Both the position numbers and the translations under genes were made by a program. This document shows, piece by piece, positions 1 to 64,000 of a DNA stretch of 64,000 nucleotides (the first letter of the stretch is position 1; the number at the start of each line of letters is the position of its first letter). The notes under the pieces were generated by a model, which worked only from the letters and a program-made list of their open reading frames with translations, searched no databases and was not told the origin of the DNA. Source of the stretch: Blattabacterium cuenoti (GTDB lineage Bacteria > Bacteroidota > Bacteroidia > Flavobacteriales > Blattabacteriaceae); contig NZ_CP059181.1 of NCBI RefSeq assembly GCF_014251235.1, positions 62,001-126,000 on the forward strand, read 5' to 3'.

Positions 1-1197
1 ATTTGTAAAATAATTAAAAAAATACGTTTATTCCCAAAGGAAGGGAAGTATAATATACTTATATTGAATAACATTCATCATATAAACAAAAATTATTTTT
101 TATCTATAATAGATAATCCTCCTCCACATGTTCTGTTTGTTTTTTGTACGGAAAAACAAACAGAAATTATAAATTATATTCTTCATATTCATAGTTATCA
201 AATTTATGAATTTGAACATATTTCATTAAAAAAAATTTTTTTTTACCTGAAAAAAATAGCAGAAAAAGAAGGTCTTAAAATAGATAATGAAGCCCTATTT
301 ATCATTTCTAAATATGGAAATGGATCCATAGAAAAGGCTATTCTAACTTTAGAAAAGTTAAGTTTCTTTCAACAAGAAAATAGAATATCTAGTGAATTGG
401 TTATGGAAAAATTAGGAATTCTTCAAAAAGAAGAATATTTTAAAATAACTGATTATATTTTAGATGGAAAAAAATCAAATATTTTAATTTTTTTGGATAA
501 AATTTTTCAGAAAAAAATTAATCCTATCAGTTTTATAGATGGATTAATTAATCATTTTAGACATCTTTTTTTATCTAAAAACATAGAAACATTATTTCTT
601 TTAAAGTGTGAAAAAAAAAATATAAAATTTTATATAGAACAATCAAAGAGATTGTATCCTTCTTTTTTAATCAAATCTTTGATAAGATTACACAAAATAA
701 AAAAAGAATTTTATAATTACAGTGCTGATTATTTATTAATAGAAATTAATTTGCTTCAATTAACAAAAGATTTAGATCTTTATTTTAAAGATAAATATGA
801 TTCTTATAAAAAAAATCCTAATCAGTTTAAAAAAAAAATTAAAGTTTTGGAAGAAAACTGGAAAAATTTTCTTCAGAAACTTTCTGAAAGGATTAAACCT
901 AACTATTTAATTTTTTTAGAAAAAATTAAATTTTCTTTTTCTAAAGATAGAATATTGTTAGTCGTTCCTTATGAATTATATACTTGTGAATTTTATTTTT
1001 TTATAAAAACATATTTTCTTAAGTATATAAGAAAAAAATTGAATGAAAAAAATTTAGAATTCAAAATTGAAATAAAAGAAAAAAATGTAGATGATTTTTC
1101 AGTAAAAAAAGAAAATTCCTTATTTCATAATAATAAGTTAGTTGATCAATTAATTGAAAGATTAGAATTGAAAATTTCATCCTCTATTTTATTATAA
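1..1197 (+). CDS. dnaX: DNA polymerase III gamma/tau subunit, 3' part (cut by window edge)
   Basis: Clamp-loader subunit that loads the sliding clamp in the replisome. The frame is open from base 1, so the start lies outside the window and the TTG at 64 is not a real start. The visible part matches the lid and collar of DnaX (about residues 90-230 of the visible protein) followed by the Bacteroidetes-type tau C-terminus (EENWKNFLQKL, then LVDQLIERLEL at the end). The region just after the edge should carry Walker B (IIDEVHML in relatives) but reads ILILNNIHHI, so both acidic residues are Asn. The SRC arginine-finger motif is also unrecognisable (YILHIHSYQIY). The P-loop lies outside the window. 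The fold assignment is good; whether ATPase function remains is doubtful. Confidence 0.8.
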   Translation: MCKIIKKIRLFPKEGKYNILILNNIHHINKNYFLSIIDNPPPHVLFVFCTEKQTEIINYILHIHSYQIYEFEHISLKKIFFYLKKIAEKEGLKIDNEALFIISKYGNGSIEKAILTLEKLSFFQQENRISSELVMEKLGILQKEEYFKITDYILDGKKSNILIFLDKIFQKKINPISFIDGLINHFRHLFLSKNIETLFLLKCEKKNIKFYIEQSKRLYPSFLIKSLIRLHKIKKEFYNYSADYLLIEINLLQLTKDLDLYFKDKYDSYKKNPNQFKKKIKVLEENWKNFLQKLSERIKPNYLIFLEKIKFSFSKDRILLVVPYELYTCEFYFFIKTYFLKYIRKKLNEKNLEFKIEIKEKNVDDFSVKKENSLFHNNKLVDQLIERLELKISSSILL

Positions 1198-1334
1198 GAA
1201 ATAATATGAAACTGATTCGATATAATATAAAAAATATATTGAGAACAATATTGGATTTATTTGTACAAATGAAAGAGATATTTTATCTTCTTGAAATGAG
1301 TATTTTTATTTTATTTATTTAATGGTTTTAATTT

Positions 1335-3422
1335 ATGATTCATTATTGGTTTTCCTTTTTTTCTTCTACTTCTTCCGATGAAGAAATTCATGATGAAGCC
1401 TCCTTCAGTCATGAAGAATGTAGTAGTACAGGTTCTAGTTATTATGGAGGAACTCCTATAAGGAGCAAAACTCCTGTTCTAGATAATTTTGGAAGGGATT
1501 TAAATTCTATAGCTATTGAAGGAAAATTAGATCCAGTTGTAGGAAGAGATAAAGAAGTTGAACGTGTTTCTCAAATATTGAGCAGAAGAAAAAAAAATAA
1601 TCCTCTTCTTATTGGAGAGCCAGGTGTAGGTAAGTCTGCTATTGCTGAAGGTTTAGCTCTAAGAATTGTACAAAAAAAAGTATCTAGAGTTTTATATAAT
1701 AAAAGGGTAGTTGTATTAGATTTAACTAGTTTGGTTGCTGGAACTAAATATAGGGGACAATTTGAAGAAAGAATGAAATCTATTATAGATGAGTCAGAAA
1801 AAAATTCAGATTTAATTCTTTTTATTGATGAAATTCATACCATCATTGGTGCTGGTGGAACAACAGGTTCTTTAGACGCATCTAATATATTCAAACCTGC
1901 TTTAGCTAGGGGTGATATTCAATGTATTGGAGCAACTACAATAAATGAATATAGACAATATATAGAAAAAGATGGAGCATTAGAACGAAGATTTCAAAAA
2001 ATTATAGTACAACCTTCATCAGAAGATGAAACTATTGAAATTTTAAAAAATATTAAAAATAAATATGAAATTCATCATAATGTTTTTTATACAGAAGAAG
2101 CCATAAAAGCTTGCGTTTATTTAACTGGAAGATATATAGTTGATCGTTATTTACCTGATAAAGCAATTGATGCTTTAGACGAAGCAGGATCTCGTGTCCA
2201 TATTAAAAATATAAAAGTTCCACAAGAAATAGTTTTATTGGAAAAAAAACTAGAAAAAATACGAAAAGAAAAATCTAAAGTTGTTAAAAGTCAAAAATAT
2301 GAAGAGGCAGCACGTTTACGTGACAAAGAAAAAGGAATAGAAAAACAATTGATTCAAGAACAAAAAATTTGGGAGGAATCTTCCAAAAAAAACAGAGAAA
2401 TAGTTTATGCAGAAAACGTAGAAGAAGTAGTCTCTATGATGAGTGGAATACCGGTAAATAGAATAGCTAAAGCTGAAATGAATAAATTAAATAAAATGAT
2501 TGATTTTATTCAAGAAAAAGTAATAGGACAAAATGAAGCCGTAAAAAAAATAGTAAATGCAGTACAAAGAAATAGAATTGGTCTAAAAGAACTTAATTGT
2601 CCTATAGGTTCTTTTATGTTTTTAGGAAAAACTGGAGTAGGAAAAACTTACTTAGCAAAAGTATTTTCTAAAGAATTGTTTGATACGGAAGAATCTTTAA
2701 TTCGTCTTGATATGAGTGAATACATGGAGAAGTTTTCTGTTTCTAGATTGATAGGAGCTCCACCTGGTTATGTTGGTTATGAAGAAGGTGGACAATTAAC
2801 AGAAGTAGTTCGTCGTAGACCTTATTCTGTTATTTTATTAGATGAAATAGAAAAAGCACATTACGAAGTATTTAACATTTTATTACAAATACTAGATTAT
2901 GGATGTGTAACAGATAGTCTTGGAAGAAAAATAGATTTTAAAAATACCGTAATTATATTTACATCCAATATAGAAGTTAAAAACTTAAAAGGATTTTATT
3001 CTGAAATAGGTTTTTATACTAAATCTAAAAAATATTCTAATCAAAAGAATTTTTTAGAACAAGCTTTGAAACATACTTTTTCTCCAGAATTTTTAAATAG
3101 AATAGATGATATTATTATTTTTAATTCTTTAAAACCTAAAGATATATCTAAAATTACTCATATAGAATTAGAAAAAATAAAAAAACATGTATCCAATTTA
3201 GGATATAAACTTATAGTATTACCTGAAGTTGAATCTTTCATAAAAAAGGAAGGTTTTGATAAAGAATATGGAGCTAGACCCTTAAAAAGGGTAATAGAAA
3301 AGTTTATAAAAAATCCTATATCAGAGTGTATTATTTGTGGAACTTTAAAGAAAGAAGAAGAAATTACATTGATGATGAATGATGATAAAAATGATGTTAA
3401 AACTCTTATTAAAAAACCGTAG
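1335..3422 (+). CDS. clpC: Clp protease ATP-binding subunit ClpC, lacking the N-terminal domain
   Basis: Hsp100 AAA+ unfoldase that feeds substrates to ClpP in the cytosol. Two AAA+ modules are visible: Walker A GEPGVGKSA near residue 94 with Walker B LILFIDEIHT, and a second Walker A GKTGVGKTY near residue 430 with VILLDEIEKAH. A UVR-like helical stretch (KYEEAARLRDKEKGIEKQL) lies between them, which is typical of ClpC rather than ClpA or ClpB. At 695 residues it is about 150 shorter than flavobacterial ClpC: the double Clp-N domain is gone and the protein begins in the Ser/Glu-rich linker before SKTPVLDNFGRDL. An in-frame TAA (1329-1331) lies just upstream of ATG 1335, so this is not a mis-called start. 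The 137-bp gap before it holds only a 38-codon ORF (1206-1322) that could be a decayed N-domain remnant. Confidence 0.9.
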   Translation: MIHYWFSFFSSTSSDEEIHDEASFSHEECSSTGSSYYGGTPIRSKTPVLDNFGRDLNSIAIEGKLDPVVGRDKEVERVSQILSRRKKNNPLLIGEPGVGKSAIAEGLALRIVQKKVSRVLYNKRVVVLDLTSLVAGTKYRGQFEERMKSIIDESEKNSDLILFIDEIHTIIGAGGTTGSLDASNIFKPALARGDIQCIGATTINEYRQYIEKDGALERRFQKIIVQPSSEDETIEILKNIKNKYEIHHNVFYTEEAIKACVYLTGRYIVDRYLPDKAIDALDEAGSRVHIKNIKVPQEIVLLEKKLEKIRKEKSKVVKSQKYEEAARLRDKEKGIEKQLIQEQKIWEESSKKNREIVYAENVEEVVSMMSGIPVNRIAKAEMNKLNKMIDFIQEKVIGQNEAVKKIVNAVQRNRIGLKELNCPIGSFMFLGKTGVGKTYLAKVFSKELFDTEESLIRLDMSEYMEKFSVSRLIGAPPGYVGYEEGGQLTEVVRRRPYSVILLDEIEKAHYEVFNILLQILDYGCVTDSLGRKIDFKNTVIIFTSNIEVKNLKGFYSEIGFYTKSKKYSNQKNFLEQALKHTFSPEFLNRIDDIIIFNSLKPKDISKITHIELEKIKKHVSNLGYKLIVLPEVESFIKKEGFDKEYGARPLKRVIEKFIKNPISECIICGTLKKEEEITLMMNDDKNDVKTLIKKP

Positions 3423-3428
3423 AATTAT

Positions 3429-4132
3429 ATGTTAAAAAAAAAATAAAAATTATTACAGATACTTTAGATTTTCTTTATCCTAATCCAGTTAGTTCATTAT
3501 ATCATATTAATGAATATACTTTACTTTTAGCTATATTGTTAACCTCTAGATCTAAGGAGAAGAAAGTTAATGAAATAACAAGATCTTTGTTTAAGAGAAT
3601 AAAAAAACCTCATGATGTTATTTTTTTCTCTTTAAATGAAATGAAAAATTTCATAAGAAAGATAGGCCTTTTCAATAAAAAAGCTAAAAATATTTATAAT
3701 CTATCCATTCTATTGATAGAAAAACATGACGGAAATGTTCCAAAATGTATGAATAAATTAAAAGATTTACCAGGAATTGGTCGCAAAACGGCTTCGGTTT
3801 TCTTATCTCATGTATCTGAATATCCGGTGTTCCCTATAGATACTCATATTCATAGAATGATGTTTCGTTGGGAATTAAGCAATGGAAAAAACGTAAAAAA
3901 AACGGAAAAAGACGCTAAATTTATATTTTCGAAGAAAAATTGGAAAAAATTACATCTTCAAATCATTTTTTACGGAAGAGAATATTCTCCATCAAGAAAA
4001 TGGAATCTAAAAAGAGATATTATTTATCAAAAATTAGTCAATAACAATCTCTTAAAAAAAAATTATCAGAAAGGTAAATCGTCAAAATCTTCAGGAGTAA
4101 AAGAAGATGATATAGTTGAAGAAGCTTTTTGA
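3429..4132 (+). CDS. nth: Endonuclease III, reading frame broken by a 10-A run after the start codon
   Basis: Base-excision repair glycosylase/AP lyase for oxidised pyrimidines. The long open frame starts around 3431 without an ATG, and residues homologous to the family N-terminus (TDTLDFLYPNPV, then EYTLLLAILLTSRS) are encoded upstream of the first usable start, TTG 3536. An ATG at 3429 is followed by MLKKK and a stop, and adding one A to the run 3434-3443 joins it to the main frame, giving about 234 residues. The helix-hairpin-helix LPGIGRKTA with catalytic Lys and the catalytic Asp in FPIDTHIHRM are kept. The C-terminal [4Fe-4S] cysteines are absent: relatives have GREYCPAR here, this protein has GREYSPSRKWNLKRD. 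The 3' end overlaps the opposite gene by 67 bp. It may be expressed by slippage or may be decaying. Confidence 0.8.
3434..3443 (+). repeat. Poly-A tract of 10 at the start of nth (candidate slippage site)
   Basis: Ten consecutive A residues directly after codons 1-2 of nth. With ten the frame closes after five codons (TAA 3444-3446); with eleven it continues as KKKIKIITDTL into the full nth frame. Poly-A transcriptional slippage is described for other insect endosymbionts. Confidence 0.75.
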
Positions 4133-4419
4133 TCACCAAAAGAATTTTTTATCTCCTCTATTTTCCATCCCTGTATAGAATTAAAATATCTAATTATTCC
4201 ATCTGGATTTTTCCATTCTCTACCTCTTATATTGATGAATACTTTTACTCTATCTTCTTCTCTTACAGAATTTAATAAATCTACTTTTTCTTGGATAAAT
4301 TCTATCAGAATATTTTGTGGATATGGTTCTTCTGTTGTAATTACTATTTCTCTTTTTTTAAATCCGCTATCAAATTTTTGAATATCTAATAATTTTTTGA
4401 CTCTTCCTATTATTTCCAT
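4066..4419 (-). CDS. DUF3127 family protein with an SSB-like acidic tail
   Basis: Small Bacteroidetes-specific protein of 117 residues with the DUF3127 signature: FKKREIVITTEE, YPQNILIEFIQEK, NIRGREWKNPDG and YFNSIQGWKIE. The family is thought to have an OB-like fold. The C-terminus is a Ser/Thr-rich linker ending in PEDFDDLPF, very like the acidic DDxPF tip that bacterial SSB uses to recruit repair and replication proteins. That suggests a role near single-stranded DNA, but the function is not established. It is the first gene reached from the 3' side of a minus-strand run, 9 bp from the SPFH gene, and its 3' end overlaps the nth C-terminus on the other strand. Confidence 0.8.
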   Translation of the reverse strand: MEIIGRVKKLLDIQKFDSGFKKREIVITTEEPYPQNILIEFIQEKVDLLNSVREEDRVKVFINIRGREWKNPDGIIRYFNSIQGWKIEEIKNSFGDQKASSTISSSFTPEDFDDLPF

Positions 4420-4428
4420 CTTTATGCT

Positions 4429-5379
4429 TTATGATTTATTTTTTTTACTATTTTTAGTGTTATTTCTTTTTTTCATAGATTCTCCAATCTGATTGGATAC
4501 ATTAAATGATGTAATCATATTATTTAACATATCACTTGCTGATCCAGGTGAATTCGGAAGTAAAATTAAATTAGTATTTGTATTTTCCCCCATAGATTGA
4601 AGAGTATCATAATGTTGTGTAACTACAATTAAAGCAGAAGCCTCTTGTGAATTAATACCTACGTTATTTAATACTTCTACAGATTCTAAAATACCTTTTG
4701 CTATCTCTCTTCTCTGATCTGCTGTTCCTTTTCCTTGCAATTTTTTACTTTCAGCTTCTGCTTTAGCTTTAGCTATTATTTTAATTTTATCAGCTTCTGC
4801 TTTATATTCAGCAGATACTTTTTCTCTTTCTGCTGTATTGATACGATTCATTGCTTGTTTAACTTGTTCATCTGGATCTAAATCTGTAACTAAAGCCTTA
4901 ATAATAGAATATCCATATTCTAACATAGCCTCCTCAAGTTCTCTTTTTACAGCATTTGCTATATTATCTTTTCTTTCAAAAACATCATCTAAACGCATTT
5001 TTGGAACTTCAGCTCTAACAACATCAAATATATAAGAAGTAATTTGAGAATTAGAATTATCTAATTTATAAAAAGCTTCATATACTTTATTTTTTATCAC
5101 TTTAAATTGTACAGATATTTTTACTTTTACAAAAACATTATCTTTAGTTTTGGTATCTATTAAAATATCCAATTGTTGAATTTTTAATGTTAGTTTCCCA
5201 ACTATAGTATCTACCACAGGAATTTTAAAGTGTAATCCAGCATGACGTATACTATGAAATTTTCCAAGTCTTTCAATAAGAACAGCTGTTTCTTGATGAA
5301 CTATAAAAATAAAACTGGAAAAAAAAGAAAGGATCAAAAGAATTAATAATCCATAAAAAAATAAACTAAAAATACTCAT
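4429..5379 (-). CDS. SPFH/band 7 membrane protein (stomatin/slipin type)
   Basis: Membrane-anchored scaffold protein of the stomatin/QmcA group, 316 residues. One hydrophobic segment at residues 3-27 anchors the protein. The SPFH domain follows, beginning with HQETAVLIERLGKF and GLHFKIPVVDTI. A charged coiled-coil with Ala/Glu/Lys repeats comes next (AEREKVSAEYKAEADKIK onward, about residues 180-225), then a low-complexity basic C-terminus. These proteins form oligomers that organise membrane domains or control membrane proteases; the partner here is unknown. It lies 22 bp downstream of sufT on the same strand, but no functional link is evident. Confidence 0.85.
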   Translation of the reverse strand: MSIFSLFFYGLLILLILSFFSSFIFIVHQETAVLIERLGKFHSIRHAGLHFKIPVVDTIVGKLTLKIQQLDILIDTKTKDNVFVKVKISVQFKVIKNKVYEAFYKLDNSNSQITSYIFDVVRAEVPKMRLDDVFERKDNIANAVKRELEEAMLEYGYSIIKALVTDLDPDEQVKQAMNRINTAEREKVSAEYKAEADKIKIIAKAKAEAESKKLQGKGTADQRREIAKGILESVEVLNNVGINSQEASALIVVTQHYDTLQSMGENTNTNLILLPNSPGSASDMLNNMITSFNVSNQIGESMKKRNNTKNSKKNKS

Positions 5380-5401
5380 ATATACTTTAAAAATTTATTA
5401 T

Positions 5402-5737
5402 TTATATTCCAAGTTCTAAACGAGCTTCTTCGCTCATAAATTCTCTACTCCAAGGAGGTTCAAAGGTTAATGACACTTCTACTTCTTCAATTCCTTTTAT
5501 AGATTGAACTTTTTCTTTAACTATTAAAGGTAAAGTATCTGCTACTGGACAATTTATAGTAGTAAGAGTCATAATTATCTTAACTTTTTTATCTTTTTTA
5601 TCATCTTTGTCATCATATATTTTTATATCATAAATCAAACCAAGTTCATAAATATCTACTGATATTTCAGGATCATATATACTTTTTAACACAGAAACAA
5701 TTTGATCTTCTAAAAGAAACTTATTTTTTTCTTTCAT
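5402..5737 (-). CDS. sufT: SufT-like Fe-S assembly protein (MIP18/DUF59 family)
   Basis: DUF59 protein of 111 residues, a maturation factor for iron-sulfur proteins, often found with the SUF system. Characteristic motifs are visible: YDPEISVDIYELGLIYD near residues 21-37, TTINCPVADTLP with the conserved Cys, and EPPWSREFMSEEARLELG at the C-terminus. Its start overlaps the stop of the upstream M16 gene by 4 bp (ATGA type), so the two are probably cotranslated. No other suf gene is in the window. Fe-S clients here would include ActB, IlvD and MutY. Confidence 0.85.
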   Translation of the reverse strand: MKEKNKFLLEDQIVSVLKSIYDPEISVDIYELGLIYDIKIYDDKDDKKDKKVKIIMTLTTINCPVADTLPLIVKEKVQSIKGIEEVEVSLTFEPPWSREFMSEEARLELGI

Positions 5738-7185
5738 TGTTTTATTAATCTTCCAAATTTATCAAAAAAACGAATAGGATAACCTAATTTTTTTAGATTT
5801 GGCAAAATTTCATTTTCTTTTCCTATAATCAAAATTCTTCCATTTTTTACGGAAAATAGCCTCTTACACGACAAATAAACTTCATTAATAGTTACAGAAC
5901 GAATACTATTTAAATAATTTTTGTAAAATCCACTTGGAAGATCATTCTTTATTTCACTAATAAAAAAATCGCTAATTCTATTTGGATCTTCTAAATCTAA
6001 AATAAATAAACCACTTATCTCTTTCTTTTTGATATTTAACTCTTCCCTGGTAACCTTATTTTTTGTTATTTCTATAATTTCTTTTAAAATATCTTTGATT
6101 ACTTTATCTGTTACCACATTTCTAACTTGAGTATAAATGTAAAAATAACCTATATCCATATCTGATTTTAAAAAGGAATAAGCACCATATGTGTATGCTT
6201 TTTTTTCCCTAAGATTTAAAAATAATCTACTTTGAGCTCCTCCACCCAAAATTCCATTTGCTAAAATGGAAGAAAAATAAGTTGGATCATTTTTTCTAAA
6301 ATTTATAGGAAATCCATAGCAAATAGTAGACTGAGTAAGAGATGGAAGATCTACTATATCTATCTCTATTTTAGGTGAAAAATGAGATTTCAGCTTTTTG
6401 AAAGTTTTTTGATCACGAAGATCAATACCTCTTTTCCATTGAGATAAATAAGTTTGACACAATTTTTTTGCTTCTTGAACGGATATATCTCCTATAAAAG
6501 AGAGATAAGAAATATTAGGAATATAATATTTTTTATATAATTCTCTTAAATCATGAAGAGTTATTTTTTTTAAACTTTTATAAGTTTCATATTCTCCATA
6601 AGGATGGTTTTTTCCAAAAAACAAAACATTTCGTACTCGTTGCAAAATAAGATTCGGATCTTTTTCAGAAAGATCTAAATCTGTAATTTTTTGTTTGATT
6701 ATTTTTTCTAACTCTGTAGAATTATCAAATTTACTATTTATTAATATATCACTAAATATAGAAAAAGATTTTTCTAAATTTTTTTTTAAAGTAGAAATAT
6801 ATACACCTGAAAATGAAGTATATAAATCTGATCCTATATAATCCAAAATTTCTTCTAATTCTTCTTTAGAGAATTTTTTTGTTCCAGAACGAAGCATATT
6901 ACCAAAAACTTTTCTGATTCCAGCTTTATCTTTTTCTAAAAAATTCTTATAATCCAATTCTAATCCTATTCTAACTAAAGGATGTTTATGACTATCCACT
7001 ATTAATACCTTTAATCCATTTTCAAGTTCAAAATATTTAGGTTTTTTAATATTGATAATGGTCTTTTTTTTTAAAGATTTTGGAGGTATAGATCTATTTA
7101 CTGTTTGAGAAAACATAGTTGTATGAAAAAATATATTTATAATTATAATGAAAATAAATTTATTTAAATTAATTACTTGGAACAT
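5734..7185 (-). CDS. M16 family peptidase-like protein, non-catalytic partner
   Basis: Exported insulinase-family protein of 483 residues with a hydrophobic N-terminus (FIFIIIINIFFHTT, about residues 10-24) acting as signal peptide. The two M16 domains are present, but the zinc site HxxEH is not: the matching position reads RKVFGNMLRSGT. The second half keeps the substrate-binding features (GGGAQSRLFLNLREKKAYTYG). Such inactive subunits normally pair with an active M16 protein to form the closed chamber, and the active one is directly upstream, overlapping by 17 bp (7169-7185). The likely role is periplasmic peptide breakdown; the substrate is unknown. Confidence 0.85.
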   Translation of the reverse strand: MFQVINLNKFIFIIIINIFFHTTMFSQTVNRSIPPKSLKKKTIINIKKPKYFELENGLKVLIVDSHKHPLVRIGLELDYKNFLEKDKAGIRKVFGNMLRSGTKKFSKEELEEILDYIGSDLYTSFSGVYISTLKKNLEKSFSIFSDILINSKFDNSTELEKIIKQKITDLDLSEKDPNLILQRVRNVLFFGKNHPYGEYETYKSLKKITLHDLRELYKKYYIPNISYLSFIGDISVQEAKKLCQTYLSQWKRGIDLRDQKTFKKLKSHFSPKIEIDIVDLPSLTQSTICYGFPINFRKNDPTYFSSILANGILGGGAQSRLFLNLREKKAYTYGAYSFLKSDMDIGYFYIYTQVRNVVTDKVIKDILKEIIEITKNKVTREELNIKKKEISGLFILDLEDPNRISDFFISEIKNDLPSGFYKNYLNSIRSVTINEVYLSCKRLFSVKNGRILIIGKENEILPNLKKLGYPIRFFDKFGRLIKQ

Positions 7186-8509
7186 TATATAAACGGACTC
7201 TACTATTTGTATTTAAATATTTATTTGCTACGATTTGAATATCTTCTTCAGATACATTGCGATATCTTTCTATATCTCTATTAATTAAATCTGTATTTTT
7301 ATAATATAAGTAATAATGAGAAAGATTAGATGATATTCCACTCATAGAATAGTTATCAGAAATGAACTTCTTCTCAAAAAAATTTTTATATTTTTCTAAT
7401 TCATATTTTGTAACTCCTTTCTTCTTTAATATTTCTATCTCCTCATCTATAACTTTTGTTAATCCATCCAGGGTAATTCCCGGATTTATTAATCCATATA
7501 TAGTAAAAACACTATAATCTTCCATAGGATCTAAAAAAGATCCAGCGTAAGAAGCTATTTGTTTTTTATTTACTATATTTTTTATAATTCGTGAACTCTC
7601 TCCAGAAGATAATATGTGATCTATGAATTTTAAAACACAAAAATCTTTATCTGTTATTTTTGGAAGTCTATAAGATAAAAAAACTCCTGGAACTTTAGTG
7701 TTTTTGTCTACGTGTGTATAAAAAATTTCTTTTTTGATAGGTTTTTCTTCTATCTTATTAACATGAATATCTATTTTTCCTCTTGGAATTGTAGAAAAAT
7801 ATTTATTAATTAATTCTCTAGTCTCTTTCATATCAAAATCTCCTGCAATGATTAAGGTAGCATTATTTGGAACATAATAAGTCTTATAAAATTTATGATA
7901 ATCTAATTCTGTTGCAGAATCTAAGTCTTTTTCAAATCCAATAATAGGATATTTATAAGGATGTTTATTAAATAATAAGGATGGAATAACCTCAGAAACA
8001 GCTTCTATAAACGGTTGGTTTTCTACTTGCATTTTTTTTTCTTCTTTAATTACTTCTCTTTGAATTTTAATACTATTTTCATCTATTTTAGCATGAAGCA
8101 TTCTTTCTGATTCCAACCATAAAGCTAATGGTAGTCTATCAGAAGGCAGTACCTCATAATAATATGTTTCGTCATAATTAGTATATGCATTATTTTTTCC
8201 TCCATTAGAAGCTATATATTTAAAGAATTCTCCTCTTTTAACATGTTTAGACCCTTCAAACATTAAATGTTCGAAAAAATGAGCAAAACCAGATTTACCG
8301 GGAAAATCGTCTTTTGTTCCTACGTGATATAATACGGAAACAGAAACCAAAGGATTCGTCTTATCTTGATGTAAAATAACATGTAATCCATTTGATAAAG
8401 TTTCTTCAAAAAATTTAATTTTATATGTTTTATCTGCTTTCAACTGATTAATAGAATTAAACATCATTATCATGATGATGATTATTGAATAATAAATTTT
8501 ATTTATCAT
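7169..8509 (-). CDS. M16 family zinc metallopeptidase, catalytic partner
   Basis: Insulinase/pitrilysin-family peptidase of 446 residues with a signal peptide (YYSIIIIMIMMFNSI, residues 6-20). The inverted zinc motif is intact as HFFEH within GFAHFFEHLMFEGS, and the downstream acidic region with the third ligand is present (IQREVIKEEKK). The second M16 domain ends with the usual C-terminal helices. It is the first gene of a minus-strand run M16(active)-M16(inactive)-sufT-SPFH-DUF3127 and is divergent from actA across about 109 bp. Active and inactive M16 proteins in adjacent genes typically form a heterodimer in the periplasm. Confidence 0.9.
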   Translation of the reverse strand: MINKIYYSIIIIMIMMFNSINQLKADKTYKIKFFEETLSNGLHVILHQDKTNPLVSVSVLYHVGTKDDFPGKSGFAHFFEHLMFEGSKHVKRGEFFKYIASNGGKNNAYTNYDETYYYEVLPSDRLPLALWLESERMLHAKIDENSIKIQREVIKEEKKMQVENQPFIEAVSEVIPSLLFNKHPYKYPIIGFEKDLDSATELDYHKFYKTYYVPNNATLIIAGDFDMKETRELINKYFSTIPRGKIDIHVNKIEEKPIKKEIFYTHVDKNTKVPGVFLSYRLPKITDKDFCVLKFIDHILSSGESSRIIKNIVNKKQIASYAGSFLDPMEDYSVFTIYGLINPGITLDGLTKVIDEEIEILKKKGVTKYELEKYKNFFEKKFISDNYSMSGISSNLSHYYLYYKNTDLINRDIERYRNVSEEDIQIVANKYLNTNSRVRLYNVPSN

Positions 8510-8580
8510 ATAACTTTTCTAAAAAAAATTAAAGTTAAATAAAAATAAATTTTTAAAGAAAATTACGAATTTTTTTCTTT

Positions 8581-8588
8581 TATTTTTG
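8581..8588 (+). promoter_or_regulatory. Bacteroidetes-type -7 box upstream of actA
   Basis: TATTTTTG fits the Bacteroidetes -7 consensus TAnnTTTG and lies 30 bp before the chosen actA ATG (8619). No good -33 TTTG is seen, and the region is so T-rich that a chance match is possible. Confidence 0.35.
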
Positions 8589-8618
8589 TTATTTATTATT
8601 TATCTAAGTTATGCATTT

Positions 8619-9932
8619 ATGAAAAATATTTTATTTTTTTTCTTTTTCTTTTTTTCTTTTCTGTTGATAAAAATAGAAACAAAAAATATAGAAGGAAATG
8701 CAAAAAATGGATTTGAACTTTTTAAAAAAAACTGTACATCTTGTCATTCTATAGATTTAGAAAAAAAAATGATAGGACCGGCTTTATCTGGTATAACAGA
8801 AAAAAGAAGTAGAGAATGGTTGCATAAATGGATTATTAATAATAAATCTTTAAGAGATAAGGGAGATAAAGAGGCTTTAGCTATTTATAAAGAATATGGA
8901 AATATAGAAATGAATTTGTTTACTCAATTATCTGAAAAACAAGTAGATGATATTCTATTTTTCATAAAAAACCCTATTGTAAAAAAAGAAGAAAATTCAG
9001 AAAAGACAACAAATAAAGAGCAAAATAATATCCAACCGGATATTGATCAATTTTTAATTAAAATAATTGTTTTTGGACTTAGTGTTTTATCTATAATTCT
9101 TCTTTGTATTTTATATAAAATTCAAGTCTTAACTAGATTATTTTTTGAAAAAGAAAAATTTTTTAGGAAAAAGAGTTTTTGGCTATATTGTAAGACTTTT
9201 TTTTTACCTTTTTTTTCTTTCATAGAAAAAAAACGGAAAAATTTCATGTTTTTTTCTTGTTTTTCAGGTTTTTTATTAGGATTATACATAATATGGAATT
9301 TTTTAATGAAAATAGATGTTAATAAAGGGTATAAACCTGAACAACCTATTTATTTTTCTCATAAAATTCATTCTGGAATTAATAAAATTAATTGTGAATA
9401 TTGTCATTCTTCAGCAAAATATAGTAAAGTATCTGGTATTCCTTCTTTAAATGTTTGTATGAATTGCCACATTACTATTAATGAGTATAAAGGTGATTAC
9501 ATTGAAAAAGGAAAAAGTAGAGACGAATATAATAAAGAAATACAAAAAATTTATCATTTTATAGGATGGAACAAAGAAAAAAGAGATTATTCTAATAATC
9601 AACATCCAATTCAATGGACTCGAATACATAATATGCCTGATTTTGTTTATTTTGATCATTCTCAACATATTATAGTTGGAAAAAAAATGATAAATAAATC
9701 AAAAAAAGTCAATCAAACTTGTAATGCTTGTCATGGAGATGTCCAAAATATGGATCAAGTAGAGATGTCTAATGATTTTACTATGGAATGGTGTATTTCA
9801 TGTCATAGAAATACAGAGATTGATACAAATAATTCCTATTATAAAGAACATTTTTCAAATTTTATAAATAAAAAGAAAAAAATAACCGTTGATATGATAG
9901 GCGGAACAGAATGTGCTAAATGTCATTATTAA
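8619..9932 (+). CDS. actA: Alternative complex III subunit ActA, hexahaem cytochrome c
   Basis: Electron-transfer subunit of alternative complex III, which oxidises menaquinol in place of the bc1 complex. The ATG at 8619 is chosen over an upstream TTG (8586) because it gives a clean signal peptide (MKNILFFFFFFFSFLLIKI). The N-terminal part is a single-haem cytochrome domain (CTSCH near residue 39), followed by a membrane helix, a second membrane helix, and a multihaem part with CEYCH, CMNCH, CNACH, CISCH and C-terminal CAKCH. Six CxxCH sites in all; the fused N-terminal cytochrome is common in Bacteroidetes ActA. It is the first gene of the act operon, 69 bp before actB. Confidence 0.92.
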   Translation: MKNILFFFFFFFSFLLIKIETKNIEGNAKNGFELFKKNCTSCHSIDLEKKMIGPALSGITEKRSREWLHKWIINNKSLRDKGDKEALAIYKEYGNIEMNLFTQLSEKQVDDILFFIKNPIVKKEENSEKTTNKEQNNIQPDIDQFLIKIIVFGLSVLSIILLCILYKIQVLTRLFFEKEKFFRKKSFWLYCKTFFLPFFSFIEKKRKNFMFFSCFSGFLLGLYIIWNFLMKIDVNKGYKPEQPIYFSHKIHSGINKINCEYCHSSAKYSKVSGIPSLNVCMNCHITINEYKGDYIEKGKSRDEYNKEIQKIYHFIGWNKEKRDYSNNQHPIQWTRIHNMPDFVYFDHSQHIIVGKKMINKSKKVNQTCNACHGDVQNMDQVEMSNDFTMEWCISCHRNTEIDTNNSYYKEHFSNFINKKKKITVDMIGGTECAKCHY

Positions 9933-10001
9933 CTATTATAACTTAGTAATGAAATGTTAGTAATTAGTTTTGTTTAATTTTTTTTATAAAAAATTCATGT
10001 C

Positions 10002-12938
10002 ATGAAAGAAACAAAAAAAAAGAATAAAATAAAGAAAAAAAGTATCCTTCCTATCAAAGAGAAATGGTTAAAAAATAATACATCCAGACGTGACTTCCTT
10101 AAATTGATAGGTTTTAGCGCTGCTTCTGTTACTTTATCAGCATGTAAAGGGCCAGTCATTAAATCTATTCCATATGTTGTAAAGCCTGATGTTATTACTC
10201 CTGGTATTCCTACTTATTATGCTTCTACAATGATCGATACTTTCGATCTTGGAAGTGTATTAATAAAAACAAGAGAAGGACGTCCTATAAAAATAGAACC
10301 TAATTTGACTTCTAAATATTTCAATACTACCTCAGCTAGAATTCAATCTTCTCTTTTATCTCTTTATGATGAAAAAAGATTAAAAAATCCTTTTTTAAAG
10401 GGAAAAAAAAGTTCTTGGAAAGAAATAGATAACTATGTTGTTCCTTTTTTAGAAAAAATATCACTCTTAGGAAAAGAAATTGTTATTTTTTCAACTTCTT
10501 ATCCTAGTTTTTCGACAAAAGAATTAATTCGAGATTTTACAAAGACATATCCAACTACTCGATGGATTACTTACGATCCTATTTCTTATTCTCATTCCTT
10601 AGATGCCGCATATAATATATTTGGAGTTCGTGCATTTCCTTTTTTTGATCTATCAAAAATAGAACTAATAATATCTTTTGATGCAGATTTTTTAGGTGAT
10701 TGGTCTCCAGAAAATTTGGGAAAATATTATGTGAAAAATAAATATCCAAGAAAAAGAATGATAAAACATATTCAGATAGAGAGCAATATGACTATTTCTG
10801 GAGCAAATTCAGATATTCGTATACCAAAGAAGCCTTCCGACATAAAAAATATTTTATTTGAAGTTTATCAAACTATTTTTTTCCAAAAAGAAAGTAGTAA
10901 TGAATTAGTCAAAATGTTAACTAAGTTGATAAAAGAAAAAGGATCAAAAAGTGTTGTTTTAGCAGATGGAAGTGAAGAAGCGTATATGTTATCATTTTTA
11001 ATCAACAAAAAAATTGATAGTCAAGCTATTCAAGAAGGAAAATTTATCTTAACGAAAGAAAGTAATAATAATAAGATAGAAGAATTTATAGAAGATTTAG
11101 AAAAAAATAAAATAGGAGGATTATTATTTCATAATACGAATCCTGTATATTCTCTTCCATTTCCTCTTAATAAAAAATTTAAGAAATTCTTAAAAAGAAT
11201 ACCTATAACCATTTCTTTTTCTATGAAAAAAGATGAAACTAATGAGTTTACAGATGTCTTAGCTCCTATACCTCATTGGCTTGAAAGTTGGGGAGATACT
11301 CATCCTTTTACCGGTTTTTATACGTTAATACAGCCTACAATTCAATCCTTATTTGATACAAGACAATTACAAGAGTCTTTAATAATTTGGGGTAAAATTA
11401 AGGAAAAAAACTATTATGAATATTTAAAAAAAATTTGGAAAAATAAAATAATTCCAAAATCTAATGTATCATCTTTTAATGAAGCTTTATTTTATGGATT
11501 TGCAGAGAAAAAAGAAAACGTTAAAATAAAAAAGATTGATTTATCAAATGTACAATATCTAAAAAATAAAAAAATAGAAAGATCTGAAAAAAATTCTTTT
11601 GAATTAAGATTGTATACAAAAATAAGCATGGGAGATGGTTTTCAATATAATAATCCTTGGCTTCAGGAAATGCCAGATCCAATTACTCGTACAACCTGGG
11701 GGAATTATTTAACTATATCATCTTATGATGCAAAAAAAATAGGATTAAAAAATTGGCATACAGGAAACGGTTCTATGAATGGTAATTGCGTAGACTTAAT
11801 AAAAGATCATAAAATTCTTATAAAAGATTTACCAATTTACATCCAACCTGGACAAGCTATAGGATCTATAGGTTTATCCTTTGGATATGGACAAAAAACA
11901 GGAAAAATATCTCAAATAATCAACAAAGGAAAAAACGCTTATACATTATACCACAATTTTTATTTGGTACAAAAGGATATAAAAATAAAAAAAACGGATA
12001 AAATATATGAATTTGCTTGTATTCAATTACAAAACACAACAGTAGGAAGAAATTTAGTTAAAGAAACGGATCTAGAAACTTTTTTAAACAAACCTAAAGA
12101 AATTTGGAATGAAGAAGAAAAAATTTATTCTCACAAGGGTTTCCTTAACCCAGAAGATATTTCTATTTGGGACGATAATAATAAAGAAAAAAAAGGACAT
12201 CATTTTCATTTGTCAATTGATTTGAATTCATGTATAGGATGCGGCGCATGTATTATTTCTTGTCAATCAGAGAATAATATACCTGTAGTTGGAAAAGAAG
12301 AAATCAAAAAATCTAGAGATATGCATTGGTTACGTGTAGATAGATATTATTCTTCCAATAAAAATAAAAAAGAAGAAAATCTTTGGATAAATCCAAAAGT
12401 TTCTTTTCAACCTATAATGTGTCAACATTGTAATAATGCACCATGTGAAACTGTATGTCCTGTTGGAGCGACCACTCATGGAGAACAAGGACAAAATATG
12501 ATGACTTATAATCGTTGTGTGGGAACTCGTTATTGTGCCAATAACTGTCCTTATAAAGTAAGAAGATTTAATTGGTTTAATTATGTTAATAACCAAAACT
12601 TTGATTTTCATATGAATAACAATTTAGGAAGAATGGTTCTTAATCCAGATGTAGTAATAAGAACTAGAGGAGTTATGGAAAAGTGCTCCTTGTGCATTCA
12701 GAGAACACAATTTACCATTTCTTTAGCAAAGAAAGAGAATAGAAAAATAAAAAATGAAGAATTTGAAACAGCTTGTAGTATTTCTTGTCCTACTAAGGCT
12801 ATTACTTTTGGAGATACTACTAATGAGTATAATTTTATTACAAAAAAAATAAAAGACAAAAGAAATTATAAACTTCTAGAATTTCTTGGAATACGTCCAA
12901 ATGTATCTTATCAATTAAAAGTAAGGAATCTAAAATAG
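10002..12938 (+). CDS. actB: Alternative complex III subunit ActB, molybdopterin-like plus Fe-S domains
   Basis: Large periplasmic iron-sulfur subunit of alternative complex III, 978 residues. The N-terminus carries a twin-arginine signal, TSRRDFLKLIGFSAAS, ending in SAC, a possible lipidation site. A molybdopterin-oxidoreductase-like domain follows (family knowledge: it binds no Mo cofactor in this complex), then a ferredoxin-like domain from about residue 744. Its cysteine groups are CIGCGACIISC, CQHCNNAPCETVC, CVGTRYCANNC and CSLC with a later CSISC, consistent with three [4Fe-4S] clusters and one [3Fe-4S]. It is followed by actC after 13 bp. Confidence 0.93.
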   Translation: MKETKKKNKIKKKSILPIKEKWLKNNTSRRDFLKLIGFSAASVTLSACKGPVIKSIPYVVKPDVITPGIPTYYASTMIDTFDLGSVLIKTREGRPIKIEPNLTSKYFNTTSARIQSSLLSLYDEKRLKNPFLKGKKSSWKEIDNYVVPFLEKISLLGKEIVIFSTSYPSFSTKELIRDFTKTYPTTRWITYDPISYSHSLDAAYNIFGVRAFPFFDLSKIELIISFDADFLGDWSPENLGKYYVKNKYPRKRMIKHIQIESNMTISGANSDIRIPKKPSDIKNILFEVYQTIFFQKESSNELVKMLTKLIKEKGSKSVVLADGSEEAYMLSFLINKKIDSQAIQEGKFILTKESNNNKIEEFIEDLEKNKIGGLLFHNTNPVYSLPFPLNKKFKKFLKRIPITISFSMKKDETNEFTDVLAPIPHWLESWGDTHPFTGFYTLIQPTIQSLFDTRQLQESLIIWGKIKEKNYYEYLKKIWKNKIIPKSNVSSFNEALFYGFAEKKENVKIKKIDLSNVQYLKNKKIERSEKNSFELRLYTKISMGDGFQYNNPWLQEMPDPITRTTWGNYLTISSYDAKKIGLKNWHTGNGSMNGNCVDLIKDHKILIKDLPIYIQPGQAIGSIGLSFGYGQKTGKISQIINKGKNAYTLYHNFYLVQKDIKIKKTDKIYEFACIQLQNTTVGRNLVKETDLETFLNKPKEIWNEEEKIYSHKGFLNPEDISIWDDNNKEKKGHHFHLSIDLNSCIGCGACIISCQSENNIPVVGKEEIKKSRDMHWLRVDRYYSSNKNKKEENLWINPKVSFQPIMCQHCNNAPCETVCPVGATTHGEQGQNMMTYNRCVGTRYCANNCPYKVRRFNWFNYVNNQNFDFHMNNNLGRMVLNPDVVIRTRGVMEKCSLCIQRTQFTISLAKKENRKIKNEEFETACSISCPTKAITFGDTTNEYNFITKKIKDKRNYKLLEFLGIRPNVSYQLKVRNLK

Positions 12939-12951
12939 AAAAGGAAGATTT

Positions 12952-14316
12952 ATGAAAGATTATAATAGCTCTATTATAAGAGAACCATTAGTTTCAGAAA
13001 CTAAAACATATCAAGATGTGACTAATGATATTTTGAAACCTATACAAAGTAAAGCTAGTAGACTATGGTGGATCTCTTTATTTATTTCTTTTTTAGCTTT
13101 TTTATGGGGTTTAGGATGTATTTTTTATACTATAGGTACAGGTATAGGAGTATGGGGTTTAAATAGAACAGTGAATTGGGCTTGGGATATTACTAATTTC
13201 GTATGGTGGGTAGGGATAGGACATGCCGGTACTTTAATTTCTGCTGTTCTTTTATTATTTCGTCAAAAATGGCGTTTGTCAATTAATAGATCAGCAGAAG
13301 CAATGACTATTTTTGCTGTAATTCAAGCTGGTTTATTTCCAATTATTCATATGGGAAGACCATGGAATGCCCATTGGGTTTTACCAATTCCTAATCAATT
13401 TGGTTCTTTATGGCCTAATTTTAATTCTCCACTTTTATGGGATGTGTTCGCTATTAGTACATATTTTTCTGTTTCTACTGTTTTTTGGTTTATGGGGTTA
13501 ATTCCAGATTTTGCTATGATAAGAGACAGAGTTACAAATCCTTTACAAAAAAAAATATATAATATTCTTAGTTTTGGATGGAGTGGGACCTCTAAAGATT
13601 GGCAAAGATATGAACAACTATCTTTAATTTTAGCTGGATTATGTACTCCTCTAGTTTTTTCAGTACATACTATTGTTTCTTTTGATTTTTCTACTTCTTT
13701 GATTAAAGGTTGGCATAGTACAATTTTTCCTCCTTATTTTGTAGCAGGAGCTATATTTTCAGGATTTGCTATGGTCCAAACTTTATTAGGAGTAGCTAGA
13801 AAAGCTCTTTCTCTGGAGAGTTATATAACTAGAAATCATATTGAGTATATGAATATGATTATTCTTCTTACAGGAGGTATAGTGTTATTAGCTTATATAT
13901 CTGAATTCATTCTTGCTTTGTATTCTGGTAGTTCTTTTGAAGAATATATTTATTTTTCTATTAATGCAGCAAAAGGACCGTTTTGGTGGGCTTTTTGGGC
14001 ATTAATAGTTTGTAATGTTTTAATTCCACAACTATTGTGGATAAAATCAGTAAGAAGAAGTTTTTTTTGGTCTTATATCATAGCTATTATTATCAATATT
14101 GGAATGTGGTTTGAAAGATTTGATATCATAGTTTTAAATCTTAGTCATGACTATCTACCCTCTTCTTGGACTGGTTTTCTTCCTTCATTTGTAGATGTAG
14201 GAATATTTATAGGAACTATTGGTTTTTTTTTCATTCTTTATTTATTATACATACGTGTATTTCCAGTTATATCACAAGCAGAATTAAAAACAATATTGAA
14301 AAAAAATAAGAGATGA
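12952..14316 (+). CDS. actC: Alternative complex III subunit ActC, NrfD-like quinol-binding membrane protein
   Basis: Polytopic membrane protein of 454 residues in the NrfD/PsrC family, with about ten hydrophobic helices. It carries the quinol site of alternative complex III. Recognisable stretches are GIGVWGLNRTVNWAWDITNF, WWVGIGHAGTLISA and IIHMGRPWNAHWV, which match ActC of Bacteroidetes closely. It is preceded by one of the few purine-rich stretches in the window that could act as a ribosome binding site (AAAAGGAAG, ending about 4 bp before ATG). Its stop overlaps the actD start by 4 bp. Confidence 0.93.
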   Translation: MKDYNSSIIREPLVSETKTYQDVTNDILKPIQSKASRLWWISLFISFLAFLWGLGCIFYTIGTGIGVWGLNRTVNWAWDITNFVWWVGIGHAGTLISAVLLLFRQKWRLSINRSAEAMTIFAVIQAGLFPIIHMGRPWNAHWVLPIPNQFGSLWPNFNSPLLWDVFAISTYFSVSTVFWFMGLIPDFAMIRDRVTNPLQKKIYNILSFGWSGTSKDWQRYEQLSLILAGLCTPLVFSVHTIVSFDFSTSLIKGWHSTIFPPYFVAGAIFSGFAMVQTLLGVARKALSLESYITRNHIEYMNMIILLTGGIVLLAYISEFILALYSGSSFEEYIYFSINAAKGPFWWAFWALIVCNVLIPQLLWIKSVRRSFFWSYIIAIIINIGMWFERFDIIVLNLSHDYLPSSWTGFLPSFVDVGIFIGTIGFFFILYLLYIRVFPVISQAELKTILKKNKR

Positions 14317-14840
14317 AAAAATCTGTATGTAATATTTATGCATTATATGATAATGAATTTTTAATGATTAAAAATTTAAAAATACTTCAAAAAAAGAAGA
14401 TAAAAATACATGAAGTATATTCTCCTTTTCCAGTTCATGATTTAGACAAAATACTTAAACTTAGAAAAACAAATTTATCTTTTTTATCTTTTATATACGG
14501 TTTTATAGGTTTCCTTTTATCTAGTATATTAACTTGGTATACTATGATTTATGAATGGCCACAAAATATTGGAGGAAAACCTTCATTTTCTTGGTTTCAA
14601 AATCTTCCTTCTTTTATCCCTGTTATATTTGAATTATCTATATTTTTTTCTTCACATTTTATGTGTATTACTTATCTTATTCAATGTAATCTATATCCAG
14701 GAGCATCTCCAAAAAATCCAGATCCAAGAACAACAGATAACATGTTTTCAATAGAAATAAACATTAAAGAGGAAACAGAAAAAATTTTAAATTTATTAAA
14801 GGAAAATGGAGCCTTGGAAGTAAACATAAGAAAAAAATAA
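14313..14840 (+). CDS. actD: Alternative complex III subunit ActD
   Basis: Membrane subunit of 175 residues with two transmembrane helices (about residues 52-75 and 101-125) separated by a periplasmic loop containing YEWPQNIGGKP. The N-terminal cytosolic part begins with the family pattern YALYDNEFLMIKNLK and has the VHDLD motif, and the C-terminal tail contains NPDPRTTDNMF. It starts inside the last codon of actC (ATGA overlap), so translation is probably coupled. It helps hold the ActC/ActF membrane part together. Confidence 0.9.
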   Translation: MKKSVCNIYALYDNEFLMIKNLKILQKKKIKIHEVYSPFPVHDLDKILKLRKTNLSFLSFIYGFIGFLLSSILTWYTMIYEWPQNIGGKPSFSWFQNLPSFIPVIFELSIFFSSHFMCITYLIQCNLYPGASPKNPDPRTTDNMFSIEINIKEETEKILNLLKENGALEVNIRKK

Positions 14841-14858
14841 TTTAGTAAATTAATTCTT

Positions 14859-15479
14859 ATGAAGAATCAGTATTTTTTTTATATCAAACTTGTCATATTT
14901 CTTTTGACTTCTTGTAAAGTCGATAAATCTAAACCAAGTAGAGTTTATATGCCTGATATGTATTATTCTGACGCTTATGAAGCTTATTCTGATCCAAATC
15001 CTAATTATAAACAAAAAATTGATTCAAAAAAAATTAAAATTATTCCTTTTGAAAAAGGAAAATCTTCTTCACTTTTACCCGTATATGGTACTGTATCAAG
15101 AAATGATTACGGTTTTTTCCCTTCTGATAAATCTGATAATAATAACGAAGGATATAATTTTTCAAAAAAAAAACGTAAATCTCCATTAAAAAATGAAAAT
15201 GAAAATGAGCTGAATAGAATTATAGAAGATGGAAAAAATATCTATAATATTAATTGTTCTATATGTCATGGAGAAAATGGAGATGGACAAGGCCTTTTAG
15301 TAAAAAATGAAAAAATATTAGGAATTCCTAATTATAAGGAAAGAGATATTACTGTTGGTAGTGTTTATCACACTATTACTTATGGTAAAAATAATATGAA
15401 TTCTTACTCTTCTCAAATAAATGAGATAGACAGATGGAAAGTCGCAGAATATGTAATGTTTTTGAAAAACAAAAAATAA
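14859..15479 (+). CDS. actE: Alternative complex III subunit ActE, monohaem cytochrome c lipoprotein
   Basis: Membrane-tethered cytochrome c of 206 residues. The N-terminus has a short hydrophobic signal ending in a lipobox, LLTSC, so Cys 19 or thereabouts is lipidated. A long linker rich in charged residues leads to one haem site, CSICHGENGDGQG, near residue 136, and the distal Met ligand is likely in NNMNSYSSQ. The pattern YMPDMYYSDAYEAYSDPN near residues 29-46 is typical of Bacteroidetes ActE. It lies 18 bp after actD and 3 bp before actF and passes electrons on to a terminal oxidase not encoded here. Confidence 0.92.
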   Translation: MKNQYFFYIKLVIFLLTSCKVDKSKPSRVYMPDMYYSDAYEAYSDPNPNYKQKIDSKKIKIIPFEKGKSSSLLPVYGTVSRNDYGFFPSDKSDNNNEGYNFSKKKRKSPLKNENENELNRIIEDGKNIYNINCSICHGENGDGQGLLVKNEKILGIPNYKERDITVGSVYHTITYGKNNMNSYSSQINEIDRWKVAEYVMFLKNKK

Positions 15480-15482
15480 AAG

Positions 15483-16757
15483 ATGTATCAATTTTCTAAA
15501 AAGAAAAAAAATATTATTATATCTATAATGTTTTTGGGTTTCTTTATTCTTTTCTTAGATCAAAGATTTTCTTTGGATAAAATTTTTATGAAAGATTTGA
15601 AGAAAGAAACAAAATTTTTTTTAAAAAAAACAAAAAATAATACTCAAAATAAAGATAAATATGAAAAAAAAGAAAATAGACTTTGGGTAAGTTTATATCT
15701 CTCTATTTTTTATTTCTTTACTGTTTCTTTAGGTTCTTTATTCTTCTTAGGAATACAACATATATCTAAATCAGGATGGTCTATTATACTACATCCTATC
15801 ATGGAAGAAATATCATCCTTTCTTCCTTATGGAGGTCTTATGATTATGGTTATTTTATCATTAAATTACATAGGTATTATCCATATATTTAAATGGATGG
15901 ATCCACTTTTGAACGATCATAAAATAATAGGAAATAAAAAATATTTTTTAAATATTCCATTTTTCTTAATTAGAAGTTTAATTTATATAACAGGATGGAG
16001 TTTTTTTTCATTTCAAATGAAAAAAATATCTTCCTTTTTTCAGAATTCCTTTTCTGAAAAAAATTATAAAAAATTATATTCTTTATCTGTTAAATTTATA
16101 ATTTTTTTTTCTATCACATCTATATTTATGGGATGGGATTGGGTCATGTCATTGAATATACATTGGTTCAGCACGTTATATAGTTGGTATATTTTAAGTT
16201 CCTATTTAGTAACGGGCATAAGCACTATTACTATAGTTTCTATCTATCTAAAAATAAAAGGATGCCTTCCTTTTTTTAATGAAAACCACTTACATGATTT
16301 AAGTAAATATCTTTTTTCTTCTAGTTTGTTGTGGACTTACTTATGGTTTTCTCAATTTTTACTTTACTGGTACGGAAACATTCCGGAAGAGATCTCTTTT
16401 TTTATAAAAAGAGAAGATATATATGGATCTATTCATTTTTGGATGCTTATATTCAATTTTATTATTCCATTTTTAGGTTTAATGAGTAGTAAAAATAAAA
16501 TTAATTCAAACATAGTTTTTACTATTTCTAGCATTTTATTAATCGGACATTATATTGATATATATCATTTAATTTATCCTGAAATTATTTATAGTAATCT
16601 AAAACCAAAATTTGGATTATCTGAGATTGGATCTTTATTATTAATAGGCTCCATTTTTAGTTATAAATTACTTTTTAATTTGAATAAAAGAAATATTCAT
16701 CCTATTGGACATCCTTTTTTTCAAGAAAGTAAAAAATACAAATATCCTTATATATAA
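15483..16757 (+). CDS. actF: Alternative complex III subunit ActF, NrfD-like membrane protein
   Basis: Second large membrane subunit of alternative complex III, 424 residues with about ten predicted helices. Diagnostic stretches are LGSLFFLGIQHISKSGWS, FLPYGGLMIMVI and FMGWDWVMSLNIHWFSTLYS. ActF lies beside ActC in the membrane and contributes to proton movement in current models. It is the last gene of the act operon: trkA follows on the opposite strand after about 42 bp. In many Bacteroidetes cytochrome oxidase genes follow directly, but not here. Confidence 0.92.
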   Translation: MYQFSKKKKNIIISIMFLGFFILFLDQRFSLDKIFMKDLKKETKFFLKKTKNNTQNKDKYEKKENRLWVSLYLSIFYFFTVSLGSLFFLGIQHISKSGWSIILHPIMEEISSFLPYGGLMIMVILSLNYIGIIHIFKWMDPLLNDHKIIGNKKYFLNIPFFLIRSLIYITGWSFFSFQMKKISSFFQNSFSEKNYKKLYSLSVKFIIFFSITSIFMGWDWVMSLNIHWFSTLYSWYILSSYLVTGISTITIVSIYLKIKGCLPFFNENHLHDLSKYLFSSSLLWTYLWFSQFLLYWYGNIPEEISFFIKREDIYGSIHFWMLIFNFIIPFLGLMSSKNKINSNIVFTISSILLIGHYIDIYHLIYPEIIYSNLKPKFGLSEIGSLLLIGSIFSYKLLFNLNKRNIHPIGHPFFQESKKYKYPYI

Positions 16758-16799
16758 TAATTTAGTTAATAATAAGTAACTACATCATTAAAAATATAA

Positions 16800-17486
16800 T
16801 CAATTATGTTTTGTATCTTTTACAAAATTCATAATAGATTTGTTTGAACCAAAAAGAGTTAATATATCTCCTTTTTGTAAAATAGTATCTCCAGTTACTA
16901 AACCTATTACTTTTTTTGTTAGGTTTTTGGATATAGGGTTTTCAATTTCCCGTATTATAGTAATTAAAGAAACAGAATATTTTTGTGTTAATTGTATACT
17001 TTTCACAAATTTTCCATGAAAAGAGTATGGGGAAAAAACTTCTGCAATAGAGTGTTTGTTGTCTACTCTGAAATAATCTAGAGCATAATTAAAAGATATT
17101 TGTTTAGTTAATCGAAAAGCAGCATCTTTTTCCGGATGTATAACGTCTTTAATCCCCATAGCATTTAATATAGTATCGTGTATTTTAGATAAAGATCTAC
17201 TAATTATTCTAAGATGTTTATACTTTTTAAGTATAGCTGTAGTTACTATAGATGAACCTTCATTTTCTCCAATCGCAACAATACCTAAATCGGCTTGTTT
17301 TATTGGTAAAACTTTATAAGCAGATTCATTATTAGCATCCATACATACTACATTTGCTATGTGGTCTTTTAATAAATCAACTTTTTCCATTTTATGATCA
17401 ACGCCAAAAACTTCGTGGCCGTTATCTGTCAAATTTAGAGCTAGAGATCTACCAAAGTTTCCTAAACCTATAATTATAATTTTCAT
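16800..17486 (-). CDS. trkA: K+ uptake regulatory protein, TrkA/KtrA type
   Basis: Cytosolic NAD(H)/nucleotide-binding gate of a potassium transporter, 228 residues. The N-terminal RCK domain starts with the Rossmann pattern IIIIGLGNFGRSLALNL and has the conserved Asp in GVDHKMEK. A C-terminal TrkA-C/RCK-C domain follows from about residue 140 and contains the motif GDILTLFG. A single RCK pair is closer to KtrA/KtrC than to the duplicated E. coli TrkA. It lies 22 bp downstream of the channel gene, so the two form an operon. Confidence 0.88.
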   Translation of the reverse strand: MKIIIIGLGNFGRSLALNLTDNGHEVFGVDHKMEKVDLLKDHIANVVCMDANNESAYKVLPIKQADLGIVAIGENEGSSIVTTAILKKYKHLRIISRSLSKIHDTILNAMGIKDVIHPEKDAAFRLTKQISFNYALDYFRVDNKHSIAEVFSPYSFHGKFVKSIQLTQKYSVSLITIIREIENPISKNLTKKVIGLVTGDTILQKGDILTLFGSNKSIMNFVKDTKHN

Positions 17487-17508
17487 AGAATTTATTGTTA
17501 ATATTAAA

Positions 17509-19257
17509 TTAATTAATAAGAATATATTCTTTAGGATATTTATAATAATGTTTTTTATTTTTTTTCAGTAATCCTATTGCTATATTCAATATTCCAATTC
17601 TACCTAACAACATTAAAGTAATCAATACTAACTTACTTCCATACGATAAGTTAGAAGTAATACCTAAGGATAAACCTACTGTAGAAAATGCTGAAAAAAC
17701 TTCAAAAGAAATAGATAGAATATCTTTTTTTGGATCAAAAAAAATAATAAAAAGAATACTTATGTATATAACAATTAAGGATAATATTACAATAGAAAAA
17801 GAGAGTTTAATTGACTTAGAGGAGATTTCTTTTCTTTGTATTTCTAACTTATCTTTTCCCATAGATAAAGAAATAATATTCATTAAAGCTAATGCAAAAG
17901 TAGTAGTTTTTATTCCTCCACCTGTGGAAGCAGGAGAAGCTCCTATCCACATTAAAAAAATAGTAAATAATATAGTAATAGGAGTCCATTTTTTAATATT
18001 TAAGATTTGAAAACCAGCAGTTCTAGATGTAGCAGAAGAAAAAAAAGAAGAAATCCACTTTCCAGTAATAGAAGTATGTTCTTCAAGAGAAGAATTATAT
18101 TCACTAATATAATAAAAAATAGTTCCAAAAAAAAGTAAAAAAAATGTTGTTAATACCACTATTTTTGTATTTAAAGTTACAATATGAGCAGGATATCTTA
18201 TATATTCATCTTTAAAAACTTTATAAAAGTATTTTTTTAATGTTAACCATATGTATGTAAAAAAATTAAATAGAATATTAAACCCTATTCCTCCTAGAAT
18301 TAATAAAAAAGAAATGATAATCTGTAATAAATAATTGAATCTAATGGATTCAGAATACAACCCTTGGCTAAGGGTAGAAAAGCCACTATTGCAAAAAGAA
18401 GATATAGAATGAAAAATAGAAAAAAATAAAGGATCATCAGTAAAATTATTATTTCGAATGGAAAAAAAAATAAATAAAGAACCAATAATTTCTATGGTTA
18501 GAGTAACCAGTACTACCTTTACAGCTAAATAGACAACATTATTAGTTTTCTTTGAATTCAAAAAATTACTTATATATATTCCCTCTCTAAAAGAAAATCC
18601 ATCTCTAAAAAAATAACTTAAAAAGGAAGTTATAGTTAAAATACCTAAACCTCCAAGTTCTATTAAAGTTAATAGAATAATTTTTCCTAAATAGGTAAAA
18701 TCTTTAGCTGTATCTAATACAACTAAACCAGTTACGCATACAGCGCTAGTAGAAGTAAATAAAGCATCTATAAATGATATTTTTTTTACTGTAGAAGCTG
18801 GAAGCATAAGCAGAATAGAACCTAAAAAAGATAGAAAAATGAAACTAGTAATAAAAATAAAAGCAGGATTATGTATTTTCACGTAAATTATACGACGCAT
18901 AAAATATGTAATGCGAATTAAAATATATAAAATCAAACTGACTAAAAGAGTGATTTGTGCATTTGTAATTTCCTCATTTTTAGAAAAGAAAATTTGTATA
19001 ATAGATAAAAATAAAGATATAACTAAAATAAAAAATGATAAAAATATCATAGATCGATATCCTTTTTCACTATTTATAGTTTTATCGAATAAAATGAAAA
19101 AATGAAAAATACTAAGTAAAAAGACAATTCCAATAAGTATTCCTATATTTAACAGAGGATATATTTCTTTTCTCCATCCTAAAGAAATAATAAGATATAG
19201 AAATGTAATTGGAGTTATAAATGGTAATAAATCTCGCAATTTAATGCAAAACATCAC
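17509..19257 (-). CDS. trkH: K+ transporter membrane subunit, TrkH/KtrB family
   Basis: Integral membrane potassium-translocating subunit, 582 residues. The four pore-loop glycines of the family are visible in order: SAVCVTGLVVLD, SSFCNSGFSTLSQ, SATSRTAGFQILN and FSTVGLSLGIT. An extra N-terminal stretch of five or six helices (residues 1-150) precedes the pore domain, as in Bacteroidetes homologues. It is paired with trkA downstream. The first two codons are both ATG (MMFC), so the exact start is uncertain by one codon. For a tiny genome this may be one of few ion uptake systems kept. Confidence 0.88.
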   Translation of the reverse strand: MMFCIKLRDLLPFITPITFLYLIISLGWRKEIYPLLNIGILIGIVFLLSIFHFFILFDKTINSEKGYRSMIFLSFFILVISLFLSIIQIFFSKNEEITNAQITLLVSLILYILIRITYFMRRIIYVKIHNPAFIFITSFIFLSFLGSILLMLPASTVKKISFIDALFTSTSAVCVTGLVVLDTAKDFTYLGKIILLTLIELGGLGILTITSFLSYFFRDGFSFREGIYISNFLNSKKTNNVVYLAVKVVLVTLTIEIIGSLFIFFSIRNNNFTDDPLFFSIFHSISSFCNSGFSTLSQGLYSESIRFNYLLQIIISFLLILGGIGFNILFNFFTYIWLTLKKYFYKVFKDEYIRYPAHIVTLNTKIVVLTTFFLLFFGTIFYYISEYNSSLEEHTSITGKWISSFFSSATSRTAGFQILNIKKWTPITILFTIFLMWIGASPASTGGGIKTTTFALALMNIISLSMGKDKLEIQRKEISSKSIKLSFSIVILSLIVIYISILFIIFFDPKKDILSISFEVFSAFSTVGLSLGITSNLSYGSKLVLITLMLLGRIGILNIAIGLLKKNKKHYYKYPKEYILIN

Positions 19258-19348
19258 TTATTTTTAAGTTTTTATTATGAATAAATTATAATCACTTTTA
19301 TCATTCTTATGATTTTATAATTTTTTAACTAAATATATAACTATCTAA

Positions 19349-20008
19349 CTAGTAATAAAATGGTGTAACTTTTTCAATCTTACTAAATTTTTTATTGCAA
19401 TATCTTTTATAAGATAAAAGAGACATATCCATCGATGATGGATAAACATGAGGAATAAAACGAAGATTATCCATAACAAATAATTTTTCATTTTTTTTAT
19501 TTGTGATAAAAGAATCTATATCTCCGAATATATAATGTAATTTTTTTCCTTTAACTATAGATTTTAAAAAATCTTTATTAAATTTTTTTATAAAAATAGG
19601 ACTTAATCTTTTTTTTAAATGACTATATAAAGAAGTATAAAATAAATCGGATTTAGCATGTATCATAGGAATTAGTAAACCCTCTTTTAGATTAACTTGT
19701 TGACATAAAATAGTTAAGGAATCTAAGGATAATAATGGGATACCTAAAGAACAACACAAACCCTTTGCAGCTGACATACCTATTCTTAAAGAAGTATATG
19801 ATCCCGGTCCTTGATTAATACAAATTGATTTTAAGTTTTTTATATCAATTTTAGCTATCTTTATAGCATATTGTATAAAAGTATGTAATTTTTCTGAATG
19901 CAAATATTTATCAGAATGTTCTTCTATGGAGATTAAACTTATTCCACTTTTTGCTATGCTTATTGAACAGTTCTTAGTAGAAGTGTCCAGATTTAGGATA
20001 AAAGTCAT
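19349..20008 (-). CDS. tsaB: tRNA threonylcarbamoyladenosine biosynthesis protein TsaB
   Basis: Partner of TsaD in t6A37 modification of ANN-decoding tRNAs, 219 residues. The actin-like fold start ILNLDTSTKNCSISIA and the diagnostic GPGSYTSLRIGMSAAKGLC segment (about residues 68-86) are intact. The C-terminal half is degenerate, as is usual for TsaB. It has its own position between trkH (same strand, 91 bp away) and nadE (divergent, 62 bp). TsaD, TsaC and TsaE are not in the window. Confidence 0.88.
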   Translation of the reverse strand: MTFILNLDTSTKNCSISIAKSGISLISIEEHSDKYLHSEKLHTFIQYAIKIAKIDIKNLKSICINQGPGSYTSLRIGMSAAKGLCCSLGIPLLSLDSLTILCQQVNLKEGLLIPMIHAKSDLFYTSLYSHLKKRLSPIFIKKFNKDFLKSIVKGKKLHYIFGDIDSFITNKKNEKLFVMDNLRFIPHVYPSSMDMSLLSYKRYCNKKFSKIEKVTPFYY

Positions 20009-20070
20009 TTTCTATTGATTAATAAAAATTAAGTTGAACAATAGTAAAGTACTCTATTTTTTATATACAA

Positions 20071-20865
20071 ATGATAAATAATTCAAAAAAAGTAATTGAA
20101 TATATAGTACAGTGGTTAAAAACATATATAGAAAAAACTGAATCAAATGGTTTCGTTATTGGAATATCCGGTGGAATAGATTCATCTTTAACTTCTGTTT
20201 TACTAGCAATGACAGAATATCCTGTTCTAGCTTTAGAATTGCCTATCCTGGATAATAGGAAAAATTTACTTTCTAAAAAACATATAGATTTCTTAACATC
20301 TAGTTTTTTAAATGTAAATTCTTTGAAAAAAGACTTATCTTCTTTCTATACTTCTTTTCTACAAATAATAAAACAAAAAAATAATCAATCTTTAGCTTTA
20401 GCAAATTTGAAATCTCGTATCCGTATGATGACTTTATATTATTACGCAAATGAAGAGAATTATTTAGTTGTAGGAACTGGGAACAAAATAGAGGATTTTG
20501 GAGTTGGATTTTTTACAAAATATGGAGATGGAGGAGTTGATATTCAACCAATAGCAGATTTAAATAAATCTGATGTAAGAATCATTTCAAAAGAATTAAA
20601 AATTATAGAAGAGATACAAAAAGCGAAACCAACAGATGGATTATGGGAAGACAATAGATTAGATGAAGATCAATTAAAAGCTACTTATGATGAATTAGAA
20701 TGGGCTATGAAAATTACGGAAGAAAAAAAAATTCCATTTGAAAAATTTAAAGGAAGAAAACATGATATTATGAAAATATATCAGTTTTTAAATAAAAAGA
20801 ATAACCACAAAATGGTTCCTATTCCTATCTGTAAAATTCCCAACTATTTGAAAAAAGAATCATAG
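20071..20865 (+). CDS. nadE: NH3-dependent NAD+ synthetase
   Basis: Makes NAD+ from deamido-NAD+, ATP and ammonia, 264 residues. The PP-loop GISGGIDSSLTSVLLA is at residues 28-43, and the family segments VVGTGNKIEDFGVGFFTKYG, GVDIQPIADLNKSDV and KPTDGLWEDNRLDEDQL follow in order. There is no N-terminal glutaminase domain, so it depends on free ammonia, which fits a symbiont thought to recycle host nitrogen waste. It lies upstream of folE on the same strand with a 99-bp gap that holds a promoter-like box. Confidence 0.92.
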   Translation: MINNSKKVIEYIVQWLKTYIEKTESNGFVIGISGGIDSSLTSVLLAMTEYPVLALELPILDNRKNLLSKKHIDFLTSSFLNVNSLKKDLSSFYTSFLQIIKQKNNQSLALANLKSRIRMMTLYYYANEENYLVVGTGNKIEDFGVGFFTKYGDGGVDIQPIADLNKSDVRIISKELKIIEEIQKAKPTDGLWEDNRLDEDQLKATYDELEWAMKITEEKKIPFEKFKGRKHDIMKIYQFLNKKNNHKMVPIPICKIPNYLKKES

Positions 20866-20924
20866 ATACAAATTTTTTAAAATCCGTAAAAAAATAGATA
20901 GTTACTAATAAAAAAACCTTTTTG

Positions 20925-20932
20925 TACCTTTG
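20925..20932 (+). promoter_or_regulatory. Bacteroidetes-type -7 box upstream of folE
   Basis: TACCTTTG is an exact TAnnTTTG match, 32 bp before the folE ATG. A weak -33-like GTTAC sits about 20 bp upstream at 20901-20905. The position and consensus fit a real sigma-70-family promoter of Bacteroidetes. Confidence 0.5.
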
Positions 20933-20964
20933 TTTATCGTAGTTTAAATTTTTGATATTAAAAA

Positions 20965-21636
20965 ATGGGAGAAGAACACCAACAGAAAAAAATAGTTAAT
21001 AAAATTAACTCTCCTATTTTAGATAATCATGAAAATTTACTACGTAACGATGCTTTCCTGATGAGTGATGAAAAAAAGATTAATAAAATAGAGAAATATT
21101 TTTATCATATAATGGAAATATTAGGTTTAAATATGACTGATGACAGTTTACGTAATACACCTAAGCGTGTAGCCAAAATGTTTGTAAAAGAAATATTTAG
21201 TGGATTAAATCCTAAAAATTACCCTAATTTATCAACTTTTGAAAATAAATATCAATATAAACACATGTTAATAGAAAAAAATATAGCCGTTTATTCTATT
21301 TGCGAACATCATTTTCTTCCTATTGTAGGAAAAGCACATGTTGGATATATTTCTAACGGAAAAGTAATAGGTCTTTCTAAAATTAATAGAATTGTAAATT
21401 TTTATGCAAGAAGACCTCAAGTTCAAGAACGTTTAACTATACAAATTGTTCAATCTTTGCAAAAGATTATGAAAACAAAAGATGTAGCTTGTGTGATAGA
21501 TGCAAAACATTTATGTGTAAATTCTCGTGGAATTAAAGATGTAAATACTAGTACAATTACGACCGAGTTAATAGGTCGTTTTCAAAAAAATTTAGAAGTA
21601 AGAAGAGAATTTTTCCATTCTATTGGAATATCCTAA
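20965..21636 (+). CDS. folE: GTP cyclohydrolase I
   Basis: First step of folate synthesis: GTP to dihydroneopterin triphosphate. It has 223 residues, the usual length. Zinc and active-site motifs are visible: SICEHHFLPIVGKAHVGYI (Cys and His ligands, about residues 111-129), RPQVQERLT, and the second Cys ligand in DAKHLCVNSRGIKD. The N-terminal 40 residues are a poorly conserved extension. It is 16 bp upstream of cysS in the same direction. Confidence 0.93.
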   Translation: MGEEHQQKKIVNKINSPILDNHENLLRNDAFLMSDEKKINKIEKYFYHIMEILGLNMTDDSLRNTPKRVAKMFVKEIFSGLNPKNYPNLSTFENKYQYKHMLIEKNIAVYSICEHHFLPIVGKAHVGYISNGKVIGLSKINRIVNFYARRPQVQERLTIQIVQSLQKIMKTKDVACVIDAKHLCVNSRGIKDVNTSTITTELIGRFQKNLEVRREFFHSIGIS

Positions 21637-21651
21637 AACATTTTCTTTTCA

Positions 21652-23139
21652 ATGAAAATAAATATAAATAATTATAAGAATTTTATAAAAAAAAAAGTAA
21701 AAATATATAATTCTTTAACTGGAAAAAAAGAATTATTTAAACCTAATCATAAGGATTGTATAGGTATATATGTTTGTGGTCCTACAGTTTACAATCATTT
21801 ACATTTAGGAAACTGTCGAACTTTTATTTCTTTTGACTTAGTTTTTCGTTATTTTAAACATTTGGGGTACAAAGTCCGTTATATTAGAAATATAACAGAT
21901 ATAGGCCATTTAGAAGAAAATGAGGATAAAATATCTAAAAGATCTCGAATAGAAGGATTGGAACCAATGGAAATCGCTCAAAAATATACCATTTCTTGTC
22001 ATGAAATCTTAAAAAAATTTAATACTTTACCTCCAAGTATTGAACCAACAGCTTCCGGTCATATCGTAGAACAAATTGATATGATTCAAGAATTAATTAA
22101 AAGAAATTCAGCTTATGAGAAAAATGGATCCGTTTATTTTGATATAAAAAAATATAGTCAATCATCTTTTTATGGAAAAATAAGTCATAATAAAATAGAT
22201 TATTTATTGAATAATAAATTCAAATTTATAGATGAAAAACGTCATTTTCAAGATTTTTCACTTTGGAAAAAATCTAATAAAAATCATATTATGAACTGGA
22301 ATTCTCCTTGGGGAAAAGGGTTTCCTGGTTGGCATATAGAATGTTCTGCTATGAGTATGAAATACTTAGGTCCTAATTTTGATATCCATGGTGGAGGTGT
22401 TGATTTGAAATTTCCACATCATGAATGTGAATTAGCCCAATCTTTTAGTCTTTATAAAAAAGATTTAGCTAATTATTGGATGCACATAAATATGTTAACA
22501 TTCAATCATAAAAAAATGAGTAAATCTACAGGAAATTACCTATCCATGAAAGAATTAGTATGTCATACTAATAAATATGATAAAGAAATATATCATCCTG
22601 TAATTATAAAATTTTTTATTTTTAAATCTCATTATCGAAGTATTTTAAATTTTTCTGAAAAAGGACTTATAGACGCTAAAAAAGGATATAACCGCTTGAT
22701 GAATACAATGAAAATATTAGAAAAATTCTCTATAGTTGAGATTCAAGATGATAAAGAAAACAATTTATTTGATATTTATCAATGGATTAAAAATTGTTAT
22801 AATGCTATAAATGATGATTTTAATACTCCTTTATTAATCTCTTATTTATTCAAAGCAGTTTATTTCGTTAATAATGTAAATGATAATAGAAAAAATTCTA
22901 ATTTTTTTCTTTTAAAAAAGTATATGAATTTCTTTATTTTTGATATACTTGGTCTTAAATATATAGAAGAAAAATCTGTGGAAAATTTTTCTTTAAAATT
23001 AAATATGCTTACTAAAATTTTGCTAGAAATTCGTATAAAAGCACGAAAAGAAAGAAATTGGATTCTTTCAGATAAAATTCGAAACGAATTATCCAGGATA
23101 GGTATTTCCGTGCATGATGAAAAATCTACATTATTGTAA
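21652..23139 (+). CDS. cysS: Cysteinyl-tRNA synthetase
   Basis: Class I aminoacyl-tRNA synthetase for cysteine, 495 residues. The HIGH-like motif is HLHLGN within [15 protein letters not shown], and the second signature is KMSKSTGNY. Zinc ligands are Cys in YVCGP, Cys in HIECSAMSM, and His/Glu in [11 protein letters not shown]. The C-terminal anticodon-binding part ends with [15 protein letters not shown], as in the family. The last 9 bp overlap the 3' end of the convergent PLP enzyme gene. Confidence 0.95.
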
Positions 23140-24276
23140 TACATTGTTTATATCTTCTAATAAATCTTCTGAATTTTCTATTCCGAAAGATAGACGAATA
23201 AGTGAATCTTGAATTCCTGTTTTTCTCCTCACTTCTAAAGGTGTAGACTTATGAGTCATAGTAGCCGGATGACAAATTAAACTTTTTGTTCCTCCTAGAC
23301 TTTCTGCTAACTTAAAATATTTAGTAGATGTTACTACTTTTTTTGCATTTTCTATCGTGTCATTTTTCAAACTGAAAGAAACTATTCCTCCAAAAGAGAG
23401 TTGTTGTTTTGCTGCTATTGTATGATTTTTATGTTGATATAAACCAGGATAATAAATTTTATCAATCAAATGACTTTTTTCTTTTAATAAAAATAAGGCA
23501 ATCTTAAAAGCATTATCGGATTGTTTTTTTATACGTAAATACAAAGTTTGACAACCTCTAATAGTTAGCCAAGAATCGAAGGGGGATAAAATACCTCCAG
23601 TAGAATTTTGTATATATTTCAATTTTTCATAAAAATCTGGATTTTTAACTGTAATTAATCCAGCCAAAACATCTGAATGTCCCGCTATATATTTTGTAGC
23701 ACTATGAATTACCATATCAGCACCTAAAATAATAGGATTTTGAAGAGCAGGTGTAGCAAAAGTATTATCCACTACTATCATGATATTTGGATAAACCTTT
23801 TTGGAAGATTCACTGATATGCTTTATATCAGATATCTTCAAAGTAGGATTCGTAGGACTTTCCAACCAAATCATTTTTGTTTTAGGTGAAAGAATAGAAA
23901 TTATGTTTTCTGAATGAGTTGTATCCACAAACTTTGTATGAATTCCTAATTTTTTATACAAATTCAATAAACGATAAGTCCCTCCGTAAATATCATCTAC
24001 AGCAACTATTTCATCTCCATTCTCTAGTAATTTTAAAACAGCATCTACAGATGCTAATCCAGAAGAAAAAGCTAGGCTTTTATAACCTTTTTCTAAGTCT
24101 GTAATAATCTTTTCTAAGATTTTCCTTGTAGGATTATTCGTTCTTGTATAATCATACCCTTTATGAACACCAGGGGCTTCTTGTACATAAGTGGAAGTTT
24201 GGTAGATAGGAGTAGTTATAGCTCCTGTAAGTGGATCCGATAAAATGTTTTGAATTAATCTTGTTTCTTCCTTCAT
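23131..24276 (-). CDS. PLP-dependent trans-sulfuration enzyme (cystathionine synthase/lyase family)
   Basis: Cys/Met metabolism PLP enzyme of 381 residues. Typical motifs appear in order: YDYTRTNNPTR (substrate and phosphate binding from the neighbouring subunit), FSSGLASVDAVLKLLENGDE, WLESPTNPTLK, VDNTFATPALQNP, and the PLP lysine in HSATKYIAGHSD. The C-terminal segment ESLGGTKSLICHPATMTH is intact. Sequence alone does not separate cystathionine gamma-lyase (metabolic supply of cysteine) from gamma-synthase (metB). It is convergent with cysS, which uses cysteine, and divergent from the ATP synthase operon. Confidence 0.88.
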   Translation of the reverse strand: MKEETRLIQNILSDPLTGAITTPIYQTSTYVQEAPGVHKGYDYTRTNNPTRKILEKIITDLEKGYKSLAFSSGLASVDAVLKLLENGDEIVAVDDIYGGTYRLLNLYKKLGIHTKFVDTTHSENIISILSPKTKMIWLESPTNPTLKISDIKHISESSKKVYPNIMIVVDNTFATPALQNPIILGADMVIHSATKYIAGHSDVLAGLITVKNPDFYEKLKYIQNSTGGILSPFDSWLTIRGCQTLYLRIKKQSDNAFKIALFLLKEKSHLIDKIYYPGLYQHKNHTIAAKQQLSFGGIVSFSLKNDTIENAKKVVTSTKYFKLAESLGGTKSLICHPATMTHKSTPLEVRRKTGIQDSLIRLSFGIENSEDLLEDINNVLQ

Positions 24277-24311
24277 TGTAATTAAATCTTTTAGAAGATT
24301 TCTTAATTAAT

Positions 24312-24319
24312 GCAAATTT
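24312..24319 (-). promoter_or_regulatory. Possible -7 box for the trans-sulfuration gene
   Basis: On the minus strand these bases read TAAATTTG, an exact TAnnTTTG, 35 bp before the start codon at 24276. It faces away from a second TAAATTTG at 24350-24357. No convincing -33 element is visible, and the background is AT-rich. Confidence 0.35.
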
Positions 24320-24349
24320 ACTATTTCAATTCATTTTAAAAAAAAAATC

Positions 24350-24357
24350 TAAATTTG
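24350..24357 (+). promoter_or_regulatory. Possible -7 box for the ATP synthase operon
   Basis: TAAATTTG matches TAnnTTTG and lies 23 bp before the atpB GTG start. Together with the minus-strand copy at 24312-24319 it forms a back-to-back promoter arrangement in the 104-bp divergent spacer. Confidence 0.35.
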
Positions 24358-24380
24358 TTCTTTACGTTTCACTAATTATT

Positions 24381-25674
<1,294 letters not shown>

Positions 25675-25682
25675 CAAACTAA

Positions 25683-26177
25683 ATGGATTTAGTTACACCT
25701 TCTATTGGTTTAATTGTATGGCAAACGGTAATATTTGTATTGCTAATTTTATTTCTTTCTAAAATTGCTTGGAGGCCTATTATAAAATTTATAGATCAAA
25801 GAGAGGATAAAATTAAAGTTTCTATAGAAACAGCTGATAGAATTCAAAAAGAATTAGAGATGGTGGAATATAAAAAAGATACAATTTTGAAAGAAACTCG
25901 AAGAAGAAGAGATCTTCTTTTAAAAGAAGCTATAGAAATTCAAAAAAAAATCAAATATGAATCTATAGAAAAAGGGCTTAATGAAAGGAAAAGAATGATA
26001 GAAGAAACTAAAAAAAATATAAAAGAAGAAAAAAGGATTGCAATTTTAAAATTGAAAAATCAAGTAGGTAATATTTCTATTAAAATTGCTGAAAATATTT
26101 TAAAACAAAAATTTTCTTCAAATCAAACAAGAGATAAACAAGAAAAATATATTAAAGAATTAATAAATAAAATATAA
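25683..26177 (+). CDS. atpF: F0F1 ATP synthase subunit b
   Basis: Peripheral stalk subunit of 164 residues: one N-terminal membrane helix (residues 8-26, IVWQTVIFVLLILFLSKIA) then a long charged helical coiled coil. The pattern WRPIIKFIDQREDKI just after the helix is typical of bacterial subunit b. It links F0 to the F1 head through the delta subunit encoded next, 14 bp downstream. Confidence 0.93.
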   Translation: MDLVTPSIGLIVWQTVIFVLLILFLSKIAWRPIIKFIDQREDKIKVSIETADRIQKELEMVEYKKDTILKETRRRRDLLLKEAIEIQKKIKYESIEKGLNERKRMIEETKKNIKEEKRIAILKLKNQVGNISIKIAENILKQKFSSNQTRDKQEKYIKELINKI

Positions 26178-26191
26178 TAAAGTTTATTAAC

Positions 26192-26728
26192 ATGTTTTCA
26201 GAAAGAAAAATAATTAGACGTTATGCTAACGTTTTTTTTGAATATTCTAATAAAAACAGTTCTATTTATCGTAAAATTAAAAATATATTGCTTTTATTAT
26301 CCGAAAATTTTGAATTAAGTCAAGTTCTTTATACTCAATTATTAAGTCCTAGTAAAAAAATAAATATTTTGAAAAAATCTCTTTTTGATCCTTTTATTTT
26401 TCATTTTATAAAAATTTTAATTCTACGAAAACGAGAATCTTTTACGAAAGAAATTTTTTTAGAGTATAAAAGAATATATAAAGAAAAAAAAGGATTTTTG
26501 AAATGTATTTTAACTACATCTTGTTTTTTAGATAAAAGAATTCAAGAAAATATTGTTAAAAAAATTTTTTCTTCTGAAATTGAATTCAGAAACAAAAAAT
26601 ATCACATTCTTAACAAAAAAGATCCATCTATTATTGGAGGTTTTATTCTTCATGTAGGATATAAAGAATGGGATTTTAGTATAAAAGGAAAATTTTTTAA
26701 CCTTAAAAAAATATTTAACAATTATTAA
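26192..26728 (+). CDS. atpH: F0F1 ATP synthase subunit delta
   Basis: F1 stalk subunit of 178 residues, at the expected place between atpF and atpA. The start [16 protein letters not shown] matches the family pattern (a basic residue followed by YA-x-ALFE), and the C-terminal [23 protein letters not shown]... region has the usual IGGF segment. It is divergent in between, with many Lys and Ile replacements caused by AT pressure, so the call rests on ends, length and context. Confidence 0.9.
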
Positions 26729-26745
26729 ATCAAGTTTTTATTCTC

Positions 26746-28329
26746 ATGTCAGATTTAAAATATTCTGAAATATCATCAATTATTAAAAAACAATTATCTG
26801 ATTTTAAATATGAATCTAAATTATGTGAATACGGAATCGTTGTTCAAATAGGAGATGGAGTAGTTCGATCTGTTGGTTTAAACTCTGTTTTTTCTGGAGA
26901 ATTAGTTGAATTCCATAATGGAAATAAGGGAGTAGTATTAAATTTAGAAGAAGACCATGTAAGTATTGTTTTACTTAGTTCATCAAAAGATATTAAAGAA
27001 GGTGATGTAGTAAAACGAACAAAAAAAATTCTTTCTATTCCAGTAGGAGAAGGAATGTTAGGACGTGTAGTCGATTTATTAGGAAATCCTATTGATGGAA
27101 AAGGACCTATAGAAGGAAAATTATTTGAAATGCCATTAGAAAGAAAAGCTCCAGGAGTTATATATAGAGAGCCAGTTAAAGAACCTCTTCAAACAGGTAT
27201 AAAGTTTATCGATTCTATGATTCCTATAGGAAGAGGACAAAGAGAATTGATTATTGGAGATAGACAAACGGGAAAAACCACTATAGCTATTGATACTATC
27301 CTTAATCAAAAAGAATTATATGGAACGGATAAAGCCGTTTATTGTGTTTATGTTGCAGTCAGTCAGAAGGGATCTACAGTAGCAAGAATAAGGAAATTAT
27401 TGGAGAAGTGTGGAGCTCTTCCTTATACTGTTATTGTTTATGCTAATGCATCAGATCCTGCTTCTGTACAAGTTTTTTCTCCATTTTCTGGTACTGCTAT
27501 AGGAGAATATTTTCGTGATACAGGTCGTTCTTCTTTAGTTGTTTATGATGATCTTTCAAAACAAGCAGTTTCTTATAGAGAAATATCTCTTTTATTACGA
27601 CGTCCTCCTGGTAGGGAAGCATATCCTGGTGATGTTTTTTATTTACATTCCAGATTATTAGAACGAGCATCTAAAATTATAAAAGATCAAAAAATAGCAG
27701 AAAAAATGAATGATGTCCCAGAATCAATAAAAGAAAAAATTAAAGGTGGAGGATCATTAACTGCACTTCCTATTATTGAAACACAATCTGGAGATGTATC
27801 TTCTTATATTCCAACAAATGTTATATCTATAACAGATGGACAGATTTTTTTAGAAAAAGATTTGTTCCATTCTGGGATACGTCCGGCTATCAATGATAGT
27901 ATTTCTGTATCTAGAGTAGGAGGTTCTGCTCAAATACAGTCTATGAGAAAAATATCTTCTTCTTTGAAGTTGAATCAAGCTCATTTTAGAGAATTAGAAT
28001 CTTTTTCAAAATTTGGTTCAGAATTGGATCCTGTTACTAGAAAAATTATAGAAAAAGGAAAAAGAAATATAGAAATATTGAAACAACCTCCTCATTATCC
28101 ATATAATATAGAAGATCAAATTGCTATTATTTATGCTGGATCTAGAAATTTTTTAAAAAAAATTCCTCTTGAAAAAGTATCTAAGTTTGAAGAAGAATAT
28201 CTTTTTTATTTAAATGAAAAACATAAAGATTTGTTAAAAGACTTAAGAAAAGGAATTCTTCATAAAGAATTATCTGATATTTTAGAAAAAGTAGCTAGAG
28301 AGTTAAGTGAAAAATATACTTCTTCCTAA
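26746..28329 (+). CDS. atpA: F0F1 ATP synthase subunit alpha
   Basis: Non-catalytic nucleotide-binding F1 subunit, 527 residues. The P-loop [16 protein letters not shown] is near residue 170. The arginine-finger region is in the segment [17 protein letters not shown] near residue 385. The N-terminal beta-barrel domain ([17 protein letters not shown]) and C-terminal helices are complete. It is better conserved than its neighbours and lies 2 bp before atpG. Confidence 0.96.
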
Positions 28330-28331
28330 TT

Positions 28332-29249
28332 ATGTCTAATCCAAAAGAGATAAAAAAAAGAATTTTATCCATAGAATCTGTTATAAAGACGACGGAAGCT
28401 ATGAAAATGATTTCTATTTTCAAATTACGAACTTCAAAAAAATTACTTTTACATAATCAAAAATATTTAGAATATATAAAACAATTGTTTGAAAACTTCT
28501 TGTTTTCTTGTTTAGAAAGGAAAAAAGATTTTCATAAAAAAAATTTATTTTTTTCTTCTTCTTTAAATAAAAGAAAGAAATTATTTATAATAATAACTTC
28601 TGATCGAGGATTATGTGGAAGTTTTAATTCATCCATATTTGAAAATATTCATAATATTGTAAAAAAAAATAGTTATATCAATAATGATTGTCTTTTTTTT
28701 CCAATTGGTAAAAAAGGATTTCACTTTTTATTGAAACAAAAATATCATATGTATATCTATGATCAAAAAAAAAAGAAATCAAGATTAAATAATTATTCTT
28801 ATAAGGAAATATATCTCTTTGTAAAAAGATTAATCAAAGATTTTTTATCGAAAAAAATAACATCAGTTTATATTGTATATAATCATTTAAAAAATTCATT
28901 ATTTCAAAAAACAAATATAGAAAAATTACTTCCTATTTATATTTCAAATAATATTCATCAAAAAAAAACTCTAAAAAATTTATACCAATTTTCCATATTG
29001 GAGCCAACTATAAAAGAAATTATAGAATATATTATTCCAAAATTTATTAGTGCAAGATTATTTAATAATTTATTAGAATCTCATACATCTGAACATACTT
29101 TACGAATGATTTCTATGCATAAAGCAACAGAAAATGCTTATGATCTTAAAAATCATCTTATGTTAAATTATAATAAAGAAAGACAAACTTCTATTACTAA
29201 TGAAATACTCGAAATTATTAGCGGACTAGAAGCTTTAAATCAAAATTAA
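28332..29249 (+). CDS. atpG: F0F1 ATP synthase subunit gamma
   Basis: Central rotor shaft of F1, 305 residues. The terminal helices are conserved: KEIKKRILSIESVIKTTEAMKMI at the start is split here as IKKRILSIESVIKT and TEAMKMISIFKL, and the C-terminus reads RMISMHKATENAYDL with TSITNEILEIISGLEAL. The middle domain has the SDRGLCGSFNS motif near residue 90. It is the last gene of this cluster; atpD and atpC, which complete F1, are not in the window. Confidence 0.94.
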   Translation: MSNPKEIKKRILSIESVIKTTEAMKMISIFKLRTSKKLLLHNQKYLEYIKQLFENFLFSCLERKKDFHKKNLFFSSSLNKRKKLFIIITSDRGLCGSFNSSIFENIHNIVKKNSYINNDCLFFPIGKKGFHFLLKQKYHMYIYDQKKKKSRLNNYSYKEIYLFVKRLIKDFLSKKITSVYIVYNHLKNSLFQKTNIEKLLPIYISNNIHQKKTLKNLYQFSILEPTIKEIIEYIIPKFISARLFNNLLESHTSEHTLRMISMHKATENAYDLKNHLMLNYNKERQTSITNEILEIISGLEALNQN

Positions 29250-29277
29250 ATAGTTTTTTTTATCTTAGAAAAAGATT

Positions 29278-30261
29278 ATGAAAAAAATATTAACAGGAAT
29301 TCAAAGTACAGGAACACCCCATTTAGGAAATATTTTAAGCGTCATCATTCCATCCTTAGATCTTTCTAATAAATATTTTTCATTCATATTTATAGCTGAT
29401 TTGCATTCAATGACAAAGATTAAAAATATGGAGATTATACGTCATAATACTTACCAAGTAGCTGCAGCATGGCTAGCTTTTGGATTAAACACAGAAAATA
29501 GTCTATTTTATAGACAATCTGATGTAACAGAAGTAACTGAATTAGCTTGGTATCTAAGCTGTTTTTATCCACATAAAAGACTTAAATTAAGTCATTCTTT
29601 CAAAGAAAATATTAATCATGTGAAAGAAAAAATTAGTGTAGGCTTATTTACTTATCCGATATTAATGGCCGCAGATATATTACTTTATAATGCAGAAGTT
29701 ATACCCGTAGGTAAAGATCAATTACAACACATAGAAATAACGAGAGATATAGCAAAAAGGTTAAATAAAAAAATAGGAAAAAAAGTGTTTATTTTACCTA
29801 AAGCTTTTATACAAAAGGAAACAGAATCTATTCCTGGAATAGATGGTAAAAAGATGAGTAAATCAAAAAAAAATTGGATCAATATTTTTTCTACTGATGA
29901 AATTCTTAAAAAACAAATTATGAGAATTCATACGGATAGTAAATCATTAAATGATAAAAAAAATCCTGATAACGATGGAATAATAACCTTATATAAATTA
30001 ATAGCTCCAATTAATCAAGTCGAAGTAATGAAAAGTAAATATTTGAAGGGAGGATATGGTTATTTAGATGCAAAAAAAACTTTATATGATTGTATCATTG
30101 ATAAGTTTTCAGATGAAAGAAAAAAATTTTTTTCTTTAATAAAAAAGAAATCTTTATTAGATCACATTTTATTTTTGGGAGCAAAAAAAGCGAGGAAAAT
30201 AGCTTTTGAAAGACTGAATTATATACGAAAAAATTTAAGTTTTAACACATTATTAAGATAA
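29278..30261 (+). CDS. trpS: Tryptophanyl-tRNA synthetase
   Basis: Class I aminoacyl-tRNA synthetase for tryptophan, 327 residues, the normal bacterial length. The HIGH-like motif is GTPHLGN near residue 12 and the KMSKS motif is GKKMSKSKKN near residue 196. Other family segments are FIADLHSMT, YPILMAADILLYNAEVIPVG and KDQLQHIEITRDIA. It follows the atp cluster by 28 bp and is followed by an 89-bp spacer that carries the regulatory signals of grpE-dnaJ. Confidence 0.95.
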   Translation: MKKILTGIQSTGTPHLGNILSVIIPSLDLSNKYFSFIFIADLHSMTKIKNMEIIRHNTYQVAAAWLAFGLNTENSLFYRQSDVTEVTELAWYLSCFYPHKRLKLSHSFKENINHVKEKISVGLFTYPILMAADILLYNAEVIPVGKDQLQHIEITRDIAKRLNKKIGKKVFILPKAFIQKETESIPGIDGKKMSKSKKNWINIFSTDEILKKQIMRIHTDSKSLNDKKNPDNDGIITLYKLIAPINQVEVMKSKYLKGGYGYLDAKKTLYDCIIDKFSDERKKFFSLIKKKSLLDHILFLGAKKARKIAFERLNYIRKNLSFNTLLR

Positions 30262-30268
30262 TATTTTC

Positions 30269-30283
30269 GTGTCATTATGACAC
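30269..30283. promoter_or_regulatory. Perfect palindrome upstream of grpE (operator-like)
   Basis: GTGTCATTATGACAC is a perfect 7-bp inverted repeat around a single central base. It begins 7 bp after the trpS stop and ends 12 bp before the sigma-54-like element. With a 1-nt centre it cannot fold as a normal terminator hairpin and has no T-tract, so a protein binding site is more likely, for example an activator site. Confidence 0.45.
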
Positions 30284-30295
30284 TATTAAAAAATA

Positions 30296-30311
30296 TGGCA
30301 AATATTTTGCT
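30296..30311 (+). promoter_or_regulatory. Sigma-54-type promoter upstream of grpE-dnaJ
   Basis: TGGCAAATATTTTGCT fits the sigma-54 consensus, with TGGCA at -24 and TTGC at -12 in exact GG-N10-GC spacing. Transcription would begin near 30322, about 29 bases before the grpE ATG. In such AT-rich intergenic DNA a GG-N10-GC element with both flanks is unlikely by chance. Whether this organism has rpoN cannot be seen in the window. Confidence 0.5.
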
Positions 30312-30350
30312 TTTAGTGCATAGAATTGTTTTGTAAATACTTTTTACGTT

Positions 30351-30929
30351 ATGAATATTAATCAAAAAAATACAGAAGATCAGGACAAAAAAAAATTTTC
30401 GAATTCTTCCCATTCTAATGATATTTATGATTCTGAAACGGAAAAACATATTCAAAAAGAGAAAAATGATCCTTCTTTAATGGAAATCCAAAAAATTAAA
30501 GATAATTTAGAAAAAGAAAAAGACAAATTTTTACGTCTTTTTGCGGAATTTGAAAATTATAAAAAACGTATTCAAAAAGAAAAATTAGATTTTTTAAGGT
30601 CTGTTCATCAACAAATTATTATAGATTTTATTCCGATTTTAGATGATTTAGAAAGAAGTCTTAAAGAATTAAAAAAATCAAAAGACGAAATTATTCTTCA
30701 AGGAGTATCTCTTATAAAAGAAAAATTTATAAAAATTTTGAAAGAAAAAGGATTAAATAAAATAAAAATAAAGAAAGGAGATGATTTTAATACAGATTTC
30801 CATGAAGCTATCACACAAATACCTGCTATTAAAGAAAGTCTAAAGGGAAAAATTATAGAAATAATAGAAAATGGATATGTTCTTCAAGAAAAAGTTATAC
30901 GACATGCTAAAGTTATTACTGGAAAATAA
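30351..30929 (+). CDS. grpE: Nucleotide exchange factor GrpE
   Basis: Co-chaperone that releases ADP from DnaK, 192 residues. A charged disordered N-terminus (residues 1-45) leads to the long coiled coil ([20 protein letters not shown] and following), with the family pattern [13 protein letters not shown] near residue 66. The C-terminal beta domain contains [15 protein letters not shown] and [14 protein letters not shown]. It is 2 bp from dnaJ, so the pair is one transcription unit, and dnaK lies elsewhere. Confidence 0.94.
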
Positions 30930-30931
30930 TT

Positions 30932-32059
30932 ATGGTGAAAAAAGATTATTACGAAGTACTAGGTGTTTCTAAAAACGCTTCTTCAGAAGATATTAAAAGA
31001 GCTTATAGAAAATTAGCAATTAAATATCATCCAGATAAAAATCCGGATAATAAAAAAAAAGCAGAAGAAAAATTTAAAGAATCGGCTGAAGCTTATGAAG
31101 TTTTAAGTAAACCAGAAAAAAGACAACGTTATGATAAATTTGGACATGAAGGATTGAAAGGTAGTTCTTCTGAATCCGGAATGAATATGGAAGATATTTT
31201 TGCAAATTTTGGAGATATATTTGCCGATGCTTTTGGCGAAGGTTTTTCTAGTTTTGGATTTGGTAAATCTACAGGACATAGCAGAACAATCAAAGGAAGT
31301 GATCTTAGAATAAGAGTTAAACTTACATTAGAAGAAGTTTATAGAGGTATAGAAAAAAAAGTAAAAGTTAAAAGACTAAAAATGGCTAAAGGAGTACGTT
31401 TCAAAAATTGTATTTCTTGCAATGGAACAGGTCATATAACTCGTATCACAAATACTATTTTAGGAAAAATGCAAACAACTTCACAATGTAACATATGTCA
31501 TGGAACTGGAAAGAGAATTGAAAACTCTCCTTTTGGAGCTAATAAATACGGATTAATAAAAGAAGAAGAGTTAGTTAACATTAAAATTCCTGCAGGTCTT
31601 TCAGAAGGAATGCAACTTAAAGTATCTGGAAAAGGGAATGAAGCTCCATACACATATAACGGGTTTCCTGGAGATTTAATTGTTTTAATTGAAGAAATAC
31701 CTCATTCAAAATTAAAAAGAGAAGGATGTAATTTACATTATGATTTATATATATCATTTCCAGATGCAATTTTAGGTTCTTTGAAAGAAGTTCCTACTAT
31801 TAGTGGAAAAGCTCGTATTAAAATAGACGCAGGAACACAATCAGGAAAAACACTCAGGTTAAAAAATAAAGGATTACCTAATATTGAAGGATATGGTTAT
31901 GGTAGTATTCTAGTTCATATCAATCTTTGGACTCCAAAAAAAATTAATGAAGAACAAAGAAAATTTTTTGAAAAAATGAGAAGAAATGAGAATTTTCTTC
32001 CTCATCCCGGAAATTCAGAAAAATCTTTTTTTGATCGAGTTAGAGAAATGTTTTCTTAA
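30932..32059 (+). CDS. dnaJ: Chaperone protein DnaJ, short zinc-finger form
   Basis: Hsp40 co-chaperone of DnaK, 375 residues. The J domain is complete ([23 protein letters not shown] in YHPDKNPDN), followed by a Gly/Phe-rich linker ([13 protein letters not shown]). The zinc-finger region has only two CxxCxGxG-type repeats, CISCNGTG and CNICHGTG, instead of four. From memory, some flavobacteria share this reduced form. C-terminal substrate domains are intact ([35 protein letters not shown]), ending [11 protein letters not shown]. Confidence 0.94.
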
Positions 32060-32093
32060 ATAAAATTACAGGCCTATTTTTGAAAAAAATAAA

Positions 32094-33278
32094 ATGAAAA
32101 GAATAATAGTAGGATTATCAGGAGGAGTCGATTCTAGTGTTGCTGCTTTAATTCTTAAAAAAAAAGGTTATGAAGTTATAGGTTTATTTATGCATAATTG
32201 GGATGATGAGGAAGGATATGAATCTAATTGTACCTGGAAAGAAGATAGTATAGATGCAATGTTAATATCTAATAAATTAAAAATACCTTTTCAGGTAGTA
32301 GAAATGAAAAAAGAATACAAAAAATTCATTATTGATTATATGTTTAATGAATATAAATCTGGAAAAACTCCAAATCCGGATATATTGTGTAATAAAAAGA
32401 TAAAATTTCATCTTTTTTTAAAAAAAGCTATGAGTTTAGGTGCAGATTGTATAGCTACAGGACATTATGTTTATAAAAAAAAAATTATTAAAGATAATAA
32501 AATTATATATTGTCTTTTTCCTGGAAAAGATTATAATAAAGATCAATCATATTTTTTATGTCAACTAAATCAGTATCAATTAGATAAATCTTTATTTCCA
32601 TTAGGAAAATTTACTAAAAAACAAGTTAGAAAAATAGCTGAAAAGTATGAGTTATGTAACGCCTATAAAAAAGATTCTCAAGGTTTATGTTTTGTAGGAA
32701 AAATCCATTTATCTAAATTTCTTCAGAAAAAAATATTTTCAAAAAAAGGTGAAATTATTGAAGTTGATTCAACTTCTTCAGTTTATTCTAAAAAAGAAAA
32801 ATCTTTTTCATCTAAAGATGATGAATTGTTTTTTTTATCCAAAAAAAAATATAAAAGATCAGATGGAAAAGTTATTGGATATCATAAAGGTGCTCAATTT
32901 TTTACAAAAGGACAGAGAAGAGGTTTATCTATAGGAGGAAAAAAAAAGGCACTTTTTGTTATTGATACAGATATAAAAAATAATATAGTATATACTGGAT
33001 TGGGAAAAAATCATCCTGGTTTGTATAAAAAATCTTTATTTATTCAAGAAAAAAACATTCATTGGATCAGAAAAGATTTAGCTATTGTTAATCAAGGTCA
33101 AACTATGAGTGTTTTTTGCAGAATACGTTATAGACAACCACTTCAAAATTCTATTTTATATAAAACAAAAAATGGAATGTTTATAGAATTTGAAATGAAG
33201 CAGTGTGCCATATCAGAAGGACAATTTGCTGTTTGGTATGTAAATAATGAATTAATAGGATCAGGAATTATTTCATAA
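32094..33278 (+). CDS. mnmA: tRNA-specific 2-thiouridylase MnmA
   Basis: Adds sulfur at position 2 of wobble U34 in tRNA for Lys, Glu and Gln, 394 residues. The PP-loop GLSGGVDSSVAALIL is at residues 7-21. The two catalytic Cys are in NPDILCNKKIKF and SQGLCFVGKIHLS. The C-terminal part has GQRRGLSIGGKK and the beta-barrel segment GQFAVWYVNNELIGSG. It works with the MnmE/MnmG pathway on the same U34, and mnmG is also in this window. The 293-bp space after it leads into the ilv leader. Confidence 0.94.
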   Translation: MKRIIVGLSGGVDSSVAALILKKKGYEVIGLFMHNWDDEEGYESNCTWKEDSIDAMLISNKLKIPFQVVEMKKEYKKFIIDYMFNEYKSGKTPNPDILCNKKIKFHLFLKKAMSLGADCIATGHYVYKKKIIKDNKIIYCLFPGKDYNKDQSYFLCQLNQYQLDKSLFPLGKFTKKQVRKIAEKYELCNAYKKDSQGLCFVGKIHLSKFLQKKIFSKKGEIIEVDSTSSVYSKKEKSFSSKDDELFFLSKKKYKRSDGKVIGYHKGAQFFTKGQRRGLSIGGKKKALFVIDTDIKNNIVYTGLGKNHPGLYKKSLFIQEKNIHWIRKDLAIVNQGQTMSVFCRIRYRQPLQNSILYKTKNGMFIEFEMKQCAISEGQFAVWYVNNELIGSGIIS

Positions 33279-33460
33279 TAAGTAATGATAAATAAGATCT
33301 ATTTTAGATTAGAGTATAATTTTAATGATAAAAACTTATTCATAATTAATTTATTATTACATAATTTATAATTTTTTCATTGAAAAAAAGAAAAATTATA
33401 ATTAAAATAACAAATATAATACTTTTATATGTTCTATTTTTTTTCTATTTTTACACATAA
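33279..33460. other. AT-rich spacer before the ilv leader
   Basis: No gene is seen here. The only structure is an imperfect hairpin of about 12 bp (TTATAATTTTTTC at 33366-33378 with its complement at 33390-33401, one bulged T), which has no T-tract after it and could be chance in DNA this AT-rich. Confidence 0.4.
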
Positions 33461-33466
33461 TATAAT
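33461..33466 (+). promoter_or_regulatory. TATAAT box before the ilv leader
   Basis: TATAAT followed by TTG lies 32 bp before the putative leader peptide start (33498). It would place transcription start near 33473, right for a short leader RNA. The match is good but AT-rich background lowers certainty. Confidence 0.35.
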
Positions 33467-33497
33467 TTGATATGTATGAAAGGATGAAGATTCTTAA

Positions 33498-33536
33498 ATG
33501 AAAAAAGATTTTTTTAAATCCCTACTTGATTTTTAA
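33498..33536 (+). CDS. Putative 12-residue leader peptide of the ilv operon
   Basis: A short ORF, MKKDFFKSLLDF, ends at TAA 33534-33536, 35 bp before ilvD. Its two Leu codons (CTA CTT, 33522-33527) lie almost wholly in the ascending arm of the terminator-like hairpin at 33520-33554. A ribosome waiting at these codons for charged tRNA-Leu would cover that arm and stop the terminator from forming, so the downstream genes would be read when leucine is short. Leu codons are few and no Ile or Val codon is present. This is inferred from layout only. Confidence 0.4.
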   Translation: MKKDFFKSLLDF

Positions 33537-33554
33537 AACTCAGTAGGGCTTTTT
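33520..33554 (+). terminator. Terminator-like hairpin before ilvD (candidate attenuator)
   Basis: CCCTACT (33520-33526) pairs perfectly with AGTAGGG (33542-33548) over a 15-nt loop and is followed by CTTTTT (33549-33554), a classic intrinsic terminator. GC-rich stems are rare in this window. It is 241 bp beyond mnmA and only 17 bp before ilvD, so attenuation of ilvDBNC is more likely than termination of mnmA. Confidence 0.6.
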
Positions 33555-33571
33555 GATTTATAAAACATATC

Positions 33572-35260
33572 ATGGAAAGAAAGATTAACAATTTTAGTAA
33601 AAAAATAACAGAAAATCCTAATTTACCTGCATCGCATGCAATGCTTTATGCATCAGGATTGAAAGAAAAAGATTTTTCTAAAGCTCAAATAGGAATAGTA
33701 AGTAATTGGTATGAAGGAAATCCTTGCAATTTGCATTTGGATAGGTTGGGAAAGAAAATAAAATCATCAATCATTATTGATAGAGATTTGATAGGTTTTC
33801 AAATAACTACCATAGGCGTTAGTGATGGTATAACTATGGGAACAAATGGAATGAGATATTCTCTTCCTTCGAGAGAATTAATAGCAGATAGTATAGAAAC
33901 TGTAATCGATTCTCATCATTATGATGGTATAATAGCTATACCTGGATGTGATAAAAATATTCCTGGAGTTATGATGGCCATTCTTAGGTTAAACAGACCT
34001 TCTATTATTGTATATGGGGGTAGTATTCCTTCGGGAAGGTATAATGGAAAAAAATTAGATATAGTTTCTTCTTTTGAAGCATTAGGGAAAAAAAACTCTA
34101 ATCAGATATCAGAGGAAGAATATAAAAATATCGTAAAAAATTCCTGTCCAGGACCTGGAGCTTGTGGAGGAATGTATACTGCAAATACTATGGCTTCTTT
34201 TTTAGAAGCTATGGGAATGACTCTACCCTATTCTTCTTCTTATCCATCAACGAGCAAGGAGAAAAAAAAAGAATGTGAAAAAGTAAAAGATTATATAAAA
34301 ATACTCTTAGAAAGAAATATTAAACCAAGAGATATTGTAACAAAAACTTCTATAGAAAATGGATTAAAATTGGCTTTATGTTTAGGTGGTTCTACTAATT
34401 TAGTTATCCACTTATTAGCTATTGCTAAATACGCTAATATAAATTTTACTTTAAGAGATTTTCAAGAAATAAGCAAAAAAGTTCCTCTCATCGGAAATCT
34501 AAAACCTAGTGGAGTTTTTTTAATGGAAGATATACATATGAACATTGGAGGAATGCCCGTAATTATAAAATATTTATTAAATGAAGGAATATTGTCTGGA
34601 AATTGTTTAACAATAACGGGAGATACTCTATCCGAAAATATGAAAAGAGTTCCAAATATAAATTTTAATCAAAAAATTATCTATCCTATAAATAAACCTC
34701 TAAAAAAAGATGGACATATTAGAGTTTTATATGGAAATCTTTCTCCAGAAGGATCTATTGCTAAAATTACTGGAAAAGAAGGTTTATTCTTTAGGGGGGA
34801 AGCCAAAGTTTTTGATTCAGAAGAGGAAGCAAATAAAGCTATTATCAATCATAAAATACAAAAAGGAAATGTTATCGTTATTAGATATGTAGGACCAATA
34901 GGGGGGCCTGGTATGCCTGAAATGCTTAAACCTACATCTTATATTATGGGTTCTGGATTTGGAAAATATGTAGCACTTATTACAGATGGAAGATTTTCAG
35001 GTGGATCACATGGATTTGTTGTAGGGCACATCACTCCAGAAGCTCAATCTGGTGGATTGATAGCTATAATTAGAAATGGAGATTTTATTAAAATAGATGC
35101 AGAAAACGATACTCTGACTCTTGAAGTAGAAGAAAATGAAATAAATCAAAGAAAAAAAAGTTGGATTCCACCATTGTTTAAAATTAAAAAGGGGTATTTG
35201 TACAAATATATGAAAACGGTTTCTTCCGCTTCTGAAGGTTGTGTTACTGATCAATTTTGA
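33572..35260 (+). CDS. ilvD: Dihydroxy-acid dehydratase
   Basis: Third step of Ile and Val synthesis, an Fe-S dehydratase of 562 residues. Cluster and active-site cysteines are in NPCNLHLDRLG, IPGCDKNIPGVMM and NSCPGPGACGGMYTANTMA. The C-terminal signature GPIGGPGMPEML and DGRFSGGSHGFVVGHITPEA is intact. It opens the operon ilvD-ilvB-ilvN-ilvC, with 3 bp to ilvB, and is preceded by the attenuator-like leader. Supplying branched-chain amino acids to the host is a plausible reason for keeping it. Confidence 0.96.
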   Translation: MERKINNFSKKITENPNLPASHAMLYASGLKEKDFSKAQIGIVSNWYEGNPCNLHLDRLGKKIKSSIIIDRDLIGFQITTIGVSDGITMGTNGMRYSLPSRELIADSIETVIDSHHYDGIIAIPGCDKNIPGVMMAILRLNRPSIIVYGGSIPSGRYNGKKLDIVSSFEALGKKNSNQISEEEYKNIVKNSCPGPGACGGMYTANTMASFLEAMGMTLPYSSSYPSTSKEKKKECEKVKDYIKILLERNIKPRDIVTKTSIENGLKLALCLGGSTNLVIHLLAIAKYANINFTLRDFQEISKKVPLIGNLKPSGVFLMEDIHMNIGGMPVIIKYLLNEGILSGNCLTITGDTLSENMKRVPNINFNQKIIYPINKPLKKDGHIRVLYGNLSPEGSIAKITGKEGLFFRGEAKVFDSEEEANKAIINHKIQKGNVIVIRYVGPIGGPGMPEMLKPTSYIMGSGFGKYVALITDGRFSGGSHGFVVGHITPEAQSGGLIAIIRNGDFIKIDAENDTLTLEVEENEINQRKKSWIPPLFKIKKGYLYKYMKTVSSASEGCVTDQF

Positions 35261-35263
35261 TGT

Positions 35264-36961
35264 ATGGAAAAGAAGTTATTTTATGGTTCGGAAATAGTAA
35301 TAAAAACTCTATTATATGAAGAAGTAGAATATATTTTTGGATATCCAGGAGGTGCTATAATGCCTATTTATGACTCTTTACACGATTATTTAAATAATAT
35401 TACTCATATATTAATGCGACATGAACAAGGTTCTATTCATGCTGCACAAGGTTATGCAAGAGCAACTGGAAAAGTAGGCGTATGTTTTACTACTTCCGGT
35501 CCTGGGGCAACAAACTTAATTACAGGATTAGCAGATGCTTTAATAGATAGTACTCCTATTCTTTGTATAACAGGACAAGTATCTTCTCATCTTTTAGGAA
35601 CTGATGCTTTTCAAGAAATAAATATAATAGATATATCTCTTCCTGTAACTAAATGGAATACTCAAATTTTAAAAGCTAAAAACATTTGTAAATCCATTCA
35701 AAAAGGTTTTTTTATAGCTAAGAATGGAAGGCCAGGTCCAGTTTTAATAGAAATAACAAAAGATGCTCAATTTCAAAAAACGGAATTTCTTTTTCATCCT
35801 TGTAAAAAGGTAAAAAATTTTCATCCATATCCCTGTATAGATGAAAAAAAAATAAAAGAAGCCGCATTTTTAATTAATTCATCTATTAAACCTTTAATTA
35901 TTGTAGGTCAAGGAGTTATTTTAGCTCAGGCGGAAGAAGAATTAAAAAAGTTTATAGAAAAAACAGGAATACCAGTAGCCAGTACTCTTTTAGGTTTAGG
36001 GAGTTTAGAAAGTCATCATCCTTTATATGTCGGTATGTTAGGAATGCATGGAAATTATGCACCAAATATTTTAACTAATCACAGCGATTTACTCATAGCT
36101 ATAGGTATACGATTTGATGATCGTGTAACTGGAGATGTTCAAAAATATGCAAAAAAGGCTATTATTATTCATCTAGAAGTAGATCCTTCCGAGATTAACA
36201 AAAATATATTATGTCATCTTCCTATTTTAGGTAATTGTAAAATCACTTTGAGTAAATTAATATCTCATGTAAAAAAGTCTATTCATAAAAAATGGATAAA
36301 AAAATTTTATCAATTAAGAAAAAAAGAAGAAAGAGAAGTAATAAGAAAAGATCTTAATCCTATCAAAAAAAAAGGAATAAAGATGGGAGAAGTGATAAAG
36401 TGGATAAATAAGTATAAACAAAAAAATGCAATTCTTGTAACAGATGTAGGACAACATCAAATGATAGCATCAAGATATTTTGACTTTACCTGTAAAAATA
36501 GTCAAATAACATCTGGAGGATTAGGAACTATGGGGTTTGCTTTGCCTGCTTCTATAGGGGCTAAACTAGGAGCAAAAGATAGGCAAGTGATCTGTATTGT
36601 AGGTGATGGAGGAATTCAGATGACAATACAAGAAATGGGGACTGTATTACAGAATAACATTCATATAAAAATTATATTATTAAATAATAATTTTTTAGGA
36701 ATGGTTCGTCAATGGCAAAATCTATTTTTTAAGAAACGTTATTCTTGTACAGAATTGGTTAATCCAAATTTTATAAAGGTAGCTAATGCTTATAATATTG
36801 AAGGAAAAAGAGTGAATAAAAGAGAAGAATTAAGAGAATCCGTAAAAAAAACATTAAACGTAAAAAAAGCTTTCTTATTAGAAATACTTATAGAACAAGA
36901 AGATAATGTCTTTCCTATGATTCCTTTAGGATCTGCTGTAGATGAAATTCGTTTAACATAA
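35264..36961 (+). CDS. ilvB: Acetolactate synthase large subunit
   Basis: Thiamine-diphosphate enzyme that condenses pyruvate to acetolactate or acetohydroxybutyrate, 565 residues. The catalytic Glu is in HEQGSIHAAQGYARATG near residue 48. The FAD-binding middle domain has GIRFDDRVTGD, and the ThDP motif runs from GDGGIQMT to LLNNNFLGMVRQW. It is complete. Its regulatory subunit, encoded 17 bp downstream, is severely shortened. Confidence 0.96.
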   Translation: MEKKLFYGSEIVIKTLLYEEVEYIFGYPGGAIMPIYDSLHDYLNNITHILMRHEQGSIHAAQGYARATGKVGVCFTTSGPGATNLITGLADALIDSTPILCITGQVSSHLLGTDAFQEINIIDISLPVTKWNTQILKAKNICKSIQKGFFIAKNGRPGPVLIEITKDAQFQKTEFLFHPCKKVKNFHPYPCIDEKKIKEAAFLINSSIKPLIIVGQGVILAQAEEELKKFIEKTGIPVASTLLGLGSLESHHPLYVGMLGMHGNYAPNILTNHSDLLIAIGIRFDDRVTGDVQKYAKKAIIIHLEVDPSEINKNILCHLPILGNCKITLSKLISHVKKSIHKKWIKKFYQLRKKEEREVIRKDLNPIKKKGIKMGEVIKWINKYKQKNAILVTDVGQHQMIASRYFDFTCKNSQITSGGLGTMGFALPASIGAKLGAKDRQVICIVGDGGIQMTIQEMGTVLQNNIHIKIILLNNNFLGMVRQWQNLFFKKRYSCTELVNPNFIKVANAYNIEGKRVNKREELRESVKKTLNVKKAFLLEILIEQEDNVFPMIPLGSAVDEIRLT

Positions 36962-36978
36962 AAAAAATATTAAATACT

Positions 36979-37266
36979 ATGAAGCATCAATTCAGAATCA
37001 TAATTTTAGGGGAAAATGAAATTAGATTGTTAAGTAAAATACTTATTCTATTGAACCGTAAAAATTTAAAGATAAATTATGTAAGTGCATCTAGTCATGA
37101 CTCTATGGAAAACAGCAAATATGTTATTGATTTAGAATGTATTGATTATAAATTAATTCAATTAAAAAAATTAATTGAGAAGTTAATTGGAATTACACAT
37201 GTTTACTTTTATAATATAAAAGAAAATTATCGTAAAAAGATAGATTTATCATTAGCGATATTTTAG
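36979..37266 (+). CDS. ilvN: Acetolactate synthase small subunit, truncated to the ACT domain
   Basis: Regulatory subunit that carries valine feedback in free-living bacteria. Only 95 residues are encoded, about half the usual length for Bacteroidetes. The ACT domain is recognisable (RIIILGENEIRLLSKILILL, then a beta-strand with VIDLEC) and the C-terminal domain is absent. Only 27 bp separate the stop from ilvC, so no missing part follows. The protein may still activate IlvB, but the valine response could be altered. Confidence 0.75.
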   Translation: MKHQFRIIILGENEIRLLSKILILLNRKNLKINYVSASSHDSMENSKYVIDLECIDYKLIQLKKLIEKLIGITHVYFYNIKENYRKKIDLSLAIF

Positions 37267-37293
37267 TTTAAAATTTAAAAATTTAAATCAATT

Positions 37294-38340
37294 ATGAAAA
37301 TAAAATTTGGATCTGTAGAGGAAAAAATTATAACAAGAAAAGAATTTTCTTTATTAAAAGCAAAAAATATCCTTGAAAAAGAAACGATTTCTGTATTAGG
37401 TTATGGAGTTCAAGGTCCTGGACAAGCTCTCAATTTAAGAGACAATGGATTTAAAGTTATTGTTGGTCAAAGAAAAAATTCACTTTCTTGGAATAAAGCC
37501 TTACAAGATGGATGGATTGAAGAAATAAATTTATTTTCATTAGAAGAAGCTTCTAAAAAAGGAACCATATTAATGTATCTTTTATCAGATGCAGGTCAAA
37601 TATCTTTTTGGCCTATTCTTAAAAAATATATAAATAAAGGAAAATCTTTATATTTTTCCCATGGTTTTGGATTAACATTTAAAGATAAAACAAAAATTTA
37701 TCCTCCTAAGGATATAGATATTTTTTTAGTAGCTCCTAAAGGTTCAGGTACTAGTTTAAGAAGACTTTTTAAAAAAGGAAGAGGTATAAATTCTAGTTAT
37801 GCTATTTATCAAGATTATAGTGGAAAAAGTTTAGATAAAGCTCTATCAATAGGTATAGGGATTGGTTCTGGATATTTGTTTGAAACAAATTTTGAAAAAG
37901 AAGTTTATTCTGATTTAGTAGGAGAAAGAGGCTCTTTAATGGGGGCTATACAAGGTATTTTTTCCGCACAATATCAAGTTTTAAGAGAGAATGGACATTC
38001 TCCTTCGGAATCTTTCAATGAAACAGTAGAAGAATTAACTCAAAGTCTTATGCCTTTAATTTCAGAAAATGGAATGGATTATATGTATGAAAATTGTTCT
38101 ACAACAGCACAAAGAGGAGCTTTAGATTGGTGGAAAAAATTTAGAGATGCTACTTTACCTATCTTTAAACAATTATATCACGAAGTTGTTTCTGGAAACG
38201 AAGCAAATAGAATTATAGAAGAAAACAGTGTTACAAATTATAGATCTAAATTAAAAAAAGAATTAATTTCTATTCAAAAAAGCGAATTATGGAAAGTTGG
38301 AAAAACTATCAGAAGTTTAAGACCAGAAGAAAATAATTAA
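37294..38340 (+). CDS. ilvC: Ketol-acid reductoisomerase
   Basis: Converts acetolactate to dihydroxyisovalerate with NADPH and Mg2+, 348 residues, the short form. The Rossmann motif GYGVQGPGQALNLRDNG is near residues 37-53. Mg2+ ligands are in DLVGERGSLMGAIQG and in the helical domain SESFNETVEELTQSLMPL. The segment YENCSTTAQRGALDW matches Bacteroidetes KARI. It ends the operon; tRNA-Leu follows on the other strand 36 bp later. Confidence 0.95.
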   Translation: MKIKFGSVEEKIITRKEFSLLKAKNILEKETISVLGYGVQGPGQALNLRDNGFKVIVGQRKNSLSWNKALQDGWIEEINLFSLEEASKKGTILMYLLSDAGQISFWPILKKYINKGKSLYFSHGFGLTFKDKTKIYPPKDIDIFLVAPKGSGTSLRRLFKKGRGINSSYAIYQDYSGKSLDKALSIGIGIGSGYLFETNFEKEVYSDLVGERGSLMGAIQGIFSAQYQVLRENGHSPSESFNETVEELTQSLMPLISENGMDYMYENCSTTAQRGALDWWKKFRDATLPIFKQLYHEVVSGNEANRIIEENSVTNYRSKLKKELISIQKSELWKVGKTIRSLRPEENN

Positions 38341-38376
38341 TCATAATTTTGAATATATAATAATAAATAAAAGGTG

Positions 38377-38461
38377 TACCCACGACTGGACTTGAACCAG
38401 CACATCCAAATTGGATACCACCCCCTCAAGGTGGCGTGTATACCTATTTCACCACGTGGGT
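38377..38461 (-). tRNA. tRNA-Leu (anticodon GAG)
   Basis: On the minus strand a 7-bp acceptor (ACCCACG with CGTGGGT), a D-arm, an anticodon stem CCACC/GGTGG with loop TTGAGGG, a long variable arm and the T-loop segment GGTTCAAGTCC are all visible. The anticodon is GAG, which decodes CUC and CUU. Length is 85 nt with A as discriminator base. No CCA is encoded; the following bases read CAC. Confidence 0.92.
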
Positions 38462-38547
38462 TTTATTTATGTGAATTTTTTTTATTCACAGGATTATTTC
38501 GAGGTCTTAAGAAGATATAATTTATTTTTTCATTAAAAAAATTAATT

Positions 38548-39276
38548 ATGAAAATAGCAATAATAGGATATGGAAAAATGGGTAAAGCTATAGAAAAAAT
38601 AGCTAAAAACAGAAATCATAAAATTACTTTTGTATCTAACAAAAGTCCTCTTTCTATATCTATACAAGAAACAGATGTTGCGTTAGAATTTACTAAACCA
38701 GAATCTGCTTTTGAAAATATAAAAATTTGTTTGGAAAATAATATACCCATAGTATGTGGAACAACAGGATGGTTAGATAAATTTAATCTTATTAAAGATT
38801 TATGTAAAAAAAATAATGGAAGTTTTTTATATTCTTCTAATTTTAGTATTGGAATGAATATATTTTTTGAGGTAAATCAAAAATTATCTAAAATTTTATT
38901 TCCATATGCTAAAGATTATGAAGTAAAAATAAAAGAGTTACATCATGTAAAAAAACTAGATAAACCAAGTGGAACATCTATTTCTTTAGCTAAAGATATA
39001 ATTAATAATAAAGTAAAGAAAACGTGGATTCTAAAAGAGGAAAATAAAAAAAAAAAGAATTTAAAAGATAAAATACTGATTATTTCTAAAAGATTTGGAG
39101 ATATACCAGGAATACACACAGTAACATATACATCTAAAACAGAAGATATAAAAATACAACATAAAGCTCATAGTAGAGAAGGTTTTGCTTTAGGTGCTAT
39201 AATTTCAGCAGAATGGATTAAAAACAAAAAAGGTTTTTTTTCAATGAAAGAAGTATTAGGATTGAATACATTTTAA
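38548..39276 (+). CDS. dapB: 4-hydroxy-tetrahydrodipicolinate reductase
   Basis: NAD(P)H-dependent step in diaminopimelate and lysine synthesis, 242 residues. The cofactor motif IAIIGYGKMGKAIEKIA is at the N-terminus. The segment VCGTTGWLDK and the catalytic region ELHHVKKLDKPSGTSISLAKDI (read as ELHHVKKLDK and PSGTSISLAKDI) near residues 130-150 are clear. It lies 11 bp before lepB, the flavobacterial gene order. A short hairpin (GTGAAT/ATTCAC, 38471-38489) is in the spacer before it. Confidence 0.94.
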   Translation: MKIAIIGYGKMGKAIEKIAKNRNHKITFVSNKSPLSISIQETDVALEFTKPESAFENIKICLENNIPIVCGTTGWLDKFNLIKDLCKKNNGSFLYSSNFSIGMNIFFEVNQKLSKILFPYAKDYEVKIKELHHVKKLDKPSGTSISLAKDIINNKVKKTWILKEENKKKKNLKDKILIISKRFGDIPGIHTVTYTSKTEDIKIQHKAHSREGFALGAIISAEWIKNKKGFFSMKEVLGLNTF

Positions 39277-39287
39277 AAAAGTGTTTT

Positions 39288-40775
39288 ATGTATAAATATA
39301 TTTTTGTTAGTCTAATTTTTTTATTTATCGAACACATTATTCATATTTTAGGAACATGGAAGCTTTCTAAAAAAATTGGAATATCTCTTTTACAACAGAG
39401 TATCCCAATATATAATATTTTACTTCTTTTAAGAGTTTTTCATAGATCTGTATTCTGGATATTCCTCTTATTTATTCCTTTAACGAGTATTTTTCTATTT
39501 TTTATTTTATGGTTAGATATACTTCATATGTTTGGAAAAACAAGTAGAAAAGATTTAATTTTATTTTATTTATTTTTAGGTGGATATATTTACTATATTA
39601 ATTATTTTAATCATCTAGAATTAAAAAAAATAAAAGAAAAAAAATCTGAAAAATATTCAGGATCAAATATTATATTTGCATTTATTTTTTCTTTTCTTAC
39701 ACATACATATATTGTGCAGCCTTTTATTATTCCTACTTCTTCTATGGAAAGATCTATTCTAGTAGGTGATTTTATTATGGTGAGCAAACTTCATTATGGA
39801 TTGCGAATGCCTATCACTCCTATATCTATTCCATTTACACATAATTCAATAGGAAAATGGAAATCTTATATTCCATTTTTACAATGGCCTTATTTTCGTT
39901 TTACTCCTATTCAATCTATAAAAAGAAATGATATTGTTGTTTTTAACTATCCTAAAGATATTAATCATAAAGTTATAGATAGGAAAGAAAATTATATTAA
40001 ACGTTGCGTTGGTTTACCTGGAGATGTTCTTTCTATAAAGAAAGGAATTTTATTTGTTAATCAAAAAAAAGAAAAGGGACTTGACAATAAACAACAAATT
40101 TATTTTGTTAAAACAAGTGAAATTCCATTAAATTTGGAATATCTAAAGGATAAAATGGATGTAGAAGATATAGAGATAATAGGAGAAAAAAATAATGAAT
40201 ATTATTATCAAGTTATGCTGACTGAAAAAAAATCAATTCAGATAAGAAATTTATTTGATAATATAGTTTTTTTGAAAAAAAATCTATTTCCTATAGGTTT
40301 CAAAGAAATTTCTATATTTTCTAATAAATACAATTGGAATAGAGATTTTTTTGGTCCTATATATATTCCTAAAAAAGGTGACATTATTAAATTAAATTCA
40401 AAAAACATTGTTATTTACTATGATATTATTATAAATGAAGGAAACAAAATTATTAATAATAATAATTCACATTTTCTAATAAATAAAAAAAAAACAGATT
40501 ATTATAAAATACAAAAAAATTATTATTTCATGATGGGAGATAATAGACATAATTCTTTTGATTCCCGTTATTGGGGTTTTGTTCCTGAAGATCATATTAT
40601 AGGGAAACCTATCCTCATCTGGATGAGTATAGATTGGGATAGAAAAAACCCTTTTAATTTTTTAGATTGGAAGTTTCGTTGGGATAGAATTATGACTACA
40701 ATAAATGATAAAAATTGTTATTTTTGTTTTCTTTTCATATTTATATTAATATATTTTTTATGCTTAATTAATTAA
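39288..40775 (+). CDS. lepB: Signal peptidase I
   Basis: Membrane serine protease that cleaves signal peptides of exported proteins, 495 residues, the long form of Bacteroidetes with several N-terminal helices (residues 1-115). The catalytic Ser is in PTSSMERSILVGDFIMVSK near residue 151, and the catalytic Lys is in NYIKRCVGLPGD near residue 237. The C-terminal signature MGDNRHNSFDSRYWG is present, followed by a final hydrophobic helix. Its last 4 bp overlap the 3' end of the convergent rhomboid gene. Confidence 0.94.
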   Translation: MYKYIFVSLIFLFIEHIIHILGTWKLSKKIGISLLQQSIPIYNILLLLRVFHRSVFWIFLLFIPLTSIFLFFILWLDILHMFGKTSRKDLILFYLFLGGYIYYINYFNHLELKKIKEKKSEKYSGSNIIFAFIFSFLTHTYIVQPFIIPTSSMERSILVGDFIMVSKLHYGLRMPITPISIPFTHNSIGKWKSYIPFLQWPYFRFTPIQSIKRNDIVVFNYPKDINHKVIDRKENYIKRCVGLPGDVLSIKKGILFVNQKKEKGLDNKQQIYFVKTSEIPLNLEYLKDKMDVEDIEIIGEKNNEYYYQVMLTEKKSIQIRNLFDNIVFLKKNLFPIGFKEISIFSNKYNWNRDFFGPIYIPKKGDIIKLNSKNIVIYYDIIINEGNKIINNNNSHFLINKKKTDYYKIQKNYYFMMGDNRHNSFDSRYWGFVPEDHIIGKPILIWMSIDWDRKNPFNFLDWKFRWDRIMTTINDKNCYFCFLFIFILIYFLCLIN

Positions 40776-41473
40776 TACATTCTTTCTTTTTTTAAAAAAA
40801 AGTCTCCTATTAAATAACCGGATAATATACCTCCAATGTGAGCAAAATGAGCAATACCAGGAGAAAAATTAAAAACAGCAGAAAATAAACTTCCAAAAAT
40901 GAAAATAAATAAAGCTTTTTTAACAGCAATAGGAAAAGGAAAAGGTAAAATAAATATTTTATGTTCTGGAAAATATCGAGCAAAAGCCCCTACTATACCA
41001 CTAACAGCTCCAGAAGCACCCATCATAGGAGAATACATAGAAGAATAAAGGTTTATACGTTGTTCTGGATTTAAATCATATAAAGTTTTTTGTGCTTTAG
41101 AAAAATCCAAAGAATGAGAAAAATAATAAAGAATACTGGTATTAAAGAACAATTGTAATGAAGCAGCTATAATTCCTGATAAAAAATAAATTATAAGAAA
41201 TTTTTTAATTCCTAATAGGGATTCTATTTGTCCTCCAAACATGAATAAAGCTAACATGTTAAAAAGAATGTGCATAAAAAGATGTTTGGAATGTACAAAC
41301 ATATGAGTGAAAATTTGATATAATTCAAATCTATCATCTAAGGGATGGTATAAAGAAAATAAATTTTCTATTTTATATTGTGTAAAAACAAAAGTAGCTG
41401 TATACATAAGTATATTAATACTAATTAAATGTTTTACAGCATATGAATTAAAATTTGATATATAAAAATTCAC
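40772..41473 (-). CDS. Rhomboid family intramembrane serine protease
   Basis: Polytopic membrane protease of 233 residues with about six hydrophobic helices. The catalytic Ser motif is GASGAVSGIVGAF near residue 153, and the catalytic His is in FAHIGGILSGYLIGD near residue 213. The loop with HMFVHSKHLFMHILFNMLAL is typical of rhomboid helix 2. The substrate is unknown. It is 14 bp downstream of mutL, in the flavobacterial order mutL-rhomboid. Confidence 0.92.
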   Translation of the reverse strand: MNFYISNFNSYAVKHLISINILMYTATFVFTQYKIENLFSLYHPLDDRFELYQIFTHMFVHSKHLFMHILFNMLALFMFGGQIESLLGIKKFLIIYFLSGIIAASLQLFFNTSILYYFSHSLDFSKAQKTLYDLNPEQRINLYSSMYSPMMGASGAVSGIVGAFARYFPEHKIFILPFPFPIAVKKALFIFIFGSLFSAVFNFSPGIAHFAHIGGILSGYLIGDFFLKKERMY

Positions 41474-41487
41474 TTATTAAGTTTTTT

Positions 41488-43182
41488 TTATTTAAAATTT
41501 TTTTTTAAAACAAAAAATGTAGGATTTTCTGCATATATTCTTTCTTTGAAAGAAAAAAAATCTTTAATTAAAGATTCCATTTTTCTAGAATGTAATTTAG
41601 TTCCATATGTTATAGCTGAATATTTCGCTATAGATTGAATAAGTATTTCTTTATTATTTTTTTCTCCTTTAATAAAATTATATGTTAAAATATTTTTAAA
41701 AATTTTATTGAGTATATTTTGATGTACATTTTCTGGTGTAGAATAGAAATAAACTGATTGATTACAAAAATATAAATGAAATCCTATTTCCAATAAATCA
41801 TATTCAATATTCTTTAATGAAAAAAATTCATTTTTTGATAATTTCATTTCAATAGGAAAAAGGAAAGGTTGACTGATCAATTTTTTATTCCTTTTTTTAA
41901 AAAAAAAATTTAGTAAAATATTTTTATGAGCTTTATGTTGATCTAAAATTATAAAATAATTATTCCATGAAAATAGAATATACTTTCTACTTATTTGAAA
42001 TGTTTTTATATTTTTTTTCTGAAATACATAATTAGATAATTCTTTCATAAAAAAAGTGTCATTATCAAAATTTTTTATTTGATGAAACCACTTTTTTAGA
42101 TAAAGTCTTTGGTCTTTATAAGAAAATTCTTCCAAAAAAGAATTATAATGATTTGTAAATAAATAAGAATCATTGAAATCTTTTTTATTAACTTTATATT
42201 GATAACATAATATATTTTTTATTTCCTGTTGAATCATATTTCCTATTACATTTTCTTTTTCCAATTTTACTTCTTTTTTTGAAGGATGAATATTACAATT
42301 TACTAAATTTGGATTGACGTCAATAAAAATAAAATAAGAAATAGTTCTTAAATCTTTTAAGATTCCATCATAAGAAGAAATAATTTTTTTATGTAAGAAG
42401 AGATTTGTAATACAACGATTATTAATAAACAAAAATTGATCTCCTCTTTTTTTTAAAGAATGATTCGGTAGGCTTATAAATCCTTCTATTTTTATTTTCT
42501 TTTCTTTTATTATAATAGAAAGAGGAAAAAGTTTTTTTTGATTAAAAAGTTCTTGTATTCTATCTCTTAAATTAGCTTTTTGAAAAGAAAACAATATTTT
42601 GTCATTATGATAAAAACGGTAAATAATAGCTCGATGAGCTAAAATTATTTTATAAAATTCATTGATAATATGTTTATACTCTATTCTAGAAGATTTTAAA
42701 AATCGTCTTCTAGCAGGAAATTTGTAAAAAATATTTTTAACAGAAATTCTCGTCCCTCTAAGCATATTGATTTGAATTTCTTTTTTTATTTTTCCTTCTT
42801 CTATAAAAAAGTGAAAACCTACAGGACTTATCTCATTTTTTGTTTGAATTTCTAATTGAGAAACGAAAGCTATGGAAGCCAAAGCTTCTCCACGAAATCC
42901 TTTTGTGTTTATATTAAAAATATCTTCTTTTTTTCTTATTTTAGAAGTAGTATACTTCATAAAACTCATTCTAGCATCATTAAAACTCATTCCATCTCCA
43001 TTATCTATTAATTGAATTAATGTTTTTCCTGAATCATTTACAATGATATCTATTTTTTTTGCATTTGCATCAATTGAATTTTCTATAAGTTCTTTTAATA
43101 CAGAAGAAGGACGTTGGATCACTTCACCTGCTGCTATTTGATTAATAACTTCTTTTGGTAAAAATTGAATAAAATCTTTCAT
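41488..43182 (-). CDS. mutL: DNA mismatch repair protein MutL
   Basis: GHKL ATPase that links MutS to downstream repair, 564 residues. N-terminal motifs are intact: VINQIAAGEVIQRP, ELIENSIDANAK, IDNGDGMS and TKGFRGEALASIA. In the C-terminal domain the segment matching the endonuclease motif DQHAxxExxxxE reads LDQHKAHKNILLNF, so the acidic residues are missing; several flavobacterial MutL proteins are also poor here. It sits in a region where free-living flavobacteria, from memory, often have ribH upstream; that gene is absent. A non-coding 129-bp spacer separates it from the TPR gene. Confidence 0.93.
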   Translation of the reverse strand: MKDFIQFLPKEVINQIAAGEVIQRPSSVLKELIENSIDANAKKIDIIVNDSGKTLIQLIDNGDGMSFNDARMSFMKYTTSKIRKKEDIFNINTKGFRGEALASIAFVSQLEIQTKNEISPVGFHFFIEEGKIKKEIQINMLRGTRISVKNIFYKFPARRRFLKSSRIEYKHIINEFYKIILAHRAIIYRFYHNDKILFSFQKANLRDRIQELFNQKKLFPLSIIIKEKKIKIEGFISLPNHSLKKRGDQFLFINNRCITNLFLHKKIISSYDGILKDLRTISYFIFIDVNPNLVNCNIHPSKKEVKLEKENVIGNMIQQEIKNILCYQYKVNKKDFNDSYLFTNHYNSFLEEFSYKDQRLYLKKWFHQIKNFDNDTFFMKELSNYVFQKKNIKTFQISRKYILFSWNNYFIILDQHKAHKNILLNFFFKKRNKKLISQPFLFPIEMKLSKNEFFSLKNIEYDLLEIGFHLYFCNQSVYFYSTPENVHQNILNKIFKNILTYNFIKGEKNNKEILIQSIAKYSAITYGTKLHSRKMESLIKDFFSFKERIYAENPTFFVLKKNFK

Positions 43183-43311
43183 TTATTTTATTTGGTAGAC
43201 TTTATAAAAAATAAACTAGTTTTTTTAACATATGACTATGTTAGAAGTTTTAGATCTTAAATATTAAATTTAATATATTTATTAATATTTTAGTCTTTTA
43301 TATGCAAAAAA

Positions 43312-43952
43312 TTATATTTTATTTTCAATAAACATAAGATATTTATCTACATTTTCTTTATATAAAAAAAAAGGATATTTTTTTTCTATTTTTTTAAAAA
43401 AAAATCTAGAAATATGATATTTTTCCATAGAAAAAGTTAGTAAAGCTGTTTTATAATAATAAAAGGGGGTTGTTATTTCATTTTCTCTGATATTAGCTGC
43501 TTTGATATAATATTCTATAGCTTTATTTTTATTCCTAATTTGTGAAAAAGCATCACCTATAATTCCATATTTTAAAGAAGATAAAATTTCATCTTTTGCA
43601 GAAAAAGTTTTCATCATTTCTATAGATTTTTTATAATTACCTAATTTATAAAAACAAATTCCTGCGTAAAATTTAGAAATGTTTCCAGCTTTTGTAAAAG
43701 GATATTTAGTAACAATTCCATAAAAACCTATATAAGGATTTTTTGATTTTTTCTTATTTAAAGCTTTATCTACTTCTCCTTGTGATAGATATTGTAAAGA
43801 ATAAGTTAATTCTTTTAATGCTTTTTCTTCCGAAGGAAAAAGAAAAAATTTCTTATAAAGAAAAAATAAAACTAATGTGATGAAAATAAAACTGCAAAAA
43901 AAAATTAAAATTTTTTTTTTAATAAATAAAAAAGGTTAAAAAAGATATTCAT
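43312..43952 (-). CDS. TPR membrane protein, start separated from the body by a 10-A frameshift
   Basis: A tetratricopeptide-repeat protein of about 213 residues once one base is added. Read on the minus strand, an ATG at 43952 begins MNIFFNLFYLLKKK; the body continues in a different frame from the 10-A run (43911-43920 on the plus strand reads T10). Adding one A joins them. The body has a membrane helix (ILIFFCSFIFITLVLFF), then TPR-like helices: EEKALKELTYSLQYLSQG, KFYAGICFYKLGNYKKSIEM, GIIGDAFSQIRNKNKAIEYY. Without the extra A only a 101-residue ORF from 43617 is usually seen. The family is a common flavobacterial TolA/YfgM-like membrane TPR protein of unclear role. Confidence 0.7.
43911..43920 (-). 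repeat. Poly-A tract of 10 at the start of the TPR gene (candidate slippage site)
   Basis: On the minus strand ten A residues link the short ATG-started frame to the long open TPR frame. With ten the first frame stops two codons after the run; with eleven it stays open for the whole protein. The run length and the needed correction equal those in nth. Confidence 0.7.
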
Positions 43953-43988
43953 AATATTTTTATATTTTAATCTGAAAAATTGAATTAT

Positions 43989-45302
43989 TCAACTTTTTTT
44001 TCTTATAACTTCTATAAGTTTTATTCTTTTATCATCTATATTCTTTATTATAAAAGAATAATTTAGAAAATTAATTTTCTGTTCCCGATTTGGAAATTCC
44101 TTATTTATTTCCATTATAAAACCTCCTAAAGTATCCGCATCTCCTTTTTTATTTTCAAAAGAAACTTCCTCTTTTATTCCCATAATACGATAAAAATTAA
44201 TTAAAGAAGTTTTTCCATCAAATAAATAATTATTTTGATCTAATTTAGAATAAGACATATCTTTTTCATCAAATTCATCAGTGATATCTCCTACTATTTC
44301 TTCTATCACATCTTCAAGAGTAATTAAACCACAAGTTCCTCCATATTCATCTACAACAATTGCTAAATGTATCTTTTTTTTTTTAAAATCGTTCAAAAGA
44401 TCATCTATTTTTTTATTTTCTGGAACAAAAAATGGAGGATGAAGTAATTGAATCCATTCAAGTTTCATGTTATGAATAAATGGAAGAAGATCTTTAGCAA
44501 AGAGTACTCCTTCTATATCATCTATACTATCTTTGTAGATAGGAATTCTAGAATATCCTTGATAACGAACAATTTCTAAAACATCTAAAAAAAACATATT
44601 TCTATTTAATGAAAACATATCTATTCTAGGAGTCATAATTTGATGAATTTCTGTATTTCCAAAATTCACAATTCTTTGTAAGAATTGACTTTCTTTAATA
44701 TTTTTTTTGTTCATAGAAGCTATTTTTAAAGCTTTAGAAAGAAGATCTACAGATATTTTATTCTTTTTTTTGGTCATTTTTTTTTCTATTACTTTAGAAA
44801 AAGTAATCATTATTTTACTAATTGGATTCAATATTTTTCCAAGAAAAATCAATTTTTTTGACATGAAAAGAGCAAAACGAAAATTATTTTTTTTAGCATA
44901 TATTTTTGGTATTATTTCACCAAATAAAAGCAATATAAAAGTCAAACATATTACTTCTAAAAGAAAATTAATAGAAATGGAATAATGGAAATTCTTTTGT
45001 AAAAATTCTCTAATTAAATATGAGCTTATTATAACAATTCCTATATTGGAAAAATTATTGGATATTAATATAGTTGCTAAGAGTTTTTTTCTATTATTAA
45101 GAATATTTAATATTTTATTTCCTTCAGAAATATTTTTTTTTCTTTCTTGATCAATAGTTTTCCTTTCAAGACAAAAAAAAGCAGTTTCTGAACCAGATAT
45201 CAATGCAGAAAACAATAATAATATTATGATTAAAACAAAATAAAAAACCACAATATATATAGAGCTTTCTAAAAAAATATTCTTCGAAAATTCTTTTTCC
45301 AA
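43989..45302 (-). CDS. gldE: GldE family protein (CNNM/CBS transporter-associated)
   Basis: Membrane protein of 437 residues with a DUF21/CNNM domain of about four helices (residues 15-190), two CBS domains (MTPRIDMFSLNR, GYSRIPIYKDSIDDIEGVLF, VVDEYGGTCGLITLEDVIEE) and a CorC/HlyC C-terminal domain. It matches GldE, first named in gliding motility of Flavobacterium. No gliding machinery appears here, so a magnesium- or ion-related role may be what keeps it. In free-living relatives ssb usually lies between mutY and gldE and gldD after it; neither is present. Confidence 0.85.
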   Translation of the reverse strand: MEKEFSKNIFLESSIYIVVFYFVLIIILLLFSALISGSETAFFCLERKTIDQERKKNISEGNKILNILNNRKKLLATILISNNFSNIGIVIISSYLIREFLQKNFHYSISINFLLEVICLTFILLLFGEIIPKIYAKKNNFRFALFMSKKLIFLGKILNPISKIMITFSKVIEKKMTKKKNKISVDLLSKALKIASMNKKNIKESQFLQRIVNFGNTEIHQIMTPRIDMFSLNRNMFFLDVLEIVRYQGYSRIPIYKDSIDDIEGVLFAKDLLPFIHNMKLEWIQLLHPPFFVPENKKIDDLLNDFKKKKIHLAIVVDEYGGTCGLITLEDVIEEIVGDITDEFDEKDMSYSKLDQNNYLFDGKTSLINFYRIMGIKEEVSFENKKGDADTLGGFIMEINKEFPNREQKINFLNYSFIIKNIDDKRIKLIEVIRKKS

Positions 45303-45359
45303 TAGACTTAATTTTAATATTAAGAAGAAAACACAGGATTAGTTAAAAATAAAAAAAAA

Positions 45360-46409
45360 TTAGATTATTTTTTTATTTTTTAAGAATCGAGAAATAGGTA
45401 TAGGAAAAGGATATTTAATTATTTTTTCTTTCGGAAGAAAGAAAAATTTATCAAAAAAAAATTTTTTTGTATTATCTAAAATTTCACAATCCAAAAATTG
45501 AATAAATAAAATTTGATGATTTAATTGATGCTTAACCTGATAGATGATAGTTCTAGTAACTAGTTTAAATTGTTTCCATATTTCATTTTTTATTTCTTGA
45601 CAAGAAAGTTTATTTCCTTTTTCAATTAAAGGAAAATCATATAAACCTTTCCATATATCCTTTTCATTTCTTTTTTTTATACAAATACGATGATTGTTAT
45701 CTAACATAAAAATGTAATAAAAAAATCTTCTTTTTTTATATTTATTCATTACATTTTTAATAGGGAGTTCATAAACTTTTCCATAATTAAAAGAAAAACA
45801 AGAAAATCGTACTGGACAAATCGAACACTTTGCTTTTTTAGGAGTACATAACATGGATCCAAAGTCCATAATAGCCTGATTAAAAATTCCTGGATTGACT
45901 TGATCCATTATTTTCAGAATAGACGTCCTAATATTATTATTTTCTTTTGTAAATTCTGTTTTTTTTTTATAAATACCTAAATATCTGGAAAAAACTCTAT
46001 AAGCATTTCCATCGATAGCAGGAACGACTTTATTGAAACATATAGAAGCTATAGCGGCTCCTGTATATGGACCTATACCTTTATATTTAATCAATTCTTC
46101 ATAAGAATCAGGAAAAGATATCCCATTACGAACTAATTTTTTAGATAAGAAATGCAAGTTTATTGCTCTTGTATAATAACCTAAACCTTCCCATATTTTT
46201 AATACTTTTCTTTCTTCAGAAAGAGCTAGTTCTTCCATATTTGGGAATACTTTAATAAAATTTAAATAAGATTTTATTACCTTTGAGACTTTTGTTTGTT
46301 GTAACATAAATTCAGAAACCAATATATAATATGGATTTTTTGTTTCTCTCCAAGGTAATTTTCTATGATTAATTTTATACCAATCCATTATTTTTTTATA
46401 AAAATCCAT
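45360..46409 (-). CDS. mutY: Adenine DNA glycosylase MutY
   Basis: Removes A mispaired with 8-oxoG, 349 residues. The catalytic Glu is in SEFMLQQTKVSKVI, the helix-hairpin-helix is KGIGPYTGAAIASI, and the catalytic Asp is in PAIDGNAYRVFSR. The [4Fe-4S] cysteines are complete (CTPKKAKCSICPVRFSC), unlike those of the related Nth in this window. A NUDIX-like C-terminal domain that reads 8-oxoG follows. It lies 57 bp from gldE, where ssb would be in relatives. Confidence 0.93.
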   Translation of the reverse strand: MDFYKKIMDWYKINHRKLPWRETKNPYYILVSEFMLQQTKVSKVIKSYLNFIKVFPNMEELALSEERKVLKIWEGLGYYTRAINLHFLSKKLVRNGISFPDSYEELIKYKGIGPYTGAAIASICFNKVVPAIDGNAYRVFSRYLGIYKKKTEFTKENNNIRTSILKIMDQVNPGIFNQAIMDFGSMLCTPKKAKCSICPVRFSCFSFNYGKVYELPIKNVMNKYKKRRFFYYIFMLDNNHRICIKKRNEKDIWKGLYDFPLIEKGNKLSCQEIKNEIWKQFKLVTRTIIYQVKHQLNHQILFIQFLDCEILDNTKKFFFDKFFFLPKEKIIKYPFPIPISRFLKNKKII

Positions 46410-46500
46410 ATCTATTTAATTTTAGAGCAATTTTATAAAAAATTGGTATATTTAGAAAACCAAATTTTGTTATTTAAATATAATGAACGATTAAAAAAAC

Positions 46501-46824
46501 ATGACAAAAGCAGATATAATAACAGAAATCATATTAGAAACTGGATTCGAAAGAATAGATACACAAAAGGTAATAGAAACGTTTATGAAGAAAATAAAAC
46601 AAAGTCTTACATCAGGAGAAAATGTTTATTTACGAGGTTTTGGTTCTTTTATTATTAAATACAGAGAAAAAAAACTTGGACGTCATATTTCCGAGAATAG
46701 ATCTATAATTATACCAGCTCACAATATACCAGCTTTTAAACCTTCTAAAGCTTTTACTGATTCAGTAAAAAAAAACGTTCTTGTTATAAATAATATGTCG
46801 GAAAATAAAGACGTAACGATTTAA
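46501..46824 (+). CDS. HU/IHF family DNA-binding protein
   Basis: Nucleoid protein of 107 residues. The N-terminal helices (MTKADIITEIILETG) and the beta-arm region are typical: VYLRGFGSFIIKYREKK near residue 43 and IPAHNIPAFKPSKAF near residue 79, which includes the Pro that inserts in bent DNA. A short tail (residues 97-107) extends beyond the usual end. It is divergent from mutY, followed after 7 bp by a tiny basic gene and then rng, an order found in Bacteroidetes. Confidence 0.92.
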   Translation: MTKADIITEIILETGFERIDTQKVIETFMKKIKQSLTSGENVYLRGFGSFIIKYREKKLGRHISENRSIIIPAHNIPAFKPSKAFTDSVKKNVLVINNMSENKDVTI

Positions 46825-46831
46825 CATTATT

Positions 46832-46924
46832 ATGCCCAACGGAAAAAAGAGAAAAAGACGAAAAATTGCTACCCACAAAAGAAAGAAGAGGAATCGTAAA
46901 AATAGGCATAAAAAGAAAAAATAA
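46832..46924 (+). CDS. Very basic 30-residue protein between HU and rng
   Basis: The ORF MPNGKKRKRRKIATHKRKKR continues to 30 residues, nearly two thirds Lys or Arg, ending in HKKKK. It starts 7 bp after the HU stop and lies in the conserved HU-x-rng order. A protein of this type (starting MPNGKKRKRH) is, from memory, widely conserved in Bacteroidetes, and its size and charge look like a ribosomal or RNA-binding protein. It may be the small Bacteroidetes ribosomal protein reported from Flavobacterium structures, but I cannot confirm that link. Confidence 0.7.
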   Translation: MPNGKKRKRRKIATHKRKKRNRKNRHKKKK

Positions 46925-46995
46925 TTTAGATTTGCATCAATCAATAGTTGATCTTTTTTAATTTCTAAAACATTTTTCCTTGTTTTTGTGTATGT

Positions 46996-48537
46996 ATGAA
47001 TAAAGAATTAATTATAAATGCAAATGCAGAAGAACAAGAAGTAGAAATAGCCCTTTTGGGAGATGGAGAATTATTGGAACTTCATAGAGATGTTTTTCAT
47101 AAAGAATTTTCTGTAAAAGAATTTTCTGTAGGGGATATTTATTTAGGCGTAGTAAAAAAAATATCCTATGGTTTAAATGCCGCTATTATTGATATAGGTT
47201 ATTCTAAAGGGGCCTTTTTACATTATAAAGATCTTGGATTACAAGCAGAAAAAATTCTAGAATTAATAACTAAAAAAAAAGATTCTATCCTTTTTAAAAA
47301 TGGAGAAAAAAATACTATAGAAAAAATATTATACCCTGGACAAAAGATTTTAGTACAAATATCAAAAGAACCTATTTCTAATAAAGGTCCAAAATTAACA
47401 GCAAAATTATGTATTCCAGGAAGACATTTAGTCTTAATTCCTTTTGAAGATAAAATATCCATTTCTAAAAAAATAAAAAATACAGAAGAAAAAAGAAAAT
47501 TAATTTCTTATATCGAAAAAATAAAACCAAAAAATTTTGGAATAATAATTCGAACAGTCGCTTCTTCTGCAGAAGAAGTTTTGAAAAAAGAACTATTTTT
47601 TTTGATCAAAAAATGGGAAGATATATTAAGTAGCTTAATTAAATTTCCTCCAGTTAGAGTTCTAAGTGAGATCAGTAAAACTTCTTGTTTATTAAGAGAT
47701 ACATTGAATGATGATTTTAAATTTATTTATTGTAATAATATCTTTCTTTGCAAAGAAATTCATTCTTATTTATCTTTAATTGCTCCAGAAAAACAAAATA
47801 TTATTAAACATTATAAAGGAAATATTCCAATATTTGAAAAGTATGAAGTAGAAAAACAAAAAAAAACCTTTTTAGGTAAAAATGTTCCTCTTTCTAATGG
47901 TGGTTATCTTGTTATTGAACACACTGAAGCCTTACATGTTATAGATGTTAATAGTGGGATGATTAATCATATCAAAAAAAATAGTACAGAATCTGAACGA
48001 ATCAACAATATTTTAAATATAAATTTGATAGCAGCCACAGAAATAGCAAGACAACTTAGATTAAGAGATATGGGTGGAATAATAGTAGTAGATTTTATTG
48101 ATATGTCTGAACCATTTCAAAAAAAAAAACTATATGAACATCTAAAAGATGAAATGAAAAATGATAGAGCTAAACATCAAATTTTACCACCAAATGAATT
48201 TGGTTTAGTTTTATTTACTAGACATAGAGTAAGACCAGAATTTAAAGAAAAAAAATACAATAAAAAATCTAAAAATTCTCCGATTATATATATTTACCAT
48301 CTAGAATTTATTTTAGAAACTATATTAAAAAATAATTTACATGAAGGTATTCAATTACATACACATTCATTTGTAGCAGCCTATTTAAAAAAAGGATTTC
48401 CTTCTATTCAGCAAAAATGGTTTTTTAAGTATAAGAAATGGATATCAATAATTCCTAGAGATTCTTTTAGATATACAGAATATCAAATTATAAATAAAAA
48501 AAAAGAAATAATTTTTACTTTTTTCAAAAAAGATTAA
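46996..48537 (+). CDS. rng: Ribonuclease G/E family endoribonuclease
   Basis: Single-strand endoribonuclease in rRNA and mRNA processing, 513 residues. The S1 RNA-binding domain is at residues 35-130 (VGDIYLGVVKKISYGLNAAI, IGYSKGAFLHYKDLG). The catalytic Asp pair is in VIDVNSGM and GGIIVVDFIDM near residues 317 and 357. There is no long C-terminal degradosome scaffold, as expected of RNase G. With no other RNase E-type enzyme in view it probably also takes over mRNA turnover. Confidence 0.92.
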   Translation: MNKELIINANAEEQEVEIALLGDGELLELHRDVFHKEFSVKEFSVGDIYLGVVKKISYGLNAAIIDIGYSKGAFLHYKDLGLQAEKILELITKKKDSILFKNGEKNTIEKILYPGQKILVQISKEPISNKGPKLTAKLCIPGRHLVLIPFEDKISISKKIKNTEEKRKLISYIEKIKPKNFGIIIRTVASSAEEVLKKELFFLIKKWEDILSSLIKFPPVRVLSEISKTSCLLRDTLNDDFKFIYCNNIFLCKEIHSYLSLIAPEKQNIIKHYKGNIPIFEKYEVEKQKKTFLGKNVPLSNGGYLVIEHTEALHVIDVNSGMINHIKKNSTESERINNILNINLIAATEIARQLRLRDMGGIIVVDFIDMSEPFQKKKLYEHLKDEMKNDRAKHQILPPNEFGLVLFTRHRVRPEFKEKKYNKKSKNSPIIYIYHLEFILETILKNNLHEGIQLHTHSFVAAYLKKGFPSIQQKWFFKYKKWISIIPRDSFRYTEYQIINKKKEIIFTFFKKD

Positions 48538-48560
48538 TTTTTTTTACAAAAAAGAAAGAA

Positions 48561-48643
48561 ATGGGCGTGGTGGAATTGGTAGACACGTCAGACTTAGGAT
48601 CTGATGCTTATTAGGCATAAGGGTTCAAATCCCTTCGCCCATA
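48561..48643 (+). tRNA. tRNA-Leu (anticodon TAG)
   Basis: Acceptor stem ATGGGCG pairs with CGCCCAT, the anticodon stem is TCAGA/TCTGA with loop CTTAGGA (anticodon UAG, reads CUA and probably other CUN codons), a long variable arm follows, and the T-arm contains GGTTCAAATCC. Length is 83 nt; no CCA encoded. It abuts the 3' end of gltA (stop at 48644-48646). Confidence 0.93.
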
Positions 48644-49921
48644 CTAATTCCTTATTTTTCTTTTCTTATATCCTACGTAAATTTGTCTAGGTCTACCTAT
48701 TGGTTCTCTATTTAATCTCATTTCTTTCCAATGAGCCATCCATCCTGGTAATCTTCCTAAAGCAAACATCACCGTAAACATATTTTTTGGAATACCAATA
48801 GCTTGATAAATTATACCGGAATAAAAATCTATATTAGGATATAGTTTTTTTTCTAAAAAATAAGAGTCATTCATGACTATATCTTCAAGTTCTTTAGCTA
48901 ATTCTAAAATAGGATTATTTATTCCCAATTCACGTATCACTTTTTCTGCTATATTTTCAATGATTTTAGCTCTAGGATCAAAATTTTTATAAATTCTATG
49001 TCCAAAACCCATTAAACGAAACGAATTTTTTTTATTTTTTGCCATTTCTATCCATTTTTTTACATTTTTACCACTTTTTAAAATATTTTCTAACATTTCA
49101 ATAACTGCTTCATTTGCTCCTCCATGTAATCTTCCCCAAAGAGCACATATTCCTGCAGATACAGAAGAGAAAAGACCAGAATGAGCTGAACTTAACAAAC
49201 GGACTGTTGTAGTTGAACAATTTTGTTCATGCTCTGCATGTAATATTAAAAGTTTATCTAAAGCATCTATAATAACTGGATTAAATTCATCATATTTTTT
49301 TTTATTGGTAGAAAAAAACATCTTTAAAAGATTAGAAGGATAATCTAAATTTTTGTCCGCATAAGATGGAGGAAGACCTACTTTTTTTCTATAAGTTAAA
49401 GCGGCTAATATAGGAAATTTAGCTAAAAGATGAAGAAACAAATCTTGTTCCTTTACATGATTATTGTTATCATTTTTTTTTGTAGTAATAAAAGATCTTA
49501 GGATACAAGTTAAAGAAGATAAAATTCCCATTGGATGATAAAATACTGGATACTTATCAAGTATTTTGTGTATATCTTGACTAACGTGATTATATTTTTT
49601 AATTTTTTCAGAAAAAAATTTTAGTTGAGTAGGATTAGGTAGTTCCCCATTTAAAAGTAGATAACTAGTTTCTATAAATGAACATTTATTAATAATCTCT
49701 TCTATAGGATATCCTCTATATAACAATATTCCTTTTTCTCCATCTATGTAACTAATTGAACTCTTAGTAATTCCTGTATTTTTAAATCCAGGATCCAGAG
49801 TAATAAAACCTGTATTTTCCCTAAGTTTAGAGATATTAATAGCTTTTTCACAAAAAGTTCCATAAACTATGGGAAGTTTATATTGACATCCATTAATATA
49901 AAAATTTATAACGTTACACAT
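48644..49921 (-). CDS. gltA: Citrate synthase
   Basis: Entry enzyme of the TCA cycle, 425 residues, hexameric type by length. Catalytic residues are visible: His in HAEHEQNCSTTTVRL, His in HGGANEAVIEML, and Asp in GFGHRIYKNFDPRAKI. The N-terminal domain has GFKNTGITKSSISYIDGEKG. The TCA enzyme fumarase is encoded a few kilobases away. Its end touches tRNA-Leu on the other strand. Confidence 0.95.
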   Translation of the reverse strand: MCNVINFYINGCQYKLPIVYGTFCEKAINISKLRENTGFITLDPGFKNTGITKSSISYIDGEKGILLYRGYPIEEIINKCSFIETSYLLLNGELPNPTQLKFFSEKIKKYNHVSQDIHKILDKYPVFYHPMGILSSLTCILRSFITTKKNDNNNHVKEQDLFLHLLAKFPILAALTYRKKVGLPPSYADKNLDYPSNLLKMFFSTNKKKYDEFNPVIIDALDKLLILHAEHEQNCSTTTVRLLSSAHSGLFSSVSAGICALWGRLHGGANEAVIEMLENILKSGKNVKKWIEMAKNKKNSFRLMGFGHRIYKNFDPRAKIIENIAEKVIRELGINNPILELAKELEDIVMNDSYFLEKKLYPNIDFYSGIIYQAIGIPKNMFTVMFALGRLPGWMAHWKEMRLNREPIGRPRQIYVGYKKRKIRN

Positions 49922-49983
49922 AATAAATCAATTATTTATTAAGAAATATAAATAATTTTCATACGGAACGGAAATGAAAAAAT

Positions 49984-50961
49984 CTATAAAATCATTTCAT
50001 CGAATGAAAAAATAGTATGAAATCCTTTCTTTGAAAAATATTTTTTCATTCCATATCTAAAACTAATTAAAACAAAGTCTCCACCCCATGATCCCAAACT
50101 TTTCACAAGTCCTAAATAATCTGGAAAATATAACTCTTTTATAGTAGGAATATTCAAGATATTTGACATAATTTTTTCATGCAAAAACAATAATTCTTCA
50201 AATTCATTCAAATTTTTACAAAACGGTATTTTTTTTGTTATAGATGATATAAGTTCTATTTTTTTTACAGAAATATTTTTTATAGAACGAAAATATTTTA
50301 CACTTTCATTAGTATTTTGTTTTTTATTTAAATGTAGAAAAAAAAGTTTTTTTTTAAAATTTGGATTAAAATCAACAGAAATAATATGTGGTTTTTTATC
50401 CTTTAATTTTCTTCTAAAAATTATTGGTTTAGAATGCGATCCACAAGCTACATCATATCCACTTCCTGTAAAAATTTTATCTAATAACATATAAGGATTA
50501 ATATTTGCCCACATAGCTATGTTGTTGATTAAAGTAGAACTACTTCCTAAACCCCAATTAATAGGAAATTCTAATTTTGTTTTTACATATATATTGTATA
50601 ATAATCCATTTTCAAATGGAAGAAAATTTTTGTTTATTTTTTTAGATTCTAGTAACAAATTTCTTAATACTATAGAAGTTTTTTTTTTTGTTTCAGAATA
50701 TATATTTAAGGAAGGTAATTGAAAAATACTTTCAAACCAAAGTTGATCTATATGATCAAAACTTTTCCAATATAAAAATCTAGACAAATTAGGTTTTATG
50801 TTTTTTTTATCATAAAAAAAACTAAGAGATTGTCCTTTTACCGTAGGTAAGGCAAACCCACTAGCTCCATATAGAATAATATATTCTCCTGTTAATAATA
50901 ATTTTCCATGACTATAAAAAAAATTATCAGTTTTACATTTCATTTTTTTTACGAATTTCAT
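49984..50961 (-). CDS. GHMP kinase of the GYDIA type (mevalonate pathway-like)
   Basis: Small-molecule kinase of 325 residues in the GHMP superfamily. The ATP-binding motif is NWGLGSSSTLINNIA near residue 135, and the N-terminal SHGKLLLTGEYIILYG and the GSGYDVACGSHSKP segment (the GYDIA-like box) identify the Bacteroidetes group linked to isoprenoid synthesis from mevalonate. The exact substrate is not proven. The first ATG overlaps fabD by 29 bp; a second in-frame ATG at 50943 would leave an 11-bp overlap. Both starts are possible. Confidence 0.8.
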   Translation of the reverse strand: MKFVKKMKCKTDNFFYSHGKLLLTGEYIILYGASGFALPTVKGQSLSFFYDKKNIKPNLSRFLYWKSFDHIDQLWFESIFQLPSLNIYSETKKKTSIVLRNLLLESKKINKNFLPFENGLLYNIYVKTKLEFPINWGLGSSSTLINNIAMWANINPYMLLDKIFTGSGYDVACGSHSKPIIFRRKLKDKKPHIISVDFNPNFKKKLFFLHLNKKQNTNESVKYFRSIKNISVKKIELISSITKKIPFCKNLNEFEELLFLHEKIMSNILNIPTIKELYFPDYLGLVKSLGSWGGDFVLISFRYGMKKYFSKKGFHTIFSFDEMIL

Positions 50962-51808
50962 TAAAAATTTTTTTTATCATTCCTTGTAATATATTTTTTG
51001 GACCTATCTCAATAAAGGAACGAGCTCCATGATGAATCATATTTATTACTGATTGTTTCCATTTTACTGGAGAAGTCAATTGTTCTATAATATTTTTTTT
51101 TATTCTACTACATTTATTTTCCGGTTTAGCTGTTACATTTTGATAAATTGGATATTTAGAATCTTTAAAATGAATGTTTTCTATAAATATTTCTAATTTT
51201 TTTTTCATAGAAAACATAATAGGAGAATGAAATGCTCCATGAACAGGAAGTCTTAATATTCTTTTAGCTCCTTTCTTTTCTAAAGAAAAACAAACTCTTT
51301 TTAAAGCCTTTTCTTCTCCTGAAATAACTAATTGTCCAGGACTATTATAATTAGATGGAACAACAATCCCTTTATCTTTTTTACAAAAAGATTCAATAAA
51401 ATGATCATCTAATCCAAAAACAACAGCCATTCCACCAGGAATCTGTTCACATATTTTTTGCATAAGACTTCCCCTTTTTTCCACCAATATTAAACCTTCT
51501 TCAAAAGAAAAGACATCAATAGATGCTAAAGCTGAAAATTCACCTAAGGAATGTCCAGCAACCATATCTGGATTAAAATTATCTAGTAATTTAGCTTGAA
51601 TGAAAGAATAAATATAAATTGCTAATTGTGTATACTTAGTTTTTTTTAAAATTTCTATAGGAGAATTAAACATTATATCTGTTATTTTAAAACCCAAAAT
51701 ATCATTAGATAATAGAAATAATTTTTTTGCAAAATCAGAATTCTGATATAGTTTTTTCCCCATTCCAACAAATTGTGATCCTTGACCTGTAAATATATAT
51801 GCATTCAT
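50933..51808 (-). CDS. fabD: Malonyl-CoA:ACP transacylase
   Basis: Loads malonyl groups on acyl carrier protein for fatty acid synthesis, 291 residues. The nucleophile elbow is VAGHSLGEFSALAS near residue 92, the oxyanion part is IFTGQGSQFVGMGK at the start, and the catalytic His is in PVHGAFHSPIM near residue 198. It runs into the GHMP kinase gene and is divergent from tatD with only 33 bp between start codons. Confidence 0.94.
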   Translation of the reverse strand: MNAYIFTGQGSQFVGMGKKLYQNSDFAKKLFLLSNDILGFKITDIMFNSPIEILKKTKYTQLAIYIYSFIQAKLLDNFNPDMVAGHSLGEFSALASIDVFSFEEGLILVEKRGSLMQKICEQIPGGMAVVFGLDDHFIESFCKKDKGIVVPSNYNSPGQLVISGEEKALKRVCFSLEKKGAKRILRLPVHGAFHSPIMFSMKKKLEIFIENIHFKDSKYPIYQNVTAKPENKCSRIKKNIIEQLTSPVKWKQSVINMIHHGARSFIEIGPKNILQGMIKKIFNEIRKKNEM

Positions 51809-51841
51809 AAAAACAAATTTTTTATAAACTCGAATAATTTA

Positions 51842-52609
51842 ATGAAATTAATGGATACTCATACTCATTTATATATGAAAGAATTTGAAATGGATAGAGA
51901 TATTGTCATAAAAAGAGCCATAAAAAGTGGAATAAATAGATTTTTTCTTCCTTCCATAGATAGCTCCTCTATTCTTAAAATATGGAAGTTAAAAACTAAA
52001 TATCCAAATTTATGCTATCCTATGATAGGGTTACATCCAAATAAAGTTCATCCTAAAAATTTAGAAAAAGAATTGAAAATTCTAAAAAAATGGTTAAATA
52101 AGCATTCTTTTATTGCTATAGGAGAAGTCGGTATAGATTTAGATCAAAAAAAGAGATTTTTTATGGAACAAGAATATGTTTTTAAAACTCAGATTAAATG
52201 GGCTAAAGAAAAAAAATTACCTATAATTATTCACTGTAGAAATTCCTTTAATAAAGTCATTAAAATATTAAAAAAACACAATGTAAAAAAAGGAATTTTT
52301 CATTGTTTTTCTGGAAGTTTAGAAGAAGGAAAAGAAATTATAAATTTAGGTTTTAAACTAGGTATTGGAGGAATGATAACTTTTAAAAAAAATAATTTAT
52401 GTCATTTTTTACATAAAATAAATATAAAAAATATAGTATTAGAAACAGATTCTCCATTTTTATCTCCGTTCCCATTTAGAGGTAAAAGAAATGAACCTCT
52501 CTATTTAAAGATAATTTTAAGGAAATTATCTCAAATATATTCGTTCTCAGAAGAAAAAATAGCTGATATTATTAACAATAATACCATGGAAATTTTTGAA
52601 AAACTTTAA
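51842..52609 (+). CDS. tatD: TatD family metal-dependent DNase
   Basis: Metal-dependent hydrolase of 255 residues with 3'-5' exonuclease or D-aminoacyl-tRNA deacylase activity reported for relatives. The ATG at 51842 is chosen because upstream codons (from TTG 51782) have no homology. Metal ligands are visible in MDTHTHLY, AIGEVGIDLD, IIHCRNSF, IFHCFSG and LETDSPFLSP. The TIM-barrel end AELIN-type helix is here IADIINNNTMEIF. It faces fumC, which ends 15 bp on. Confidence 0.92.
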   Translation: MKLMDTHTHLYMKEFEMDRDIVIKRAIKSGINRFFLPSIDSSSILKIWKLKTKYPNLCYPMIGLHPNKVHPKNLEKELKILKKWLNKHSFIAIGEVGIDLDQKKRFFMEQEYVFKTQIKWAKEKKLPIIIHCRNSFNKVIKILKKHNVKKGIFHCFSGSLEEGKEIINLGFKLGIGGMITFKKNNLCHFLHKINIKNIVLETDSPFLSPFPFRGKRNEPLYLKIILRKLSQIYSFSEEKIADIINNNTMEIFEKL

Positions 52610-52624
52610 TTTTTCTCTATTTTT

Positions 52625-54010
52625 TTAAACCATTTTTTTAGGATTTACTAATCTATCAAACTCTTCCATAGTTAAATAACCTAATCTAATTGCTTCTTCT
52701 TTTATAGTAGTATTATTCTTATATGCAGATCTTGCTATTTTTGCAGATTTTTCATAACCTATATGAGTATTTAATGCCGTAACTAACATTAATGATCGAT
52801 CTAACAATTCTTTAATCCTTGAATAATTAGGAGTAATTCCTTCAACACAAAGATTAGAAAAAGAAATAGTAGCATCAGATAAAAGTTGAGCTGATTGTAT
52901 AAAATTATAAGCCATTAATGGTTTATAAACATTTAATTCATAATTTCCTGATGATCCAGCTATTGATATAGATAAATCATTCCCTATAATTTGTGTACAT
53001 ACCATAAGAATAGCCTCACATTGTGTAGGATTTATTTTTCCAGGCATAATAGAAGATCCTGGTTCATTTTCAGGTAAAAAAATTTCTCCTATACCAGAAC
53101 GAGGGCCAGAAGATAAAAAACGAATATCATTTGATATTTTCATTATAGAAATAGCTATTTGCTTTAGTGAACTATGAGATTCAACTATAGCATCATGAGA
53201 TGCTATAGATTCAAATTTATTATTTGCTATTTTAAATGGAAAATTAGTATATTCACATATATATTCAGTTACTTTTAAGTCGTATCCTTTAGGAGAATTT
53301 AAACCTGTTCCTACGGCCGTTCCTCCTATAGCTAATTCAGAAAGATGATCTAAAGTTTTTTGAAGAGAATTTAAACCATGATCTATTTGTGATACATATC
53401 CAGAAAATACTTGACCCAAAGTAATAGGAACAGCATCCATAAGATGAGTTCTTCCTATTTTTATAATATCTTTAAATAACGTTTTTTTTCTTTCTAGTGA
53501 ATCACGTAACTTTTTTATAGATGGAATAGTTTCTTCTACTAATTTTTTATAAGAAGCAATATGCATAGCCGTAGAATATGTATCATTAGAGGATTGTGAC
53601 ATATTCACGTCATCATTAGGATGTATAAAAGACGGTTTTTCTCCTATCAATTTACCCATTAATATTTGAGCTCTATTTGAAACGACCTCGTTTACATTCA
53701 TATTTGAATGAGTTCCAGATCCTGTTTGCCAAATAACCAGAGGAAAATGATCGTCTAATTTTCCTTCTATAATTTCTTCACAAACTAAAGAAATTAAATC
53801 TCTTTTTTTTCTAGATAATAATCCAAATGAAAAATTTGCATGAGCCGATGCTTTTTTTAAAATAGCGAAAGAACGAATAATTTCAATAGGCATACTTCCT
53901 TCCAATCCAATCTTAAAATTATTTCTGGATCTTTCTGTTTGTGCTCCCCAATATTTTACTAACGGTATTTTAACTTTACCCAAAGTATCTTCTTCTGTTC
54001 TAAAAATCAT
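52625..54010 (-). CDS. fumC: Fumarate hydratase class II
   Basis: Fe-independent fumarase of 461 residues that interconverts fumarate and malate. The signature [15 protein letters not shown] near residue 320 contains the mobile loop Ser. The other conserved regions are [40 protein letters not shown] and [15 protein letters not shown]. It is complete, and the class II form does not rely on an Fe-S cluster. Together with gltA it shows that part of the TCA cycle is coded in this region. Confidence 0.95.
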
Positions 54011-54086
54011 TTTTATATTCTATTTTTTTTTACGAAATTAACGAACTCTCTAAAAAAAATATTTTTATCTTAATTTCCATTTTTTT

Positions 54087-54242
54087 ATGATCATTAAGTT
54101 TATAGGATTTTTATTATTCTTATTCATAACTATATCTGGTTTTTGGTGTGTTATTTTTTTATTGTTTTTTAGCATTTATTGGATTATAAATATAGGAATT
54201 AGTTCAATAATAAGAAGAAATAAAAACGAAAAAAAACCATAA
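54087..54242 (+). CDS. Small membrane protein, possibly DUF4834 family
   Basis: A 51-residue ORF with one or two hydrophobic helices covering residues 4-45 (FIGFLLFLFITISGFW, IFLLFFSIYWIINI) and a basic tail, IIRRNKNEKKP. It ends 14 bp before the FtsB-like gene and points the same way. Small DUF4834 membrane proteins have this layout in flavobacteria, but the match is by pattern only. The 76-bp space between it and fumC holds no other gene. Confidence 0.5.
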   Translation: MIIKFIGFLLFLFITISGFWCVIFLLFFSIYWIINIGISSIIRRNKNEKKP

Positions 54243-54256
54243 AATTCAGATATAAA

Positions 54257-54538
54257 ATGAAAAAAAAAATATTTAAAAATAAATATTTTTGGATAAGTTT
54301 TCTTTTTTTGATATGGATGTCTTTTTTCGATACAAATTCTTTAGAATTACACTGGAAATTTAAAAAAAATTTAAACCAAATGATATTAGATAGAGATTTT
54401 TTAAAAGAAAAAATTTTATCAGAAGGAAATCATCTAAAAAAATTAAACACAGATTCTAAATATTTAGAAAAAGTAGCTAGAGAAAAATTCTATATGAAAA
54501 AAGAAGATGAAGATTTATTTCTTGTTGTATACAAGTAA
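54257..54538 (+). CDS. FtsB/DivIC-like septum formation protein
   Basis: Bitopic cell-division protein of 93 residues: a short cytosolic basic start, one membrane helix (residues 11-25, YFWISFLFLIWMSFF), a coiled coil, then the family end KYLEKVAREKFYMKKEDEDL, close to the FtsB/DivIC pattern ending ARE-x-F-x-M-x-x-x-x-E. It would help assemble the septal complex. It converges with mnmG, whose 3' end is 15 bp away. Confidence 0.8.
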   Translation: MKKKIFKNKYFWISFLFLIWMSFFDTNSLELHWKFKKNLNQMILDRDFLKEKILSEGNHLKKLNTDSKYLEKVAREKFYMKKEDEDLFLVVYK

Positions 54539-54553
54539 TAAGTACCACTAATT

Positions 54554-56431
54554 TTATCTATTCATATAAATTAATAAAATGCTTAAATCAGAAGGAGAAA
54601 CTCCACTAATTCTTGAAGCTTGAGACAATGATTCTGGACGATGATAAGTCAATTTTTCTATAGCTTCTATAGACAAAGATGGAATTTTTCCAAAATCAAT
54701 ATTCTTTGGAATTTTAAGATTTTCAAGTTTCAACAATTTTTTTGCGTTTTCTTTTTCTCTTTCAAGATATCCTTTATATTTTATTCGAATAGACACTTGT
54801 TCTAATACCTCTTGATTAAAATTATTTTTATCTATTTCATCTTTAAGAGATGGTATCATAATAAGATCTTTTATATCAATTTCTGAACGAGAAAGAATGT
54901 TATTCATTTTTTTTTCATGAAGAATCATTGGAGATTTTTTTTTATTTAAAATAGGATTTATAATGTCTGGTTTAAAATTTTTATTTTGAAATAAAAACAT
55001 ACATTTTTTTATTTTAGATTTTTTTTTATCTACTTCCTTCATTCTTTTTTCTGAAATTAAACCTATATTATAACCAATAGACGTTAATCTTTCATCCGCA
55101 TTATCCTGACGTAATAACATCCTGTATTCGGCTCTTGAAGTAAACATCCTATAAGGTTCTTTTGTTCCTTTCGTAATTAAATCATCTATTAAAACACCTA
55201 TATAGGCTTGACTCCTTTTTAAAATCAAAGGTTCTTTATTATTGTCAACTTTTAAATGAGCATTTATTCCTGCTATTAATCCTTGAGCTGCTGCTTCTTC
55301 ATATCCTGTTGTTCCATTAATTTGTCCTGCAAAAAAAAGATTTTTGATTATTTTACTTTCTAAAGTTAATTTTAATTGAATAGGAGGAAAATAATCATAT
55401 TCAATAGCATATCCAGGTCTTATCATTTTTGCATTCTCAAATCCTTTAATTTTTCTTAAAGCTTTATATTGTATATGTTCAGGTAAAGAAGTAGAAAATC
55501 CATTGATATAAACTTCTACTGTATTCCACCCTTCTGGTTCTACAAAAATTGGATGTTCATCTTTTTCGGAAAATCTACTTATTTTTTCTTCAATAGAAGG
55601 ACAATATCTAGGACTTACTCCATGCATCTCTCCTGTAAAAATTGGAGATAATTTTTTATTGTTATATATAACCTCATGTACTTCTTTATTAGTAGATGTA
55701 ATATAACATTCCTTTTGTTGATTTAGTCTTTTAGTATTTAAAAAAGAAAATTTTTTAGGATTTTTATCTCCTTTTTGAGATGTCATTTTGTGATAGTTTA
55801 ACGAACGTCCATCTATTCTTGGAGAAGTTCCTGTTTTCATTCTTCCATGTTGAATACCTAAGTTATCAGTTAATTGTTCCGTAATTCCTTTAACTTCTTG
55901 TTCCGCTATTCTTCCACCACTTATTTTTTTATTTCCGATATAAATTTTTCCATTTAAGAATGTTCCATTAGTGAGAATAACAGATTTTCCTCTAATTTTT
56001 ATTCCAAAAGAAGTAATCACTCCTCTTATTTCGTTTTTTTTTATCAGTAAAGAAATTACTGTTTCTTGATATAAATCTAGTTTATGATTTTTTTCTAAAA
56101 ACAATCTCCAATGACTAGAAAATAATTTTCTATCACATTGAGCTCTAGGACTCCACATAGCAGGTCCTTTTGATTTATTTAACATTCTAAATTGTATCAT
56201 ACTATAATCTGTTATGATGCCTGAAAAACCACCTAAAGCATCTATCTCTCTTACTATTTGTCCTTTAGCTATCCCCCCTATAGCTGGATTACAAGACATT
56301 TGACCGATAGTCTGCATATTCGTGGTAATGAGCAATGTTTTAGATCCCATCTTAGAAGAAGCTAAAGCCGCTTCTGATCCAGCATGACCAGCTCCAACAA
56401 CGATAACATCGTACGTATTATTTACAAACAT
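54554..56431 (-). CDS. mnmG: tRNA uridine-5-carboxymethylaminomethyl modification enzyme MnmG
   Basis: FAD-dependent partner of MnmE, modifying U34 of several tRNAs, 625 residues. The FAD motif VIVVGAGHAGSEAALAS is at residues 9-25, and the conserved segments SCNPAIGGIAKG, KTGTSPRIDGRS and GQINGTTGYEEAAAQG follow. The C-terminal helical domain (SIEAIEKLTYHRPESLSQAS) is complete. With MnmA it completes the mnm5s2U34 pathway. Ten bp separate it from ybeY. Confidence 0.95.
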   Translation of the reverse strand: MFVNNTYDVIVVGAGHAGSEAALASSKMGSKTLLITTNMQTIGQMSCNPAIGGIAKGQIVREIDALGGFSGIITDYSMIQFRMLNKSKGPAMWSPRAQCDRKLFSSHWRLFLEKNHKLDLYQETVISLLIKKNEIRGVITSFGIKIRGKSVILTNGTFLNGKIYIGNKKISGGRIAEQEVKGITEQLTDNLGIQHGRMKTGTSPRIDGRSLNYHKMTSQKGDKNPKKFSFLNTKRLNQQKECYITSTNKEVHEVIYNNKKLSPIFTGEMHGVSPRYCPSIEEKISRFSEKDEHPIFVEPEGWNTVEVYINGFSTSLPEHIQYKALRKIKGFENAKMIRPGYAIEYDYFPPIQLKLTLESKIIKNLFFAGQINGTTGYEEAAAQGLIAGINAHLKVDNNKEPLILKRSQAYIGVLIDDLITKGTKEPYRMFTSRAEYRMLLRQDNADERLTSIGYNIGLISEKRMKEVDKKKSKIKKCMFLFQNKNFKPDIINPILNKKKSPMILHEKKMNNILSRSEIDIKDLIMIPSLKDEIDKNNFNQEVLEQVSIRIKYKGYLEREKENAKKLLKLENLKIPKNIDFGKIPSLSIEAIEKLTYHRPESLSQASRISGVSPSDLSILLIYMNR

Positions 56432-56440
56432 GATTTTTTT

Positions 56441-56863
56441 TCAAAATTGGAATAAAAATAAATAAAAATCTTCTTTTTTTTTCATTAATTTTTTATGAAT
56501 TTTATCTTCATATCCAATAAAATGAAGAAGAGCATGTATCATTACTCTTTTCAACTCAACTTTAAAATTTTGATTCCATTTTTTAGAATTATCTAAAACA
56601 CGATCTATACTAATAAATATATCTCCTGATATGAAACATTTTTTTTTTCCTTCTTTTACAGAAGAAAAAGCAATTACATCTGTGTAATCATTTTTTCGTA
56701 AAAATTTTTTATTTAATTTTAAAAGATAAGCATCATTACAAAAAATATAATTAATTATTCCTACCTTTTTACCTTCATTTTTTAGTAAAATATGGATAAA
56801 CTGAAGAAAAAAATATTTTTTTTGAATAGAAAAATTAGAAATTTCGTAAAAAAAATTAATCAT
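56441..56863 (-). CDS. ybeY: Endoribonuclease YbeY
   Basis: Metal-dependent rRNA maturation enzyme, 140 residues. The N-terminal part ends in INYIFCNDAYLLKLNKKFL, then DVIAFSS and ISGDIFISIDRV. The metal site reads HALLHFIGYEDKIH, so the third His of E. coli (HGxLHLxGYDH) is Asp, as in many Bacteroidetes. It is divergent from pssA, with only 17 bp between the start codons, so promoters must lie inside the genes or be shared. Confidence 0.88.
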   Translation of the reverse strand: MINFFYEISNFSIQKKYFFLQFIHILLKNEGKKVGIINYIFCNDAYLLKLNKKFLRKNDYTDVIAFSSVKEGKKKCFISGDIFISIDRVLDNSKKWNQNFKVELKRVMIHALLHFIGYEDKIHKKLMKKKEDFYLFLFQF

Positions 56864-56880
56864 ACATAAATGAAATATTT

Positions 56881-57612
56881 ATGTTTTTAAATATAACAGT
56901 GAAAAAAATAAGAAATGTCATTCCAAATACTTTTACTACATTAAATCTATTTTTTGGATGTGTTTCCCTTACATTATTACAATTAAAAGAATTTGATAAT
57001 TCTGCTATATTTACTCTTTTTTCATTTTTATTTGATTTTTTAGATGGATTTACTTCTAGAATTATAAAAAATAAAAGTAAAATAGGAAAAGAATTAGATT
57101 CTTTAGCCGATATCATTTCTTTTGGTTTAGTTCCATCTATGATAGTTTTTTCTTTATTAAAAGATGAAAGGAAAAAGGCTCTCCCATTTATTGAATGGTT
57201 TTCTTTCTTAATAATTATATCCTCTGCATTTCGATTGGCTGAATTTAACATAACTTCTTCTTTTCGTAAAAAAAATTACGGTTTAACTACTCCAATAAAC
57301 ACATTATTTTTCACTACTTTATCTTTTATCATGAGACATCAAAATACAGGTTATATAAAAACAGTTATTTTAAATCCTATGATCATAGTTTCTCTAATTT
57401 TTTTTTCTTGTTATTTCTTATTATCTAAAATACCAATGTTTTCATTAATTTTTAGTGATTTTTCTTGGAAAAAGAATAAAAAACGTTATTTATTTTTACT
57501 AATAAGTATATTTCTTTTCCTAACTTTACATTTAGTCGCAATACCTTGTATTATTATTTTATACATTATAACCTCAATATATTATAATCAAAGAAAAAAT
57601 TTTCAAACATGA
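56881..57612 (+). CDS. pssA: CDP-diacylglycerol-serine O-phosphatidyltransferase
   Basis: Makes phosphatidylserine, the precursor of phosphatidylethanolamine, 243 residues with about seven membrane helices. The CDP-alcohol phosphatidyltransferase motif is readable as DFLDGFTSRIIKNKSKIGKE followed by LDSLADIISFG, with the three conserved Asp (residues 60, 81 and 85, approximately) and the Gly. The usual DGxxAR is DGFTSR here. It overlaps the exonuclease gene by 4 bp. Confidence 0.9.
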   Translation: MFLNITVKKIRNVIPNTFTTLNLFFGCVSLTLLQLKEFDNSAIFTLFSFLFDFLDGFTSRIIKNKSKIGKELDSLADIISFGLVPSMIVFSLLKDERKKALPFIEWFSFLIIISSAFRLAEFNITSSFRKKNYGLTTPINTLFFTTLSFIMRHQNTGYIKTVILNPMIIVSLIFFSCYFLLSKIPMFSLIFSDFSWKKNKKRYLFLLISIFLFLTLHLVAIPCIIILYIITSIYYNQRKNFQT

Positions 57613-58379
57613 AATTAGAACTTTATCGTCCTATTTGCTTTTTTGATATAGAAGCTACAGGAATAAATATTGGAAAAGATAGGATTATAGAAATATCTAT
57701 ATTAAAAATATATCCTAATGAAAATAAAGAAAATAAAACTTGGCTTATTTTCCCTGGAATTCCCATACCACCACAATCTACGGCTATTCATGGAATAAAA
57801 GATGAAGATGTAGAAGGTAAATTAGAATTTAAAGATGTAGCTCATCATATTTTAAAAATGATTGCTAATTCGGATTTAGCAGGATATAATTCTAATAGAT
57901 TTGACATACCTATTTTAGCAGAAGAAATGTTACGTGCGGGTATCTCCTTCGACATAAAAAAACATAGGACTATAGATGTTCAAGTTATTTTCCATAAAAA
58001 AGAACCTAGAACACTTTCTGCTGCTTATCAATATTATTGTAAAAAAGATCTTAGAAAGGCTCATAGTTCTAAAGCCGATACATTTGCTACTTACGAAATA
58101 TTATTAGCACAATTAGAAAAATATAATGATCTAAAAAATGATGTAAAAAGTTTGAATCAGTTTTCTTACCAGAAGAATATAGCAGATCTTGCTGGTTTTA
58201 TAAAAATAGATGAAAAAGGAAATGAAATATTTAACTTTGGTAAATATAAAGGTCAGAAAGTATATGAAATTTTTGAAAGAGATCCAAATTATTACGGTTG
58301 GATACAAAATTCTGATTTTCCATTATATACTAAAAAAGTATTTACGGGTGTAAAATTACGTAAATTCAATAAAAAATAA
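57609..58379 (+). CDS. DnaQ-like 3'-5' exonuclease with C-terminal DUF3820-like part
   Basis: DEDDh exonuclease of 256 residues. Metal-binding residues lie in FFDIEATGINIG near residue 12, GYNSNRFDIPIL near residue 95, and HSSKADTFATYEIL near residue 151, where the His-x4-Asp pattern is complete. The C-terminal region FNFGKYKGQKVYEIFERDP with GWIQNSDFP resembles DUF3820. The proofreading or repair substrate is not known. It ends directly against the htpG stop. Confidence 0.88.
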   Translation: MKLELYRPICFFDIEATGINIGKDRIIEISILKIYPNENKENKTWLIFPGIPIPPQSTAIHGIKDEDVEGKLEFKDVAHHILKMIANSDLAGYNSNRFDIPILAEEMLRAGISFDIKKHRTIDVQVIFHKKEPRTLSAAYQYYCKKDLRKAHSSKADTFATYEILLAQLEKYNDLKNDVKSLNQFSYQKNIADLAGFIKIDEKGNEIFNFGKYKGQKVYEIFERDPNYYGWIQNSDFPLYTKKVFTGVKLRKFNKK

Positions 58380-60200
58380 TCATTTTGTAAGATCTTTCAT
58401 TTTTTTAGAAATAAAAGAATTTAAATTTTTACCATGAAGTAAATTTTTTGATAAAAAAGTTAGATTTAAAGCTTCTTGAATAATTTCCTTTTGATTTTTT
58501 TCTCTTAAAGCTTTTTTCATTAAAGGATGATTGACATTAACAATTAATTGATAAAATTTATTATCATCATTTTTCAAAATTTCTTTACCTAAAGAATTCA
58601 TTTCCTTCATTCTTCGTAAAAATTCTGGAATTATAATGAAAAAAGGATAGTCTTTTTCAGAAAGATTTTCTAATTGTATAGAAAATTTGTATTCGTCTGT
58701 TAAACAAATATTAATTAAGTTTTTTAAACTTTCTTTTTCCTCTATGGAAAGAGAAGAAATATATTTTTCTTTCCTGTGAATTATTTTATCAAGATGATCT
58801 GAATCTACACGAACAAAAGAAACATTTTTATCATTCATTTCTATTTTTTGAATTAAATGAACGGTTAGTGGACTATCTAAAATTAAAATTTCATAGGATC
58901 TTTCTTCCGCTTGTTTAATAAAACTATATTCCTTTTCTTTATTTGAAGTATAAAGAAATACAATTTTTCCATCCTTATCTATCTGATAGTTTTTTACTTT
59001 ATTTTTTAATTCTTCCAAAGTAAAAAAAACTTTTTTGATTGTAGGATAAAGGAAAAATTTATTTGCTTTTTCGAAAAAGTTAGTATTACTGATCATTCCA
59101 TATTCTACTATTATTCTTATATTTATCCATTTTTTTTGAAAATCAGGCCTATTTTCCTTAAACATGTAATCCAATTTATCTCCAACCTTTCTGGTAATAT
59201 ATTTTGATATATTCTTTACAGAAGAATCTGATTGTAAATGAGAACGAGAAACATTAAGAGGAATATCTGGAGAATCAATAACTCCTTTTAATAGACTCAG
59301 AAAGTCTGGAACAATTCCTTCTAAATTATCTGTGATAAAAACTTGATTTTGGTATAAATGAATTTTATCTCTTTGAAAATCTATTTTTTTCTCTATATTC
59401 GGAAAATATAAAATTCCTGTTAAACGAAAAGGATGATCAATATTCAAATGAATCCAAAATAATGCTTTCTCTAATTGATTTGGATATAATTCATGATAAA
59501 AATCTAGATAATCCTGATCACTTAAGTGTTTAGGATTTTTTTTCCAAGAAGGTGAGATATTATTTATTATTATTTCTTTTTCATAATCTGACGAAAGAGA
59601 AATAACTATAGGCATGAATTTACAATATTTATGTAACATTTTCAAAATTCGATCGTACTCCAGAAATTCTTTATTCTCTTCATTAATAAAAAGAACTATT
59701 TCTGTTCCTCTTTTTCTTTTTTCTATTTCTTTCATAGAAAAATTTGGAGAACCTTCGCAAGACCAGGATATGGAAGGATGATCTTTCCTATAAGATTGTG
59801 TATAAATAATAACCTTTCTAGCCACCATAAAAGAAGAATAAAAACCTAAACCAAAGTGTCCGATAATAGAAGAAGACGAATTTTGATATTGTTGTATAAA
59901 TTCTTCTGCCCCAGAGAAAGCAATTTGATTAATATATTTTTCTACTTCTTTTTTTGTCATTCCAATTCCATTATCACTAATACGAATAGTTTGATTTTTT
60001 TTATCAATTTGAATTTTAATTTGAAAATTATCGACAAAATCTTCTATTTTTCCTAATTCTACTAAAATTTTCAATTTTAAAACAGCATCTGTTGCATTGG
60101 AAACTAATTCACGTAAAAAAATTTCCTGATCTGAATAAAGAAATCTTTTGATAATAGGAAAAATATTATCTGAAGTAACACTAATTTTATCTTTTTCCAT
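58380..60200 (-). CDS. htpG: Molecular chaperone HtpG (Hsp90)
   Basis: ATP-dependent chaperone of 606 residues from the ATG at 60200. An upstream TTG (60233) would add 11 residues with no homology, so MEKDKISVTSDN is taken as the start. The GHKL ATPase motifs are ELVSNATDAVLKL, ISDNGIGMTKKEV, and GHFGLGFYSSFMVA. The middle-domain Arg is in the region PLNVSRSHLQSD. It is downstream of ftsY across an 81-bp spacer, which contains a GACAT-A-ATGTC palindrome. Confidence 0.95.
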   Translation of the reverse strand: MEKDKISVTSDNIFPIIKRFLYSDQEIFLRELVSNATDAVLKLKILVELGKIEDFVDNFQIKIQIDKKNQTIRISDNGIGMTKKEVEKYINQIAFSGAEEFIQQYQNSSSSIIGHFGLGFYSSFMVARKVIIYTQSYRKDHPSISWSCEGSPNFSMKEIEKRKRGTEIVLFINEENKEFLEYDRILKMLHKYCKFMPIVISLSSDYEKEIIINNISPSWKKNPKHLSDQDYLDFYHELYPNQLEKALFWIHLNIDHPFRLTGILYFPNIEKKIDFQRDKIHLYQNQVFITDNLEGIVPDFLSLLKGVIDSPDIPLNVSRSHLQSDSSVKNISKYITRKVGDKLDYMFKENRPDFQKKWINIRIIVEYGMISNTNFFEKANKFFLYPTIKKVFFTLEELKNKVKNYQIDKDGKIVFLYTSNKEKEYSFIKQAEERSYEILILDSPLTVHLIQKIEMNDKNVSFVRVDSDHLDKIIHRKEKYISSLSIEEKESLKNLINICLTDEYKFSIQLENLSEKDYPFFIIIPEFLRRMKEMNSLGKEILKNDDNKFYQLIVNVNHPLMKKALREKNQKEIIQEALNLTFLSKNLLHGKNLNSFISKKMKDLTK

Positions 60201-60281
60201 ATTTATACTAAGAATTTTTGATAGAAACAACAAAGATTATACCATTCACATCTATCAGACATTATGTCAGTTATTTATATT

Positions 60282-61241
60282 TTATTCAGGAAAAAAAGAA
60301 TCAATAAATTTTTCTCCATCAAATTTTTTTAGATCTCTAATTTTCTCTCCTATTCCAACATATTTAATAGGAATTTTAAATTGATCCATAATTCCTAAAA
60401 CCATACCTCCTTTAGCAGTTCCTTCTATCTTTGTTAAGATGATGGAAGTTACTTTAACGAAAGTAATAAATTTTCTTACTTGTTCAAAAGAATTTTGTCC
60501 TGTTGATGCATCTAAAACAAGCATAACTTCATGAGGTGCATTAGGTATAACTCTTTTTAAAACTCTACTAATTTTAGATAATTCTTCCATAAGACCTACC
60601 CGATTTTGAAATCTTCCCGCAGTATCGATTAATACTACGTCTATTTTTTTAGATTTAGCAGATTGTAATGTATCATATGCAACAGAAGCAGGATCCGCAT
60701 ACATATGTTGTTTAATCAATGGAACATTAACTAAATTTGACCATATTTCAAGTTGGTTTATAGCAGCAGCACGATATGTATCTGCAGCTCCTATAATTAA
60801 ATTCAAACCTTTTTTTTTTAAAAGGAAGGCTAATTTACCAATCGTAGTAGTTTTTCCAACTCCATTGACTCCAATCATAATAATAACATATGGTTTGTTT
60901 TTTTCATCTTCTACTTTATCTTCCAGACATTTATTTTTTATATCCATAAATAGAAGCTTCATTTCTTCTTTGAGAAGTTTATATAAATATTTTATATCTA
61001 CTACGTTATTTTTAACGTCTTGAACTTTCTTTTCAAGATTATTAATAATTTTTATAGTTGTTTTTATTCCTACATCAGAAGATAATAATATTTCTTCAAC
61101 ATGATCAAAAAAATCTGTATCTAATTTTTTTTTTCCACTAGCAGAAAATAAATTTCTAATCCTAGAAAAAAAAGTTTCTCTAGTTTTTTTCAATTCACGA
61201 TGAAATGTTATATTATCTTCTTTTCTTTCATATTTTTTCAT
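60282..61241 (-). CDS. ftsY: Signal recognition particle receptor FtsY
   Basis: SRP receptor GTPase that delivers ribosomes making membrane proteins to SecYEG, 319 residues. The G motifs are visible: GVNGVGKTTTIGKLA near residue 125, DTYRAAAINQLE, DTAGRFQNRVGLMEEL, TKIEGTAKGG, and GIGEKIRDLKKFD. The acidic A domain of E. coli FtsY is missing, as in many small forms. It is the last gene of the order rpmB-rpmG-DUF4295-ftsY, 47 bp from DUF4295. Confidence 0.94.
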   Translation of the reverse strand: MKKYERKEDNITFHRELKKTRETFFSRIRNLFSASGKKKLDTDFFDHVEEILLSSDVGIKTTIKIINNLEKKVQDVKNNVVDIKYLYKLLKEEMKLLFMDIKNKCLEDKVEDEKNKPYVIIMIGVNGVGKTTTIGKLAFLLKKKGLNLIIGAADTYRAAAINQLEIWSNLVNVPLIKQHMYADPASVAYDTLQSAKSKKIDVVLIDTAGRFQNRVGLMEELSKISRVLKRVIPNAPHEVMLVLDASTGQNSFEQVRKFITFVKVTSIILTKIEGTAKGGMVLGIMDQFKIPIKYVGIGEKIRDLKKFDGEKFIDSFFPE

Positions 61242-61288
61242 GTTTCACGATGATTGAATGTATTCAGAATGAATAATCATTAAATTAA

Positions 61289-61441
61289 TTAGTTATTAAA
61301 ATAATCTTTAATTTCTTTTTCACTTAAAATTTTTTTTTCAAAAGAATAAGAATCAGATTTATCTGATTTAATTATTCTAATAGCCAATATTTTTTTTTGA
61401 GAATTTTTCTTTGTTTTATTTTCTATAACTTTTTTAGACAT
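61289..61441 (-). CDS. DUF4295 family small protein
   Basis: A 50-residue basic protein, starting MSKKVIENKTKKNSQKKILA and ending DYFNN, with the middle AIRIIKSDKSDSYSFEKKIL. The family pattern KMVKSPKTGAYTF aligns with this. It sits between rpmG and ftsY exactly as in other Bacteroidetes, with 6 bp to rpmG. Its small size, charge and position suggest a ribosome-linked role, but the function is unknown. Confidence 0.85.
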   Translation of the reverse strand: MSKKVIENKTKKNSQKKILAIRIIKSDKSDSYSFEKKILSEKEIKDYFNN

Positions 61442-61447
61442 TTTTAT

Positions 61448-61630
61448 TTATTTAATTTCCTTATGTATAGTATATTTTTTCAATATAGGATTATACTTTT
61501 TTAATTCTATTCTATTTGGAGAATTTTTTTTATTCTTAGTTGTTGTGTATCTAGAAATTCCAGAAATACCACTTTTTCTTTGTTCAGTACATTCCAATAT
61601 AATTTGAATTCGATTTCCTTTTTTTCCCAT
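61448..61630 (-). CDS. rpmG: 50S ribosomal protein L33
   Basis: Ribosomal protein of 60 residues. The flavobacterial pattern [31 protein letters not shown] and [17 protein letters not shown] is intact. Only one Cys remains, so this is the zinc-free form. The 5' end of the gene is repeated directly upstream as a 70-bp tandem duplication (second ATG at 61700), so translation could also begin in the decoy copy and yield a 38-residue frame-shifted peptide. Confidence 0.95.
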
Positions 61631-61712
61631 GATAATAATAATTTTTTCTTTGTTCAGTACATTCTAATATAATTTGAATTTGATTTCCTTTTTTTTCCAT
61701 GACAATAATAAT
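61573..61712. repeat. 70-bp tandem duplication covering the start of rpmG
   Basis: Bases 61573-61642 and 61643-61712 are two copies in direct tandem with four differences in 70 (about 94% identity); the first 12 bases repeat once more at 61713-61724. On the minus strand each copy holds 12 bp upstream, the ATG and about 55 bp of rpmG. Because 70 is not a multiple of three, rpmB reads through the outer copy in a different frame. Confidence 0.95.
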
Positions 61713-61992
61713 TTTTTCTTTGTTTTTTATTTTTATGTTTATGTGTATGTTTATGTTTATGTGTATGTTTTTTATATTTAAAACGTTTTAAAGCGTTTTC
61801 TATTCCTATTTTATTAATAATTTTAATAGCATAGGTGCAAATTCTTAATTTGATCCATTTTTTTTCTTTTTCTAAAAAAAAACGTTTTTTACATAAATTT
61901 ATATTAAAACGACGTTTGCTTTTATTATTAGCATGAGATATTCTATATCCTATCATTGCTTTTTTACCTGTTAGTTCACATATTTTTGACAT
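61654..61992 (-). CDS. rpmB: 50S ribosomal protein L28 with a novel C-terminal extension
   Basis: Large-subunit ribosomal protein. Residues 1 to about 75 match flavobacterial L28 ([57 protein letters not shown]). The usual end is near residue 77, but here the frame runs on to 112. The extra part is a His/Thr/Lys repeat ([15 protein letters not shown]) coded by two perfect 18-bp units, followed by a stretch that is the duplicated rpmG start read in the wrong frame ([19 protein letters not shown]). The added tail is very basic and may be tolerated on the ribosome surface. Confidence 0.93.
61732..61767. repeat. Two perfect 18-bp tandem units in the rpmB 3' end
   Basis: TTTATGTTTATGTGTATG is repeated twice with no difference (61732-61749 and 61750-61767). 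On the minus strand each unit encodes HTHKHK. It is in frame (18 bp), so copy-number change would lengthen or shorten the L28 tail without a frameshift. Confidence 0.95.
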
Positions 61993-62006
61993 AATTATTT
62001 TTTTAC

Positions 62007-62014
62007 TAACTTTG
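62007..62014 (+). promoter_or_regulatory. Possible -7 box for yebC
   Basis: TAACTTTG fits TAnnTTTG, and a TTTG at 61985-61988 lies 18 bp upstream, close to the expected -33 spacing. It would give an untranslated leader of about 94 nt that includes the hairpin at 62053-62088. Confidence 0.4.
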
Positions 62015-62052
62015 TTTTTTCATCGTAAGATACAATAAATTCTTTTTTTATT

Positions 62053-62088
62053 ACTTTACTTTAAGTAGTTAAAAACTAAAAGTAAAGT
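62053..62088. promoter_or_regulatory. Long inverted repeat between rpmB and yebC
   Basis: ACTTTACTTT (62053-62062) pairs with AAAGTAAAGT (62079-62088), and inside it TAGTT (62066-62070) pairs with AACTA (62074-62078) over a 3-nt loop. That gives 15 bp with a 3-nt bulge. It has no T-tract like a simple terminator and sits in the spacer between two divergent genes, so it could be a leader structure, a binding site, or chance in AT-rich DNA. Confidence 0.5.
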
Positions 62089-62115
62089 GTAAAAACTTTT
62101 ATAGTAAATATTTAC

Positions 62116-62844
62116 ATGTCAGGACACAGTAAATGGGCTAATATACAACATAAGAAATCCAATAAAGATTTTAGAAAATCTAAAATTTTCTCTAAAATTA
62201 TTAAAGAAATTTTTATTGCAGTTAAAGAATCTGGTAAAAATAGAGTTTCTTTCCGTTTAAAAAAAGCGATACTAAATGCAAAATCTTTCAATATACCAAA
62301 AAATACTATAGAAAGAACGATACAAAAAGCTTTACAAGTTAATAAAAACAATATTTTATATTTAGAAGGACAATTTCATGAAATTAGTTTGATTATAGAA
62401 TGCTTAACAGATAATCATATTAGAACCACTTCAGATATAAAAATTATCCTAAATAAAAAAGGAGGAAGATTATGTCGTTATGGAGAATTAAATCATTTAT
62501 TTAATCGTATAGTTTGTTTTTCTATAGAGAAGAAATATTTTCGTTCTTCTATTGAAGATTTCGAACTTATGGCAATAGACTACGGAGCTAAAGATTTTTT
62601 AAGAGATGATTATTATTTACATATATACACTGATTTTGAATCCTTTGGAAGGATGAAAAAATATTTAGATAAAATGAATAATTTTTACAATTATCTAATT
62701 AAATATTTAGCCGTACATCCTAAATATATTTCAGATAAATATAGGAAAAAAATATTGGATATAATAGAAAAACTAAAAGAACATGAAGATGTCAAAAAAA
62801 TTTACTCTAATATGAAAGTATTAGAAAAAAATAATAAAGTATAA
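62116..62844 (+). CDS. yebC: YebC/PmpR family protein
   Basis: Conserved protein of 242 residues, known as a DNA-binding regulator and more recently linked to translation of difficult (proline-rich) stretches. The N-terminus MSGHSKWANIQHKKSNKDF and the segments KIFSKIIKEIFIAV and NAKSFNIPKNTIERTI are diagnostic. The middle and C-terminal part is less conserved than in other genomes (no clean GGxLG-type motif: NKKGGRLCRYGELNHLF). Its stop codon lies inside the predicted P1 helix of rnpB. Confidence 0.9.
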   Translation: MSGHSKWANIQHKKSNKDFRKSKIFSKIIKEIFIAVKESGKNRVSFRLKKAILNAKSFNIPKNTIERTIQKALQVNKNNILYLEGQFHEISLIIECLTDNHIRTTSDIKIILNKKGGRLCRYGELNHLFNRIVCFSIEKKYFRSSIEDFELMAIDYGAKDFLRDDYYLHIYTDFESFGRMKKYLDKMNNFYNYLIKYLAVHPKYISDKYRKKILDIIEKLKEHEDVKKIYSNMKVLEKNNKV

Positions 62845-63159
62845 CGTCCTATCGCGTTGAATTATTTAATAAATTTATTATTAAATTTATTTAATGAGGA
62901 AAGTCCGGACACCATAGAGCGGTACAATGGATAACATCCATACATCGAAAGATGAGGAATAGTGCAACAGAAAGAATGTACAGGTACGCTGTAGTGAAAT
63001 CATGTAAACTCTGTACGGTGAAATGCCATGTATACCGGAAAACTTGCTCGGTTGATACCGGGGGGTAGGCAGAAAGAGATTATGGGTAACCTTATATCCT
63101 AGATAAATGATAGGATTCAAAAAATAGAAACAGAATCCGGCTTATAGTTTTACTTTATT
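62833..63159 (+). ncRNA. rnpB: RNase P RNA
   Basis: Catalytic RNA of RNase P that trims tRNA 5' ends. The universally conserved 5' segment GAGGAAAGTCCGGACACC (from 62894) and 3' segment ACAGAATCCGGCTTATAG (from 63130) are both present. P2-like pairing is CTAT with ATAG. The bases just outside, AATAAAGTATAAC (62833-62845) and GTTTTACTTTATT (63147-63159), pair at 12 of 13 positions and form P1. Thus the 5' end overlaps the last codons of yebC. The loop region has GGGGGTAGGCAGAAAGAG near 63060. The exact ends are inferred. Confidence 0.92.
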
Positions 63160-63164
63160 ATTTT

Positions 63165-63252
63165 GGAGAGGTGGCCGAGAGGATGAAGGCGCACGCTTGG
63201 AAAGCGTGTACACAAAATAGAAGTGTCAAGGGTTCGAATCCCTTTCTCTCCG
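63165..63252 (+). tRNA. tRNA-Ser (anticodon GGA)
   Basis: Acceptor GGAGAGG pairs with TCTCTCC (one G-U), the anticodon stem is CACGC/GCGTG with loop TTGGAAA (anticodon GGA, reads UCC and UCU), a long variable arm follows, and the T-arm contains GGTTCGAATCC. Length is 88 nt with discriminator G. It starts only 5 bp after the end of rnpB and no CCA is encoded. Confidence 0.95.
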
Positions 63253-63260
63253 CGAAAAAA

Positions 63261-64000
63261 TTAATATTTTTCTATATCTTTTAGTTTTTTCTCTATTAAA
63301 TTTTTCCTAACACCCATAACTATGTCTATATCTTTAGATGCATCTTGTATTTTATCCTGTACTTGATGAAGTAAAAGTCCAAATTTTGTAAATTCTTTTT
63401 TCACAGTTTCTAAAACTTTCCAAACTTCGGAACTCCTTTTCTGAATAGCTAGAGTACGAAATCCTATTTGCAAACTGTTTAACATAGCAGCTAATGTAGA
63501 CGGCCCTGTTATAACTATTTTATACTTTCTTAAAAGTTCTTCTAATAGACTAGAATTTTTAACAATTTCCGCATATATACCTTCAAAAGGTAAAAATAAA
63601 ATAGCAAAATCAGTAGTATTTGGAGGATCTATATATTTCTCCATAATATTTTTAGACATTTTTTTAAGAACGGATATCATATTTTTTTTAGCTATTTCTA
63701 GTTTTTCTTTTTTTCCTAAACTATAAGCTAATTGTAATTTTTCATAAGTTTCTTTTGGAAATTTTACATCAATGGGCAACCAGACAGTATTCCCTTTTCC
63801 AAGTCCTGGAAGTTTAATTGCAAATTCTACAACATAGTTGGTACTAGATTTAGTCACAACATTACACGCATATTGTTCTGGAGAAAGAATTTGTTGCAAA
63901 AGCATAGATAACTGCATTTCACTAAAACTTCCACATATTTTCACATGATTTAAAGTTCTTTTTAAAGCATTTACATCTTGTGCTAAATTTTTCATATCCC
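63261..64000 (-). CDS. rmuC: DNA recombination protein RmuC, C-terminal part (cut by window edge)
   Basis: RmuC is a protein thought to limit recombination between repeats, with a nuclease-like domain. At least 246 residues are visible; the frame is open to the right window edge, so the start is outside and the ATG at 63995 is not assumed to be real. The RmuC core is recognisable: SFSEMQLSMLLQQILSPEQY, LPIDVKFPKETYEKL, FAILFLPFEGIYAEIV and KIVITGPSTLAAMLNSLQIG. In a genome with few repeats its value may lie in chromosome stability. Confidence 0.88.
   Translation of the reverse strand, partial: DMKNLAQDVNALKRTLNHVKICGSFSEMQLSMLLQQILSPEQYACNVVTKSSTNYVVEFAIKLPGLGKGNTVWLPIDVKFPKETYEKLQLAYSLGKKEKLEIAKKNMISVLKKMSKNIMEKYIDPPNTTDFAILFLPFEGIYAEIVKNSSLLEELLRKYKIVITGPSTLAAMLNSLQIGFRTLAIQKRSSEVWKVLETVKKEFTKFGLLLHQVQDKIQDASKDIDIVMGVRKNLIEKKLKDIEKY

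Follow-up and report, generated by a model that had tools for sequence, protein, structure and literature searches.

A frameshifted YfgM-type gene at a ten-A run in a Blattabacterium genome, one of eight genes broken at long A-runs

The window analysed here is a stretch of 64,000 nucleotides of Blattabacterium cuenoti (positions 62,001 to 126,000 of contig NZ_CP059181.1), which belongs to a genome of 613,216 bases with 25% GC. Between a gldE-like gene and mutL, its minus strand carries a gene of the YfgM type that is out of frame at a run of ten A, and the features of this region are as follows (positions in the window).

43989–45302, minus strand: gldE-like gene, the upstream neighbour, with CNNM, CBS and CorC_HlyC domains
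43950–43952, minus strand: ATG start codon of the YfgM-type gene, 36 nt past the gldE stop
43921–43952, minus strand: 5' segment MNIFFNLFYLL(K), ahead of the A-run and in another frame than the rest of the gene
43911–43920, minus strand: run of ten A in the sense direction (ten T on the plus strand), the site of frame loss
43855–43911, minus strand: predicted N-terminal transmembrane helix ILIFFCSFIFITLVLFFLY (hydrophobicity judged by eye; a helix in the AlphaFold2 model)
43618–43905, minus strand: 'hidden' coding part, without any ORF initiated by ATG, GTG or TTG
43378–43692, minus strand: TPR helices, residues 72–176 of the model (AlphaFold2 pLDDT 92; matched by 8zht chain B; Pfam TPR below cut-off)
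43312–43617, minus strand: ORF of 101 residues, the 3' half of the YfgM-type gene
41488–43182, minus strand: mutL, the downstream neighbour
40772–41473, minus strand: gene for a rhomboid-type membrane protease, downstream of mutL

On the minus strand, a frame of 207 codons that begins at 43935 and is closed by the stop at 43312 has no internal stop codon and includes the 101-residue ORF. A preliminary description made from the letters alone had proposed that 43618–43950, which looks non-coding, encodes a membrane helix and TPR helices continuous with this ORF, and both the stop-free codons and the homologues bear this out. At the base composition of the window such a frame has a chance probability of about 5e-9, 20 shuffled versions of the window contained no open frame of at least 200 codons, and 48 of the 49 genomes of the genus have an orthologue, by which a chance open frame is ruled out. 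Upstream of 43617 the frame contains no ATG, GTG or TTG, so that the nearest well-placed start is the ATG at 43952, as had been suggested; it can be seen directly in the sequence that this codon is cut off from the main frame by one base at the A-run. One base lost (or two gained) in the run means that literal translation of the printed sequence from this ATG ends at an in-frame TAA 16 codons on. The segment ahead of the run resembles the N-termini of the relatives, for example MINFSFCTFLKKKK in G017. In addition, the upstream context of the ATG was scored with a position-weight model built from 230 starts that are conserved when this genome is compared with that of another species (G020). Among real starts its score falls at the 93rd percentile and among random sites at the 99.7th; the ATG at 43617 reaches the 42nd percentile of real starts. 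The locus is an overlooked real gene whose frame is one base short at the ten-A run.

The comparison set consisted of 49 congeneric species representatives, one genome per species, and the count of 48 orthologues includes this genome; the others are 47–79% identical, and relatives at about 30% identity were found in four free-living Flavobacteriaceae, mostly Polaribacter. Nearly all of the congeneric genomes have an ATG in frame before the membrane helix. The same lysine-rich stretch is encoded by an A-run of 14 in G017 and of 13 in G032, and in several other relatives the run is broken by AAG or AGA, all of these copies being in frame; of the 49 genomes, only this one has the ten-base run with its lesion. 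Compared with G043, the hidden part (43905–43618) has a pN/pS of 0.24 with 19, 8 and 36 differences at codon positions 1, 2 and 3, the 3' part (43617–43312) one of 0.30 with 13, 5 and 24 differences, and the whole gene one of 0.27. Constraint is no weaker in the hidden part than in the remainder, which excludes conservation confined to the region downstream of 43617, an outcome for which the preliminary description had allowed. Moreover, of the change accumulated after this genome and G043 diverged, a share of 0.60 fell on this branch; the median for 48 ORFs of the window is 0.577 (SD 0.10). The low pN/pS and a branch share near the median indicate that the hidden half is under purifying selection, with no sign of decay or rate acceleration on this branch.

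In Polaribacter the gene order is TPR gene, ribH, a small ORF, mutL and rhomboid gene, and the order TPR gene, mutL, rhomboid gene is retained here without ribH. No ribH (lumazine synthase) was found in the gap 43183–43311 or anywhere in this genome; 39 of the 49 congeneric genomes keep it, adjoining the YfgM-type gene and mutL. In G014, a genome of 511 kb and the only congeneric one without the YfgM-type gene, gldE adjoins mutL (locus L104), and ribH, PpiD and the rhomboid gene are missing as well.

The AlphaFold2 model of the restored protein, built on an alignment of 30 sequences, has a mean pLDDT of 92; in it a long helix at the N-terminus leads into the TPR helices. The solved structure that it matches best is chain B of 8zht, 'Structure of PpiD-YfgM complex', with a TM-score of 0.91 (by target length) and a Foldseek E of 1.2e-9. 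Sequence searches lead to the same chain (phmmer 1.1e-20, profile 1.6e-34), and the TPR domain is homologous to it along its length. Only generic TPR families of Pfam were matched, below cut-off, and the YfgM-specific model gave no match for this protein, so that we do not place it in the Pfam family of E. coli-type YfgM, which we take to be TPR_21. By sequence and modelled fold the product is a Bacteroidota YfgM, and its TPR domain would, by homology, bind PpiD at the periplasmic side of the Sec translocon. Like the YfgM of 8zht in sequence, fold and predicted N-terminal membrane helix, it also has an intact partner: a PpiD candidate is encoded in an uninterrupted frame of 706 amino acids, of which residues 43–703 match 8zht chain A at 5e-22. 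The differences are that the gene is frameshifted in this genome and that, relative to the free-living flavobacterial proteins, the N-terminal cytoplasmic part is shorter. E. coli YfgM shares the single N-terminal membrane helix (predicted here), the TPR domain and an encoded PpiD partner; however, the gene here is linked to ribH/mutL and not to bamB, and the YfgM-specific Pfam match is lacking. PpiD occurs in 48 of the 49 genomes and is absent solely in G014, which also lacks the YfgM-type gene, a joint loss that is suggestive only because it is a single event. A product started at the ATG at 43617 would lack the membrane helix, and only about half of the mature protein would be left. It would be no substitute, since E. 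coli YfgM whose membrane segment had been swapped by a frameshift did not accumulate and was non-functional (PMC9643414).

A second gene of the window had been reported to carry the same lesion, and we identify it as nth.

3429–4132, plus strand: nth (endonuclease III), with its ATG at 3429 (TIGR01083, E 1e-52, below the model cut-off)
3434–3443, plus strand: run of ten A in nth, the site of frame loss

At 4020–4132 the stop position of the relatives is lost in nth, and the frame continues into the convergent gene 4068–4428, at that gene's 3' end. Copies of nth that look split in G002, G015, G023 and G034 were left out of use; the one examined, in G002, proved to be sequence past the stop of the orthologue. 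The two genes do share run length and offset, as described at the outset, but the pattern is not confined to them. A survey that compared N- and C-terminal lengths with G020 over 424 of the 613 kb found eight genes broken at sense A-runs of 10–12, all with one frame offset (binomial p 0.008). The six further lesions lie at these positions of the genome, with identities taken from domain matches and the names idi, ung, murB and murE given partly by eye.

238.5k: NlpC/P60 gene, run of ten A
256.6k: murE, run of eleven A
271.0k: murB, run of eleven A
286.3k: mvaD, run of twelve A
437.0k: idi, run of eleven A
482.7k: ung, run of ten A

Among coding sense A-runs of at least 10, 8 of 112 are broken and 104 are in frame, against none of 665 runs of 8–9 (p about 1e-7); sense T-runs of at least 10 number only 15, too few for comparison. 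G020 has lesions of this class of its own, three with the same offset and one with the opposite, at 137.4k, 283.4k, 329.8k and 456.0k (by eye, apparently rnpA, an unnamed gene broken at a T9 run, nadD and miaA). Of the two causes offered in the preliminary description, a shared mechanism or a systematic base-calling error, the first agrees with a pattern common to eight genes, and the second is unlikely as a general cause because 104 of the 112 runs are in frame. We attribute the pattern to the vulnerability that long A-runs ordinarily have in AT-rich endosymbionts.

As to how the gene stands today, we lean towards partial rescue, in which RNA polymerase adds A residues to yfgM transcripts and the gene is still functional. 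In the simplest account, a replication slip in the A-run of the lysine-rich segment before the membrane helix would have shortened the run; RNA polymerase would then slip on what is still a long A-run and add one A in a fraction of the transcripts, and we infer that these corrected transcripts would yield enough full-length YfgM. Insertions in Buchnera transcription fall in homopolymers in 151 of 157 cases, are mostly of a single base and rise exponentially with run length (PMC5574713). Moreover, the passage of PMC5009743 that cites Tamas 2008 gives 12–50% corrected transcripts in endosymbionts. An inserted A has the right sign for all eight lesions, yfgM and the seven others alike. However, the Buchnera study found no frame-restoring event, and plain deletion bias in A-runs or under-calling of homopolymers also predicts a uniform offset of this sign, and for these reasons we hold slippage to be only somewhat probable.

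That the loss of one base simply inactivated the gene, and that decay is beginning on the way to what is seen in G014, where the YfgM-type gene and PpiD are both gone, we consider unlikely, although the gene can evidently fail. Besides the loss in G014, the frame of the G040 copy (locus L050) is broken after the membrane helix and before the TPR part, close to a short run of five A, at which slippage rescue is not expected. In G041, G045 and G042 (loci L027, L030 and L051) one-base homopolymer lesions lie near the 3' end of the orthologue, the final residues being conserved in another frame. With the breaks in these four genomes, the YfgM-type gene breaks more often than mutL, of which none of 49 genomes has a split copy, or the rhomboid gene, with none in 48. 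Against a null allele, constraint is not relaxed on this branch and the PpiD partner is intact; furthermore, the cell-wall genes murB and murE carry the same lesion, and a cell that still makes peptidoglycan can hardly do without their products. On the other hand, a lesion private to one genome is perhaps too young to show decay.

It is rather unlikely that the lesion is an error of sequencing or assembly, the true run being one base longer and the gene intact. Under-calling would leave runs of 10–12 one base short, as all eight lesions are, and the 3' lesions in G041, G042 and G045 are possibly homopolymer errors of older sequencing. However, the run lengths must be mostly right, since nearly all of the long coding A-runs are in frame, and the same class of lesion is found in other genes of another species, G020.

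Bacterial ATT starts are very rare, and we give little credence to an explanation without any frameshift, in which translation starts at an in-frame ATT (43923) just ahead of the A-run. This codon counts as a genuine rival because it aligns with the ATG start of G041 (ATG, then AAA AAA AAA), and it is near the starts of G001 and G047; the product, MKKKILIFF..., would look normal. Its context, however, ranks only at the 20th percentile of real starts, where the ATG at 43952 ranks at the 93rd, and nth has no comparable codon that could rescue its frame. A shift of the ribosome by one base backwards at the AAA AAA run is highly improbable, although the run is a slippery sequence and the offset of each of the eight genes has the sign that such a shift would correct: the 93 nt downstream of the run fold no better than shuffles (z -0.49) and hold no stimulatory structure for a programmed frameshift, and there is no conserved signal, the relatives needing none.

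Returning to slippage of RNA polymerase as the favoured reading, the yfgM lesion, be it real or apparent, belongs to the class of poly(A) frameshifts described for Buchnera and Blochmannia: it is a single indel in a long A-run of an open, homologous frame, under purifying selection without rate acceleration. Blochmannia genomes have 4–8 such genes each (PMC3017870, PMC4389277). The poly(A)-tract genes of these symbionts (Tamas 2008; Wernegreen 2010; B. vafer, PMC3017870) too lie in AT-rich reduced endosymbiont genomes, have a single indel in a long A-run and are otherwise intact and conserved, show no rate acceleration and occur several to a genome. In some of them nearby strains have the lesion in common, although this does not define the class. 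The present case differs in that the organism belongs to the Bacteroidota, the lesion is known from the genome sequence alone and is private to one genome, and it lies at most 16 codons from the start. From the same phylum, homopolymer-frameshift pseudogenes are described in the scale-insect symbiont Walczuchella; in the passage of PMC3971599 that deals with them the authors say that they may still be functional, and that passage contains no gene-level analysis of selection or offset. A further suggestion, which we regard as doubtful, is that across the genus only the offset correctable by slippage persists, so that slippage would shape the surviving mutations, and that the start-proximal run of yfgM would act as a dose control on PpiD-YfgM.

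With the gene restored, the annotation regains a putative helper of the Sec translocon where gene callers would show a 101-residue ORF and intergenic DNA. Blattabacterium is added to the endosymbionts with the poly(A)-frameshift phenomenon, eight such genes lying in roughly two thirds of a single genome. If slippage inserts A residues, one would expect lesions that need an insertion to be kept and those of the opposite sign to decay. Such runs may also inflate the pseudogene counts of AT-rich symbionts.
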